A DNA stretch of 51,391 bases from an alpha proteobacterium AAP38 (lineage in GTDB: Bacteria > Pseudomonadota > Alphaproteobacteria > Azospirillales > Azospirillaceae): assembly GCA_001296005.1 (NCBI GenBank), contig LJHR01000020.1, positions 1-51,391 on the forward strand, read 5' to 3'. Position numbers and translations under genes: made by a program. The notes beneath the pieces were generated by a model. The model saw only the letters and a program-made list of their open reading frames with translations, ran no database searches and was not told the DNA's origin. This document shows, piece after piece, positions 1-51,391 of the stretch (the first letter of the stretch is position 1; each line of letters begins with the position of its first letter).

Positions 1-4
1 CAAG

Positions 5-69
5 CCCCTCGCCCACGAACGTGGGAGAGGGAGGGGCCCAAGCCGGACGGCTTGGGAGGGTGAGGGCAA
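5..69. repeat. Family 1 palindromic intergenic repeat, copy A
   Basis: Two hairpins in tandem: CCCAC/GTGGG around GAAC, then CCCAAGCC/GGCTTGGG around GGAC, ending in GGGAGGGTGAGGG. Near-identical copies occur at 38355-38419, and related ones at 24401-24466 and 51252-51340. It sits just past the stop of the MaoC-fold gene and may act as its transcript end. The left part of the element may be cut by the window edge. Confidence 0.8.
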
Positions 70-81
70 GCACTCCGCCTC

Positions 82-453
82 TCACCACCCCTTATCCGCC
101 ACATCCTCCACATAGACCAGCGCCCGCCCCTCGGCCAGCAGCACCCCGTCCGGCCCGTGACAGGTCGTCTCCAGATCGACCAGATGCTTATCCGCCCGGA
201 TGCGCGTCACGGCCACGCGCGCCGTCAGCTCCCCGCCCAGCGGCACCGGCTTCAGGAACCTTGTCTGCTGCTTCAGGTAATTGGTCCCCGGCCCCGGCAC
301 CTTGACGCCCAGCAGGTAGGAGAACAAGGCCCCCACCAGCGGTTCCGGCACCTCCGCCTCTGGCATCTCCGCCCCGCCCAGCGCCCGGTAATCGGCCACA
401 TCCTGCGCCGTGAAGGTCCGCTTCACCACGGCCTCATCGCCCAGCCGGATCAT
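82..453 (-). CDS. MaoC-fold (hot-dog) protein lacking the hydratase catalytic motif
   Basis: This 123-residue protein has a hot-dog-like pattern, with a hydrophobic central helix at about residues 36-50 and a beta-rich C-terminal half of the kind seen in MaoC/FAS1-type dehydratases. The Asp-x4-His signature expected of an R-specific enoyl-CoA hydratase (D-N-P-I-H, present in the upstream gene) is absent: the matching region is shortened and Pro/Glu-rich. Its ATG overlaps the stop of the upstream MaoC gene by four bases (ATGA), which suggests translational coupling and a two-subunit enzyme. Some steroid-degradation hydratases pair a catalytic with a non-catalytic MaoC subunit, and I infer the same arrangement here. 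Substrate unknown. It is the last gene of the minus-strand tetR-ligase-maoC-maoC operon. Confidence 0.75.
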   Translation of the reverse strand: MIRLGDEAVVKRTFTAQDVADYRALGGAEMPEAEVPEPLVGALFSYLLGVKVPGPGTNYLKQQTRFLKPVPLGGELTARVAVTRIRADKHLVDLETTCHGPDGVLLAEGRALVYVEDVADKGW

Positions 454-830
454 GCCGCCGCTCCCATCTCAAACATGCCTTCACAGGTCACCACGCCGTC
501 GGCCACCCGCTCCGCCTTTACGGCCACCTGCGCGACGCCATCGGCCTCCTCCACCAGCTCGGCAGAAAAGCGCATCATTTCCCCCGTATAGGTCGGGGCC
601 GGAAAGCGCACATCCTTGGAAACCTGCCGGCTTCCGGGCCGCACCTGCCCCGCCAGCCCGCGCAGAATGGAACACAGGAACAACCCATGCGCCACCGTCC
701 GCCCAAACCGTGTGCGGGATGAGAAATCGGGATCGACATGGATGGGATTGTCATCACCCGACAGGCGAGCGAACAGGTCGAACTCCGCCTGCGTCAGGCT
801 GCGATCGATACTGATATGGGTGGGGGGCAT
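450..830 (-). CDS. MaoC-family (R)-enoyl-CoA hydratase/dehydratase
   Basis: This 126-residue single hot-dog protein carries the hydratase signature S-G-D-D-N-P-I-H near residue 27, followed by R-F-G-R-T-V-A-H-G-L, the motif that places the catalytic Asp/His and the CoA-binding loop. The expected reaction is reversible hydration of a 2-enoyl-CoA. I start it at the ATG at 830: the frame is open further upstream, but that extension is Arg-rich, unlike the family, and would run into the acyl-CoA ligase. The ligase stop is 10 bases upstream and the next gene overlaps by four, so this is an operon member acting after CoA activation. Its partner at 82-453 lacks the catalytic residues. Confidence 0.88.
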   Translation of the reverse strand: MPPTHISIDRSLTQAEFDLFARLSGDDNPIHVDPDFSSRTRFGRTVAHGLFLCSILRGLAGQVRPGSRQVSKDVRFPAPTYTGEMMRFSAELVEEADGVAQVAVKAERVADGVVTCEGMFEMGAAA

Positions 831-840
831 GGGGCCTCGA

Positions 841-2331
841 TCAGTGCTGGAGACGATGTTTCTGCACCTTCCCCGCCGCCGTGCGCGGGAAGTCGGTGAC
901 CATGACAAAGCTTTTCGGCACCTTGAAGGGCGCCAGCCTTTCGCGGCAGAAAAGGGTCAGTTCATCCGTCGCTGGCATCGTCTGGCCAGGGCGGGGCAGG
1001 ATATGGGCGCACCCGACCTCCCCCCATTTCTCGTCCGGCACACCCACCACGGCGGCTTCTAGGATGGCAGGGTGCTGCGACAGCACATTCTCCACCTCCG
1101 CCGGATAGACATTCTCCCCGCCGGAAATGTACATCTCCTTGATGCGCCCGACGACATAATAGAACCCATCCGCGTCACAGCGGGCCAGATCGCCGGATTT
1201 CAGCCAGCCATCGGCGGAGAATGCCGCCGCCGTCGCTTCCGGACGGTTCCAGTATCCGGGCGTAATGCCCGGCCCGCCGAACCACAGCTCCCCCGCCTCA
1301 CCCGGCTTCACATCCACCCCGTCCGGCCCCACGATGCGTACGCCGGACAGGACCTGCGGCTTGCCCACCGACCCGATTTTTTCGGCGACCCGGTTGGGGT
1401 CCATGATGAAGGCGGTGGGGCCCGTCTCCGTCATGCCCATACCGTTGCACACGCGCACACCGCGTTCCAGGAAGCGCTGCACCAGCTGGTCCGACAGCGG
1501 CGCCCCGCCGCAGCCCCAGGACCGCAGCCTTGTCAAATCCACCGACGCGAAGCGCGGATGCAGCGACAGCATCTGATAGATGGCGGGCACGCCGAAAATC
1601 GCATCCACCCGCCCCGCCGCCACCAGATCCAGCATCACATCGACATCGAACCCCGGCATGATCAGCACCCGCCCGCCGATGATCAGGGTCGGCAGCGTGT
1701 GCAGATTGATGCCCGCCGTATGGAAAAGTGGCAGGAAATTCAAGGTCGTGTCGCGCGCCGTCAGGCCGATGGGCTGCGAGATGTTGATATAGTTCACCAT
1801 GGCCATGGTGAAGGTATAGATCACGGCCTTGGGCGTGCCCGTCGTGCCCGACGTGTATAGCAGGTACCAGATGCCATCCGCCGGCCAGAGCCGCCGCCCG
1901 GCATGGGCAGATGTCGCGTCCCGCCGCTGCGCATAATCGGCATCCAGCCCGACCCGCAGGGGCACATCGCCCGACAGGTCCGCCGCGACGCCCGCATCCT
2001 CATCGCCAAAGAACAGCACGCGCGGGGCGCTGTCGGTCAGCAGGGGCCGGATTTCCGCCGCCGGCATGCGCCAGTTCAGCGGCACCAGAATGGCCCCCAT
2101 CTTGGCGCAGGCGAACAGCATCTCGAAGAACTCGATGCGGTTGCGGCACAGGATGGCGACGCGGTCCCCCTCAGCCACGCCCAGCGACAGCAGCAGACCC
2201 GCCGCCCGCGCCGCGCGTTCATCCAGGCCCGCATAGGTGACGGTGCGGCCCGTCGCCACCTCCTCCATGGCGATGTCGCTGCCCGCCAGTTCGGCCCGCT
2301 TGGCGGTAATGTCGAAGATGCAGGGGATCAC
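841..2331 (-). CDS. AMP-dependent acyl-CoA synthetase (class I adenylate-forming)
   Basis: This 496-residue enzyme activates a carboxylic acid to its CoA thioester through an acyl-AMP. The P-loop Y-T-S-G-T-T-G-T-P-K lies at residues 159-168, G-M-T-E-T at 299-303, the hinge region G-R-I-K-E-M with S-G-G-E-N-V-Y-P near 410-420, and the C-terminal catalytic lysine in A-A-G-K-V-Q-K. I chose the GTG at 2331: it forms a GTGA overlap with the stop of the upstream tetR gene, and the following I-P-C-I-F-D is a plausible family N-terminus. A longer frame to 2427 would lie inside tetR. Neighbours (two MaoC genes, TonB receptor, MFS carrier, hydrolase) suggest activation of an imported organic acid; its identity is not visible. 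Confidence 0.93.
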   Translation of the reverse strand: MIPCIFDITAKRAELAGSDIAMEEVATGRTVTYAGLDERAARAAGLLLSLGVAEGDRVAILCRNRIEFFEMLFACAKMGAILVPLNWRMPAAEIRPLLTDSAPRVLFFGDEDAGVAADLSGDVPLRVGLDADYAQRRDATSAHAGRRLWPADGIWYLLYTSGTTGTPKAVIYTFTMAMVNYINISQPIGLTARDTTLNFLPLFHTAGINLHTLPTLIIGGRVLIMPGFDVDVMLDLVAAGRVDAIFGVPAIYQMLSLHPRFASVDLTRLRSWGCGGAPLSDQLVQRFLERGVRVCNGMGMTETGPTAFIMDPNRVAEKIGSVGKPQVLSGVRIVGPDGVDVKPGEAGELWFGGPGITPGYWNRPEATAAAFSADGWLKSGDLARCDADGFYYVVGRIKEMYISGGENVYPAEVENVLSQHPAILEAAVVGVPDEKWGEVGCAHILPRPGQTMPATDELTLFCRERLAPFKVPKSFVMVTDFPRTAAGKVQKHRLQH

Positions 2332-2957
2332 ATCCCACCTCCCCCGCGCGCCAGGGGCGACAGGCCGAAGGTGATCAGTTCTGCCGCCGCATCGGCCACT
2401 TCCTTGGCGCTCTTGTCGCTGCTCCACACGGCGTAACGCATACCCAGAAACACGCTCATCCCGATCAGGGCCCAGGCGCGCTCCTCCTCATGCCCCGGCC
2501 TGATCTCGCCCTTTTCGGCGGCCTGGGCCAGGTTGCGGGTATAGGCGGCAGCGAAGACCTTGTAATAATTCAGATAGGCATCCTCAGCGACGAACTGCGC
2601 CTCCATGACGATGCGGTACAGGTCCTTGTGCTCGCGCACGAACTCGATGAACGCCTCCAGACCCAACCGTTCCGCCGTCAGACGGTCGACATTGCCCGGC
2701 ACCCGCTCGGCGATGTGCTGGCGCGTCAGATGGCCCATATCATCGACCAGGGCGCGGAACACCTGCTCCTTGCTGTCGAAGTAAGTGTAGAAGGTGCCCA
2801 AGGCGGCACCTGCCCGCTGCGTGATCCCGCTGATCGACGCCTCGTGATACCCGCGCTCCCCGAACTCCGCCGCCGCCGCGTCCAGCAGCTTGCGCAATGT
2901 CCGCTTGCCCCTTTCGGTGCGCGGGGCCTTGGACGTTGCCGTCTCTTCGCCGCCCAT
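2328..2957 (-). CDS. TetR/AcrR-family transcriptional regulator
   Basis: A 209-residue regulator with an N-terminal helix-turn-helix at about residues 39-58 (I-T-Q-R-A-G with G-T-F-Y-T-Y-F), typical of the TetR family, followed by an all-helical ligand domain. The ATG at 2957 is preceded by a strong purine-rich site (AGGGAGGAAA). It heads the minus-strand operon and is divergent from the hydrolase-receptor-MFS genes. An imperfect inverted repeat at 2976-2997 lies just upstream and is the natural place for autoregulation and control of both arms. TetR proteins beside acyl-CoA ligases often sense an acyl-CoA; here that is inference. Confidence 0.93.
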   Translation of the reverse strand: MGGEETATSKAPRTERGKRTLRKLLDAAAAEFGERGYHEASISGITQRAGAALGTFYTYFDSKEQVFRALVDDMGHLTRQHIAERVPGNVDRLTAERLGLEAFIEFVREHKDLYRIVMEAQFVAEDAYLNYYKVFAAAYTRNLAQAAEKGEIRPGHEEERAWALIGMSVFLGMRYAVWSSDKSAKEVADAAAELITFGLSPLARGGGGM

Positions 2958-2975
2958 GATTTCCTCCCTGGCTAC

Positions 2976-2997
2976 AACTTGAATATTGACTCAGGTT
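2976..2997. promoter_or_regulatory. Candidate TetR operator
   Basis: AACTTGA (2976-2982) and TCAGGTT (2991-2997) form an inverted repeat with 6 of 7 positions matching across an 8-base A/T-rich centre. It lies 19 bases upstream of the tetR start codon in the only intergenic space shared with the divergent hydrolase gene. Function inferred from position. Confidence 0.45.
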
Positions 2998-3147
2998 TCG
3001 ATTTGCCGCAAGCATGGGGGCAAGCCGGACGAAAGATCGACCAATCGATCTCCATCAACCCCAACCTTCCACGACCAGCGCAATCGGTCCAGGGCGGGAT
3101 AACGAACACCGGCACGGGATGGAAGCTTCAAGGGGGTAGACCGGCGC

Positions 3148-4029
3148 ATGCCGTATCTGGTCACCAGCGATCAGGCGAAAATCGCCTATGATGATGTGGG
3201 GCACGGGCGGCCGCTGCTGCTGGTCCATGGCTGGGCCACGCATGCCGGTTTCTTCCGCCCGCAGGTCGAAGGCCTGTCGCAAAGCTTCCGCATCATCAGC
3301 ATCGATCTGCGCGGCCATGGCCGTTCGCGGGCGGCGGATGGTGATCTTTCCATCGATCTTCTGGCCCGCGACATCGTGGAACTGGCCAACCATCTGGACC
3401 TGAACGACCTGCTGGTCGTGGGCTGGTCGATGGGGGCCATGGTGCTGTGGCGGGCATTGCTGGACGGGTTATCTTCGCGCGTCGCCGGCATGATCTCCAT
3501 CGACATGGCGCCCCGCGTCATCAATGGCGATGGCTGGGATTTGGGCCTGCGCGGCAGTTCGGCAGCCAAATCGGCACGGCAGAGCCAGGCCGCCATGGTC
3601 GCCAACTGGCCCGCCGTCGGCCCACGTGTTGCCGCCCGCATCTTCGCCGAAGGTCTGGATGTGGAACAGGCCATCCTGCGCCGCTGGGCAGAGACGGAGG
3701 TGGCGGACAGCGACCCCGTGGCGATGGCCCGGCTCTGGACCTCGCTGACGGCGCAGGATTTCCGCCCCCTGCTGCCCGGCATTTCCGTGCCCGTCCTGGT
3801 GACGCACGGAAAATTGTCGCGGCTTTATTCCCAGGATACGGCCCAGGCGCTGGCAGCGCTGCTGGCCCATGCCATCACCATCGGGTTCGACCGGTCGGGC
3901 CATGCCCCGCATCTGGAAGAACCCGACCTGTTCAACAGCACGCTGACCCGTTTCGCCGCCACCCTGCCCCCGCCGGGTGGTGCGAATGCAACCGGCGCCG
4001 GGCGGGATGAACCCGCCGGCGCTCAATGA
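3148..4029 (+). CDS. Alpha/beta hydrolase
   Basis: A 293-residue serine hydrolase of the alpha/beta fold. The oxyanion-hole H-G is at residues 27-28, the nucleophile elbow G-W-S-M-G places Ser94, and the catalytic His is in S-G-H-A-P-H-L-E-E-P near residue 250. The strand before it (V-T-H-G-K-L-S-R) lacks the Asp usually found there, so the acid may come from another position. There is no signal peptide, so it is cytoplasmic. It is the first gene of the plus-strand arm and its stop overlaps an in-frame ATG of the receptor frame. It may open an ester or lactone of the imported compound, or cleave a C-C bond; the sequence does not decide. Confidence 0.88.
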   Translation: MPYLVTSDQAKIAYDDVGHGRPLLLVHGWATHAGFFRPQVEGLSQSFRIISIDLRGHGRSRAADGDLSIDLLARDIVELANHLDLNDLLVVGWSMGAMVLWRALLDGLSSRVAGMISIDMAPRVINGDGWDLGLRGSSAAKSARQSQAAMVANWPAVGPRVAARIFAEGLDVEQAILRRWAETEVADSDPVAMARLWTSLTAQDFRPLLPGISVPVLVTHGKLSRLYSQDTAQALAALLAHAITIGFDRSGHAPHLEEPDLFNSTLTRFAATLPPPGGANATGAGRDEPAGAQ

Positions 4030-4046
4030 GAATGAAAGGGAGAACC

Positions 4047-6269
4047 ATGAAGACGTCGTTCGGTAAATCCTCCATCACCGCCCTGCTTTGCGCCGGCACG
4101 GCCCTGACCAGCCTGGCTTCCCTGCCCGCCCTGGCACAGCAGGCCCCGGCCCAGGAAACCGCCAGCGAGGGCATCCTGGGCGAGATCGTCGTGACGGCCC
4201 GGCGCCGCGCGGAAAGCCTGCAGGACGTGCCCGTCTCGATCTCGGCCTTCACCGCCGAGCAGTTGGAAAATGCCGGCACGCAGGACATCACCTCGCTGAC
4301 CAAGACCACGCCGAACCTGACCATGCAGGTGGCGCGCGGTTCCAACTCCACCCTGATCGCCTTCATCCGCGGCGTGGGTCAGCAGGACCCGCTCTGGGGC
4401 TTTGAACCCGGCGTAGGCCTTTATGTCGACGATGTCTATGTGGCCCGCCCGCAGGGTGCCGTGCTCGACATTTTCGACATCGAACGGATCGAGGTTCTGC
4501 GCGGTCCCCAGGGTACGCTCTATGGCCGCAACACCATCGGCGGTGCCGTCAAGTATGTGACCAAGCGCATCGATGACGAGCCTCACATGAAGGCCAAGGT
4601 GCAGGTCGGCTCCTACAAGCAGACCGACCTGATCCTGTCCGGTTCCGCACCGGTGACGGAGAATGTGGGCGTGTCGGGTGCCGTGGCCCTGTACCGCCGC
4701 GACGGCTTCGGCAAGAACCTGACCACGGGTCAGGAACATTACAACAAGGACGTGTCCGCTGGCCGCCTGTCGGTGGAATTCAAGCCGAACGAGGATCTGT
4801 TCATCCGCGTTGCCGCCGACAAGACGGTGGATGACAGCAATCCCCGCCATGGCTACCGCCTGTTCGCCACCCCGACCGTCCCGGTCCTGGACAGTGTCTA
4901 TGACACGCGCGCCGGCCTGACGGGCAAGCAGAAGGTGAAGAACGAGGGCGTGTCCGGCACCATCGAGTACAACGTCAATGACAGCGTGACGGTGAAGTCC
5001 ATCACCGCCTATCGCGATGGCCGCTCCGACACCGTCATCGACTTCGACAACCTGCCCGCCAAGATCCTCGACATCCCCGCCTATTACGAGGATGACCAGT
5101 TCAGCGAGGAATTGCAGCTGGTGTATGAAGGCGACCGCCTGAAGGGCGTTGCCGGCCTCTACTACATGGATGCCCATGCCGAGGGTGCGTTCGACACGAT
5201 CCTGGCGCTGGCCAACCTGACCACGCTGACCTCTGGTTCGGTCGATACCAAGTCCTATGCCGCCTTCGCCGACTTCACCTATGAACTGACCGATCAGGTC
5301 AAGGCTTCGGTCGGCGCCCGCTATACCTCGGACAAGAAGACGGGCACCGTCTACCGCGTGAACTATGCCGGCCTGACCAGCCCGCTGTTCGGCGGTGCGG
5401 CGCGCAACCCGACGCTGATCCGCTCCAACTACACCAACCAGCGCACCTTTGACGAATTCACGCCCCGCGTCAGCCTGACCTATGAACCGACCCGCGACTT
5501 CACGCTCTATGCCTCCTATGGCCGGGGCTTCAAGTCGGGCGGGTTCGACATGCGCGGTGACGTGATCTCCACGCCGGACACGGCCAATGGCTACGATCCC
5601 GAACTGGTGGACACGTACGAGGTCGGGTCCAAGTCCCGCTTCTGGGAGGGCCGCGCCACCTTGAACCTGGCCGCCTTCTATTCCGACTATAAGGGCCAGC
5701 AGGTGACGACCCAGGTCCCGTCGGGCACCACCGTCGTCAGCTTCGTGGACAATGTCGGCTCCTCTACCATCAAGGGCCTGGAAGCCGAAGGCCTGCTGGC
5801 CATCACCGATGAACTGACGGCCAATTTCGCCATCGGTTACATCGACGCGGAATTCAACAAGTTCCTGCGCTACAACCTGACCAGCAAGGTTTACGACAAT
5901 ATCGCCAACACCGCCGTGTTCCAGAACACGCCGAAATGGACGGCGAATTTCGGCCTGACCTATGCTCATGACATGGGCGACGCTGGCACCTTGACCCTGA
6001 CCGGCAATGCCGCCCACCGCAGCGCCTTCTCGCTGTTCGAATTCCCGAACCCGCTGCTGGATCAGGATGGCTACACGCTCTACGACCTGTCCGCCGTCTG
6101 GACCGCCGCCAGCGACAATTGGTCGGTCGGCCTGCATGGCAAAAACCTGGGCAACAAGAAGTACCGCGTCGGCGGCTACAACTTCCCCGGTGCCCTGTTC
6201 GGCGACAGCATCATCGGCTATTACGGCGCGCCCCGCACCGTGACCGCCACGGTGGAGTACCGGTTCTAA
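4047..6269 (+). CDS. TonB-dependent outer-membrane receptor
   Basis: A 740-residue receptor. The signal peptide ends near A-L-A-Q-Q (about residue 31). The TonB-box-like region G-E-I-V-V-T-A-R-R-R follows, then a plug domain (about 50-160) with V-L-R-G-P-Q-G-T-L-Y-G-R-N-T-I-G-G-A, then a long beta-barrel ending V-E-Y-R-F with C-terminal Phe. I start it at 4047, where AAGGGAGAA gives a good ribosome-binding site and the signal peptide begins; an ATG at 4026 overlaps the preceding stop but adds seven residues ahead of the signal. The family resembles the many receptors alphaproteobacteria use for aromatic or terpenoid substrates rather than classical siderophore receptors. It presumably imports the compound processed by the neighbouring enzymes. 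Confidence 0.93.
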   Translation: MKTSFGKSSITALLCAGTALTSLASLPALAQQAPAQETASEGILGEIVVTARRRAESLQDVPVSISAFTAEQLENAGTQDITSLTKTTPNLTMQVARGSNSTLIAFIRGVGQQDPLWGFEPGVGLYVDDVYVARPQGAVLDIFDIERIEVLRGPQGTLYGRNTIGGAVKYVTKRIDDEPHMKAKVQVGSYKQTDLILSGSAPVTENVGVSGAVALYRRDGFGKNLTTGQEHYNKDVSAGRLSVEFKPNEDLFIRVAADKTVDDSNPRHGYRLFATPTVPVLDSVYDTRAGLTGKQKVKNEGVSGTIEYNVNDSVTVKSITAYRDGRSDTVIDFDNLPAKILDIPAYYEDDQFSEELQLVYEGDRLKGVAGLYYMDAHAEGAFDTILALANLTTLTSGSVDTKSYAAFADFTYELTDQVKASVGARYTSDKKTGTVYRVNYAGLTSPLFGGAARNPTLIRSNYTNQRTFDEFTPRVSLTYEPTRDFTLYASYGRGFKSGGFDMRGDVISTPDTANGYDPELVDTYEVGSKSRFWEGRATLNLAAFYSDYKGQQVTTQVPSGTTVVSFVDNVGSSTIKGLEAEGLLAITDELTANFAIGYIDAEFNKFLRYNLTSKVYDNIANTAVFQNTPKWTANFGLTYAHDMGDAGTLTLTGNAAHRSAFSLFEFPNPLLDQDGYTLYDLSAVWTAASDNWSVGLHGKNLGNKKYRVGGYNFPGALFGDSIIGYYGAPRTVTATVEYRF

Positions 6270-6277
6270 GCGATGTT

Positions 6278-6301
6278 GGGGTGGTGCCCCGGCGCCACCC
6301 C
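6278..6301 (+). terminator. GC-rich hairpin after the TonB receptor gene
   Basis: GGGGTGG (6278-6284) pairs with CCACCCC (6295-6301), and the pairing extends inward through TGCC/GGCG with one G-U. No long T run follows, so it may only attenuate read-through into the MFS gene. Confidence 0.45.
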
Positions 6302-6346
6302 TCTCGCCTTGGAACGGCATTCATGTGACTATCTCCCTGCCTGGCG

Positions 6347-6370
6347 CCGCGTCTCCCCCGGGGGACGCGG
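6347..6370 (+). terminator. Second hairpin between receptor and MFS genes
   Basis: CCGCGT...CCCCC and GGGGG...ACGCGG pair with a two-base bulge, followed by CCCTTCTTTC. Together with the hairpin at 6278 it could lower MFS expression relative to the receptor. Confidence 0.45.
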
Positions 6371-6404
6371 CCCTTCTTTCCCAAGACTTTCATAAGGGAT
6401 CGTG

Positions 6405-7685
6405 ATGAACAGCGACGCGACCGTGGGCCGCCAAGGCGGTAATGCCTATCGCACCTATGTGCTGGTCGTCCTGATCCTGGTCTATATCTTCAATTTCATC
6501 GACCGGCAGATCCTGGGCATCCTGGCGCCGTCGATCAAAGCCGAACTGAACCTGACCGACAGCGATCTGGGATGGCTGGGCGGCTGGGCCTTTGCGCTGT
6601 TCTACACCGCCATGGGCGTGCCCATTGCCATGCTGGCCGACCGGTTCAGCCGGACCTGGATCATCACCGTCTCGCTGGCGGTGTGGAGCGGTTTTACCGC
6701 CCTCTGCGGTGCCGCCACCAGCTTCTGGCAGCTGTTCTTGTGCCGGCTTGGCGTCGGCGTGGGAGAGGCGGGGGGCGTGGCGCCTGCCTATTCGCTGATC
6801 GCCGATTACTTCCCGCCCAAGGAACGGGCCCGTGCGCTGGCGGCCTATAGTTTCGGCATCCCCATCGGCATGTCGCTAGGCATCCTGTTCGGCGGCTTGA
6901 TCGCGCATCAAATCGGCTGGCGCTGGGCCTTCATCATCTGCGGCCTCACCGGTCTGGCCCTAGCCCCGCTGCTGAAACTGACGGTGAAGGAACCTGCGCG
7001 CGGCGGCCTTGACGCGGCGCAGGCCAAGCCGCAACCCGCCAGCCTGAAGGCTGTTCTCTCCACCCTGTCGGGCAAGCTTTCTTTCTGGCTGCTGGCCTTC
7101 GGCGCGTCTTTCTCCTCCGTCATGGGCTATGGGCTGGCCTTCTGGCTGCCCTCCTTCTTCCAGCGCAGCCACGACATGTCGCTGGTCGACCGCAGCCTGT
7201 TCTTCTCGGCCATCGTCTTCATCGGCGGGCTGATCGGGGTCTGGCTGGGTGGGTCGCTTGGCGACCGGCTGGGGGCGGGCAACAAGGCGAACTATGCGCG
7301 CGTTCCCGCCACAGCCTTCCTGATCTCCCTGCCCTTCTTCTTCGGGGCCGTGAATACCGGCTCGCCCGTCCTGATGTTCTTCCTGTTCGTGGTGCCGCAG
7401 GCGCTGGCCCTGATGTGGCTAGGCCCCACCTTGTCGGCGGTGCAGCATCTGGTGCCCGCCAACATGCGCGCCACGGCGTCTGCTATCTTCCTGTTCATCA
7501 ATAATCTGATCGGGATCGGCTTCGGCACCTGGTTCCTGGGCAAGCTGTCGGACATTCTGCGCGCCGGATACGGGGATGAAAGCCTGCGCTACTCCATCCT
7601 CTACTGCCTCAGCTTCTACGCCCTGGCCGCCATCCTGTTCTTCCTGGCGTCACGCCGCCTGGACCGGGACTGGCATCGGGAATAA
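6405..7685 (+). CDS. MFS transporter (spinster-like organic anion carrier)
   Basis: A 426-residue inner-membrane protein with about 12 hydrophobic segments. The early F-I-D-R-Q-I-L-G-I-L-A-P-S-I-K motif and the loop D-R-F-S-R between helices 2 and 3 are typical of the spinster/ACS-like branch of the major facilitator superfamily found beside sphingomonad-type TonB receptors. A GTG lies directly before the ATG; I use the ATG at 6405, five bases after AAGGGA. As the third gene of the plus-strand arm it likely carries the substrate across the inner membrane after the TonB receptor. It ends six bases from the convergent GST stop. Confidence 0.92.
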   Translation: MNSDATVGRQGGNAYRTYVLVVLILVYIFNFIDRQILGILAPSIKAELNLTDSDLGWLGGWAFALFYTAMGVPIAMLADRFSRTWIITVSLAVWSGFTALCGAATSFWQLFLCRLGVGVGEAGGVAPAYSLIADYFPPKERARALAAYSFGIPIGMSLGILFGGLIAHQIGWRWAFIICGLTGLALAPLLKLTVKEPARGGLDAAQAKPQPASLKAVLSTLSGKLSFWLLAFGASFSSVMGYGLAFWLPSFFQRSHDMSLVDRSLFFSAIVFIGGLIGVWLGGSLGDRLGAGNKANYARVPATAFLISLPFFFGAVNTGSPVLMFFLFVVPQALALMWLGPTLSAVQHLVPANMRATASAIFLFINNLIGIGFGTWFLGKLSDILRAGYGDESLRYSILYCLSFYALAAILFFLASRRLDRDWHRE

Positions 7686-7691
7686 GACCCC

Positions 7692-8324
7692 TCACGCCAC
7701 CCCATTCTCCCCGAACTCCCGGAATCCAGGCCGTTCACGCATCCGCGCCCACCAATCCTCCACCGCTGGCAGATGCGGCCGCTCCATCGGCGTCATCTTC
7801 CAGCGGTTGGTGGACAGGCCCAGGACGATATCGGCCAGCGTGAAGCCCAGTCCCGCCACATAGGCGCCGGTCTTCGCCAACTGCCCTTCCAATATCCCCA
7901 TCTGCCGGTTCCATCCGGCCACACCCGCCGCAATGGCATCGGGATCGGCAAAGGCCGGGTTCTTGCGGACCAGCGCCATGAAGGCATAGCGCCAGGCTTG
8001 GTTCAGCTCCGTGGCCTGCCAGTCCATCCACATTTCCACCCGCGCCCGCGCCAGCGGTACCACGGGCAGCAGGTCCGCCCTGCCCGCTTCTGCCGCCAGC
8101 CAGCGGCAGATGCTGTTGCTCTCCCACAGATAGCCGTCGGCGACCTGCACCACCGGCACCTGCGCATTGGGGTTCATGGCGCGGAAATCGTCGGTATCCA
8201 CGGGCTGGAAGCCGCTGCCCCAATCTTCGCGCACGAAATCCCGCCCAACCTCCCGACAGGTCCACAGAACCTTGCGGACATTGATGGAGGATGCCTTGCC
8301 CAGGACACGCAACGCTTCAATCAT
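7692..8324 (-). CDS. Glutathione S-transferase family protein
   Basis: A 210-residue protein with an N-terminal thioredoxin-like domain (about 1-80: V-L-G-K-A-S-S-I-N-V-R-K-V, then P-N-A-Q-V-P-V-V-Q with the cis-Pro, then W-E-S-N-S-I-C-R-W-L that binds the gamma-glutamyl group) and a helical C-terminal domain (about 90-205, with G-L-G-F-T-L-A-D-I-V). Ser13 or Ser14 may activate glutathione. Substrate unknown. It lies 19 bases downstream of the pirin gene in the same direction, probably in one transcript with pirin and the thioesterase. Confidence 0.93.
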   Translation of the reverse strand: MIEALRVLGKASSINVRKVLWTCREVGRDFVREDWGSGFQPVDTDDFRAMNPNAQVPVVQVADGYLWESNSICRWLAAEAGRADLLPVVPLARARVEMWMDWQATELNQAWRYAFMALVRKNPAFADPDAIAAGVAGWNRQMGILEGQLAKTGAYVAGLGFTLADIVLGLSTNRWKMTPMERPHLPAVEDWWARMRERPGFREFGENGVA

Positions 8325-8343
8325 TTCGAACCCGTATCAATTA

Positions 8344-9237
8344 TCATTCCGGAAGCGGAATGAACTCTGTCTCGCCGGGAACCATCGGGAACTTGCCATT
8401 CCGCCAGTCGGATTTCGCATCCTCGATCCGTTCCTTGGAGGAAGAGACGAAGTTCCAATAGATATAGCGCGGGCCGTCCATCGGCTCCCCACCCAGCAGC
8501 AGCAGGCGCGTATTGCACTCGGCATGGACCGTCAGGGCGTCGCCCTCACGCAGGACCAGCAACTGCCCCTGCCCACCCTCTGCCGTGAACACATCGCCGG
8601 CAATATTGATCCGCCCGTCGAACAGATAAAGGGCGCGTTCGGGATGGCTGGCCGGGATTTCCACTTTGGCCCCGGCATCCAGCAGCATCTCCATATAGAT
8701 GGTCTCGGAAAGGGTACGGACGGGCGATGCCTCCCCGAACAGCTCGCCCGCGATCAGGCGCATCCAGACGCCATGGTCGCTGATGATGGGCAGGCTGTCG
8801 GCTGGATAATGGCTGAACCCCGGCTCAATCTCCTCAAACCGCTGCGGCAGGGCGATCCAGCTCTGGATACCGGCGAGATGGTTGCCATTGGCCCGCAGCC
8901 CCGCCTCAGTGCGTTCGGAATGCACGATGCCCTTGCCGGCCGTCATCCAGTTGATGGCGCCGGGCCGGATGGCCTGCACGCTGCCCACGCTGTCGCGATG
9001 CATGATCTCGCCCTCCGTCAGATAGGTGACGGTGGACAGGCCGATATGCGGGTGCGGGCGGACATCCAGGCCGGTACCGGCGGGGAAGTATCCCGGCCCC
9101 ATCTGATCCCAGAAGATGAAGGGGCCGACCATGCGGCGCTTGGCGCTGGGCAGGGCGCGGCGCACCTCGAACCCGCCCACATCATGGCTTTTGGGAACGA
9201 TGATCAGGTCGATGGGGCTGCTGGTCGGTAGGGTCAT
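8344..9237 (-). CDS. Pirin-family bicupin protein
   Basis: A 297-residue bicupin. The pirin metal-binding set is visible in the first cupin: H-P-H-I-G-L near residues 62-67, then the His in V-H-S-E-R-T, with G-A-I-N-W-M-T-A-G-K-G-I-V-H-S-E as the family hallmark. The C-terminal cupin ends with the pirin motif P-R-Y-I-Y-W-N-F-V-S-S-S-K-E-R-I-E. Pirins bind iron and some act as quercetinases or redox-sensitive cofactors; the role here is not determinable. The ATG at 9237 has AGGAGTAGGA upstream, and the gene begins five bases after the thioesterase stop. Confidence 0.93.
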   Translation of the reverse strand: MTLPTSSPIDLIIVPKSHDVGGFEVRRALPSAKRRMVGPFIFWDQMGPGYFPAGTGLDVRPHPHIGLSTVTYLTEGEIMHRDSVGSVQAIRPGAINWMTAGKGIVHSERTEAGLRANGNHLAGIQSWIALPQRFEEIEPGFSHYPADSLPIISDHGVWMRLIAGELFGEASPVRTLSETIYMEMLLDAGAKVEIPASHPERALYLFDGRINIAGDVFTAEGGQGQLLVLREGDALTVHAECNTRLLLLGGEPMDGPRYIYWNFVSSSKERIEDAKSDWRNGKFPMVPGETEFIPLPE

Positions 9238-9242
9238 GGTTC

Positions 9243-9656
9243 CTACTCCTGGGTATCGGCGGGTGGGATGGCGCGCGGGCGCCCATTCTCGTCGATGGCG
9301 ACAAAGGTGAACAGGGCCTCCGTCACCTTGAACCGGGCCTCGTCAAACCGCGACCGGCGCCAGGCCTCGACATGGATTTTCATCGACGTGCGGCCAATAT
9401 GCTCGATGATGGCGTAAAGGCTGACCTCGTCCCCCACCGACACGGGCCGGTGAAAGACCATGCCATCGACGGCGACGGTGGCGCAGCGCCCGCGTGCCCG
9501 CCTTGCGGCGGCATTGCCGGCGGCCAGGTCCATCTGGGCCATCAACCAGCCGCCGAAGATATCGCCCGCTGGGTTGGTATCGGCCGGCATGGCGATGGTC
9601 CGCACCGCCGGTTCGATGGGACAGCCGTCGCTGGACCGCATCACCTCATCCCCCAT
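9243..9656 (-). CDS. Acyl-CoA thioesterase (YciA-like hot-dog)
   Basis: A 137-residue hot-dog thioesterase. The motif A-D-T-N-P-A-G-D-I-F-G-G-W-L-M-A-Q-M-D near residues 21-39 carries the catalytic Asp and CoA-contacting residues of the YciA/BACH family, and V-A-V-D-G-M-V-F-H-R-P-V is the second conserved strand. It hydrolyses acyl-CoA esters in the cytoplasm. I start it at 9656: the frame is open to 9800, but the extra 48 residues are Gly/Arg-rich and unlike the family, and a G-rich site precedes the chosen ATG. First gene of a likely thioesterase-pirin-GST operon, divergent from cysE. Confidence 0.9.
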   Translation of the reverse strand: MGDEVMRSSDGCPIEPAVRTIAMPADTNPAGDIFGGWLMAQMDLAAGNAAARRARGRCATVAVDGMVFHRPVSVGDEVSLYAIIEHIGRTSMKIHVEAWRRSRFDEARFKVTEALFTFVAIDENGRPRAIPPADTQE

Positions 9657-9838
9657 CACGCCCCCCGGAATTTCTTTTGGAAAACAGGATGATGCACGGC
9701 AACGCCGCCCCTGTCGACCGCCGCCACGCGCAGGCCAGCGTACCACCCATGCCGCAAACGCCCCACAATCTCCCTTGCCACGCCCCCGTGCTATGATCAA
9801 ATAGCCGTTAAGATTTGCCCTTTGTTTCGAGGCAGCCC

Positions 9839-10678
9839 ATGTCCGCGCGTGTCGCCCCTGTTTCCCAGACGCTTGCCAATCTGGACCCGATCTGGGCCGC
9901 CCTGCGGAATGAGGCGGCGCAGGCCGTGGCCGACGAACCGTTGCTGGCCGCCCTGTTCTATGGCGCCATCCTGAACCAGCCCTCGCTGGAAATGGCCATC
10001 ATCCACCGTATCGCCACTCGTCTGGCGCATCAGGATGTGCAGGGCGAGCTGCTGGTGCAGGCCTTCACCGATGCTCTGAACGCCGAGCCGGAGATGGGCC
10101 AGGATTTCCGCGCCGATGTCGCCGCCGTGCTGGACCGCGACCCCGCCTGCCACCGGCATATTGAGCCGGTTCTGTATTTCAAGGGCTTCCAGGCCCTGGA
10201 AACCCACCGCATGGCCCACCGGCTCTGGCATCTGGGCCGGCGCGACATGGCGCTCTATCTGCAAAGCCGTTCATCGGTGATCTTCGGCGTCGATATCCAC
10301 CCCAATGCCCGGTTCGGGCGCGGCGTCATGATCGACCATGCCACCGGCGTGGTGGTGGGCGAAACGGCGGTCGTGGGCGACAATGTCTCCATGCTGCACG
10401 GGGTCAACCTGGGCGGCAATGGCAAGGAGGATGGCGACCGCCATCCCAAGATCGGGTCGGGCGTGCTGCTGGGTGCCAATGCCAAGGTGCTGGGCAATAT
10501 CCATGTCGGCGACTGCGCCCGCGTCGCCGCCGGCTCCGTTGTCCTGCGCGACGTGCCGCGCGCCGTGACCGTGGCGGGCGTACCCGCCAAGATCGTGGGC
10601 GAAGCCGGCTGCTCCAACCCCGCCCGCGTCATGGACCATGTCTTTGCCGACTATATGAACGCCGGCGCGGATATTTGA
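9839..10678 (+). CDS. cysE: Serine O-acetyltransferase
   Basis: A 279-residue enzyme that transfers acetyl from acetyl-CoA to L-serine, giving O-acetylserine for cysteine synthesis. An N-terminal helical domain (about 10-130) precedes a left-handed beta-helix of hexapeptide repeats. The active-site sequence D-I-H-P-N-A-R-F-G-R-G-V-M-I-D-H-A-T-G is present with its catalytic His, then N-L-G-G-N-G-K and the C-terminal V-P-A-K-I-V-G. Start chosen at 9839 with GAGG six bases upstream; a TTG at 9815 is weaker. It supplies the carbon skeleton for the sulfide made by the cys operon at 11842-19320. Confidence 0.95.
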   Translation: MSARVAPVSQTLANLDPIWAALRNEAAQAVADEPLLAALFYGAILNQPSLEMAIIHRIATRLAHQDVQGELLVQAFTDALNAEPEMGQDFRADVAAVLDRDPACHRHIEPVLYFKGFQALETHRMAHRLWHLGRRDMALYLQSRSSVIFGVDIHPNARFGRGVMIDHATGVVVGETAVVGDNVSMLHGVNLGGNGKEDGDRHPKIGSGVLLGANAKVLGNIHVGDCARVAAGSVVLRDVPRAVTVAGVPAKIVGEAGCSNPARVMDHVFADYMNAGADI

Positions 10679-10700
10679 GGGGGATTACCCCAAAACCAAA

Positions 10701-10724
10701 CCGGGGCACCCTTGGGCGCCCCGG
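10701..10724. terminator. Bidirectional terminator between cysE and fpr
   Basis: CCGGGGCACCC and GGGCGCCCCGG form a 10-of-11 stem with a tight loop, followed by TCTTCC on the plus strand. It separates two convergent genes. Confidence 0.7.
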
Positions 10725-10730
10725 TCTTCC

Positions 10731-11504
10731 TCACTTCTCCACGAACGCCTTTTCGATCACGTAATTGCCCGGCGTGTGCCCGGCCCCTTCCGTGAAGCCG
10801 CGTTCCTTCAGCAGTTCCACCGTCTCGGCCAGAACGTCCGGCCCGCCGCAGATCATGGCAACGTCGTTGGCCGGGTCCAGCGGGGCGGCCTTGATATCCT
10901 CAAACAGCTTGTGGTTCCGGATCAGGTCGGTGATACGGCCCTGGTTGCGGAACGGCTCGCGCGTCACGGTGGGGTAATAGGTCAGCTTGGCGGCCACATC
11001 CTCGCCCAGGAACTCGTCATTGGGCAGGTCGTTGGTGATGTAGTCATGATAGGCCAGTTCACCCACGGTGCGGCAGGTATGGGTCAGGATCAGGCGGTCA
11101 TATTTGGCATAGACCTCCGGGTCCCGGATGATGCTCATGAACGGGGCCAGGCCCGTGCCGGTGGAGAACATGTACAGGTTCTTGGCCGGGACCAGGGAGC
11201 TGGTCACCAGCGTGCCCACCGACTTGCGGCCATGGATCACCGTGTCGCCCACCTGGATATGCTGCAACCGGCTGGTCAGGGGACCGTTCGGCACCTTGAT
11301 CGACAGGAATTCCAGATGTTCGGCATAATTGGGCGAGACGATGGAATAGGCGCGGGTCAGCGGCTTGCCATCCACCGTCAGGCCGATCATGACAAAGTGG
11401 CCGTTTTCGAAGCGGAAGGCGGGCTCGCGTTCGCAGGTGAAGCTGAACAGCGTGTCGGTCCAATGATGGACGGACAGCACCTTGCTTTCGATGAACGCGC
11501 TCAT
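10731..11504 (-). CDS. fpr: Ferredoxin--NADP(+) reductase
   Basis: A 257-residue FAD enzyme moving electrons between NADPH and ferredoxin or flavodoxin. The FAD motif R-A-Y-S-I-V-S is near residue 52, the NAD(P) motif S-T-G-T-G-L-A-P-F near 113, I-C-G-G-P near 217, and the bacterial-type C-terminus ends V-E-K. Start placed at the ATG at 11504, six bases after GGAAG; a TTG two codons earlier is less likely. It shares a 337-base intergenic region with the divergent cys operon. Because that operon has sulfite reductase CysI but no flavoprotein CysJ, Fpr plus a ferredoxin is the obvious electron route; this is inference. Confidence 0.95.
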   Translation of the reverse strand: MSAFIESKVLSVHHWTDTLFSFTCEREPAFRFENGHFVMIGLTVDGKPLTRAYSIVSPNYAEHLEFLSIKVPNGPLTSRLQHIQVGDTVIHGRKSVGTLVTSSLVPAKNLYMFSTGTGLAPFMSIIRDPEVYAKYDRLILTHTCRTVGELAYHDYITNDLPNDEFLGEDVAAKLTYYPTVTREPFRNQGRITDLIRNHKLFEDIKAAPLDPANDVAMICGGPDVLAETVELLKERGFTEGAGHTPGNYVIEKAFVEK

Positions 11505-11841
11505 ATCCAACTTCCTTCGTCACAGGCGACCGGCAGCAGAGTCCCGGCCATGATTCCGCATTGCCACGACAGCTAATGTACATAGGCTGTGCGTTCAACC
11601 GGGTATTTCACACCCAAGCGCTCTATCGGCGCATGGCTGCCGTGTACACCCCCGATAAGTGCCTTTAACACCTACTTTACCTATCCACCCATGTCATTGA
11701 TAAATATCAAAATTTTCCCATAGATTTAATCCCTATATTTAACCTAGGAATATTGGAGAAATAATATTTCACCTCGACACGCCGTAAAAACGGGATCAAA
11801 TCTCCCTCATTCCGCAGGTGCGGTAGGTGTGGAGCTGAGCG
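11505..11841. promoter_or_regulatory. Shared fpr / cys operon control region
   Basis: This 337-base divergent intergenic region has no gene. The part from about 11680 to 11785 is strikingly A/T-rich against the surrounding high GC and contains the perfect palindrome listed at 11697-11710, plus A/T boxes such as TATATTTAA. An 8-base palindrome ATGTACAT lies at 11576-11583, nearer fpr. I expect promoters for both directions and a sulfur-responsive activator or repressor site, but cannot assign hexamers with confidence. Confidence 0.55.
11697..11710. promoter_or_regulatory. Perfect 14-base palindrome, candidate cys operator
   Basis: TTGATA-AA-TATCAA is a perfect inverted repeat 132 bases upstream of cysG, at the start of an A/T-rich stretch. 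Its size and position fit a dimeric regulator such as a LysR (CysB-like) or Rrf2 protein. The regulator's identity is inference. Confidence 0.4.
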
Positions 11842-13248
11842 ATGGCTTTGCGTGGATTTCCGGTGTCATTGCCTTTGGAAGGGCAGAAGGTTCTGGTGGT
11901 GGGCGGCGGCGAACTGGCTCTGCGCAAGGCGCGGCTGGTGGCCAAGGCCGGTTGCCGCCTGACCGTCATCGCCACAGAAATCCATCCCGACCTCGCCAAA
12001 CTGGCCGATAATTCGATCCTGCGGGATTTCACACCAAATGATGTGGAAGATCACCGGATCATTTTCGCCGCCACCGACGTGGAAGAGATCGACCGCGCCG
12101 TGGCCGATGCCGCGAACAAGGCCGGCATCCTGGTCAATGTCCCGGACAAGCCTGCCCTGTCCAGCTTCATCATGCCGGCCATCATCGACCGGGAACCGAT
12201 CACCATCGCCATATCCTCCGGTGGCGCAAGCCCCGTGCTGGTCCGCCGCCTGCGCGAGCGGCTGGAGGCAGCGCTGGAACCCGGCCTGGGCCGGCTGACG
12301 ACCCTGCTGGACAGTTTCCGCACCGCCGTGAAGGCCACACGCGAGGGCGAAACCAACCGCCGCCGCTTCTGGGAGGCGGTGATCGACGGCCCCGTGGCAC
12401 GCGACTTCCTGGCAGGCCGCGAACAGGCCGCCCGTGAAGCGCTGCTGGCCGCCGTCAACAACCCCGATTACGGACAGGCCAGGACCGGCACCGTCGCCCT
12501 GGTCGGCGCCGGCCCCGGCGACCCGGACCTTTTGACCCTGCGCGCCCTGCGGGTGCTGCAGGATGCCGATCTGGTCGTGCATGACAAGCTGGTGGATGAG
12601 CGGATCATGGACTATGTCCGCCGCGACGCCCGCCGCATCTATGTCGGCAAGTCCAAGTCGCATCACACGATGAGCCAGGAAGCCATCAACCAGTTGCTGG
12701 TGGCAGAGGCCAAGGCCGGCCACCGCGTGGTCCGCTTGAAGGGTGGCGACCCGTTCCTGTTCGGACGTGGTGGCGAAGAAATGCAGGCCCTGCGCGCCGC
12801 CAACATCCCCGTCGAAATCGTTCCCGGCATCACGGCGGCGCTCGGCTGCGGTGCTTCCACGGCCATCCCCGTCACCCACCGCGACCATGCCGCCGGCGTC
12901 ACCTTCGTGACGGGCCATGGCAAGGATGGGGAACCGGACCTGGACTGGCAGGCTTTGGCCCGCCTGCGCCATACGCTGGTGGTCTATATGGGTCTGTCAG
13001 CGGCGGAAACCATCGCCCGCCGCCTGACGGAGGCCGGGATGCCGGCCGACACACCCGCTGCCCTGATCGAAAAGGGCACGCGACCGGATCAGAAACTGAT
13101 CACAGGCACCCTTGCCAATCTGGCGTCGCTGGCGGCGGCGCATGGGCTGGTGGGGCCGGCGATCATCATCATCGGCGATGTCGTCCGTCTGGCCGACCCC
13201 GCCCTTATCACCACGCTGGTGCCCGATCACCTGCGCGAAGCCGTTTGA
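11842..13248 (+). CDS. cysG: Siroheme synthase (fused dehydrogenase/ferrochelatase and methyltransferase)
   Basis: A 468-residue fusion that makes siroheme for sulfite reductase. Residues 1-200 form the precorrin-2 dehydrogenase/ferrochelatase part (V-L-V-V-G-G-G near 17-23, and S-S-G-G-A-S-P near 127-133). Residues 217-460 form uroporphyrinogen-III C-methyltransferase, with V-G-A-G-P-G-D-P-D-L-L-T-L, then V-R-L-K-G-G-D-P-F-L-F-G-R-G-G-E-E, then V-P-G-I-T-A-A-L. Length matches full CysG. First gene of a seven-gene sulfate-assimilation operon; DUF2849 starts 19 bases after its stop. Confidence 0.95.
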   Translation: MALRGFPVSLPLEGQKVLVVGGGELALRKARLVAKAGCRLTVIATEIHPDLAKLADNSILRDFTPNDVEDHRIIFAATDVEEIDRAVADAANKAGILVNVPDKPALSSFIMPAIIDREPITIAISSGGASPVLVRRLRERLEAALEPGLGRLTTLLDSFRTAVKATREGETNRRRFWEAVIDGPVARDFLAGREQAAREALLAAVNNPDYGQARTGTVALVGAGPGDPDLLTLRALRVLQDADLVVHDKLVDERIMDYVRRDARRIYVGKSKSHHTMSQEAINQLLVAEAKAGHRVVRLKGGDPFLFGRGGEEMQALRAANIPVEIVPGITAALGCGASTAIPVTHRDHAAGVTFVTGHGKDGEPDLDWQALARLRHTLVVYMGLSAAETIARRLTEAGMPADTPAALIEKGTRPDQKLITGTLANLASLAAAHGLVGPAIIIIGDVVRLADPALITTLVPDHLREAV

Positions 13249-13267
13249 GACAGGGAAGACCTAAGAG

Positions 13268-13591
13268 ATGTTGGTCAAAGCCAAGGGAACCCAGCAATCC
13301 GTCGCCGCCAGCCGTCTTCTGGACGGGGAGGCCGTATGGCTGGGCGCCGGCAATATCTGGGTTGAGGACGTGGCACAGGCCGCCGTGTTTGACGGGGCCG
13401 AGGCCATTGCCGAGGCGCTTGCCTTCGCCAAGGCAGAGGAAAAGCGCCAGATCGTGGTCGATGTCTATCCGCTGGATGTGGAGATCACCGAGGCCGGCAC
13501 CCGCCCCACCCACCTGCGTGAACGCCTCAAGGGCATCGGCCCCACCGTGCGCCGCGACCTGGGCAAGCAGGCCCGCCAGCCCGCCGCCTGA
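13268..13591 (+). CDS. DUF2849-family protein
   Basis: A 107-residue cytoplasmic protein that I recognise as DUF2849, a small alphaproteobacterial family almost always found between siroheme synthase and sulfite reductase. No catalytic motif is visible. The N-terminal part (V-A-A-S-R-L-L-D-G-E-A-V-W-L) looks like a small beta domain, and the C-terminal 30 residues are basic. Position implies a role in sulfite reduction or siroheme insertion, not tested. A purine-rich site (AGGGAAGA) precedes the ATG. Confidence 0.85.
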   Translation: MLVKAKGTQQSVAASRLLDGEAVWLGAGNIWVEDVAQAAVFDGAEAIAEALAFAKAEEKRQIVVDVYPLDVEITEAGTRPTHLRERLKGIGPTVRRDLGKQARQPAA

Positions 13592-13628
13592 CCCCATTCG
13601 AATGACAGAGAAGACAGGCCAAACCCCC

Positions 13629-15347
13629 ATGCCTGATACGCACAGCCCCGCCCTCCGCAGCAATCAGCCGGCCGACGCCCACGCCGCCGTCTATCGCTAT
13701 GACGAGTTCGACAAGACCTTCATCTTCGAGCGGGTGGAGCAGTTCCGCGCCCAGGTCGAACGCCGCATCAAGGGCGAGATCACGGAAGAAGAGTTCAAGC
13801 CCATCCGGCTGATGAACGGCCTCTATCTTCAGCTTCACGCCTATATGCTGCGCGTCGCCGTGCCCTATGGCATGCTGTCTTCGACCCAGGTCCGGCGTCT
13901 GGCCCGCATCGCGCGGGTTTATGACAAGGGCTATGGCCATTTCACGACGCGCCAGAACATTCAGTTCAACTGGCCCAAGCTGGAGGATGTGCCCACCATC
14001 CTGCGCGAGCTGGCCGAAGTGGACATGCACGCCATCCAGACCAGCGGCAACTGCATCCGCAACGTGACCACGGATCAGTTCTGCGGTGCCGCGGCGGACG
14101 AGCTGGTGGACCCCCGCGTCTATGCGGAGATCCTGCGGCAATGGTCCACCATGCACCCGGAATTCACCTATCTGCCGCGCAAGTTCAAGATTGCCATCAC
14201 GGGCAGCCCGAACGACCGCGCCGCTGTCCAGGTGCATGATATCGGCCTGATCGCCAAAAAGGACGAAACGACGGGCCGCGTCGGCTTCACCGTCTATGTC
14301 GGCGGTGGCCAGGGCCGCACCCCCTATCTGGCCGTCAAGGCGCGCGACTTCGTGCCGGTGGAAGAGATCATCGGCTATCTGGAAGCCATCCTGCGCGTCT
14401 ATAATCAGCTGGGACGGCGCGACAATATCTATAAGGCGCGCATCAAGATCACCGTGAACGAGATGGGGGCTGACAAGTTCATCGGCCTGATCGAAGAGGA
14501 ATATGCCCGCCTGCGGCGGCAGAAATTCCATGTCGATCCCGCCATCGTAGATGCGATCCAGACCCATTTCGCACCCCCGCCCTGGGTCGAGCTGCCCGCC
14601 ATCTCCGACAGCTTCGAGGCCGCAAAGGCCGCCGATCCAGCCTTTGCCCGCTGGACCCGCAGCAACCTGACGGAACACAAGACGCGCGGTTACGCCATCG
14701 CCACCATCAGCCTGAAGCCCATCGGCGGCATTCCGGGCGATGCAGAGGCCGACCAGTTGGAAACCGTCGCCGATCTGGCCGACCTCTACAGCTTTGGCGA
14801 AGTCCGCGTGACGCATGAGCAGAACCTTGTTCTGGCCCATGTCCGTCAGGATGATCTTTACGCCCTGTGGAAGGCGCTGGACGCCGCCGGCCTGGGTACC
14901 GCCAATGCCGGCCTGATCAGCGATATCATCGCCTGCCCCGGCCTGGATTACTGCGCACTGGCCAACACCCGCGCCATCCCGGTGGCACAGCGTATCGCCG
15001 AACGGTTCGCCGATCTGGACCGTCAGCATGATCTGGGTGAGCTGAAGATCAAGATCAGCGGCTGCATCAATGCCTGCGGCCATCACCATGTCGGCCATAT
15101 CGGCATTCTGGGCGTGGACAAGAAGGGCGAAGAGTTCTTCCAGATCCTGCTGGGCGGCGATGCCGGCACCAATGCGGCGCTCGGCGAGATTGTCGGCCCC
15201 GGCTTCGACTATGACGGCATCATCGATGCGGTCGAGACGGTGGTGAACACCTTCGTAAAGCTGCGCCAGCCCGGCGAAATTTTCATTCAGACGCTGGCCC
15301 GTACCGGCCATGCCCCGTTCAAGGAGGCTCTCTATGCCCGTGCTTGA
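13629..15347 (+). CDS. cysI: Sulfite reductase hemoprotein (nitrite/sulfite reductase family)
   Basis: A 572-residue enzyme reducing sulfite to sulfide with siroheme and a 4Fe-4S cluster. The cluster ligands are visible as Cys436 and Cys442 (C-P-G-L-D-Y-C) and Cys479 and Cys483 (G-C-I-N-A-C-G-H-H-H). Two ferredoxin-like half repeats contain F-T-T-R-Q-N-I-Q (first) and T-H-E-Q-N-L (second). The frame is open back to 13245 but overlaps cysG and DUF2849; I start at 13629, with 13602 the only close alternative. No cysJ is present, so it likely takes electrons from ferredoxin. Its last 14 bases overlap the DUF934 gene. Confidence 0.94.
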   Translation: MPDTHSPALRSNQPADAHAAVYRYDEFDKTFIFERVEQFRAQVERRIKGEITEEEFKPIRLMNGLYLQLHAYMLRVAVPYGMLSSTQVRRLARIARVYDKGYGHFTTRQNIQFNWPKLEDVPTILRELAEVDMHAIQTSGNCIRNVTTDQFCGAAADELVDPRVYAEILRQWSTMHPEFTYLPRKFKIAITGSPNDRAAVQVHDIGLIAKKDETTGRVGFTVYVGGGQGRTPYLAVKARDFVPVEEIIGYLEAILRVYNQLGRRDNIYKARIKITVNEMGADKFIGLIEEEYARLRRQKFHVDPAIVDAIQTHFAPPPWVELPAISDSFEAAKAADPAFARWTRSNLTEHKTRGYAIATISLKPIGGIPGDAEADQLETVADLADLYSFGEVRVTHEQNLVLAHVRQDDLYALWKALDAAGLGTANAGLISDIIACPGLDYCALANTRAIPVAQRIAERFADLDRQHDLGELKIKISGCINACGHHHVGHIGILGVDKKGEEFFQILLGGDAGTNAALGEIVGPGFDYDGIIDAVETVVNTFVKLRQPGEIFIQTLARTGHAPFKEALYARA

Positions 15348-15843
15348 TCGTGGTCTGCCCATCGACGACCGCTGGACCGACCTTGCCGATGACCAGGACA
15401 TCCCCGCCGAGGGGGCGGTCATCGTCTCCCTGGAACGCTGGCGCACCGAACGCGACGCTCTGACCGCCCGGCGCGATGCCGTCGGCGTGCGGCTGAAATC
15501 CAATCAGCTGGCTACCGAGATCGCGGATGATCTGGGTTCCCTGTCGCTGGTGGCTCTGGAATTCCCGAAATTCCGCGATGGCCGCGCCTTCTCTGCGGCA
15601 CGCGAGCTGCGGGAGCGGTTCGACTATAAGGGCGAGATCAGGGCCTTCGGCCATATCATCCCCGACCAGTACCTGTTCCTGACCCGCGTGGGCGTGGATA
15701 CGGTGGTGGTGCCTGCCGACCGTGTCGGCCCCGCCTGGGCACATGCGCTGAAAGAAATCTCGGTGGCGTTCCAGCCGGCGCTTGGCCGGGAGGAAGGCGT
15801 CTCCCTGCTGCGCCGGCATCTGAAAGGCACGGTCCCGGCATGA
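15334..15843 (+). CDS. DUF934-family protein of the cys operon
   Basis: A 169-residue protein recognised as DUF934, regularly encoded beside cysI and cysH in proteobacteria that lack CysJ. Conserved features include L-E-F-P-K-F-R-D-G-R-A-F-S-A-A near residues 70-84 and L-R-E-R-F-D-Y-K-G-E-I-R-A-F-G near 87-101. There is no signal peptide. The start at 15334 has an ideal AAGGAGG seven bases upstream, inside cysI. The gene ends in an ATGA overlap with cysH. Its biochemical role is unknown; adaptor for electron delivery or enzyme assembly is a guess. Confidence 0.88.
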   Translation: MPVLDRGLPIDDRWTDLADDQDIPAEGAVIVSLERWRTERDALTARRDAVGVRLKSNQLATEIADDLGSLSLVALEFPKFRDGRAFSAARELRERFDYKGEIRAFGHIIPDQYLFLTRVGVDTVVVPADRVGPAWAHALKEISVAFQPALGREEGVSLLRRHLKGTVPA

Positions 15844-16565
15844 TCACCGACCTTCAGGCCCGCGCCCGCGACCTGAATGCCCGTTACGGTCATCTGGAGG
15901 GGGTGGAGCTTCTCCAGCCCCTGATTGAGACGGAGTTCAAGGGTCAGCTGGCGCTGGTTTCCTCCTTCGGCACGGAAAGTGCGGTCCTGCTGCATATGGT
16001 GGCACAGATTGACCGCGACCTGCCCGTGCTGTTCGTTAACACGCGCAAGCTGTTTGGCGAGACGCTGCGCTATAAGCGCAAGCTTGTCGAAACGCTGGGC
16101 CTGACCGGCCTGCGTGAGCTGTCGCCCACCACCGAGGCGGAGGAGGCCAACGACAAGGACGGCCTTCTCTGGCGCACCAGCAACACGGCCTGCTGTGATT
16201 TCCGCAAGGTGCAGGTGCTGGATGCCGGTCTGGCGCCGTTTGGCGCCTGGATCACGGGGCGCAAGCGTTATCAGGCCACGACCCGCATCGAACTGCCCTT
16301 GTTCGAAGCGGCTGAGGGCAAGATCAAGATCAACCCGCTGGCCGGCTATACCCGTGCCGACGTGGAATCCTATCTCGACCGACACGGTTTGCCGCGTCAC
16401 CCGCTGGAAGAGGATGGTTACCTCTCCGTGGGCTGTATGCCGTGCACTGACCGTGTCGCACCGGGCGAAGACATTAGAGCAGGCCGCTGGCGCGGTCAGG
16501 AAAAGACGGAATGCGGGATCCACCTGCCGCTTTCGTCCGCAACAAATCTGGTGGGAGCCTCCTGA
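15840..16565 (+). CDS. cysH: Adenylyl-sulfate reductase (4Fe-4S type CysH)
   Basis: A 241-residue reductase converting activated sulfate to sulfite with thioredoxin. S-S-F-G-T-E-S-A-V-L-L near residue 41 is the PP-loop-like nucleotide site, and E-C-G-I-H-L near residue 228 holds the catalytic Cys. The pairs C-C (near 120) and C-M-P-C (near 201-204) are the four ligands of the 4Fe-4S cluster found in APS reductases and absent from E. coli PAPS reductase, so the preferred substrate is probably APS. An APS kinase domain is nevertheless encoded downstream. Start overlaps DUF934; stop overlaps cysD by one base. Confidence 0.95.
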   Translation: MITDLQARARDLNARYGHLEGVELLQPLIETEFKGQLALVSSFGTESAVLLHMVAQIDRDLPVLFVNTRKLFGETLRYKRKLVETLGLTGLRELSPTTEAEEANDKDGLLWRTSNTACCDFRKVQVLDAGLAPFGAWITGRKRYQATTRIELPLFEAAEGKIKINPLAGYTRADVESYLDRHGLPRHPLEEDGYLSVGCMPCTDRVAPGEDIRAGRWRGQEKTECGIHLPLSSATNLVGAS

Positions 16566-17380
16566 TGAGCAGCACCGATCAACATCTCGACCATCTCGAC
16601 CAGCTGGAAGCCCAGAGCATCTATATCCTGCGCGAGGCGCGCGTGCGCCTGAAGCGTCTGGGTCTGCTCTGGTCACTGGGCAAGGACAGCAACGTCCTGA
16701 TCTGGCTGTGCCGCAAGGCGTTCATGGGCGAACTGCCGTTCCCCGTGGCGCATCTGGATACCGGCCTGGAATTCCCGGAAAGCTACGAGTTCCGCAACCG
16801 GTATGCGCAGGAATGGGGCCTCAACCTGATCAAGGATGAGTGCCCGCCGATCGAGATGACGGACCCGACCCTGCCGCCGGGCACCCGCATCGCGGCCCGC
16901 AAGTCACTGGGTCTGGCCGCCGCGCTGGAGAAGTATCAGTTCGACGGGCTGATCACCGGCATCCGTCGCGATGAACAGGCCACCCGCGCCAAGGAACGCA
17001 TCTTCAGCCCGCGTGGCCTGGATGGTGCCTGGCAGGCAGCGCACCAGCCGCCCGAATTCTGGGACCAGTACACGATTGAGCGCCACCCCGGCACCCATAC
17101 CCGCGTGCATCCGCTGCTGGCCTGGACCGAGGTTGATGTCTGGCGCTACATCAAGCGGGAGGAAATCCCCCTGGTGCCGCTCTATTTCGCCAAGGACGGC
17201 AAGCGTTTCCGCTCGCTGGGCGAAATTGGCATCACCTTCCCGGTGGACAGCAATGCCAGCACCATCGACGAGATCATCGACGAACTGGAAACCACGCGCA
17301 CGCCCGAACGCGCCGGCCGGTCCATGGACCATGAGGCCGAAGACGCGTTCGAACGCCTGCGTGCGACTGGTTACCTCTAA
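16565..17380 (+). CDS. cysD: Sulfate adenylyltransferase subunit 2
   Basis: A 271-residue ATP sulfurylase catalytic subunit making APS from ATP and sulfate, coupled to GTP hydrolysis by CysN. The PP-loop reads S-L-G-K-D-S-N-V near residues 37-44 instead of the commoner S-G-G-K-D-S; I believe such variants are not rare in alphaproteobacteria. H-L-D-T-G-L-E-F and [12 protein letters not shown] are typical. The frame opens at 16511, but the TGATG junction with cysH marks 16565 as the start. It lies 20 bases before cysNC. Confidence 0.95.
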
Positions 17381-17400
17381 GAATACGGGTAAAGAAGATC

Positions 17401-19320
17401 ATGGCGAACGCCGCATTGCGGGCTGATATCAATCCGGCCCCGGCTCTGTCCCCAAAAAAGGCCCCCCTGGCCCCCTATCCAATCGTCATTGTCGGCCATG
17501 TCGATCACGGCAAGTCGACCCTGATTGGTCGCCTGCTGCACGACACGGACAGCCTGCCCGAAGGCCGTCTGGCGGAGCTGAAGAAGGTCTCCGAACAGCG
17601 CGGCCTGCATATGGAATGGTCGTTCCTGCTGGACGCGCTGCAGATCGAGCGGGACCAGGGCATCACGCTGGACACCACGCGCATCTGGTTCAAGACGGCC
17701 AAGCGCCCCTATGTCATCATCGATGCGCCGGGCCACCGTGAATTCCTGCGCAACATGGTCACCGGAGCCGCCGCCGCCGATGCCGCCGTTCTGGTCACCG
17801 ATGCCGAACGCGGCATCTCCGAACAGACGCGCCGCCACGCCTATCTCCTGTCGCTGCTGGGCGTGCGCAAGGTGATCGTGGCCGTCAACAAGATGGATCT
17901 GGTCGATCACGCCGAAGACGCCTGGAAGGGTGTGGCCGGCGATGTCAGCGACTATCTGCAAAAGCTGGGGATCGAGCCGCTTTACGTCATCCCGCTGTCG
18001 GCCCGTCATGGCGACAATATCGCCGCGCGCTCGGACAAGATGGCCTGGTATCGTGGCCCCACCCTGCTGGAAGCGCTCGACCTCCTGACCCCCACCGCCG
18101 CCCGGACCGAGGCGCTGCTGCGCTTCCCCATTCAGGATGTGTACCGCAAGGGCGACACCCGTCTGGCCGTGGGCCGGATCGAGACGGGCCGCCTGAAGGT
18201 CGGCGACAAGGTCGAAATCGCGCCCACCGGACAGCCCGCCACGGTCGCCAGCATTGATGCCGGCAAGGGTCCGGTGTCTGAGGCGCGGGCCGGGCAGTCG
18301 GTCGCCGTCTCCTTCATCGAAGACGCCGCGCTCAACCGCGGGCAGGTCATTGCGCCCGCCGGCCACATGCCGCACATCGCCACCACCATCCGCGTCCGCG
18401 CCTTCTGGCTGGACCCGGAAAGCCTGACGGCGGGCAGCCGCATCACCCTGCGCCTGACCACGTCCGAACACCCGGTGGTGGTGGAGAAGTTCGAGCGTCT
18501 GGTGGATGTCGAACACCTGACCGATGGCGAAGGCTCCGAACTGGGCCAGGGCGGCATCGCGGAGATCGTGCTGCGTTCTTCCGCCCCCATCGCGTTTGAC
18601 CATGCCGCCGACCTGCCCATCACGGGCCGCGCCGGTCTGGCGCGCGGTGGCCGCATTGTCGGTGGCTGCATTCTGCTGGGGGCGGCGACCAACGTCACCG
18701 TCGCCGGCCCCGTCACCGCCGTCAACAGCTCCGTTGACCGTGACGCGTTTGAAGCGCGCAACGGCCATCGCGGCGGTGTCGTTTGGCTGACCGGCCTGTC
18801 GGGTGCGGGCAAGTCCACACTCTCCATGGGCACGCAACGCCGTCTGTTTGATGATGGCTGGCGTGTGACCGTGCTGGATGGCGACAATCTGCGCAAGGGT
18901 CTGAACAAGGACCTGGGCTTCACGCCCGCCGAACGGCTGGAAAATGTCCGCCGCGTGGCAGAGGTGGCAAAGCTGATGGCGGAGACGGGCACCGTGGTGC
19001 TGGTCAGCTTGATCTCCCCCACCACCGAACTGCGCGATCTGGCCCGCTCCATCATCGGTGACGGGTTCCATGAAGTCTGGGTGAAGGCGGACGTCGCCAC
19101 CTGTGCCGCCCGCGACCCCAAGGGTCTCTACGCGGCGGCCCAGGCCGGTAAGATCCAGCAATTCACCGGCGTCTCGGCCCCGTTTGAGACCCCGGTGAAC
19201 CCGGAACTGGTGCTGGACACGTCCGAAATGGACATCACCACCGGCACCGAACTGCTGATCGCCCATATCCGCCGCCACTTGGCGCTGAGCCAGGCCGACG
19301 GTCACGCGGTCGGGATTTGA
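17401..19320 (+). CDS. cysNC: Bifunctional sulfate adenylyltransferase GTPase subunit / APS kinase
   Basis: A 639-residue fusion. The GTPase part has G-H-V-D-H-G-K-S (32-39), D-A-P-G-H (108-112) and N-K-M-D (163-166), followed by EF-Tu-like beta-barrels, and drives the CysD reaction. The C-terminal APS kinase (about 455-630) has the P-loop G-L-S-G-A-G-K-S (465-472), [10 protein letters not shown] and R-D-P-K-G-L-Y. The usual I-S-P-(F/Y)-R segment reads I-S-P-T-T-E-L-R-D, a departure from the families I know. Last gene of the operon, followed by a strong terminator. Confidence 0.95.
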
Positions 19321-19333
19321 TCTGGCTGTGAAC

Positions 19334-19373
19334 AAAAAAGGCCCGCACCGGGAAACCGGTGCGGGCCTTTTTT
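19334..19373. terminator. Bidirectional rho-independent terminator
   Basis: AAAAAAGGCCCGCACCGG and CCGGTGCGGGCCTTTTTT form a long perfect stem with a short loop. It ends cysNC on the plus strand, and on the minus strand it lies four bases past the stop of the gene at 19377. Confidence 0.95.
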
Positions 19374-19376
19374 GCA

Positions 19377-19832
19377 TTAGTAGCCGACCTTACCCAAATC
19401 CTTCCACGCCACGACCTCATCCACCAGGACAAGGCCGGCAGAGGCGCCGAAATGACCGTATCCCTCAAGGGGCGGGCGGTTCATGCCCTTGGCCTTCCGC
19501 GCGATGATCGTGAATTGATAGGCATGCCCCCGCGCCGGCACAAACCCCGCCGGCTTCACCGTCTGATCATCCATGCTCAGCCAGACACGCGATCTCACCG
19601 TTCGCGCCTTCGCCAGATCATCCACACCTTCGTGAAAGACCGAGCCTTCGAACTGGTTGATCCAGATGCCGTTCAGCGTTTCCGGCTCCCGCAGCTCAAC
19701 GCATTTGCGGTCGCCGATATAGACCAGGACCCGCGTGGTGCCGTGAACCTCCGGCACGAAGCAATTCTCCGGTGCCGCCGATGCCGGCAGGGCAGCCACG
19801 GCCAGCAACAGGCCCGATACCGCAAGCCGCAT
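19377..19832 (-). CDS. Small secreted protein of unknown function
   Basis: A 151-residue protein. Residues 1-21 form a signal peptide ending A-S-A|A, so it is periplasmic. The mature part has two Cys (about positions 25 and 43) that could form a disulfide, and a beta-rich pattern. I do not recognise the family. The frame is open to 19898 but overlaps the upstream gene; the ATG at 19832 follows a G-rich site and starts 11 bases after that gene's stop, so the two are likely co-transcribed. Confidence 0.75.
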   Translation of the reverse strand: MRLAVSGLLLAVAALPASAAPENCFVPEVHGTTRVLVYIGDRKCVELREPETLNGIWINQFEGSVFHEGVDDLAKARTVRSRVWLSMDDQTVKPAGFVPARGHAYQFTIIARKAKGMNRPPLEGYGHFGASAGLVLVDEVVAWKDLGKVGY

Positions 19833-19843
19833 CACATCCCCCC

Positions 19844-20962
19844 TCACCCCACCGGGCGGTCGCGCTGTTCCACCAGCACCAGCCCCATGCCCAGACACGC
19901 CCGCAAGACGCCGGCATCACGCGGATGGATCGCCACGACCCGCCCTACCCCGAAGGTCCGCATCCAGTCGGGCAGCGGCGGCACCGCCCCCTCCCCGCCG
20001 ATGCCCATCAGGTCCAGCTTCAGATAATCCACAGCTTCCAGCGGCAGATATCCCGGCTCCTCATGGCGCAGCGACAGATGGTCGATAGCGATCCGGCAAT
20101 CCCACAGGCGCAGCGTGTCGATGGCCTCATTCAACCCCTCGGCGGTGAGGCCCGCACCGATGGCAGAGATTTCCACGATCAGGTTGCGGCGCTGGTCATA
20201 GGTCAGGTCGCGTACGAAATCCAGGAACAGCGGGTCCAGCACCGAACGCCATTGCAGGTTCATGCTGTGCGGGCTGTAAAGGCGTGACGGCTCATGCTGG
20301 AAATGCCGGATGGTGCGGCGGTCCAGGACGGGTGTGATCTGTTCCAGCAGCCAGGGGTCACGGCGCAGCGGCGTGCCCACGGCACGTTCCAGATGGTCCA
20401 GCGCCACCGTCACCTCGCCGAACTCCAGGTTCCACACGCCTGACGGCGTCCGCCGCCAGACCGGGCTTTCCCGGACCAGCGATGACACATCTGCCCCGGC
20501 CAGCACCTGTTCATAGACGGCGAGCTTCTGCACACCGGCCAGTTGCTGATGCTCAACGGCACTCAGGGCCGGCGCCTCCGCCTCATCCTCTGCGTTTGCG
20601 GCCCCCACCGGCACCAGCCTTTTCAGCAGGGCCGACAGCCGCCCCGCCTCATGCGGCAGATGGTGGATGGAAAAGCGCGGCGCACCCATATGCTGCTCGG
20701 CGAAATCCGCCGCCACGGCCTTCAGCTTGGCGATGAAGGGATGGGCGTTGGTATCGGTGAACAGGAAGACCTGCGCATAGCGCCCGACATCCACAACTTC
20801 CGGCTGGAACTGTGCCGCGAAATTATCCAGCAGATGCACGATGGAATGCCGGAACAGCGGGTTCTCGGCATAGGGGACATCGCGCAGATCGACCAGCACA
20901 GCCGTCCCCCGACTGTCCCCCTCGGCCAGCAACCGCAGCAATCCGGCCGTACCCGTCAGCAT
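19844..20962 (-). CDS. Degenerate EAL-domain-like protein
   Basis: A 372-residue cytoplasmic protein. The C-terminal part (about 200-365) follows the EAL phosphodiesterase pattern: M-N-L-Q-W-R-S-V-L-D for the conserved Asn strand, L-I-V-E-I-S for the metal Glu, I-A-I-D-H where active enzymes have D-D, and Y-L-K-L-D with the conserved Lys. The E-A-L (or E-V-L) signature strand is missing and the second Asp is His, so c-di-GMP hydrolysis is unlikely; it may bind a nucleotide or a protein. The first 130 residues are unassigned. It is followed by a secreted protein gene. Confidence 0.65.
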   Translation of the reverse strand: MLTGTAGLLRLLAEGDSRGTAVLVDLRDVPYAENPLFRHSIVHLLDNFAAQFQPEVVDVGRYAQVFLFTDTNAHPFIAKLKAVAADFAEQHMGAPRFSIHHLPHEAGRLSALLKRLVPVGAANAEDEAEAPALSAVEHQQLAGVQKLAVYEQVLAGADVSSLVRESPVWRRTPSGVWNLEFGEVTVALDHLERAVGTPLRRDPWLLEQITPVLDRRTIRHFQHEPSRLYSPHSMNLQWRSVLDPLFLDFVRDLTYDQRRNLIVEISAIGAGLTAEGLNEAIDTLRLWDCRIAIDHLSLRHEEPGYLPLEAVDYLKLDLMGIGGEGAVPPLPDWMRTFGVGRVVAIHPRDAGVLRACLGMGLVLVEQRDRPVG

Positions 20963-21045
20963 TCATCCGCTCCCGATCTTGAAACCATGGTCAGAGTAGC
21001 AGATCAGATATCAGCGCGTGTATATGCCGAAGGTGGCGTTGCCTT

Positions 21046-21825
21046 TTACGACCCAACAGCAAAGGTCAGGGTGGCGCTGTGGCTCTTCACTGCCACCGGC
21101 CCGTCCGCCGCCTCCACCCGGTGCCGGGCCAGCAGCAGGAAGGTGCCGTCGTGCGGCAGGGCGATGCTGGCCTTGCCATCCTTGTCGGTCGTCACCGTCA
21201 CGGCCTTGGCATCCTCCTCGTCGGGCAGCTTGGGGCCTTGCAGGCTGATCGTCACGCCGGCCACCGGCTTGCCATCCAGCAGCAACCGCACCGGCAGCGC
21301 CCCGCCGGCATCCAGCCGGTTGGGATGGGCCATCGGCACAATCTCTAACCCCACCCCGGCGGGCACCAGGGCCTTTTCACTGGCGGGACCCTTGCTGACA
21401 TAGACATCCGACCGCGTGATGCTCTGCGCCTCGGCCACCCGCACCCCCGCCGGCACCCCCTCCTTCTCGCGCACCGGCTCCCACTTGCCGGCCACCAGCG
21501 CCATCTTGCGCGTGGCCCCCGCGCGCAGACCCGTGGAGATGCGATAGGTACCGGCCTCCGGCAACTCCACCTCAAACACCGCCAGATCGCGCAGATAGGT
21601 GACGGTGGGCTTCACCTTCGCCCCCGCCGGCGTGACGACATGATATTCATCCGCCTTCATTACGATGTCGGGCGTGAACATCTCTTCGGTGAACGACGCC
21701 TCCACCGTCACATGATCGCGCTGCGGCGTGTTGAACAGATTGGGCAGCAGATAGCCGGTATGGGCGGCAGCGGGGCCGGTGAGGGCTAGCAGGGCAGCAA
21801 GATATCCGGCGGAAAGGATGCGCAT
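21046..21825 (-). CDS. DUF4198-family periplasmic protein (second copy)
   Basis: A 259-residue protein. The signal peptide ends G-P-A-A-A|H, leaving His as the predicted first mature residue, as in its paralogue at 24487-25302. Two beta-sandwich-like parts follow; the C-terminal one has R-L-L-L-D-G-K-P-V and T-T-D-K-D-G-K-A matching the paralogue. DUF4198 proteins are periplasmic and often lie beside metal-uptake genes. It starts at the ATG at 21825 after GGAGAG; a GTG lies directly before. The 85-base gap to the flavodoxin-reductase stop holds a Fur-like A/T-rich site, so it may have its own promoter. Confidence 0.82.
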   Translation of the reverse strand: MRILSAGYLAALLALTGPAAAHTGYLLPNLFNTPQRDHVTVEASFTEEMFTPDIVMKADEYHVVTPAGAKVKPTVTYLRDLAVFEVELPEAGTYRISTGLRAGATRKMALVAGKWEPVREKEGVPAGVRVAEAQSITRSDVYVSKGPASEKALVPAGVGLEIVPMAHPNRLDAGGALPVRLLLDGKPVAGVTISLQGPKLPDEEDAKAVTVTTDKDGKASIALPHDGTFLLLARHRVEAADGPVAVKSHSATLTFAVGS

Positions 21826-21868
21826 CACGCTCTCCGGGCAATAGGGTTAAACTGGAAAACAGAATATG

Positions 21869-21889
21869 ATATTAAGAATGATTTGCAAG
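21869..21889 (-). promoter_or_regulatory. Weak Fur-box-like sequence before the second DUF4198 gene
   Basis: On the minus strand this A/T-rich stretch reads TTGCAAATCATTCTTAATAT, close to the TGCAAAT-NN-ATT pattern of Fur sites. It is the only candidate operator in the 85-base gap. Low confidence because it is imperfect. Confidence 0.35.
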
Positions 21890-21910
21890 TAAGATACAGT
21901 GATATTCCCC

Positions 21911-23353
21911 TCAATAAACATCCCGGCAGTACCGCCGCGTCGCCGCCAGTTCCTCCAGCGTCTCGGCCCCCAGCAACTCGGTCAGAACGGCATGCACCCC
22001 GCCCGCCATGCCCTCCAGGCTGCCGCAGACATAGATCGCCGCTCCCTCCGCGACCCACGCCGCCACCTGATCCCCCGCTGCGGCCAGCAGATGCTGGACA
22101 TAGAGCGGCTGTTCCCCATCGCGGGAAAATGCCAGATCCAGCCGGTCCAGAACCCCCGCCGCCCGCCATGCCGACAATTCGTCCGCAAACAGACTGTCAT
22201 GCGCCGCCTTGCGTTCCCCGAACAACAGCCAGTTGCGCCCCCGCCCAGCCGCCGCCCGCGCCTTCAGATGCGCGCGCAGCCCCGCGATGCCGGTGCCATT
22301 GCCGATCAGGATCAAGGGTCGGTCATCGGGCGGCGGGTGGAACCCGGCATTGCGGCGCAGGCGTAGGCGCACCGTGCCGCCCGGCGCCGCATGCCGCGTC
22401 AGCCACCCCGACCCCAGGCCCAGCCGCCCATCCGGCCCCGTCACGCGCCGCACCACAAGGTCCAGCGTGCCATCGGTGGGCAGGCTGGCGATGGAATATT
22501 CGCGGTGAGGCAGCGGGTCATGGCCCCCCGGTAGGATGGTTTCCGACAGCCAGCGCGACAAAGGCCGCGTCACGCCGTCCCGCGTCTCCGCCCGCTCCCC
22601 ACCCGCTGCGATCAGGGCGGCGGCCACGGCGTCGGGCGGGTTGCAGGGGCCGATCTCGGCAATGTCCCCCGCCTGCCAGTCCACCTGCCCCCCCGCCGGC
22701 GGCGTCAGGCGCAGATGGAAAACCGGCCCGCCCGGACTGCCTTGGTTCAGGTGCCGGCGCTCGCTCAACACCCACTCCTGATAATGCGGCGGGGTCCAGT
22801 CGGCCAGGTGCACATGGCCGGCCATCTGGCCCAGATGATGCTGCCAATGGCGCAGCGCGCCGGCATCGCCATCATCCACCTCCACCAGATCGAACAAGGG
22901 CTGTGCCCCCTGCCGCCGCAGCCAGCCGTCAAGCGCATGCCCAAAGGCGCAGAAACCCGCATAATCCCGGTCGCCCAGCGCCAGCACACCATAGCGCAGG
23001 CCCGACAAAGCCGCCCCTGCTCCCATCACCTTGCGCACGAAGCCCGCCGCATGGTCGGGCGCATCGCCTTCGCCGGTGGTGGAGACGATGAACAAGGCGC
23101 GGTCCAGGCCCGACAACCGGGCGGCATCCACGCGGTCGATGGCCTCCACCCAGGCCTTCTGCCCGGCATCCAACAGCCCCGCCACCGTGCGCCGCGCCAG
23201 TTCCTCGGCAAAGCCCGTCTGCGTGGCATAGGCAACCAGGATGCCGTCGCCCGCCCCAACGGGCCGGTTTCGGGCCGCATGCCGGCGGAAAATGACGGCG
23301 CAGAACAGGGCATAGGTCAGCACGACCAGCCCCGCCAGCAGAGTGCGCTCCAT
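21911..23353 (-). CDS. Membrane-anchored flavodoxin/NADPH reductase (CysJ-like)
   Basis: A 480-residue diflavin reductase. One N-terminal membrane segment (about 4-22) is followed by a flavodoxin domain (Y-A-T-Q-T-G-F-A-E near 41-49 and S-T-T-G-E-G-D for FMN), then an FAD domain (R-E-Y-S-I-A-S) and an NADPH domain (G-N-G-T-G-I-A-G-L, then V-C-G-S-L), ending R-Y-C-R-D-V-Y as in the sulfite-reductase alpha-subunit family. It should pass electrons from cytoplasmic NADPH into the membrane, most simply to the PepSY membrane protein of the same cluster. Its ATG overlaps the apbE stop by one base (TGATG). It is not the CysJ of the cys operon by context. Confidence 0.9.
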   Translation of the reverse strand: MERTLLAGLVVLTYALFCAVIFRRHAARNRPVGAGDGILVAYATQTGFAEELARRTVAGLLDAGQKAWVEAIDRVDAARLSGLDRALFIVSTTGEGDAPDHAAGFVRKVMGAGAALSGLRYGVLALGDRDYAGFCAFGHALDGWLRRQGAQPLFDLVEVDDGDAGALRHWQHHLGQMAGHVHLADWTPPHYQEWVLSERRHLNQGSPGGPVFHLRLTPPAGGQVDWQAGDIAEIGPCNPPDAVAAALIAAGGERAETRDGVTRPLSRWLSETILPGGHDPLPHREYSIASLPTDGTLDLVVRRVTGPDGRLGLGSGWLTRHAAPGGTVRLRLRRNAGFHPPPDDRPLILIGNGTGIAGLRAHLKARAAAGRGRNWLLFGERKAAHDSLFADELSAWRAAGVLDRLDLAFSRDGEQPLYVQHLLAAAGDQVAAWVAEGAAIYVCGSLEGMAGGVHAVLTELLGAETLEELAATRRYCRDVY

Positions 23354-24372
23354 CACCCTTCCTCCGCCAACGCGGCCAGCGCCGGGGTCATGATCTCCAC
23401 CACGCCCGCCCCCACCCGCCGCACGAACAGGGCCATGATCCCCCGCGCCGCCGCCCATTTGGGGCCTTCCTCCGGCCCCAGCACGGTCAGGGCAGTGGCC
23501 AGCGCGTCGGCCATCATACAGTCGGCATGCAGCACCGTAACGGCGGCCAGATCATCGGGCACCGGCCACCCCGTACGTGGGTCCAGCGAATGCGACAGGC
23601 GCCTTCCGTCGGGACCCGTCATGAACCGGTTGCTGTCCCCGCTGGTCGCGACAGACAGTCCATGCAGGGCGATACGCGTCAACCTGCCGCCCGGCCTTCC
23701 GTCGCGGCCTGTGGCCCGGTCCACATCCACCCACCAGGGGGCCGCATCATGCCGGATGCCCCAGCCCCGCAACTCCCCGCCAATGTCGACCAGATAACTG
23801 ACCACGCCCTGTTCCATCAGATATCGCGCCACGCAATCCACGGCATGGCCCTTGGCGATGGAGGAAAGGTCCAGGCGCAGGCCCCCCGGCTGCCACAGCC
23901 TTCCCGCATCGATACGGATATCGGCCCAGCACGGCCCCGACAGCAGGGCCGATATCCGTTCGTCGGGCGGCGGGCACGCCACCGGCCCCGGCGGACCAAA
24001 GCCCCAGGCATCGACCAACCCACCGATGGCCGGATCATAGGCACCCCCGCTATCCGCCGACAGCTGCCGCGCCGCCGACAGCACCGCGCACAGCGACGGA
24101 TCAACCGGCACCCAGCCGCGCGGGCTGTCATTATACCGGCACAAGTCGCTGGCCCGGTCCCAATGGCTCATCACCGCCACCACCCGATCCAGGATGCCAA
24201 CGATCCCTCGCCGCAGGACCAACGCCTCCGGCCCCGTCGGCGCGATCAGGGCGACCGACCAATAGGTGCCCATGGCCGTCCCCGACAGGCGCACCACAGG
24301 CGCATCCGCCGGCGGCAGCATGGCCTCTGGCGCGTCAAGGGGCAGGATCAGGCGCAGGGTGTTGGGTTTCAT
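23353..24372 (-). CDS. apbE: FAD:protein FMN transferase
   Basis: A 339-residue ApbE-family enzyme that moves FMN from FAD onto a Thr or Ser of an extracytosolic protein. Family marks are the early G-T-A-M-G-T-Y-W, M-S-H-W-D-R-A-S-D-L, the Y-D-P-A-I-G-G-L-V-D-A-W-G-F-G segment, L-D-L-S-S-I-A-K-G-H-A-V-D, L-V-D-I-G-G-E-L and the metal-site region H-S-L-D-P-R-T-G-W-P. No clear signal peptide is visible, which is odd for ApbE; export could use another route or the start could differ. I use the ATG at 24372; the open frame further upstream runs into repeat B. Confidence 0.92.
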   Translation of the reverse strand: MKPNTLRLILPLDAPEAMLPPADAPVVRLSGTAMGTYWSVALIAPTGPEALVLRRGIVGILDRVVAVMSHWDRASDLCRYNDSPRGWVPVDPSLCAVLSAARQLSADSGGAYDPAIGGLVDAWGFGPPGPVACPPPDERISALLSGPCWADIRIDAGRLWQPGGLRLDLSSIAKGHAVDCVARYLMEQGVVSYLVDIGGELRGWGIRHDAAPWWVDVDRATGRDGRPGGRLTRIALHGLSVATSGDSNRFMTGPDGRRLSHSLDPRTGWPVPDDLAAVTVLHADCMMADALATALTVLGPEEGPKWAAARGIMALFVRRVGAGVVEIMTPALAALAEEG

Positions 24373-24400
24373 CGTGGATCGGCCAACTGGCACCGTCGCT

Positions 24401-24466
24401 CCCTCACCCTCCCACCCGCTGACGCGGGCGAGCCCCAAGCCGGAAGGCTTGGGAGGGTGAGGGCAA
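24401..24466. repeat. Family 1 palindromic repeat, copy B
   Basis: Terminal inverted repeats CCCTCACCCTCCC and GGGAGGGTGAGGG (13 of 13) enclose two inner hairpins, CCCGC/GCGGG and CCCAAGCC/GGCTTGGG-like. It lies between the DUF4198 stop and the apbE start, inside the operon, where it may affect expression of apbE and the reductase. Confidence 0.8.
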
Positions 24467-24486
24467 CAAGCGCCGTTCAAAGCCCC

Positions 24487-25302
24487 TTACTGCGCCAGCA
24501 CCTCGAACGTCGCGGTATAGCTGGCCGAACGCTTGTTCGCCTGCGGCACGGTCGTCTTCTTGTCCTCGGTCTGGGCGGTCATCCAATACATGCCCGGCGT
24601 CGGCCAAGTGATGGTGAAGGCGCCGTCCTTGTCGGTCTTCACCTTCATCTCGCCCAGATCGTTGCGATAGCGGATGCCGCCGGGAATGACCGTGACCTCC
24701 ACCTCCGGGGCGGGCTTGCCATCCAGCAGCAGCTTGAAGCTGGCCTTCTCACCCGCGAACAGGTCGTTCGGATGGGTGACGGGCGACAGTTCCAGACCCT
24801 TGCCCGTGGGCTTCAGTACGGTGTCCGTGGGCTTGCCTGACGTGGCGAAAAATTCCAGGCGCCGCGCCCCTTCCGTCACCTGCAATTTCTCGGCATTGGC
24901 CGGCACCTCCTTGGCAAAGGTCTCGGCAGTGCCGCGCCAGCGCTTGCGCTGCCCGTTCTCTTCCCAACTGGCCATGATGCCGCCGCTGGCCATCGCCACC
25001 TTATAGGTGCCGGGCTGCGTCAGATGGACATCGAAAGTGCTGCGATACTTACCCGTCGCCTGGTTCTCCGCGGTACCGACCGACCCATCCGGGTTGGTGA
25101 CGGTCAGGCCATCCAGGCGCAGCGGCACATGTTCAAAATAGAACAGGTCGTTGGACACGGCGGCATCCACGGTGATCCACGGGTCCTGGCCCGACAGGAC
25201 CGTGGCCGAGGGCAGCATCCATTGCCGATGCGCCGCCGCCGGACCGGCGATGGAGATGGCAAGCGTCAGCGCCAGCGTGGCGCGGGTCAGCAGCGACTTC
25301 AT
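24487..25302 (-). CDS. DUF4198-family periplasmic protein (first copy)
   Basis: A 271-residue protein with a signal peptide ending G-P-A-A-A|H at residue 24, leaving an N-terminal His as in its paralogue at 21046. The mature part begins H-R-Q-W-M-L-P, then a beta-rich domain (P-G-T-Y-K-V-A-M), and a C-terminal repeat domain with K-L-L-L-D-G-K-P and K-T-D-K-D-G-A-F. I place the start at 25302, eight bases after AAGGAG. Its location between DUF2271 and apbE ties it to the same extracytosolic redox or metal system. Function not established. Confidence 0.85.
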   Translation of the reverse strand: MKSLLTRATLALTLAISIAGPAAAHRQWMLPSATVLSGQDPWITVDAAVSNDLFYFEHVPLRLDGLTVTNPDGSVGTAENQATGKYRSTFDVHLTQPGTYKVAMASGGIMASWEENGQRKRWRGTAETFAKEVPANAEKLQVTEGARRLEFFATSGKPTDTVLKPTGKGLELSPVTHPNDLFAGEKASFKLLLDGKPAPEVEVTVIPGGIRYRNDLGEMKVKTDKDGAFTITWPTPGMYWMTAQTEDKKTTVPQANKRSASYTATFEVLAQ

Positions 25303-25345
25303 GGGGAAAACTCCTTGATCCATCGATTAACAAAATTGGGGGCTT

Positions 25346-25855
25346 TTAACCCTTAACCTCGACCGCAACACGGCCCAGCTCCGTCTCGCCCTTGGCCTCT
25401 GCCTTCACAGGCTTGCCGTTCCAATCAAACGGCACGCGGATCAGCTCGCGCCCGCCCACCTCGCGCGCGGCCTCAACCACCAGCGCATAGGAACCGGGCT
25501 TCAACCCGTTCAAGGGCGCCTTGGCACCGTCCCAGGTCAGGCGGTTTTCGCCCACGGGCAGGGTTGGGGCCGACACGCCATCGACCGGCATGGTCAGGTC
25601 GCGGCCCGACCGGCGCCACCATTGGCGCATATCCTTCAGCCACTTGGTCCCCTCATTGTCGCGCATCTTCACGTCATAGCGGACGGTCAGGTTGGCGACG
25701 AATTGCTGGTCGGGCGTTTCGATCCAGGCCGCGACATAGGGGCGGTGATATTCCGCCACCTCCAGCTTGGGGATCTCCACCGTCACGGCCAATTCGCCCG
25801 CCATGGCGGGGGTGACGGCCAGACCGGTCATTGAGAGCGACAGAAGCGTGCGCAT
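25346..25855 (-). CDS. DUF2271-family periplasmic protein with altered flavinylation motif
   Basis: A 169-residue protein recognised as DUF2271: signal peptide to about residue 19, then E-Y-H-R-P-Y-V-A-A-W-I-E, the W-L-K-D-M-R-Q-W-W-R-R-S-G-R run and G-G-R-E-L-I-R-V-P-F. Many relatives, as I remember them, carry D-G-V-S-G-A-T, the kind of site ApbE flavinylates. Here the equivalent reads D-G-V-S-A-P-T, keeping the Ser and Thr but changing the middle. Whether FMN is still attached is open. Second gene of the cluster, 18 bases after the PepSY gene. Confidence 0.88.
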   Translation of the reverse strand: MRTLLSLSMTGLAVTPAMAGELAVTVEIPKLEVAEYHRPYVAAWIETPDQQFVANLTVRYDVKMRDNEGTKWLKDMRQWWRRSGRDLTMPVDGVSAPTLPVGENRLTWDGAKAPLNGLKPGSYALVVEAAREVGGRELIRVPFDWNGKPVKAEAKGETELGRVAVEVKG

Positions 25856-25873
25856 CGGTTCATTCCTGAAAGA

Positions 25874-26491
25874 TCAGTGGATAAGAAGGATCAGCAACAG
25901 CATGGGCGCCACCAGCCCCAGCCCAACCAAGGGCCAGGTGCTGGGCCGCTTGCCCGCATGCAGATGCAGAAGGAAAAGCCCGGTGATGCAGAAGATCAGA
26001 CAGGCGACGGCGAAGATATCCAGGAACCAGGACCACACAGTCCCCGTCCCCCGCCCCTTGTGCAGATCATTGAGGTAGGAAACCCAGCCTCGGTCCGTCA
26101 CCTCATGCAGGACGGCGCCGTCTTCGCGGGCGATGGTGGCCCAGCCATCGCCGCCGGGGCGCGGCAGGGCGATATACAGCTCATCGTCGGACCATTCCGG
26201 CACACCGGCGGACACGTCCACGCCCATCTCGGCGGCAAACCAATCAACGATGGCCGCCGGCACCGGCCCCTGCCCCACCGACAGTGCGGCGCGCAGCCCC
26301 TCAGGCAGTGCCGCTTCCTTGGTCACCGTCGTGGGCTTGGCCTCGACATGGCGGGCATTGTTCAGCGTGATACCGGTAATGGCGAACAGCAGCATGCCGA
26401 TCAGGCACAGGGCCGAGCTGACCCAATGCCATTGGTGCAGATGCTTCAACCAGAAGGACCGCCGCCCCTGCTGCTCCACCCCCGCCGCCAT
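25874..26491 (-). CDS. PepSY-associated transmembrane protein
   Basis: A 205-residue membrane protein of the PepSY_TM type. It has one N-terminal helix (about 22-42) preceded by H-L-H-Q-W-H-W, a periplasmic PepSY-like domain (about 50-150: W-A-T-I-A-R-E-D-G-A-V-L-H-E-V-T), then two helices (about 155-175 and 185-204) with H-L-H in the loop. The His residues could bind heme, as proposed for related ferric-reductase partners. It would carry electrons across the inner membrane. First gene of the cluster; two Fur-like sites lie directly upstream. Confidence 0.88.
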   Translation of the reverse strand: MAAGVEQQGRRSFWLKHLHQWHWVSSALCLIGMLLFAITGITLNNARHVEAKPTTVTKEAALPEGLRAALSVGQGPVPAAIVDWFAAEMGVDVSAGVPEWSDDELYIALPRPGGDGWATIAREDGAVLHEVTDRGWVSYLNDLHKGRGTGTVWSWFLDIFAVACLIFCITGLFLLHLHAGKRPSTWPLVGLGLVAPMLLLILLIH

Positions 26492-26508
26492 AACTCACAT
26501 CACCCGCG

Positions 26509-26554
26509 ATTGATAATGGCTCGCAAATAAGCACGAGTGCGAGTTATTCGCAAT
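26509..26554 (-). promoter_or_regulatory. Pair of candidate Fur boxes upstream of the PepSY-DUF2271 operon
   Basis: The first site (26509-26528) contains TTGATAATGG next to TCGCAAAT, resembling half of the GATAATGAT Fur consensus. The second (26538-26554) contains TGCGAGT-T-ATTCGCA, a 6-of-7 inverted repeat like the TGCGAAT/ATTCGCA form of Fur sites. Both lie 18 to 63 bases before the ATG, where a repressor would block transcription. Assignment by pattern only. Confidence 0.55.
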
Positions 26555-26713
26555 AGCGAAGCTGGGGGCAGGCTATGCGGTTTTGGGATGAAGGGTTTGG
26601 CGGGGTGGGGCGTAGGTCAGGTCGAGCGCGGTCCGAATCAGGCGGGTGTGAACCCCCGCTCAAAGCTTCGCACCATTTAGATCGGGCTTCTTTTGAGTGG
26701 AAACACATTTTCT
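26555..26713. other. Intergenic stretch with no gene seen
   Basis: Between the Fur-like sites and repeat family 3 there is no convincing reading frame. It holds a GCGGG/CCCGC hairpin near 26640-26662 and is otherwise featureless. Confidence 0.5.
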
Positions 26714-26808
26714 TCGTCATCCCGGCGAGAGCAGCGAGAGCTGCGACATAACTCATGTTGGCGCTAACCGCGCCTTATGCTGGGTCCCGGCTTGCGCCGA
26801 GATGACGA
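26714..26808. repeat. Family 3 palindromic repeat
   Basis: Ends are inverted: TCGTCATCCCGGCG at the left and CGCCGAGATGACGA at the right (13 of 14 match), with a GGGTCCCGGC block beside the right arm. This looks like the degenerate 'TCATCCCGGCG' repeat family common in alphaproteobacteria. It abuts the truncated antitoxin gene. Confidence 0.7.
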
Positions 26809-26985
26809 TCAGGTGTGCTTCCTGTCAACGCAAACACGCTGTAAGTCCACCCGGTCGGCGGGCTCCAACAAACAACGCGCCTCGAACTGTGGCAGCGTTT
26901 GTTGGTCGAGCACACCGGCTTTATGGAGGTCCCGTGCCGTCTCAAGAACAGACGCCATAGCGGATGTTTTGCGTCTATCAACCAT
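26809..26985 (-). pseudogene. Truncated HTH antitoxin (HigA/NadS-like) remnant
   Basis: The first 45 codons (A-S-V-L-E-T-A-R-D-L-H-K-A-G-V-L-D then L-P-Q-F-E-A-R-C-L) match the N-terminus of the XRE-type antitoxin/regulator that normally continues with an HTH and W-E-x-G-x-K-x-P. Here the frame loses similarity after E-P-A-D and stops at 58 residues, directly beside repeat family 3, so the DNA-binding part is gone. No toxin gene is next to it. Its ATG overlaps the end of the M20 gene by eight bases. Confidence 0.65.
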
Positions 26986-28132
26986 TGCCCACCCCCAACA
27001 CCCGCTCCACCACCCCCTCCAGGATCGCCGTCGCCGCCACCAGCTCATCCAGCGGCAAATACTCGTTGGCCTTGTGGCCTTGCCAGCCCGCACCCGGCCC
27101 GAAATTAACGATCTCGATGCCGTCATCGGCGAAATAGCGGCCATCGCTGGCGCCGGTATCTTTCAGGAACCGGGCCGGCGCGCCCGTCACCCCCTTGATG
27201 GCCGCACACAGCGCGCTGACCAGCGGCCCGTCATGGGGCGCGCGAAAGCCGTTGGTGCCGGTCAGCAGGCGGCAGGACAGGTGGTCTGCCTCCAGGTGCG
27301 CCAACACCAAAGCCTCGATCTCCGCAAACGCCTCGACAATCTTTTCCTCGGGCAGCAGGCGGCGGTCGATTTCCACGCGTGCCAGATTGGGCACGACATT
27401 GGTGTTCTCGCCGCCGCGGAAAATGCCGATATTCATGGTCGATTGCTGGTCGCCCACCCGACGATCCCGCAACCGTTCGGCCATCACGGCATCAATATGG
27501 GTCATCACCCGCATCAGGCGCAGGATGGCACTGTCGCCCGCCGCCGGGTTGCCGGCATGGGCCGAAAGCCCCCGCGCCGTCACCTCCACCCACATCACGC
27601 CACGTTCCGCCGTGATCAGCTGGTTTTCGGTCTGCGTACCGACCACCAGCATGTCGGGCTTCACCGCGCCGATCTCGCGCAGGTAAAATGCCCCGTCCGG
27701 CCCCAGATTTTCCTCATCCCCGCAAAAGGTGAACACGATCTTGCCGCGCGCCGGCCCCCCACGCTGCGCCACCTGTTCGGCCAGCCACAGCTGTGCCGCC
27801 ATCGACCCTTTGCAGTTGCCGGCCCCCAGCCCATGCACACGGCCCTCGATCAGGGTGGCCACCAACGGTTCCGTCTCCCACATGGCACGCTCTCCAATGC
27901 CCACCGTGTCGGCATGGGCATTGAACATCAGGGTCGGGCCGGGTTCCGCCCCTGCCCATTCCGCCACGACATTGGCAATCTGTGGCCGGTCACGATGCAG
28001 CACCTGCACCTGATACCCCACCTTTTCCAACCGGTCGGCGGCATAGGCGCAAATCGCCGCCGTATCGCCGGGCGGAAAGGTGCTGGGGATAGCAATCAGG
28101 TCGGACAGGATAGAAAGGACGGGATGGGTCAT
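26978..28132 (-). CDS. M20-family zinc metallopeptidase/deacylase (ArgE/DapE-like)
   Basis: A 384-residue cytoplasmic enzyme. Metal-binding and catalytic signatures are H-A-D-T-V-G (first His and Asp), G-A-G-N-C-K-G-S-M-A-A (bridging region), C-G-D-E-E-N (catalytic Glu pair) and a C-terminal His. The middle dimerisation domain is present, with V-E-V-T-A-R-G-L-S-A-H-A-G-N-P. It removes an acyl or formyl group from an amino-acid-like substrate; ArgE-type deacetylase and formyl-amino-acid deformylase are both possible. The frame runs further upstream through repeat family 4, but the ATG at 28132 starts the conserved part. Neighbour of an allantoate/carbamoyl amidohydrolase and xanthine dehydrogenase. 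Confidence 0.88.
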   Translation of the reverse strand: MTHPVLSILSDLIAIPSTFPPGDTAAICAYAADRLEKVGYQVQVLHRDRPQIANVVAEWAGAEPGPTLMFNAHADTVGIGERAMWETEPLVATLIEGRVHGLGAGNCKGSMAAQLWLAEQVAQRGGPARGKIVFTFCGDEENLGPDGAFYLREIGAVKPDMLVVGTQTENQLITAERGVMWVEVTARGLSAHAGNPAAGDSAILRLMRVMTHIDAVMAERLRDRRVGDQQSTMNIGIFRGGENTNVVPNLARVEIDRRLLPEEKIVEAFAEIEALVLAHLEADHLSCRLLTGTNGFRAPHDGPLVSALCAAIKGVTGAPARFLKDTGASDGRYFADDGIEIVNFGPGAGWQGHKANEYLPLDELVAATAILEGVVERVLGVGNG

Positions 28133-28158
28133 GGGAAGGGCCTGAGACCTTAATTCTT

Positions 28159-28246
28159 CGTAGGTCGCATAAGCGCCAGCGCATGCGACATTGAGATGGA
28201 TTTTCCGGGCGTCGCATGCGGGCCATCGGCCCTTATGCGACCTACG
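28159..28246. repeat. Family 4 palindromic repeat
   Basis: Outer arms CGTAGGTCGCATAAG and CTTATGCGACCTACG match 15 of 15, and inner arms GCATGCGAC and GTCGCATGC match 9 of 9, giving a long hairpin of 88 bases. It separates the M20 gene from the upstream amidohydrolase in the same direction and would be transcribed as a strong stem. Confidence 0.85.
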
Positions 28247-28250
28247 CCCC

Positions 28251-29513
28251 CTACCCCGCCAGCCGCGCCAACGTTTCCGCCAGCACCGCCGCCCCCGCAT
28301 GGCAATGTTCGGGCGACGCATATTCCACCTCATTATGGCTGATCCCATCCTTGCAAGGGATGAAGATCATGCCCGTGGGGCAGCGGGGCGCCATGAACTT
28401 GGCATCATGATTGGCGCCCGACGGCATGTCGCGGTTGGCATAGCCCAGGCCCAACGCCGCCCCTCGCACCGCATCCACCACGGAAGGATCGAAATCCACC
28501 GGCGCCGTCGTGCTGGTCTCCTTCACCACCACCGCGCACGGGGCGGCCAGCGAATACAGCAGCGGAGCCACCTTGTCCCCCCGCTCCGTCACCAGTTCGG
28601 CGTCGGGGTGGCGGAAGTCAATGGTGAAGATCACCTTGCCGGGCACGGTGTTGGGCGATCCGGGCAGCACCTCAAATCGGCCAAAGGTGCAGCGGATGAT
28701 ATCGTCCGGATCATGCATCAATTCGTTCAGGGCATTGACCATTTTCAGCGCCGTCTGAAACGCATCCTTGCGGGCACCGTGGGGCGTTGTGCCGGCATGC
28801 GCCTCCTGGCCCGTCACCTCCACCTGGAACCAGCGGCTACCCTGGATGCCCTGCACCACGCCGATGGTTTTGCCTTCCGCCTCCAGGCGCGGCCCCTGCT
28901 CGATATGCGCCTCGACATAGGCGGCGGCCGGCGACCCGAAATCCCGCACCGGCATGGCGGGCGCCAGCGACAGCGTCTCGGCCAGGGCATCGCGCACGCT
29001 CACCCCCTTCGCGTCGGTGCAGGACAGCACCATCTCCAGATCCATCTTGCCCGCAAACAGGGCCGATCCCATGCAATAGGGCTGGAAGCGGGAGCCTTCC
29101 TCATTGGTCCAGGCCACCACCTCGACCGGATGCCGGGTCACCGCACCCGCATCCTCCAGCGCCTCCAGCACCTCGAACCCCGCTAGCACGCCATAGACGC
29201 CGTCATAGCGTCCACCCGTGGGCTGGCTGTCCAGGTGGCTGCCCGTCATCACGGGCGGCAGGGTGGGGTCGCTGCCCTCGCGCCGCACATAAAGGTTGCC
29301 GATGCCATCCGTGGACACCGCAAACCCCCGCGCCGTGGCCCAGCTTGTCAGCAGGGCGCGGGCCAGCCCATCCTCCCGGCTTAGCGCTTGTCGATTGACG
29401 CCCCCCTTCTCCGTCGCCCCGATCTTCGCCATATCGGCCAGCCTTTGCGCCAGGCGATCCTGGCTGACATGGGCTGCGATGGAACCGAAGGACCGGTTGC
29501 TGGGATGGGTCAT
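28251..29513 (-). CDS. Zn-dependent amidase (allantoate / N-carbamoyl-amino-acid hydrolase family)
   Basis: A 420-residue M20-fold enzyme of the AllC/HyuC subfamily: G-S-H-L-D-S-Q-P-T-G-G-R-Y-D-G-V-Y-G-V with metal His and Asp, W-T-N-E-E-G-S-R-F, E-A-H-I-E-Q-G-P-R-L-E, G-Q-E-A-H-A-G-T-T-P and the final H-N-E-V-E-Y. It hydrolyses a ureido or carbamoyl bond, releasing ammonia and CO2. Beside xdhABC, allantoate or ureidoglycine from purine breakdown is the likely substrate, but N-carbamoyl amino acids fit as well. The frame continues to 30290, overlapping xdhA; the conserved protein starts at the ATG at 29513. Confidence 0.9.
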   Translation of the reverse strand: MTHPSNRSFGSIAAHVSQDRLAQRLADMAKIGATEKGGVNRQALSREDGLARALLTSWATARGFAVSTDGIGNLYVRREGSDPTLPPVMTGSHLDSQPTGGRYDGVYGVLAGFEVLEALEDAGAVTRHPVEVVAWTNEEGSRFQPYCMGSALFAGKMDLEMVLSCTDAKGVSVRDALAETLSLAPAMPVRDFGSPAAAYVEAHIEQGPRLEAEGKTIGVVQGIQGSRWFQVEVTGQEAHAGTTPHGARKDAFQTALKMVNALNELMHDPDDIIRCTFGRFEVLPGSPNTVPGKVIFTIDFRHPDAELVTERGDKVAPLLYSLAAPCAVVVKETSTTAPVDFDPSVVDAVRGAALGLGYANRDMPSGANHDAKFMAPRCPTGMIFIPCKDGISHNEVEYASPEHCHAGAAVLAETLARLAG

Positions 29514-29565
29514 GCGCGGAAATCCCTGTTCATGTTCGATTGTTTCAAGGGGACGTTTCCGCCCC

Positions 29566-29612
29566 AGAACAAAATGTTGCACCGCATCATTGTTCTGTAA
29601 AGCGACTTGACA
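29566..29612 (+). promoter_or_regulatory. Inverted repeat and -35 element upstream of xdhA
   Basis: AGAACAA (29566-29572) and TTGTTCT (29590-29596) are perfect 7-base arms 17 bases apart. TTGACA at 29607-29612 is a consensus -35 hexamer directed at xdhA; the -10 (TGCCAT near 29630) is poor, as expected for an activated promoter. The arms lie 52 bases or more from the divergent amidase start as well. Confidence 0.5.
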
Positions 29613-29663
29613 GGGGGCGTTTCCTGTTCTGCCATGCTTTCTTTTGGAACGAACTGGTAGACC

Positions 29664-31145
29664 ATGGCCGATTGCGTCCGCTTCGTGCACCAAGGACAGG
29701 TGGTGACCCTGTCCGACGTCCCGCCCACCCGCACCGTGCTGGATTACCTGCGCGAGGATCGGGGGCGGCGCGGCACCAAGGAAGGCTGTAACGAGGGGGA
29801 TTGCGGTGCCTGCACCATCGTGCTCGGCACCCGTGTCGGCGTGCTGGGCATGGCAGAGGCGGAAAGCATCCAATACCGGGCCGTCAATGCCTGCATCCTG
29901 TTCGTCACGGCCTTGGACGGCAAGGAACTGGTGACGGTGGAGGATCTGTCCTCCTCGGACGGCACGCTCCACCCCATACAGCAGGCGATGGTCGACCATC
30001 ATGGCAGCCAGTGCGGTTTCTGCACGCCCGGCTTCCTGATGTCCCTGTTCGCGCTTTATCACACCGACGCTAACCCCGACCGAACCCGTATCGACGCCGC
30101 CCTGGCGGGCAATCTCTGCCGTTGCACCGGCTATCGCCCCATTGTCGACGCCGCCCGCGCCATGGGCCGCGCGCCCGATACTTATACCGCCCAAATGACA
30201 GAAACCCTGGCCTTGCTGAGCAGCATCGGGCGCAGCGAAACCCTGTCTCATCATGGCGGCGCGGCCTTCGCCCCCGCCACGTCCGACCAACTGGCCGACC
30301 TGCTCCTAGCCCACCCCAACGCCACGATCGTGGCCGGCGGCACCGATGTCGGGCTGTGGGTGACCAAGCAGATGCGCGATCTGGGCACCATCATCCATAT
30401 TGGCGGCATCCGCGATCTGGCCGCTATCACCCACGCCAACGGCCAGATCACCATCGGCGCCGCCGCCACCGTGACCGACGCGGCAGAGATTCTGGCCCCG
30501 CTCTACCCCGACCTGGGCGACCTGTTCCGCCGCTATGGCTCTGAACAGGTGCGCAATTCCGCCACGCTGGGCGGCAACATCGCCAATGGCTCCCCCATCG
30601 GCGACAGCATGCCGGCCCTGATCGCCCTGGGTGCCACCCTGGTCCTACGGCGCGGTGGCGTGACGCGCGAGATGCCGTTGGAGGATTTCTTCCTGGACTA
30701 CCGCAAGACCGCGTTGCAGCCGGGCGAATTCGTGGCCGCCATCCGCGTGCCCGAACCCAGCGCCGACCGCCTGTTCGCCTGCTACAAAATCTCCAAACGC
30801 TTTGATCAGGATATTTCCGCCATCATGGCCGGCTTCGGCCTGACCCTGTCGGACGGCATTGTGACGGAGGCCCGGCTGGCCTTCGGCGGCATGGCCGGCA
30901 CACCAAGGCGGGCCGGCACCGCAGAGGCCACCCTGATCGGCCGCCCCTTCGACGCCGCCGCCGCCAAGGCCGCCGCCGCCGCCCTGCCCCAGGATTTCCA
31001 GCCCCTGACCGACATGCGCGCCAGTGCTGAATACCGGCTGGTCGCCGCCGGCAACCTGATCTTGAAATGGCAGATGGAGCAGGCCCTGCCCCCCACCGCC
31101 ACCCGCGTTCCCGCCTTCGCCCGCGCCATCGGGGGTGCCGCATGA
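29664..31145 (+). CDS. xdhA: Xanthine dehydrogenase small subunit (2Fe-2S and FAD)
   Basis: A 493-residue subunit. The first [2Fe-2S] site uses Cys42, Cys47, Cys50 and Cys77, and the second uses Cys117, Cys120, Cys152 and Cys154 (Q-C-G-F-C-T-P-G-F and L-C-R-C-T-G-Y). The FAD domain runs from about 200 to 485, with V-A-G-G-T-D-V-G and L-G-G-N-I-A-N-G-S-P-I-G-D. It passes electrons from the molybdenum centre of XdhB to NAD in hypoxanthine and xanthine oxidation to urate. Its stop overlaps xdhB (ATGA). Confidence 0.96.
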   Translation: MADCVRFVHQGQVVTLSDVPPTRTVLDYLREDRGRRGTKEGCNEGDCGACTIVLGTRVGVLGMAEAESIQYRAVNACILFVTALDGKELVTVEDLSSSDGTLHPIQQAMVDHHGSQCGFCTPGFLMSLFALYHTDANPDRTRIDAALAGNLCRCTGYRPIVDAARAMGRAPDTYTAQMTETLALLSSIGRSETLSHHGGAAFAPATSDQLADLLLAHPNATIVAGGTDVGLWVTKQMRDLGTIIHIGGIRDLAAITHANGQITIGAAATVTDAAEILAPLYPDLGDLFRRYGSEQVRNSATLGGNIANGSPIGDSMPALIALGATLVLRRGGVTREMPLEDFFLDYRKTALQPGEFVAAIRVPEPSADRLFACYKISKRFDQDISAIMAGFGLTLSDGIVTEARLAFGGMAGTPRRAGTAEATLIGRPFDAAAAKAAAAALPQDFQPLTDMRASAEYRLVAAGNLILKWQMEQALPPTATRVPAFARAIGGAA

Positions 31146-33472
31146 GCGCCCGTCCCCCGCGCAGCCCCGCCGCTGTCCCCTTCCCCGCCGCACACCAACC
31201 GATCCGCCATGACAGTGCGCCGCTGCATGTGGCCGGCACCGCGCGCTATGTCGATGACATGCCGGAACCGCCGGGCCTGCTGCATGTGGCGCTGGGGCAA
31301 AGCGCCAAGGCCCATGCCCGTATTCTGTCCATGGACCTGTCCGCCGTGCGGGCCTATCCCGGCGTCGTCGCCGTCCTGACATCCGTCGACATTCCGGGCG
31401 TCAACGACGTCGGGCCGGTGGTGGCAGATGACCCGATCTTCGCCGAAAATCTGGTTGAATATGTCGGGCAGAGCCTGTTTGCGGTGGCCGCCACCACCCG
31501 CATCGCCGCCCGCGCCGCCGCAAGGCTGGCCAAGGTGACCTATGAGGAACTGCCGGCGGTGATCAGTATCGCCGACGCCCGCGCCGCCGACAGCCACATC
31601 CTGCCGCCCAAGCGTGTGGAACGCGGTGATCCGCTGGGCACGCTGTCGACATCCCCGCACCGCATGTCGGGTCACCTCGCCATGGGCGGCCAGGATCATT
31701 TCTACCTGGAGGGCCAGATTTCCATGGCTATTCCGGGGGAGGATGGCGACATGCACATCCTCTGTTCCACCCAGCACCCGTCAGAGGTGCAGCATCTGGT
31801 GGCCCGCGCCCTGGGCCGGCCCGACAATCATGTCGTGGTGGAGGTACGGCGCATGGGCGGCGGTTTCGGGGGCAAGGAAACCCAGGCCAGCCTGTTTGCA
31901 GCCGTCGCCGCCCTGGTCGCCGACCGCACGGGCCGCCCGGCCAAGCTGCGCCTGGACCGCGACGACGACATGGTGATGACAGGCAAGCGTCATGATTTCG
32001 AGGTCGCCTATGATGTCGGCTTTGACGCCGATGGCCGCATCCTGGCGCTGGATATGACCCTGGAAAGCCGCTGCGGCATGTCGACGGACCTGTCGGGTGC
32101 CATCAATGACCGCACCATCTTCCATGCCGACAATTGCTATTACCTGCCCCATATCCGCATCACGTCGTACCGCTACAAGACGCACACCGTCTCCAACACG
32201 GCCTTTCGCGGCTTCGGCGGGCCGCAGGGGATGCTGGCAATTGAAGGCGTGGTCGATGATATCGCCCATCATCTGGGCCTGGACCCCCTGGCGGTACGCC
32301 GCGTCAATCTCTATGGCGGGCCGGGCCGCGACCTGACGCCCTACGGCATGAAGGTGGAGGATTTCATCGCCGACAGCCTGCTGGATCGGCTGTCCACCAC
32401 CGCGCAGTATCAGGCCCGCCGCACCGCCATCGCCGCCTTCAACGCCGCCAGCCCCGTGCTGAAGCGCGGCATCGCGCTGACGCCGGTAAAGTTCGGCATC
32501 TCCTTCACTACATCGTTCCTTAATCAGGCCGGCGCCCTGATCCAGGTCTACACCGACGGTTCGGTGCTGCTGAACCATGGCGGCACGGAGATGGGCCAGG
32601 GGCTTTACACCAAGGTGGCGCAGGTGGTTGCCGATGTGTTCGGCATCGGGCTGGACCGGGTGCGCATCACATCCACCCGCACCGACAAGGTGCCCAACAC
32701 ATCCGCCACCGCCGCGTCCGCCGGGGCCGATTTGAACGGCATGGCCAGTTTCAATGCCGCGCGCGCAATCCGCGACCGGCTGTCCGCCTTCATCGCCGCC
32801 CGCTGGGGCGTGGAACCGACCGCCCTGTCCTTCGCCCATAGCAAGGTCACGGCGGGCGACCATGCCATGGCCTTTGATGATCTGGTGCGTCAGGCCTATC
32901 TGGCCCGCGTCTCGCTCTCTGCCACCGGCTTCTACGCCACGCCCAAGATCGACGTGGACAAGGAAACCCTGATCGGTCGCCCCTTCTATTATTTCGCCTA
33001 TGGCGCCGCCGTGTCGGAGGTGGTGATCGACACGCTGACCGGGGAGACCAAGCTTCTGGCCGTCGATATCCTGCATGATTGCGGCTCGTCCCTGAACCCC
33101 GTGCTGGACCGGGGGCAGGTGGAAGGCGCCTATGTGCAGGGCATGGGCTGGCTGACCATGGAGGAACTGGTGTTCGACGCGGGCGGCCGCCTGCGCACGC
33201 ACGCGCCCAGCACCTATAAGATCCCCGGCTGCGGCGACATCCCCGATCATTTCAAGGTCGACCTGCTGAACCAGCCCAACCTTGAGGACACGATCCACCG
33301 TTCCAAGGCCGTGGGGGAGCCGCCCTTCATGCTGGCCATCTCCGCCTATCACGCCATCAAGGCCGCCGTGGCGGCGGCGGGCGGCAGCGGCCCGGTGAAA
33401 CTGAACGCGCCCGCCACGCCCGAACGCGTCCTGATGGCCGTGCGCGCCCGCCAATCGGGGGCCGGCGCATGA
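31142..33472 (+). CDS. xdhB: Xanthine dehydrogenase large subunit (molybdopterin)
   Basis: A 776-residue catalytic subunit. Cofactor and substrate motifs in order: Q-D-H-F-Y-L-E-G-Q near 180, M-G-G-G-F-G-G-K-E-T-Q near 240, F-R-G-F-G-G-P-Q-G-M near 358, G-G-T-E-M-G-Q-G-L near 480, and V-G-E-P-P-F-M-L near 730, whose Glu is the catalytic base. The frame is open to 31067, but the ATGA overlap with xdhA fixes the start at 31142. Length is usual for bacterial XdhB. Confidence 0.96.
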   Translation: MSARPPRSPAAVPFPAAHQPIRHDSAPLHVAGTARYVDDMPEPPGLLHVALGQSAKAHARILSMDLSAVRAYPGVVAVLTSVDIPGVNDVGPVVADDPIFAENLVEYVGQSLFAVAATTRIAARAAARLAKVTYEELPAVISIADARAADSHILPPKRVERGDPLGTLSTSPHRMSGHLAMGGQDHFYLEGQISMAIPGEDGDMHILCSTQHPSEVQHLVARALGRPDNHVVVEVRRMGGGFGGKETQASLFAAVAALVADRTGRPAKLRLDRDDDMVMTGKRHDFEVAYDVGFDADGRILALDMTLESRCGMSTDLSGAINDRTIFHADNCYYLPHIRITSYRYKTHTVSNTAFRGFGGPQGMLAIEGVVDDIAHHLGLDPLAVRRVNLYGGPGRDLTPYGMKVEDFIADSLLDRLSTTAQYQARRTAIAAFNAASPVLKRGIALTPVKFGISFTTSFLNQAGALIQVYTDGSVLLNHGGTEMGQGLYTKVAQVVADVFGIGLDRVRITSTRTDKVPNTSATAASAGADLNGMASFNAARAIRDRLSAFIAARWGVEPTALSFAHSKVTAGDHAMAFDDLVRQAYLARVSLSATGFYATPKIDVDKETLIGRPFYYFAYGAAVSEVVIDTLTGETKLLAVDILHDCGSSLNPVLDRGQVEGAYVQGMGWLTMEELVFDAGGRLRTHAPSTYKIPGCGDIPDHFKVDLLNQPNLEDTIHRSKAVGEPPFMLAISAYHAIKAAVAAAGGSGPVKLNAPATPERVLMAVRARQSGAGA

Positions 33473-34302
33473 ATATGGACTGGATCACCGCCCTGGCCGA
33501 TTGTCAGCAGGAGGGCCGGCCCAGCGTGCTGGTCACGGTAACGGAGGTTGCGGGTTCCGCCCCCCGCACCGCCGGCACCAAGATGCTGGTCACCGCCGAC
33601 GCGCTGCACGGCACAATCGGCGGCGGCGCACTGGAGTTTACGGCCATTGAGACGGCCCGCGCCCTACTGGACAGGTATGTAACGGAATTACGCACACAAT
33701 CGTATCCCCTGGGGCCTGCGCTCGGCCAATGTTGCGGGGGGCGCGTCACCCTGCTGTTCGAACCGCTACTGCCCCCGCACCTGCGCATCGCCCTGTTCGG
33801 TGCCGGGCATGTGGCCAAGGCGCTGGTCGCCATCCTGGGCACACTGCCGGCCCGCGTCACCTGGATCGACAATCGCCCCGACCTGTTCCCCGACGTAACG
33901 CCCGCCAATGTCACGGCCCAGATGTTGGAGGAACCGGAAGCGGCGCTGACCCAGGGGTACAGCCACATCCTGATCATGACCCATGATCATGCGCTGGATT
34001 ACCGCCTTGTTAAATCAGCTCTATGCCTGCCTGGTGAACCCTTCGTGGGGGTTATCGGGTCGGATACGAAACGCGCGCGATTCGCCTCCCGCCTGCGGGC
34101 CGACGGGCTGGACCCCGACCGCCTCACCTGCCCCATCGGGGTCGCGGGCCTCACCGGCAAGCATCCAGGCGAAATCGCGGTGGCCGTGGCCGCACAATTG
34201 CTCAGCCTGCCCACCCCCGCCGCCATCCCGGCACCAAGTGATTTTGTTAGCGATAACAATTGCCTGGGCTGCGCCACGCCCTGCGGCGATGCCTTGCCAT
34301 GA
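33469..34302 (+). CDS. xdhC: Xanthine dehydrogenase accessory protein
   Basis: A 277-residue XdhC/CoxI-family chaperone that binds molybdenum cofactor and aids its sulfuration and insertion into XdhB. N-terminal T-E-V-A-G-S-A-P-R and I-G-G-G-A-L-E are family marks; the Rossmann-like part has L-F-G-A-G-H-V-A-K-A-L and V-I-G-S-D-T-K-R; a C-terminal C-L-G-C-A-T-P-C cluster is present. ATGA overlap with xdhB. The C-terminal coding sequence ends at the border of an A/T-rich gap. Confidence 0.95.
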   Translation: MNMDWITALADCQQEGRPSVLVTVTEVAGSAPRTAGTKMLVTADALHGTIGGGALEFTAIETARALLDRYVTELRTQSYPLGPALGQCCGGRVTLLFEPLLPPHLRIALFGAGHVAKALVAILGTLPARVTWIDNRPDLFPDVTPANVTAQMLEEPEAALTQGYSHILIMTHDHALDYRLVKSALCLPGEPFVGVIGSDTKRARFASRLRADGLDPDRLTCPIGVAGLTGKHPGEIAVAVAAQLLSLPTPAAIPAPSDFVSDNNCLGCATPCGDALP

Positions 34303-34400
34303 GAATTTGTGAATTAATAAAATGATTTTCATTTGTTTACGCATAGCTAAAAGCCTGTGCGTAGTGAAATTACCGACATATGCTTGATCTTATAAACGAA

Positions 34401-34496
34401 CCGCCGGCCCACGGGACTGGCGGCACTGTCGGGGGAAGCGAGCGAACAAGGCAACCATGACGGCATGTCCTGCCGTCCGGCTTTGTGAGGATCGCG
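34401..34496 (+). ncRNA. Structured 5' leader 1 (cis-regulatory RNA candidate)
   Basis: Elements in order: an upstream hairpin CCGCC/GGCGG (34401-34423); GCGA (34438-34441) that can pair with TCGC (34492-34495), one base before the ATG; ACAAGGC (34446-34452) pairing with GCTTTGT (34480-34486, one G-U); an inner hairpin GACGGCA/TGCCGTC (34459-34465 and 34471-34477) with a five-base loop. The ribosome-binding sequence GTGAGG sits in the internal loop between the two lower stems. The same plan recurs at 34991-35086 with a different inner hairpin. Function unknown; translational control is inferred from the masked start region. Confidence 0.6.
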
Positions 34497-34883
34497 ATGA
34501 AGAACCTGTTTTCCGCCTTGATCCTTTCCACCCTTGCCCTGGCCATCACCGGCCCTGCCCTTGCCGATATCACGGGCCTGAACGCCGCCTGTGGCGGCTT
34601 GCCCACCGCCCCCTCCGTGACTCACGGCGACAGCGCCGATGAAACGGCCATGCGCGCCTATGGCGCTGGCATGCGTGACTATACGGCCCGCCTGATGACC
34701 TATCTCACCTGCCTGGACAATCACCCGGCCAGCAGCGCCGACATGGCGTCGGCCAGCTACCGGCGCGAGGTGATCAGCCATCGTCAGCAGGTGGTGGATC
34801 AGTTGGAAAAAACCGTCACCCGCTTCAATGCCGAACTGAAGACTTTCAAGTCGCGGCAGGCCCAGGTGGCTGCCATTCCGTGA
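34497..34883 (+). CDS. Small secreted protein, paralogue 1
   Basis: A 128-residue protein. The signal peptide (residues 1-23) ends A-L-A|D. The mature part is helical with two Cys, one near 32 and one in Y-L-T-C-L-D-N, spaced as in the paralogue 200 bases downstream, and ends with a charged helix F-N-A-E-L-K-T-F-K-S-R-Q. I do not know a named family; similar short proteins with C-L-D and N-A-E-L-R-x-F-K occur in alphaproteobacteria. The ATG at 34497 is preferred over a GTG four codons earlier because it matches the paralogue and the leader ends against it. Confidence 0.8.
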   Translation: MKNLFSALILSTLALAITGPALADITGLNAACGGLPTAPSVTHGDSADETAMRAYGAGMRDYTARLMTYLTCLDNHPASSADMASASYRREVISHRQQVVDQLEKTVTRFNAELKTFKSRQAQVAAIP

Positions 34884-34990
34884 ACCCATGCAGCCTACGC
34901 ATGACAGATTCCTGTGTCAGCGGTGTCATTAACGATCTTTCCCTCTTTCGCTGCATCGCAACCGCTTTATACTGCACCGCACAAGAACAC

Positions 34991-35086
34991 GGTTCCGGCC
35001 CGATCCGGACCATTGAAGGGAGCGAACGTACAAGGCCCGAAACGTCGGTGGCATCCCGCCCCGGTTCCAGCTTTGTGAGTATCGCT
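34991..35086 (+). ncRNA. Structured 5' leader 2 (cis-regulatory RNA candidate)
   Basis: Same architecture as leader 1: upstream hairpin GGT-CCGG/CCGGACC (34991-35011, one bulge); AGCGA (35021-35025) pairing with TCGCT (35082-35086) next to the ATG; ACAAGGC (35030-35036) with GCTTTGT (35070-35076); inner hairpin GGTGG/CCGCC (35047-35051 and 35056-35060, one G-U). Spacings between the lower stems are identical to leader 1 (four bases on the 5' side, five on the 3' side), while the inner and upstream hairpins differ in sequence yet still pair. Confidence 0.6.
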
Positions 35087-35470
35087 ATGAAAAAGCTCTA
35101 TTCCGCTCTGATCCTCTCCGCCCTGGCCCTGCTGGCTGCTGGTCAGTCCCAGGCCGCCCACCCCGCGCTGAAGCGCCTCTGCGGTGAGGCTCCGGCTGCC
35201 CCGCAGTTGATCGAAGGCACGACCGCCACCCGCGATAGCATGGTGCAGGTCGCCGGCTCCGTCCGCGGCTTCGCGGACCAGTCGCTGAACTACCTGTCCT
35301 GCCTGGACAGCCAGCCGGCCTCCACCTCCTATATGGCGCAGCCGTCCTTCCGGGCCCAGCTGTCCGCCTATCGCGATCAGGTTGCCGACCGCCTGGAATT
35401 GACCGTGAACGCCTACAACGCCGAACTGCGCGACTTCAAGGCGCAGCAGGCCCAGGTGGCACAGAAGTAA
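35087..35470 (+). CDS. Small secreted protein, paralogue 2
   Basis: A 127-residue protein: signal peptide to about residue 23 (S-Q-A-A|H), then a helical domain with Cys near 32 and in Y-L-S-C-L-D-S, ending Y-N-A-E-L-R-D-F-K-A-Q-Q. It is clearly related to paralogue 1 over its full length, including N-terminus, C-L-D motif and terminal helix. The frame reaches 34880, but the extension covers leader 2 and has no signal peptide. A strong terminator follows. Role unknown; the paired Cys and export suggest a periplasmic or surface structural or binding role. Confidence 0.82.
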   Translation: MKKLYSALILSALALLAAGQSQAAHPALKRLCGEAPAAPQLIEGTTATRDSMVQVAGSVRGFADQSLNYLSCLDSQPASTSYMAQPSFRAQLSAYRDQVADRLELTVNAYNAELRDFKAQQAQVAQK

Positions 35471-35497
35471 GGACCGGCACCGACCGTTGGTCCTGAC

Positions 35498-35529
35498 AAA
35501 AGGGCGGGTGGCAACACCCGCCCTTTTTT
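35498..35529 (+). terminator. Rho-independent terminator after paralogue 2
   Basis: AAAGGGCGGGTG and CACCCGCCCTTT form a long stem around GCAA, followed by TTTTG. It ends the two-gene secreted-protein transcript and also faces the convergent esterase gene. Confidence 0.92.
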
Positions 35530-35540
35530 GTTTTGGCCCC

Positions 35541-36500
35541 TCACCGCCCCAGTAGGAACCGCAGCGGCACCGCCACCCGCTTGCGCCACGCCACCTCATT
35601 ATGCGGTTCGCCCTCATATAGCGTCGTCACCCAATCCTTGCCCTGGACATAGCCCAGGCCCGGCATGAAGGCGTCCACCTTGGACTGAAACGGCGGATAG
35701 AAACTGTCCAGTTCGGCATTGCCAAGGTCGAAATAGATCCGGTTCCTGCCAGCGCGCGGCAGGTTTCCCTTCACCCAGCCGATGAAAGCATCGGCAATCG
35801 CGCCCATCCGCGCGTCACCGCTCTTGATCCAATCGAAATTGGTGACACTGGGCCAATGGGTTGAAACACACCCCGCCGCCCCGAACACCGCCGGATAGCG
35901 GATCAGGGCGTAAAGCGAGATCAGGCCGCCCATGCTGGACCCCATGATGGCCGTATCCGCCGGGCCGGACCGCGTGCGGTATGTCGCGTCGATGAAGGGC
36001 TTCAACTCCTTCACCAGGAAATCGACATAGCCATCGGACAGGGCCGGCCCGCCCGACCCCTTCTCATAATCAGCCCGAATATCCGCCGGCACCGTCTCAT
36101 AGGGCGCCTGGGGCAGATATTCCCGGCTGCGATATTTGGTGTTCCACACCCCCACCACGATGGCGGGCTTCACCGCGCCCTCGCCCAACAGGCGCGCCAT
36201 GGCCTCATCCACACCCCATTCCCCGAACGGGGTGGAGGCCGGGTCGAACAGGTTCTGGCCATCATGCATATAAAGCACGCTGAAACTCTCCCTGCCCCCC
36301 TCATACCCCGGCGGCAGCCAGACATCGACACGGCGCGGCTCCGTCAGCGCGCTGGGGAACAGGTCGTACCGCCACAGGCTGCCCGCCGATACCGGCACCG
36401 GCACGGGTTTCGGCACAGGCCCGGCGGCGGCCAGCACGGGCAGCGGCAGAAGCGGCAGGGTCAGCGCCCCTAGCAGGGCACGGCGGCTGGGCTGAAACAT
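35541..36500 (-). CDS. Secreted esterase, alpha/beta hydrolase (Fes/IroE-like)
   Basis: A 319-residue protein with a twin-arginine-like N-terminus (S-R-R-A-L-L-G) and hydrophobic stretch, so exported. The fold is the esterase-D/enterochelin-esterase type: V-D-V-W-L-P-P-G-Y, L-Y-M-H-D-G-Q-N-L-F-D, nucleophile G-S-S-M-G-G near residue 190, and the His in G-E-P-H-N-E near 305. Possible substrates are siderophore or sugar esters. It is divergent from a GH13 glucosidase, with palindromic operators between, so carbohydrate-linked expression is possible. GGAGGA lies before the ATG. Confidence 0.88.
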   Translation of the reverse strand: MFQPSRRALLGALTLPLLPLPVLAAAGPVPKPVPVPVSAGSLWRYDLFPSALTEPRRVDVWLPPGYEGGRESFSVLYMHDGQNLFDPASTPFGEWGVDEAMARLLGEGAVKPAIVVGVWNTKYRSREYLPQAPYETVPADIRADYEKGSGGPALSDGYVDFLVKELKPFIDATYRTRSGPADTAIMGSSMGGLISLYALIRYPAVFGAAGCVSTHWPSVTNFDWIKSGDARMGAIADAFIGWVKGNLPRAGRNRIYFDLGNAELDSFYPPFQSKVDAFMPGLGYVQGKDWVTTLYEGEPHNEVAWRKRVAVPLRFLLGR

Positions 36501-36569
36501 CGTGGCGGTCCTCCGTTAACCTTGTCGTTGCCCCCAGGATCACCGCTTTCTTCCCCACGCCAACCGTAA

Positions 36570-36615
36570 ATACGTATGCGTCGCAGCGCAGCATGAAGGC
36601 GCATACGTATGCGCC
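36570..36615. promoter_or_regulatory. Two palindromic operator-like sites between esterase and GH13 genes
   Basis: GGCGCATACGTATGCGCC at 36598-36615 is a perfect 18-base palindrome. ATACGTAT at 36570-36577, continuing TGCGTCGC, is a second site on the same TACGTA core. Centres are 33 bases apart, about three helical turns, as expected for cooperative binding on one face. Sites of this type suit a LacI-family sugar regulator; no such gene is in the window. Confidence 0.55.
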
Positions 36616-36690
36616 CCATACCCGTCTGACGCTGCCGATTTTACGATAGGGGCAACAGAACAAGCGTTGAGTGCCGGGGGGAGTTCGATC

Positions 36691-38337
36691 ATGAGTGTGA
36701 CGGCAAACATGGTTCGCGCCGATGGGGCGGCGGGGCCTGACCAGGATGTCGCGCACCCCTGGTGGCGGGGCGCTGTCATCTATCAGATCTATCCGCGCAG
36801 CTTCGCCGACAGCAATGGCGACGGCATCGGCGACCTGAAGGGCCTGCTGGCCCATTTGGACCATGTGGCAAGCCTGGGCGCCGACGCCATCTGGATCTCG
36901 CCCTTCTTCAAGTCACCCATGGATGATTTCGGATACGATATATCCGATCATTGCGATGTCGATCCGATTTTCGGGACGATGGCGGACTGTGATGCGGTCA
37001 TCGCACGCGCCCACGCGCTGGGCCTGAAGGTCATCATCGATCAGGTCTATTCCCACACCTCCATCGAACATCCCTGGTTTCAGGAAAGCCGGCAGAACCG
37101 CACCAACCCCAAGGCCGACTGGTTCGTCTGGCAGGATGCGAAGCCCGACGGCACGCCGCCCAACAACTGGCAATCGGTGTTCGGCGGCCCGGCCTGGACC
37201 TGGGACGCCCGGCGCCGCCAATATTACATGCATAATTTCCTGTCCAGCCAGCCGGACCTGAACCTGCATAACCCTGAGGTGCAGGAAGCCATCAAGGGCG
37301 TGGCCCGGTTCTGGATGGACAAGGGCGTGGATGGCCTGCGCGTCGATGCCGCCAACTTCTTCATGCATGACCGGGAATTGCGCGACAATCCCATCAACCC
37401 GGAAGCCACCGCGCCCAAGCGCCCCTATGAGTTTCAGCGGCAGGTTCATAATATCTCGCAGCCGGAGAATCTGGGCTTCATCGAGGATCTGCGCACCCTG
37501 CTGGACAGTTACCCCGACCGTTTCATGGTGGCGGAGATGGGGGAGGCGCCGTTTGACATGGTGGCCGACTACACGCTGCCCGGCAAACGCTGCCATTCCG
37601 CCTATAATTTCTCCTTCCTCTATCACAAGCAGTTGGATGCCGGTGTGCCGCGCCGGGTGATCGGCGGCTGGAATCAGGCGTCGGGCGGGGCCTGGCCCTC
37701 CTGGACCTTCTCCAACCATGACGCGCCGCGCGCCATCAGCCGCTGGGGCGGCGATGTGCCGCCGCCGGCGCTCGCCCGCTGCCTGAATACGCTGCTGGTG
37801 TCGCTGCCCGGCTCCGTCTTCCTCTATTACGGGGAAGAACTGGGCCTGCCCCAGGCGCGGGTGGCGTTTGAGGATCTGGTTGACCCGGAGGCCATCGCCA
37901 ATTGGCCGCATACGCTGGGCCGCGATGGTGCCCGCACGCCCATGCCCTGGTCCAAGGATGCGCCCCATGCCGGCTTCTCCACGGCCAAGCCCTGGCTGCC
38001 CGTGGACAAGAACCACCTGCCGCTGGCCGTGGACGTGCAAACGGGCGATCCCGACAGCACCCTGTCGGTGACAAAGCGGCTCTTGGCCCGCCGCCGTGCC
38101 GAACCGGCCCTGCGCTGGGGCGACATCCGCTTCCGCCCGCCCGCCGATCCGGTGCTGGCCTTTGAACGCATCCACGCCGATGGCGACGTGCTGGTGGTGA
38201 TCAACCTCTCCGCCGAACCCGCCGCGCACGGCCTGATCGATGCTGCCAACTGGGTGCCTGTGGAAAGCGTTAACGGTGCCGAACTGTCATCCGGCACGCT
38301 GCCTGCCTATGGCGCGGTCATCGCACGGCGGGGGTAG
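36691..38337 (+). CDS. Alpha-glucosidase (GH13)
   Basis: A 548-residue cytoplasmic glucosidase of the oligo-1,6-/alpha-1,4-glucosidase group. The N-terminal W-W-R-G-A-V-I-Y-Q-I-Y-P-R-S-F, the Q-V-Y-S-H-T-S segment, nucleophile Asp219 (D-G-L-R-V-D-A-A), acid/base Glu282 (M-V-A-E-M-G-E) and stabiliser Asp344 (S-N-H-D-A-P-R) complete the GH13 set. It releases glucose from short alpha-glucans. I use the ATG at 36691 with GGGGGGAG upstream. Control probably through the palindromes at 36570-36615. Confidence 0.95.
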   Translation: MSVTANMVRADGAAGPDQDVAHPWWRGAVIYQIYPRSFADSNGDGIGDLKGLLAHLDHVASLGADAIWISPFFKSPMDDFGYDISDHCDVDPIFGTMADCDAVIARAHALGLKVIIDQVYSHTSIEHPWFQESRQNRTNPKADWFVWQDAKPDGTPPNNWQSVFGGPAWTWDARRRQYYMHNFLSSQPDLNLHNPEVQEAIKGVARFWMDKGVDGLRVDAANFFMHDRELRDNPINPEATAPKRPYEFQRQVHNISQPENLGFIEDLRTLLDSYPDRFMVAEMGEAPFDMVADYTLPGKRCHSAYNFSFLYHKQLDAGVPRRVIGGWNQASGGAWPSWTFSNHDAPRAISRWGGDVPPPALARCLNTLLVSLPGSVFLYYGEELGLPQARVAFEDLVDPEAIANWPHTLGRDGARTPMPWSKDAPHAGFSTAKPWLPVDKNHLPLAVDVQTGDPDSTLSVTKRLLARRRAEPALRWGDIRFRPPADPVLAFERIHADGDVLVVINLSAEPAAHGLIDAANWVPVESVNGAELSSGTLPAYGAVIARRG

Positions 38338-38354
38338 CGGCGAAGAAGTTTTAG

Positions 38355-38419
38355 CCCCTCGCTCACGAACGTGGGAGAGGGAGGGGCCCAAGCCGGAAGG
38401 CTTGGGAGGGTGAGGGCAA
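38355..38419. repeat. Family 1 palindromic repeat, copy C
   Basis: Almost base-for-base the same as copy A, including the CCCAAGCC/GGCTTGGG hairpin. It lies between the convergent ends of the GH13 and hydrolase genes and could terminate both. Confidence 0.85.
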
Positions 38420-38435
38420 CTCCGCCGGCGCCCCC

Positions 38436-39335
38436 CTACCGCCGCAACCGGTCCCGTATCTCCGCCTGGATCACGGGCCAAGCGCCTGATTGTGGGTCGA
38501 TCAGCTCGAAATGTCCGGCACCATCAATCTCCAGCTCCCGCAGCCCCGGCCCCAGGGCCTTAGCGCCATAGGCCTGGGCGAAGGTTGGCGGCACGATGAT
38601 GTCGCGCGTCCCGGAAACCAGCGTGAGAGACAGGCTTTTCGCCGGCGCCTCGCCCGGTGAGGTATCGGCAAAGGCCGCCTCCCCTCGCGTGGCGGCCCCG
38701 ATCAGCTTGTCCACCGTTTCCGGCCCGCCACAGGCTGCCGGCCCCCGCGCGCGGTAATCGCGCAGATCGACGATGCCGGCCAGCGACACTACCCCCGTCA
38801 CAGGCAAGGCGTCCGCCTTGTATAGCGGGCTGCCCTTGGGCAGCAGCGCGCGCCCGGCGGCCCAGACGGCCAGATGCCCGCCCGCCGAATGCCCCGCGAC
38901 GGCGACCCGCGTCAGGTCCAGCTTGTGTGGCCCGGCCAGGGTGCGGACCTGCTCCATGGCCGCCGACACATCCTGGAAGGTTCCGGGATAGCCGCCGCCG
39001 GCCTGCCCCAGCCGGCGATATTCAATATTCCACACAGCGATGCCAGCATCCGAAAGCGCCTTGGCCATCGGGTTCATCAATTCGAACGCCGGCACATCGC
39101 CCAACCAGCAACCGCCATGGATCAACACCAGCACCGGATGCGGTCCCGCCCCCGCCGGCAGCCACAGATCCCCAAATTGCTGCGCATCCTTGCCATAGGC
39201 CACCCGTACCCCGCCCGTCACCTTGGGCCGGGCCTGCAGGTCCTTGTATGTGAGGACCGGCGGCGGGTCGGCGGCCAGGGCGGATACCGACGCCGACAGC
39301 AGCAAGGCGGATACGAGAAGACAGGTACGCATCAT
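38436..39335 (-). CDS. Secreted alpha/beta hydrolase (BD-FAE-like esterase)
   Basis: A 299-residue protein with a signal peptide ending A-L-A|A near residue 21. The oxyanion loop L-I-H-G-G-C-W-L-G, the nucleophile elbow A-G-H-S-A-G-G near residue 147 and a C-terminal G-A-G-H-F-E-L mark a carboxylesterase of the kynurenine-formamidase-like/feruloyl-esterase branch. It is exported and may act on acetylated or feruloylated sugars, which would suit the GH13 neighbour; inference only. Start in an ATGATG pair at 39335. Confidence 0.87.
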   Translation of the reverse strand: MMRTCLLVSALLLSASVSALAADPPPVLTYKDLQARPKVTGGVRVAYGKDAQQFGDLWLPAGAGPHPVLVLIHGGCWLGDVPAFELMNPMAKALSDAGIAVWNIEYRRLGQAGGGYPGTFQDVSAAMEQVRTLAGPHKLDLTRVAVAGHSAGGHLAVWAAGRALLPKGSPLYKADALPVTGVVSLAGIVDLRDYRARGPAACGGPETVDKLIGAATRGEAAFADTSPGEAPAKSLSLTLVSGTRDIIVPPTFAQAYGAKALGPGLRELEIDGAGHFELIDPQSGAWPVIQAEIRDRLRR

Positions 39336-39416
39336 GGCTGGCAATCCATCTGGAAACGCCAGCCATGGTGGCGGGACCAGGACGCTGCGTCAATCCGAAC
39401 AAGACGCCGTCCAGCG

Positions 39417-40787
39417 CTACTTTCCAAGACCAAACAGGTTCGACGCGTCGGGTGGGGAGAACGTAATGCTGATCAAGATGGATTTGTCATCATCTCCCTT
39501 CTGATCAACATAACCATAGGCCAATTTGAGCCAGATGCCGGAATTCTTCTCGACAAGCTGCGTGAAACTGGCTTGGTAGCGCCAACGCTTGCGGTCGAAG
39601 TCCGGCACCACATTATCGGCATCGCGTGACTGATAGCCGGCTTGCAGGGCGAGGCGGTTCGTCTCCGACAAATGTTCCAGGCCACCCCAGGCGTCCCACG
39701 TATCGGCCCGGACCTCCGGTGTCGTCCCGTTGCCCGTCTTCACAAACTCATCAAAGCCAACCCTGGCGGAAGCGCCGATAACCCAGTATTCCAGCAGTGA
39801 ATCCTTTGGTGCCCCGAACAAAACGCCCATCGGATAGCGATAGGATGCCCAGAGGACGCTGCCGGAATCTTCAAATCCGCTCAACTTTCCCGAATTCCCA
39901 TGCCACACCATGCCACCGCCGACCTCCAGGCTCATGCCATACCTTGCGGCCTTATTGGCGACTTTCGTACATTCGGTGACTAGTTTATTGATCTCTGCAT
40001 CCTCAATGCTTGATATTGCTTGCTCGTCACTATCCTCAATTGCCTGAATCTGATCAGCTAAATCTTCCAAATCCTTGCGATCAGAGGAACTCATGGAAGG
40101 TGGATTTTCCTGCAAGCGATTGAATAGATCTTCATATTTCTTTCTTATTAACGCCCGCCTCTCCAAATCATTGGCGACTAATTTTTGTTGATTTTGCAAA
40201 ATTAACTCCATTCTTTCCTTAATAATTTTCCCATTTCTATTCAAACATAATTTCCAATCTGAATCCTTACTTTGAGCGTCAGTTTTGGCTAGAAGCGGAT
40301 CGCTATTGTTTAAAAGAGACGAACTAAAGCCCACTCCCATACGCGACCGCTGACGCTTGGCAACTTCCGTATCTGCAACACCTTCATAAATCGCCATATT
40401 AAAATGCGTTCGCATCCCGACTCTATATAAATCACCACCCTCAAGGTAATTATTATAACTCCTATCTCGAGAATCTTGCGCCAACCAGAACGGTGACACA
40501 TCCAGTGCTACGGCTTGCCCCTGCTCCCCACCAGACAGAACTTTGGGTAAGCTTAGAATAAATGGTTTAAGACCTGTAGAGGTTTGAACTTTCTCAGCAT
40601 TCTGATCTATGAGCCTTATTGCCGGGGAGGATGGTACGCCATAATCGAACGCAAACGCCCCCTTATCAGCAGCCTTTTTGTTAAGGATGTTGATATCTTT
40701 CTGCCCTTGGGGGGCCTCAGCCGCCCCAGCACTTGGTATTGCAAAAAAAGCAAAAAGCGAAAGCAGAGAATATTCATAGATCTTCAT
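39417..40787 (-). CDS. Outer-membrane beta-barrel-like protein with internal coiled coil
   Basis: A 456-residue protein. The signal peptide ends S-A-G-A|A near residue 23. Residues about 90-130 and 290-450 show alternating aromatic and polar strands typical of an outer-membrane barrel (M-G-V-L-F-G, W-G-G-L-E-H-L, W-L-K-L-A-Y-G-Y-V). Residues about 180-270 are a charged, heptad-like helix rich in Glu/Lys/Gln, an unusual insert for a barrel. The base composition is mosaic: the 5' half (about 40000-40787) is much richer in A/T than the 3' half and than the window. GGAGGAAGAA fixes the start at 40787. Family not recognised. Confidence 0.72.
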   Translation of the reverse strand: MKIYEYSLLSLFAFFAIPSAGAAEAPQGQKDINILNKKAADKGAFAFDYGVPSSPAIRLIDQNAEKVQTSTGLKPFILSLPKVLSGGEQGQAVALDVSPFWLAQDSRDRSYNNYLEGGDLYRVGMRTHFNMAIYEGVADTEVAKRQRSRMGVGFSSSLLNNSDPLLAKTDAQSKDSDWKLCLNRNGKIIKERMELILQNQQKLVANDLERRALIRKKYEDLFNRLQENPPSMSSSDRKDLEDLADQIQAIEDSDEQAISSIEDAEINKLVTECTKVANKAARYGMSLEVGGGMVWHGNSGKLSGFEDSGSVLWASYRYPMGVLFGAPKDSLLEYWVIGASARVGFDEFVKTGNGTTPEVRADTWDAWGGLEHLSETNRLALQAGYQSRDADNVVPDFDRKRWRYQASFTQLVEKNSGIWLKLAYGYVDQKGDDDKSILISITFSPPDASNLFGLGK

Positions 40788-40799
40788 TTCTTCCTCCAC

Positions 40800-41213
40800 T
40801 TACGAAAAATGGATATAAAAGAAATTTGAAACGACCTTTGATTTAATTATACTATTTTTTTGCTGAAGAAGACCATCTGGTCTCTTTTGCAAAACTTTAC
40901 CTGCTTTACTTAAAACTTCAACAGAGTGGCCATTCTGACTAACAGACAAAAACAGGGGCGCCGTATCCACTGCACCCAAACCAATACCAGTCACCGAAAT
41001 TCTGAGGTATTGCATTTTATAATTTAGAGCTTTCATTTCCTCATCGGAAAATGAAAAAAAATCATCGCCGTCTATTCCGGCCTGATCCGATGGCTCAGCA
41101 ACCCATGTACTTGGACTATCTTGTCTTTCCAGCAGAAAGACCCCCGCCATTCCATCACCGATAGTGGCATATATATCGACAGGCATCCCCTTTTTAGCCT
41201 TCCATACCGTCAT
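40800..41213 (-). CDS. Hypothetical protein in low-GC patch
   Basis: A 137-residue protein without signal peptide or membrane segment, beta-rich, with an acidic middle (G-I-D-G-D-D-F-F-S-F-S-D-E-E). No family recognised. The composition is A/T-rich like the start of the next gene, whose ATG is 12 bases downstream, so the two are probably one transcript. GAGGGGGT precedes the GTGATG start. Likely acquired together with the barrel protein. Confidence 0.65.
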   Translation of the reverse strand: MTVWKAKKGMPVDIYATIGDGMAGVFLLERQDSPSTWVAEPSDQAGIDGDDFFSFSDEEMKALNYKMQYLRISVTGIGLGAVDTAPLFLSVSQNGHSVEVLSKAGKVLQKRPDGLLQQKNSIIKSKVVSNFFYIHFS

Positions 41214-41687
41214 CACAGACCCCCTCGCTTTTAGCAGGACACGTGAGAGACAGACTTATTTTAGCGATTTGGTCATATTATCTTTATTTTTTAAAATTGT
41301 TCAAGATGTATTGTTCTCTGCTTTATATTAAATTAATCTAGAATTCCCACGCAGCGAAGCCCAATTTTTCAGCAATGGCCAGCATGGCAATTTATTCATC
41401 CGGAGATATTGTTAAAATCCACGCTCTGGCATTGAAATCGTTGAATATATAATGCTGACGGCAACATTCCTGAGCGTCAGAGCTGTTTTCGGCTGACCGC
41501 AAACAGCTACGGCGGCGAGCAACACCACGCCGCCCATGCAGCTTGAAGCCCGAACCGGGGATGGCGGGACCGAAACGGTTGAAGCATTCGGCGAAAACAT
41601 GGCTCTGCAAGGAGTTGCAAGCGCAGTAGAGAGCCATTGCGTCCCTTGATGCTCAAAAGCAACAAGGGACGCCAGGATGTGAGCGCC
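41214..41687. other. A/T-rich intergenic region with no confident gene
   Basis: From about 41217 to 41480 the sequence is very A/T-rich with homopolymer T tracts, fitting a promoter region for the 40800 gene or foreign DNA. From 41480 to 41640 the GC content returns. Two short overlapping minus-strand frames (Cys-rich, up to 81 codons) lack recognisable domains. No tRNA or IS end seen. Confidence 0.5.
41639..41672. terminator. Hairpin downstream of pit
   Basis: GCGTCCCTTG (41639-41648) and CAAGGGACGC (41663-41672) match perfectly, 10 of 10, around a 14-base loop. It lies 15 bases past the pit stop (minus strand). There is no T run, so termination is likely but not certain. Confidence 0.55.
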
Positions 41688-42683
41688 TTAAAACACCCGC
41701 GTCAACCAGTAGAAGCCAGCGCCCACGGCGGCGGCGGCCGGCATGGTCAGGACCCAGGCCACCAGAATGCCCTGCGCCAGACCCCAGCGCACGGACGAGG
41801 CCCGCTGTGCCGACCCGACGCCGACGATGGCGCCGGTGATAGTATGGGTGGTGGAGACGGGAACGCCCAGATATGTGGCCGTGAACAGGGTGATGGCGCC
41901 CGCCGTCTCGGCACAGCTGCCATGGACGGGCTTCAGTTCCGTCAGGCGCGACCCCATGGTCTTCACGATCTTCCAGCCGCCGAACAGCGTGCCCAGCCCC
42001 ATGCAGAACTGGCAGGAGATGACCACCCAGAACGGCACATGGAACCCGTCAGGCATATAGCCCTGGCTGAACAGCAGCACGGCGATGATGCCCATGGTCT
42101 TCTGTGCGTCATTGCCGCCATGGCCCAGGCTGTAGAGCGAGGCCGAGACGATCTGCACGCTGCGGAATACCTTATCCACCTTGAAGGGGGAGAAGCGGCG
42201 GAATATCCAGGAGACGATGATCATCAGGGTGATGGCCAGCACGAAGCCGACCGTGGGCGAAATCACGATGGCCACTGCCGTCTTGATCAGGCCCGAACCG
42301 ACCACCCCGAACCCTGCCTTGGCGACGCCCGCCCCGACCAGACCGCCCACCAGCGCGTGGGAGGAGGAGGAAGGGATGCCGCCCAGCCAGGTGACGATGT
42401 TCCAGATGATGGCGCCCATCAGGGCCGCGAAGATCACCGAGGCATCAATGATGCTGGCATCGACAATGCCCTTGCCGATGGTATTGGCCACATGCGTGCC
42501 GAAAAAGATGAAGGCGATGAAGTTGAAGAAGGCCGCCATGATGACGGCGTTGCGCGGCGACAGCACGCGCGTCGAGACCACCGTCGCGATGGAATTGGCC
42601 GCATCATGCAGGCCGTTCAAAAAATCGAAGGCCAGCGCCAGGGCGATCAGGCCGATCAGGATCGGCAGGGAGATCAGTTCCAT
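41688..42683 (-). CDS. pit: Low-affinity inorganic phosphate transporter (PiT family)
   Basis: A 331-residue inner-membrane carrier with about ten helices. The PiT signature occurs twice in inverted topology: F-D-F-L-N-G-L-H-D-A-A-N-S-I-A near 20-34 and L-G-H-G-G-N-D-A-Q-K-T near 191-201. G-I-P-S-S-S-S-H-A-L and V-P-V-S-T-T-H-T complete the set. It moves metal-phosphate with protons. The DUF47 partner gene lies 12 bases upstream, the usual arrangement. Confidence 0.95.
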   Translation of the reverse strand: MELISLPILIGLIALALAFDFLNGLHDAANSIATVVSTRVLSPRNAVIMAAFFNFIAFIFFGTHVANTIGKGIVDASIIDASVIFAALMGAIIWNIVTWLGGIPSSSSHALVGGLVGAGVAKAGFGVVGSGLIKTAVAIVISPTVGFVLAITLMIIVSWIFRRFSPFKVDKVFRSVQIVSASLYSLGHGGNDAQKTMGIIAVLLFSQGYMPDGFHVPFWVVISCQFCMGLGTLFGGWKIVKTMGSRLTELKPVHGSCAETAGAITLFTATYLGVPVSTTHTITGAIVGVGSAQRASSVRWGLAQGILVAWVLTMPAAAAVGAGFYWLTRVF

Positions 42684-42695
42684 GGGAGGCGCCGA

Positions 42696-43349
42696 TCAGA
42701 CATTATCGACGATGATGCTGTCGACGATGTCGGCGACATCCTCGCCCGCGTCCAGCACGGCTTCCATCAGTTCCAGGATCTCGCGGATCAGCGCCTGGCG
42801 ATAGGTGATGGGGGCATCCAGACCGCCGCTTTCCTGACGCAGGCGGGCCTTGGCGGCGCGCAGGATCTTGTCGCTGTCGCTCTCCAGTTCGGAAATCTCG
42901 CGCGTCATGCGGGTCATTTCCGCGACATGGCGGGGAATGTCGCGCAGCTTGGGCAGGCATTCCGGCAGGATGGCGGCACAGCGCACGATCAGGTCGGAAA
43001 GCGCATGCATCTCGGCCGTATATTCCATCGGGCCGGCTTCCGTCATGTGCCGGGCCACGTCCTGGATCAGGTCGATGATGTCGTCCATGCGCTTGGCCAG
43101 ATCCTGGATGTCGGACCGGTCGAAGGGCACGATGAAGGAACGGTGGACAGCCGCCTGGATCTCCTTGGTGATCTTATCGGCATCGTTCTCCGCCTGATGG
43201 ATACGCTGGAACCGCATCTCCAGCTGGTCACCATTCTTGACCAGATCACGCAGCGCCTCGGCGGCGACGAGAATCAGACGGGCATGGTCGGTGAAATGGT
43301 CGAAAAACCGTTCTTCGCGGGGCATCATGGCCCGGAACAGGCTCAGCAT
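42696..43349 (-). CDS. DUF47/PhoU-like Pit accessory protein
   Basis: A 217-residue all-helical protein of the DUF47 (TIGR00153) family, related to PhoU. Visible marks are F-F-D-H-F-T-D-H-A near 15-23, I-H-Q-A-E-N-D-A-D-K-I-T near 49-60 and F-D-R-S-D-I-Q-D-L-A-K-R-M-D-D-I near 76-91, where metal-binding E/D-x-x-x-D patterns occur. It is the usual partner of PiT carriers and is thought to regulate them. First gene of the pit operon. Confidence 0.93.
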   Translation of the reverse strand: MLSLFRAMMPREERFFDHFTDHARLILVAAEALRDLVKNGDQLEMRFQRIHQAENDADKITKEIQAAVHRSFIVPFDRSDIQDLAKRMDDIIDLIQDVARHMTEAGPMEYTAEMHALSDLIVRCAAILPECLPKLRDIPRHVAEMTRMTREISELESDSDKILRAAKARLRQESGGLDAPITYRQALIREILELMEAVLDAGEDVADIVDSIIVDNV

Positions 43350-43548
43350 CTTCTATCCCGATAACGCAATCGCAGGGGCACTGCCGGCCTTCACGCCGCA
43401 GTCTGGCCCCCATGTAGCATTGAATGGCCCGTCTCTGTAATGTTAATGTCACAAAACGGTCATGTTGAGCCAAGATACTGGGTGATTATCCGTCGCACTA
43501 AGAACGGATAGCTATTCAGGCAGTTCGTTCAGGGTGTAGAAGCAATAA

Positions 43549-43977
43549 ATGGGTGATCGTAAAAACACAGTCCAGCATGCGGCCCTGCCGTTCCGCATGA
43601 CCGAAACCGGCCCGCAGATTCTTCTGGTCACCTCGCGTGAGACGCGGCGGTGGATCATCCCCAAGGGCTGGTCGAAGAAGAATGTCGAACCGCATGAGAT
43701 GGCGGCCATCGAAGCGTTCGAGGAAGCGGGCGTGCGCGGCAAGGTGAAGAAGAAGGCCGTGGGCGAATACCGCTATGACAAGCGGCTGGACGATGGCAGC
43801 ACCATCACCTGCGACGTGTCGGTCTTCCCCCTGGAAGTGTCCACCGAACTCCCCGACTGGCCCGAACGCACCCAACGCGACCGCCGCTGGTTCCCCCCCG
43901 CCGAAGCCGCCATGGTGATCAGCGAACCCGGGCTGGTGGATATTTTCCAGAAACTGGCGGTGAAGTGGGAGGATTGA
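43549..43977 (+). CDS. Nudix hydrolase
   Basis: A 142-residue protein. The Nudix helix lies at 40-62 (G-W-S-K-K-N-V-E then E-A-F-E-E-A-G-V). Compared with the consensus, the Arg before the Glu trio is Ile and the first Glu is shifted by one, while the three metal-binding Glu (55, 58, 59) remain. This form recurs in alphaproteobacterial diphosphoinositol/diadenosine-type Nudix proteins with P-K-G-W. Substrate unknown. Divergent from the pit operon. Confidence 0.88.
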   Translation: MGDRKNTVQHAALPFRMTETGPQILLVTSRETRRWIIPKGWSKKNVEPHEMAAIEAFEEAGVRGKVKKKAVGEYRYDKRLDDGSTITCDVSVFPLEVSTELPDWPERTQRDRRWFPPAEAAMVISEPGLVDIFQKLAVKWED

Positions 43978-44032
43978 GGGTTGCGCAGGCGATCCGAAAC
44001 CCAGCTGTTCCAAATAGATTGGCTTCAAAATT

Positions 44033-44156
44033 CCGCCTCCCCGGCGAAGGCCGGGGCCCAGAAGCCCCAAGCACCGCCCTCCCCACCTGCCCAGTTCGCC
44101 GTCGCACAAATGTCGGGCGCGCAGCCCCTGGACCCCGGCCTTCGCCGGGGAGGCGG
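44033..44156. repeat. Family 2 long inverted repeat, left of rut operon
   Basis: CCGCCTCCCCGGCGAAGGCC at the left end pairs with its complement at the right end (about 24 bases of arm), with a central 60-70 base spacer that contains a GGGCGCGC block. A related element lies at 47422-47542 just past rutD. Confidence 0.85.
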
Positions 44157-44381
44157 TTAAAAACATCTTCCAATCTCAAGAAACCACCCGCCTAATTTCC
44201 CGCCACTTGCCGCTTTTCCTGGCACCCTTGCCGCAACAAGCGTAGCATCTCCCCAGACCGGTCACGCGCCACGACCGGGCTTTGCCTTGATTTCCGCCGT
44301 TCACACGCCCTTGGCACGGAACCTGCGAAGCTGCTCGGCTTTCCCACGTTTCGACCCAAGGTCACTTTCAGGGGAGGCAGG
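44157..44381. promoter_or_regulatory. Upstream region of rutA
   Basis: No gene seen. The palindrome GACCGGTC at 44256-44263 recalls the GACC/GGTC halves of the RutR site but lacks the flanking TT/AA and spacer, so I give it little weight. A good ribosome-binding site (GGGGAGGCAGG) precedes rutA. Confidence 0.35.
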
Positions 44382-45457
<1,076 letters not shown>

Positions 45458-45461
<4 letters not shown>

Positions 45462-46189
45462 GCAGCGCCGGGTACGAACCACCCAAACCCCGCGCGCAAT
45501 CCGTCACCCTGCCCGCCCGCCCGGAACCGATCCGCCTGAACCCGGCGGAAACCGCCGTCATCGTCGTGGATATGCAGAATGCCTATTCCACGCCCGGCGG
45601 CTATGTCGATCTGGCCGGGTTCGACATTTCCGGCGCGCGCGGCACCATCGCCAATATCAAGCGCACGCTGGATGCCGCTCGCGCGGCGGGCGTCCTGGTC
45701 GTCTATTTCCAAAACGGCTGGGACCCGGACTATGTGGAGGCGGGGGGACCCGGCTCCCCCAACTGGCACAAATCCAACGCCCTGAAAACCATGCGGGCAA
45801 GGCCCGAACTCCAGGGCCAGTTGCTGGCCAAAGGCACCTGGGATTACGCGATTGTGGAGGAGTTGCAGCCGCAGAAGGGCGATATCCTGATCCCCAAGAC
45901 CCGCTATAGCGGCTTTTTCAACACCAATGTCGACAGCGTCCTTCGGGCACGCGGCATCCGCAATCTGGTCTTTGTCGGCATCGCCACCAATGTCTGCGTG
46001 GAAAGCTCGCTGCGCGATGCCTTCCACCTGGAATATTTCGGGGTGATGCTGGAGGACGCGACCCATCATTTGGGGCCTGACTTCATCCAGAAGGCGACCG
46101 TCTATAATGTCGAGAAATTCTTCGGCTGGGTCGCCACTGTCGATGATTTCTGCGGCACCATCTCCCAGGCCGCCCCCCTGTCCGAATAA
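45458..46189 (+). CDS. rutB: Ureidoacrylate amidohydrolase RutB
   Basis: A 243-residue isochorismatase-fold hydrolase that releases carbamate from ureidoacrylate. The Asp-Lys-Cys triad is visible: V-V-D-M-Q-N near 37, the Lys in I-P-K-T-R-Y-S-G-F near 148, and the Cys in A-T-N-V-C-V-E-S near 181. The long N-terminal lead P-A-R-P-E-P is typical of RutB. The ATGA overlap with rutA fixes the start. Confidence 0.95.
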
Positions 46190-46216
46190 CACACCAACAA
46201 ACAGGAGCAGCAAACC

Positions 46217-46606
46217 ATGCCCAAGCAGATCATCGTTCCCGAAGGCACGCAAAAGCCCATCGCCCCCTATTCGCCGGGCACGCTGGCCAATGGCGTCGTC
46301 TATGTCTCCGGCACCCTGCCGTTCGACAAGAATAATGACGTGGTCCATGTCGGCGATGCCGGCGCCCAGACCCGCCATGTGCTGGAGACCATCAAGTCGG
46401 TGATCGAAACGGCGGGCGGAACCATGGAGGATGTGACCATGAACCACATCTTCATCACCGACTGGGCCAATTACCAGGCCGTGAACAAGGTCTATGCTGA
46501 GTACTTTCCGGGCGATAAGCCCGCCCGCTATTGCGTCCAATGTGGTCTGGTAAAGCCCGACGCGCTGGTGGAAATCGCCACCGTCGCCCATATCGGGAAA
46601 AAGTGA
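46217..46606 (+). CDS. rutC: Aminoacrylate deaminase RutC (RidA family)
   Basis: A 129-residue trimeric RidA-fold protein that speeds hydrolysis of 3-aminoacrylate. Marks: Y-S-P-G-T-L near 18, Y-V-S-G-T-L-P near 29, and the substrate-binding Arg in P-A-R-Y-C-V-Q-C near 102. AGGAGCAG precedes the ATG. One-base overlap with rutD (TGATG). Confidence 0.94.
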
Positions 46607-47379
46607 TGCATGTGGAAACCCATGGCCGGGGCGACAGGGACGCCCCGGTCCTGATCCTGTCGTCAGGCCTGGGCGGGTCCAGTGCCTATTGGGTCGCCCA
46701 ACTCCCCGCCCTCACCCCGTATTTCCGCGTCATCACCTATGACCATCGCGGCACGGGGCGCACGGGCGGGACGGTTCCCGAGAATGGCGGGATCACTGCC
46801 ATGGCCGATGATGTGCTGGACATCGCCGACCGCCTGGACGTGCCACACTTCAGCCTGATGGGCCACGCGCTGGGCGGCCTGATCGGGCTGGATCTGGCCC
46901 TGCGCGCGCCGGATCGCCTGGAAAAGCTGGTGCTGATCAATGCCTGGAGCAAGGCCGACCCCCATTCCGGCCGCTGCTTCGATGTGCGCCTGGAACTGCT
47001 GGAAAAATCCGGCGTGCCGATGTTCGTGAAGGCACAGCCCCTGTTCCTCTATCCCGCCATCTGGATGGCCGACAATGCTGACCGTATGGATGCGGAGGAA
47101 GCGCACGCCATCGCGCATTTCCAGGGTGCCGACAACATTCGCCGCCGCATCGCCGCCCTTCGCGGCTTTGATATCGATGCAAAGTTGTGGTCCATCCCCC
47201 ACCCCTGCCTTGTCATCGCCACCAAGGATGACCTGCTGGTCCCCTACAGCCGCTCCCTGCGTCTGGCCAACGGCCTGCCCAACGCACAGCTTCACCTGAC
47301 CGATTTCGGCGGCCATGCCGTGAATGTCGTTGACCCGGACGGGTTCAATGCGGCGGTGCTGGGGTTTCTGCAAGGGTAG
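46606..47379 (+). CDS. rutD: Aminoacrylate hydrolase RutD
   Basis: A 257-residue alpha/beta hydrolase acting late in the Rut pathway. The nucleophile elbow reads G-H-A-L-G-G, with Ala where most relatives have Ser; E. coli RutD has the same G-H-A-L-G, so this supports the assignment and not decay. L-S-S-G-L-G-G-S-S-A-Y-W and Y-D-H-R-G-T-G-R-T-G are also RutD-like. It is the last rut gene: neither rutE nor rutF follows. Confidence 0.92.
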   Translation: MHVETHGRGDRDAPVLILSSGLGGSSAYWVAQLPALTPYFRVITYDHRGTGRTGGTVPENGGITAMADDVLDIADRLDVPHFSLMGHALGGLIGLDLALRAPDRLEKLVLINAWSKADPHSGRCFDVRLELLEKSGVPMFVKAQPLFLYPAIWMADNADRMDAEEAHAIAHFQGADNIRRRIAALRGFDIDAKLWSIPHPCLVIATKDDLLVPYSRSLRLANGLPNAQLHLTDFGGHAVNVVDPDGFNAAVLGFLQG

Positions 47380-47421
47380 TAATGATCAGAGCGCCGCTGT
47401 CGTTGAAGATCAACGATAACC

Positions 47422-47542
47422 TGCCTCCCCGGCGAAGGCCGGGGCCCATGGGCCACAGGCTCAACCGATTTCACTGCCTTGATCAAAGCTGCCGAAAGGT
47501 TGGGCGCGAGGCCCCTGGGTCCCGGCCTTCGCCGGGAAGGCA
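47422..47542. repeat. Family 2 long inverted repeat, right of rut operon
   Basis: TGCCTCCCCGGCGAAGGCCGG at the left end and the complement with small changes at the right (CCCGGCCTTCGCCGGGAAGGCA), with a GGGCGCG block inside. Its partner at 44033-44156 lies just upstream of rutA, so the pair brackets rutABCD. Confidence 0.83.
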
Positions 47543-47592
47543 ACCATAGTCAACATTCCGACCGACATCGAAATAGAACAGGCATCGCTCGC

Positions 47593-47838
47593 TCAATAGC
47601 CCGCCTGCTGTAACTTTGCCTCTTCGGCATCCAGGATCGCGGTCAACGCATCATCGTCGACGGCCCCGCCCCGCTCAACCGATGCATTCAACGTATCGCG
47701 CAGCGCCTGCAACCGCGCCTCGCGCTCCTCCACCAGACGCAGCCCCTCGCGGATAACCTCGCTGGCGGAGCCATAGCGGCCGCTTTTCACGGCATCATCC
47801 ACAAACGTCTCCCACCGGCGACCGATCGACACATTCAT
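47593..47838 (-). CDS. ParD-type antitoxin without adjacent toxin
   Basis: An 81-residue ribbon-helix-helix protein: [13 protein letters not shown] then [16 protein letters not shown] (the RHH), followed by a charged helix that would cover the toxin. It matches the ParD/CC2985 antitoxin family. Normally parE follows immediately; here the downstream 213 bases contain only repeat family 2 and the end of rutD. GGGAGGG precedes the ATG at 47838. Confidence 0.85.
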
Positions 47839-47913
47839 GCTGCCCTCCCTGGCGCTGATCATCACAGCATAACATGGATTGCGCATTCTTTGTTATCAAC
47901 CGGTCGCCAACCC

Positions 47914-49839
47914 TCACATCCTGACGGTCAGCGACAGGCGCCAGGTCCGCCCTACCATCGGCTCATATTCCCCATCACCCTCGACAAAGAACCCCTGCGC
48001 ATCGAACAGGTTCTGCACCTGGGCGCGCAGGCTGGCCTCCTGCCCCCACAGGCCGAATTCCTGGCGCAGGCCGGCATCGACCAATGTATAGGCCGGCGCA
48101 TCGGCCAGATTGTCGCCGCGCGCCGTCGTTTTGGCGCTGTGATCCACGGTCATGTCGACAGACAGCCCCTCCACGATGCCCGGCGCATAATCGAGGCTGG
48201 CCTGCCACTGCATCCGGCTTTGCCCCACGGGCCGCCGCCCGATCAGGCCCTTGTCCACTTCCCCGCCCCGCACTTCGGGGTCCAACAGGACAGCGCCCAG
48301 CACCACCGACAGCCCCTCCACCGGCTCCCCCGACAGCGATGCCTCCACACCCCGGTGTCGCACCTCACCCAGGAAGCCATAGCGGTCACCGGCATCCATC
48401 CCGTCATAGGGCCGGCGCACATCGAACACCGAACTGGTCAGCGTCAGCGGCCCGACAGCGGTACGCACCCCCGCCTCCCGCTGCGTCGTCTTCACCGCCG
48501 GCAGTACCGCATTGCGGTTCACCGCCGTGATGGGCGCCGATCCGCTTTCCTCTAACCCCTTGGAATAGCTGGCATAGGCGATGACGCCATTATCAAACCG
48601 CCAGGCCGCGACCGCATTATAGAGCCAGGGCTTGGACCCGCCCCGCGCCTCCCCGCCCGTGCCCGGTCGCGCGATCTTGGTATAATCGGCCTTCTGTACC
48701 CCGGCCCCCAGGTCCAGCCGCCCGTCCCAGGACAGGTTATAGGCCAGGCCCAGCGTATGCTGCTTCACCTCGTTGCGGTCCTGGGGCTGGTCGAACCGCA
48801 CCACCGGCTCCGCCACATCGGGCCGGCGGTCCATGGCCCAGGGGCCGTAATCCACCTCGACATCCCCGCCCTTGCGGCTGCGCTTGGACAGGCCACGCCC
48901 GGCCAGACTGATTGTCTGCTGTGTCTGGCCGTCCACCCATTCATAGGCGACCGACGCCTCACCCGACCATGCCGCATACCGCGTGGCCGGCAACAGCACA
49001 TGTAGCATCCGCCCCTGCCGGTCCTGATCGACCGACAGCAAGGCAAAGGCGTCATAGGGTAGGCGATGCACCGACCGGAACAGCCCCGCCCGTGCCGTCA
49101 GCCCGTCCATCAGTCCCGCATCAACGACCACGCCCTGGTTCTCTGTCTCATAGGCCCAGTCGGCCCAGGGCAGCGTATGATCGACGCTCTGGTCCACCCG
49201 CGGCGGCAGATAGGGGCCGTCGGGCAGATAATTGGGCACAACCTCGCTGTCATGCATCTGGTCCCAGTCGGCAAAGCCCGTGACCGACACATCCTCCGTT
49301 ACCTGCCAGCGCGGGACGAAGCCGGCGGACCAGGATCGCTGATCCCCGCCGAACGCGCCATTCTGATCGGGCCGCGCTGACACGCCCGCCGACAGCTTGA
49401 ACCGCCCATCCGCCGCGACATAGGCCGTGTCCAACTCCATGAAGGGCGATGTCCGGGGATCGATCCCCACCCGTATCTCCGCCCCCGTCCGGTCCGGGTT
49501 GCGCAGCGACAGGTCGGCAATGCCCGACGGGGCCGGGAACAGCAGGCCGACAGTATTCAGCCCCACCCGGATGCTGGTCGCATCCACCACCCGGTCCGAC
49601 AGCGATCCCTGCTGTGAGATGAACAAGCCGGCCAGACGGACATTGCCGGCACTGTCCGGGCTGAACCCGCGCACATTGCCGGCATCATAAAGGCCGATGG
49701 ATTCGGTTCCGACGCGCAGGCCGAAGGCATCGGTGGCATTGCGCACGACGTTATCGTCGCTCTGCTGCGCCGTCACCGGCAGGGCGGACAGCAAGGCCAG
49801 GGCGCAGACGCCGCCCCCGGCAAAATTCCTGATGGACAT
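47914..49839 (-). CDS. TonB-dependent receptor, atypical plug
   Basis: A 641-residue receptor with a signal peptide ending V-T-A|Q near residue 24. The plug begins at once with F-G-L-R-V-G-T-E-S-I-G-L-Y and N-V-R-G-F-S-P-D-S-A-G-N-V-R-L-A-G-L-F, without a clear TonB box and shorter than usual. The barrel ends W-R-L-S-L-T-V-R-M, not with Phe. N-L-F-D-A-Q-G is the usual last-but-one strand motif. It probably imports an iron chelate, but no siderophore genes are in the window. Preceded by an A/T-rich promoter-like gap. Confidence 0.88.
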   Translation of the reverse strand: MSIRNFAGGGVCALALLSALPVTAQQSDDNVVRNATDAFGLRVGTESIGLYDAGNVRGFSPDSAGNVRLAGLFISQQGSLSDRVVDATSIRVGLNTVGLLFPAPSGIADLSLRNPDRTGAEIRVGIDPRTSPFMELDTAYVAADGRFKLSAGVSARPDQNGAFGGDQRSWSAGFVPRWQVTEDVSVTGFADWDQMHDSEVVPNYLPDGPYLPPRVDQSVDHTLPWADWAYETENQGVVVDAGLMDGLTARAGLFRSVHRLPYDAFALLSVDQDRQGRMLHVLLPATRYAAWSGEASVAYEWVDGQTQQTISLAGRGLSKRSRKGGDVEVDYGPWAMDRRPDVAEPVVRFDQPQDRNEVKQHTLGLAYNLSWDGRLDLGAGVQKADYTKIARPGTGGEARGGSKPWLYNAVAAWRFDNGVIAYASYSKGLEESGSAPITAVNRNAVLPAVKTTQREAGVRTAVGPLTLTSSVFDVRRPYDGMDAGDRYGFLGEVRHRGVEASLSGEPVEGLSVVLGAVLLDPEVRGGEVDKGLIGRRPVGQSRMQWQASLDYAPGIVEGLSVDMTVDHSAKTTARGDNLADAPAYTLVDAGLRQEFGLWGQEASLRAQVQNLFDAQGFFVEGDGEYEPMVGRTWRLSLTVRM

Positions 49840-50076
49840 GGATCACTGCCTGATTTTGTTCTGGTTGGTCGTTTACGGCAACAATAGGCCCCTCACTACC
49901 ACAGGCTTTTTACATCCGCCATAGGATATATTCTTTGATCGGTGCAGTCATCCAACCCTGATCCGGTGATGGACCCGGCCTGTCCTTTCGGTCACCCTAT
50001 GCCATTGCACAGTTTCGAAAGCTGCCATCCTGGGTTTACCTGACACTGATCGTTTCATGGGTGCAGGAGAACAAAG
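49840..50076. promoter_or_regulatory. Divergent control region of receptor and diguanylate cyclase
   Basis: A 237-base gap with no gene. It contains the A/T-rich TAGGATATATTCTTTGATC near 49922-49940 but no palindrome good enough to call a Fur site. The cyclase has AGGAGA six bases before its GTG start. Confidence 0.4.
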
Positions 50077-51243
50077 GTGGCAGGTGATCGCAATGTGGTG
50101 GGCCGGCTGACAGCCGCCTATGTGATCGCCCTGACGTTGATCGCCATCCTGTCGGGCGGCGTGCATCTGCTGCTGGACAATGTCATTTCCGAACAGCGTG
50201 ACGCCGCCACCATCATCAATGTTGCGGGCCGGCAGCGCATGCTGTCACAGCGCATTTCCCTGCTAGGTAACGACCTGTACCAGGGGGATGAGACGGCGCG
50301 GCAGCCGCTGCGCGACGCCATCGCCCTGATGCGCCGGTCACAGGATGCGCTGGTGCATGGTGATGATCTGGGCATCTCCAACCCGCTCTCCCCCGATGCC
50401 AGCGCCCATTATTTCACCGGCCCCAGCCCGCTGGACGCGCGCGTCCGCGTCTTCCTGGACGATGCCGACCGGTTTGCGGAAACCGGCGACGAGACATCGT
50501 TCCGGCAGTTCCACCTGGCTGCCCGCGATACGCTGCTGCCCGCATTGGACCGGGCCGTGACCATTTTTGAGAATGAAGCCAATGGCCGCACCCATTGGCT
50601 GCGTCAGGCACAGAAGGTGGTGCTGGCCATCCTGCTGACCACCCTGCTGGCAGAGGCGGTTTTCATCTTCCGCCCCATGGTGACGCGCATCCGGCTTTAT
50701 GCCGGTCGCCTGTTCGATCTGGCCAGCCGCGACAGCCTGACCGGCCTGCCCAACCGCCGTTTCCTGGTCGATACCGGGGAAGCGGCGGTGATCCAGGCCC
50801 GGCGCGAGGGCACGGAACTGTCCTGCCTGCTGGTCGATCTCGACCATTTCAAAGCCATCAATGACCAGCATGGCCACGCCACCGGCGACGCCGTCCTGGT
50901 CCGCTTCGCCGAACTGGCCCAGACGGCCCTGCGCCAAGGCGACATGGTGGGCCGCACAGGGGGCGAGGAATTCGCCATCCTGCTGCCCGGCGCCGGCGAG
51001 GCGGGGGCCTTGTTGGTGGCCGAGAAGCTGCGCGCCATGCTGGATGCCGACCGCAGCGCAGGCCTACCCCATTTCACAGCCAGCATCGGCGCCACCACCC
51101 TGGCCCCCGGCGACCGTGGCCTGCCCGACCTGTTCTCCCGCGCCGACGCCGCGCTTTATGTCGCCAAGGGCCTGGGCCGCAACCGCGTACGGTTTGAAGC
51201 GGGGCACAGCACGGCCCGCACCGAGATAATGGAGATGGCGTAA
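50077..51243 (+). CDS. Diguanylate cyclase with PilJ-type sensor
   Basis: A 388-residue membrane protein. Helix 1 (about 13-35), a periplasmic PilJ/NarX-like helical sensor (about 36-180) with the hallmark R-Q-R-M-L-S-Q-R-I-S near 52-61, helix 2 (about 183-203), then a GGDEF domain (about 213-375). The active site reads G-G-E-E-F at 295-299 and the inhibitory I-site R-Q-G-D at 286-289 is intact, so it should be an active, feedback-controlled c-di-GMP synthase. The GTG start at 50077 follows AGGAGA. Signal unknown. Confidence 0.93.
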   Translation: MAGDRNVVGRLTAAYVIALTLIAILSGGVHLLLDNVISEQRDAATIINVAGRQRMLSQRISLLGNDLYQGDETARQPLRDAIALMRRSQDALVHGDDLGISNPLSPDASAHYFTGPSPLDARVRVFLDDADRFAETGDETSFRQFHLAARDTLLPALDRAVTIFENEANGRTHWLRQAQKVVLAILLTTLLAEAVFIFRPMVTRIRLYAGRLFDLASRDSLTGLPNRRFLVDTGEAAVIQARREGTELSCLLVDLDHFKAINDQHGHATGDAVLVRFAELAQTALRQGDMVGRTGGEEFAILLPGAGEAGALLVAEKLRAMLDADRSAGLPHFTASIGATTLAPGDRGLPDLFSRADAALYVAKGLGRNRVRFEAGHSTARTEIMEMA

Positions 51244-51251
51244 GGCTGTCG

Positions 51252-51340
51252 CCCCCTCACCCTCCCAAATTTCTCCCCTCGCCCACGAACGTGGGAGAGG
51301 GGGGGCCCGTCGGCGCCAGCCGACGGGAGGGTGAGGGCAA
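51252..51340. repeat. Family 1 palindromic repeat, copy D (variant stem)
   Basis: Carries CCCTCACCCTCCC and GGGAGGGTGAGGG at its ends, the CCCAC/GTGGG hairpin of copies A and C, but a different second stem: CCCGTCGGC pairing with GCCGACGGG. It lies directly after the cyclase stop. Confidence 0.82.
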
Positions 51341-51380
51341 CACGCGCATCACTTCCCCTCGCCTCCACCCCCCCTCCTTA

Positions 51381-51391
51381 CCCCCCCCCCC
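51381..51391. other. Terminal poly-C run
   Basis: Eleven C residues close the window, just beyond a repeat copy. This most likely reflects a contig end or a low-quality homopolymer, not biology. Confidence 0.6.

What the first reader, a model, noticed from the sequence alone, without database searches (positions are those of the whole stretch)
34401..35086. Two copies of an unrecognised structured RNA leader that encloses the start codon region
Seen: before both small secreted-protein genes there is GCGA, four bases, ACAAGGC, a variable hairpin, GCTTTGT, five bases (GAGGA or GAGTA), TCGC, one base, ATG. GCGA pairs with TCGC and ACAAGGC with GCTTTGT, so the ribosome-binding site lies in an internal loop and the start codon touches a stem. 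The apical hairpins differ in sequence (GACGGCA/TGCCGTC against GGTGG/CCGCC) but both pair, and both leaders also have a dissimilar hairpin upstream. Geometry is kept while stem sequence changes, which favours selection on structure. I do not recognise it as a known riboswitch or thermosensor class. Inference: translational control, by ligand, protein or temperature. Shared ancestry by duplication explains the conserved strands, so covariation rests on the hairpins only.
Basis: partly seen in the sequence, partly recalled or inferred. Interest (0 to 1): 0.85.

Follow-up and report, generated by a model that had tools for sequence, protein, structure and literature searches.

The report
Conserved hairpin leader of secreted-protein genes
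Two sister genes for small secreted proteins in a Niveispirillum bacterium start with a short RNA leader that is kept more strictly than the proteins themselves and can fold into a hairpin next to the start codon; it probably sets how ribosomes load, but how it does so has not been shown.

Summary
All 15 close orthologues, in 9 of 11 Niveispirillum genomes, carry it. A covariance model finds only these 15 strongly (E below 1e-14) among 82 family genomes; among 385 class genomes it adds one weak match inside a reading frame. In 9 of 9 informative comparisons the leader is more conserved than its gene, fourfold sites and upstream DNA. No Rfam family matches.

Covariation gives little support: the basal arms hardly vary, no basal pair changes on both sides, substitution tests are not significant; RNAalifold finds the arms with one double change. 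Folds beat shuffles in B (z -2.2 to -3.0), not clearly in A. Melting at 20-50 C is not predicted and CsrA is absent. Gene B has ribosomal-protein-like codon usage although its local Shine-Dalgarno is weakish and buried. I therefore favour a structured ribosome-loading leader (split or standby site) over a default-off switch. The mechanism is inferred.

The parts
34391..34396 (+). Putative -10 element (TATAAA) of gene A
   Evidence: By eye, kept in 5 of 6 A orthologues. The consensus scan did not report it; its only promoter-like site is 34294-34323, which would give a longer leader. No transcript data
34401..34423 (+). 5' hairpin of leader A (CCGCCGG/CTGGCGG)
   Evidence: 95.2% of 42 cells paired in 6 A leaders, one pair with a double change, but 167 of 500 shuffles reach this
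34431..34436 (+). GGGGGA, Shine-Dalgarno-like, 5' of the stem
   Evidence: Kept in 6 of 6 A leaders; duplex with anti-SD -8.4 to -12.4 kcal/mol
34438..34495 (+). Main hairpin of leader A: GCGA/TCGC, ACAAGGC/GCTTTGT, apical GACGGCA/TGCCGTC; encloses local SD GAGGA 34487-34491
34497..34883 (+). Gene A, 128-aa protein with signal-peptide-like start and two cysteines; median codon usage
34968..34973 (+). Putative -10 element (TATACT) of gene B
   Evidence: By eye, TATACT or TATAGT in 9 of 9 B orthologues; not reported by the scan; no transcript data
34991..35011 (+). 5' hairpin of leader B (irregular)
   Evidence: z near zero or positive in 6 of 8 B leaders folded
35016..35020 (+). AAGGG, Shine-Dalgarno-like, directly 5' of the stem
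   Evidence: GGGAGCGA kept in 9 of 9 B leaders; -7.0 to -7.9 kcal/mol with anti-SD
35021..35086 (+). Main hairpin of leader B: AGCGA/UCGCU abutting AUG, AC/GU, UACAAGGC/GCUUUGUG, apical hairpin; buries GUGAG
35087..35470 (+). Gene B, 127-aa protein with signal-peptide-like start, predicted helical, ribosomal-protein-like codon usage
35498..35527 (+). Intrinsic-terminator-like hairpin after gene B

Best explanation
It is a genus-specific, cis-acting translation-initiation leader of a small secreted-protein gene and its probable tandem duplicate. A hairpin of about 60 nt folds out the stretch between a G-rich, Shine-Dalgarno-like site (AAGGG or GGGGGA) and the start codon: the G-rich site touches the 5' foot of the stem and AUG the 3' foot, while the local Shine-Dalgarno (GAGGA in A, only GUGAG in B) is buried. 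The 30S subunit is proposed to load on the upstream site (split or standby ribosome-binding site) and to reach AUG across the stem or after opening part of it. Shown: the sequences, their conservation, their restriction to this gene family in the genomes searched, and the predicted fold. Inferred: that the fold forms in cells, that the upstream site binds ribosomes, and that the arrangement supports rather than blocks translation.
For: All 15 close orthologues have the leader, and no other place in 82 family genomes matches below E 0.03. Leader identity (82-97%) exceeds coding (68-87%), fourfold-site (52-75%) and upstream identity (48-84%) in 9 of 9 informative comparisons; 4 comparisons with near-identical relatives say nothing. 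B folds beat shuffles: z -2.17 to -2.95 in 8 of 8 B leaders folded, 6 distinct cores. RNAalifold finds the basal arms unaided. The G-rich site is kept in 15 of 15; in the core folds it and AUG lie 0-1 nt from the stem in 13 of 14 leaders folded (3 nt in A_G070; the 15th, B_G072, has the B_G000 core). Gene B is codon-adapted: 2 of 38 mechanically chosen window ORFs score higher; 0.61-0.83 in 9 genomes, and 0.74-0.84 for 7 sister-genus homologues. Yet its local SD is only -3.7 kcal/mol and closed (P unpaired 0.15; 2 of 23 other window starts are that closed). Precedents: T4 genes 38 and 25 (PMC3014915, passages) and thrS (PMC3936740, passages).
Against: Little covariation supports the stems. In longer folds the G-rich site is mostly paired, with differing partners (P unpaired 0.01-0.44), and AUG itself is mostly paired in A_G073 and B_G069. 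A site of -7 kcal/mol or better at -80 to -42 also occurs in 10 of 23 control genes, and 7 of 23 have a local SD weaker than -3.7, so neither number is unusual by itself. Closure of the local SD is not beyond shuffled leaders in A (55 of 100 at least as closed) and only marginal in B (6-7 of 100, three leaders). Copy A has a usable SD at normal spacing, median codon usage, and folds with z -2.22 to +0.02. Codon bias says that a protein is abundant at some time, not that its leader is always on.
Confidence: 0.36

Rival explanations
1. Repressive switch: the hairpin hides the ribosome-binding site, and an unknown ligand, RNA-binding protein or small RNA opens or locks it.
For: Local SD mostly paired in the predicted ensemble of the 9 leaders tested (P unpaired 0.15-0.44 at 37 C); the whole leader, loops included, is strongly conserved, as expected for specific recognition; sister-genus homologues also have a predicted stem over their SD.
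Against: B is predicted to be highly expressed; I found no conserved second conformation, judged by eye only; the element precedes one gene family only; no Rfam match; CsrA absent from 11 of 11 genus genomes. The sister-genus stem is no more stable than shuffles in 6 of 7 (z -1.31 to +0.92; one -3.02) and has no double change.
Confidence: 0.31
2. The sequence is conserved for reasons other than the start-site stem, such as mRNA stability, an sRNA target or a DNA-level site, and the pairing is incidental.
For: Little covariation and no sparing of pairs; A folds hardly better than shuffles.
Against: Arm spacing varies from 27 to 34 nt, which does not suit a DNA operator with fixed half-sites; conservation runs up to ATG; B folds better than shuffles in 8 of 8.
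Confidence: 0.24
3. RNA thermometer that melts on warming.
For: Hairpin around the ribosome-binding site.
Against: Predicted SD opening changes by 0.05 or less from 20 to 50 C in 8 of 9 leaders and by 0.08 in one; no Rfam family matched, which by recall includes ROSE and FourU.
Confidence: 0.04
4. The end of the 3' arm is coding: translation starts at the in-frame GTG 12 nt before ATG (V/M-R/S-I-A-M-K).
For: GTG-AGG/AGT-ATC-GCN-ATG is in frame in 15 of 15, and both variable bases are third codon positions.
Against: No Shine-Dalgarno before the GTG by eye; A has GAGG at good spacing for ATG; further 5' the leaders differ by indels of 1-4 nt, so the rest is not coding.
Confidence: 0.04

Closest known systems
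Split translation-initiation regions of phage T4 genes 38 and 25 (PMC3014915, passages seen)
   Same: An mRNA hairpin between SD and AUG shortens the effective spacing; phylogenetically restricted
   Different: There 22 and 27 nt lie between SD and AUG; here about 60 nt, with a second, local SD inside the stem; no experiment here
E. coli thrS split ribosome-binding site and the standby-site model (PMC3936740, passages seen)
   Same: Single-stranded upstream ribosome contact, then a hairpin, then the start codon; accommodated hairpins allow high translation
   Different: thrS is autoregulated by its own product (recalled); no such link is known here
tisB standby leader (PMC7708055, abstract seen)
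   Same: Sequestered ribosome-binding site with an upstream loading region and a 5' structure
   Different: Toxin gene of a toxin-antitoxin pair, pseudoknot needed; here a codon-adapted secreted protein; an antisense RNA was not searched for
Rfam cis-regulatory leaders
   Same: Hairpin around the start site
   Different: No match at gathering score in the window or 6 related loci; at E up to 5 only two families below their cut-offs (Ms_AS-1, 21.5 of 37 bits, over 34485-34605; Six3os1_3), judged chance

Membership tests
Split ribosome-binding site (T4 gene 25/38 type) | Predicted hairpin between an SD-like site and AUG that brings them close | tested here: met
   Core folds of 14 of 15 leaders; 0-1 nt on both sides in 13 of 14, 3 nt in A_G070. 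With 78 nt upstream A_G073 folds its outer helix differently
Split ribosome-binding site (T4 gene 25/38 type) | Upstream SD is accessible and binds 30S | tested here: inconclusive
   Unpaired in the core folds of 13 of 14 (A_G068 pairs part of it), mostly paired in longer folds; binding cannot be tested here
Split ribosome-binding site (T4 gene 25/38 type) | Weakening the hairpin lowers translation | not testable with these tools
   Needs reporter mutants
RNA thermometer | SD freed on warming | tested here: not met
   Prediction only: 9 of 15 leaders, 20-50 C
CsrA/RsmA-controlled leader | CsrA present in the organism | tested here: not met
   0 of 11 genus genomes; control rings in 3 of 14 named genomes
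Known Rfam riboswitch or leader | Covariance-model match | tested here: not met
Structured RNA by covariation | Compensatory double changes beyond controls | tested here: not met
   0 in 11 basal pairs over 13 distinct rows; 1 of 15 RNAalifold pairs, no control run on it; 1 in the A 5' hairpin, reached by 167 of 500 shuffles
Riboswitch-like broad distribution | Element in front of several gene families or taxa | tested here: not met
   Strong matches only before this gene family, in one genus (82 genomes; 385 genomes; both with strict filters that can lose weak matches)

The most novel reading that the evidence does not exclude
A chromosomal split ribosome-binding site: a hairpin of about 60 nt abutting AUG docks a remote Shine-Dalgarno onto the start codon and replaces the local one, driving high expression of a secreted protein, with the leader under stronger selection than the protein.
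Probability: 0.2. Interest if true: 0.6.

Novelty: new member of a known kind. Interest (0 to 1): 0.4.

Why it matters
A 5' leader that is more conserved than the protein behind it marks a site where initiation itself is under selection. If the split-site reading holds, it would be a natural bacterial case in which a stable hairpin next to AUG helps translation, and the two diverged paralogues (weak against good local SD, high against median codon bias) give a built-in comparison. If the switch reading holds, it is a cis-regulatory RNA limited to one genus that Rfam 15 does not hold.

Tried and rejected
Rfam at gathering score and at E up to 5: nothing relevant. Pfam and NCBIfam: no family for the two proteins above its cut-off; NCBIfam none at all, Pfam four chance-level rows. 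AlphaFold model (mean pLDDT 75.8, pTM 0.65, two long helices) and Foldseek against PDB: 0 of 162 matches at E 0.001 or below, so the protein gives no hint of a ligand. CsrA: absent. Thermometer: flat. Coding leader: indels reject it except for the last four codons. DNA operator: variable arm spacing. Weak model matches: 16 rows at E 0.04-0.77, of which I printed 8; by eye none has the motif before a signal-peptide gene; the other 8 were not looked at. The one class-level match (G309, E 3.2e-4) lies in an open reading frame. My first helix string for the A 5' hairpin was one column off, corrected. A first codon-usage run picked antisense ORFs and was discarded. A first control scan crashed and had minus-strand starts 3 nt off (its leader rows stand), redone. 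The order-level search returned the same 82 genomes as the family search. Papers: 8 of 8 listed for Niveispirillum with transcriptome, none on these genes by title, none opened; the mixed search listed 8 of 15,238, none of the 8 naming Niveispirillum; some searches were listings used to choose three papers, of which I saw passages (two) and an abstract (one). An alternative pairing GGAGC/GCUUU, noticed by eye as a possible second state, fails in A_G070 and was dropped without a calculation.

Full report
What is there. The window lies in a genome of the genus Niveispirillum (kin named; own genome 62 contigs). Downstream of genes that I read as xdhABC (label recalled, no model run) stand two paralogous genes, A (34497-34883) and B (35087-35470), for proteins of 128 and 127 residues with signal-peptide-like starts, 44% identical, without a Pfam or NCBIfam family. 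The exact pattern occurs twice in the genome and its reversed control not at all.

Distribution. A protein search of 82 Azospirillaceae genomes finds 15 close orthologues in 9 of 11 Niveispirillum genomes: 9 B-type and 6 A-type. All 15 have the leader. A covariance model from 14 of the 15 (B_G072, whose core equals B_G000, was left out) returns these 15 at E below 1e-14 and otherwise 16 rows at E 0.04 or higher. Among 385 genomes drawn from the class, of which three are Niveispirillum with matches, the only other match at E 0.001 or below is one at 3.2e-4 inside an open reading frame. Both scans used strict filters. In two of three genomes with one copy (N. irakense, SYP-B3756) the gene stands after xdhC; in the third (RU38E) no xdh gene lies within 3 kb. 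In three genomes A follows xdhC and B lies elsewhere, beside genes read as esterase or amylase; in the window's genome and two kin both lie together. So A and B are probably a tandem duplication.

Selection. In the nine comparisons with enough divergence the leader core is 82-97% identical, against 68-87% for the whole coding sequence, 52-75% at fourfold sites and 48-84% in up to 100 bp upstream. Four comparisons with near-identical relatives are uninformative. This is the strongest result: the leader is conserved beyond its gene.

Structure. Basal arms: 97.9% of 143 cells pair, against 31-49% when the partner is slid by 1-3 columns, but the arms hardly vary: five compatible one-sided types, no double change, and the shuffles score the same. 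RNAalifold finds these arms unaided, plus one pair changed on both sides (UA in 8, CG in 5) in the poorly aligned apical part. Substitutions do not spare reference pairs more than random placement does (p 0.17-1.0 in 8 comparisons); this test has little power. Energies: B z -2.17 to -2.95 in 8 of 8 leaders folded (6 distinct cores); A +0.02 to -2.22 in 6. The apical hairpin exceeds shuffles clearly in 5 of 6 A leaders and weakly in B. The A 5' hairpin has one double change, reached by 167 of 500 shuffles. I conclude that the fold is likely in B, plausible in A, and not proven by covariation.

Relatives outside the genus. Seven genomes of a sister genus have homologues of 26-31% identity. Their leaders carry an invariant GGGGAGGG and a predicted stem over the SD, with no double change, and that stem is no more stable than shuffles in 6 of 7. 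Local similarity to the B leader (16 of 20 bases in the one alignment printed) has p 0.006-0.024 for two of three sister leaders tested and is not significant for the third nor for any A comparison. Six more distant homologues printed have leaders without the motif by eye.

Mechanism. Predicted opening of the SD is flat from 20 to 50 C in 9 leaders. CsrA is absent in 11 of 11 genomes. With codon weights from 20 ORFs of a ribosomal-protein cluster, B scores 0.773 (2 of 38 window ORFs higher; the cluster's own ORFs 0.55-0.83) and A 0.638 (19 of 38 at or above). With 15 ORFs chosen by eye as ribosomal, B scores 0.61-0.83 in 9 genomes, A 0.37-0.64 in 6, and the sister-genus genes 0.74-0.84 in 7, all with weights from this one genome. 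B's local SD is -3.7 kcal/mol (7 of 23 control starts are weaker) and closed (P unpaired 0.15; 2 of 23 controls are that closed), whereas AAGGG directly 5' of the stem scores -7.0 to -7.9. A gene with such codon usage and a buried, weakish SD beside AUG fits a split or standby site better than a default-off switch. T4 genes 38 and 25 are precedents, where a hairpin cuts the spacing from 22 to 5 and from 27 to 11 nt (PMC3014915, passages), as is thrS (PMC3936740, passages). Against this, 10 of 23 control genes also have an SD-like site of that strength upstream, longer folds pair the G-rich site, and closure of the local SD is no greater than in shuffled leaders for A (55 of 100) and marginal for B (6-7 of 100). 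The mechanism is therefore an inference at about 0.36, and regulated repression stays a serious rival.

Verdict. A real, strongly conserved, genus-specific leader, new as an individual element but of a known kind.

Noticed in passing
34485-34496 and 35075-35086: In-frame GTG-AGG/AGT-ATC-GCN before ATG in 15 of 15 orthologues; both variable bases are third codon positions, so a four-residue N-terminal extension is not fully excluded.
   Followed up: partly
34497-34883 versus 35087-35470: The paralogues differ in codon adaptation (A near the window median or below, B mostly like ribosomal proteins) across the genus.
   Followed up: partly
L013-L019 (sister genus), about 105-45 nt before ATG: A hairpin GCGAAA...TTTCGC and a strong Shine-Dalgarno-like GGGGAGGG without a start codon nearby precede the homologous genes in 7 of 7 genomes; another possible standby leader.
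   Followed up: partly
G000:C14:119457, C23:1999, C61:155018: More distant paralogues of this secreted family elsewhere in the genome; the covariance model gives no match at these places.
   Followed up: no
34294-34323: A promoter-like site (10 of 12, one found against 0.3 expected) at the end of the gene before A; if used, leader A would start some 70 nt further upstream than I assume.
   Followed up: no
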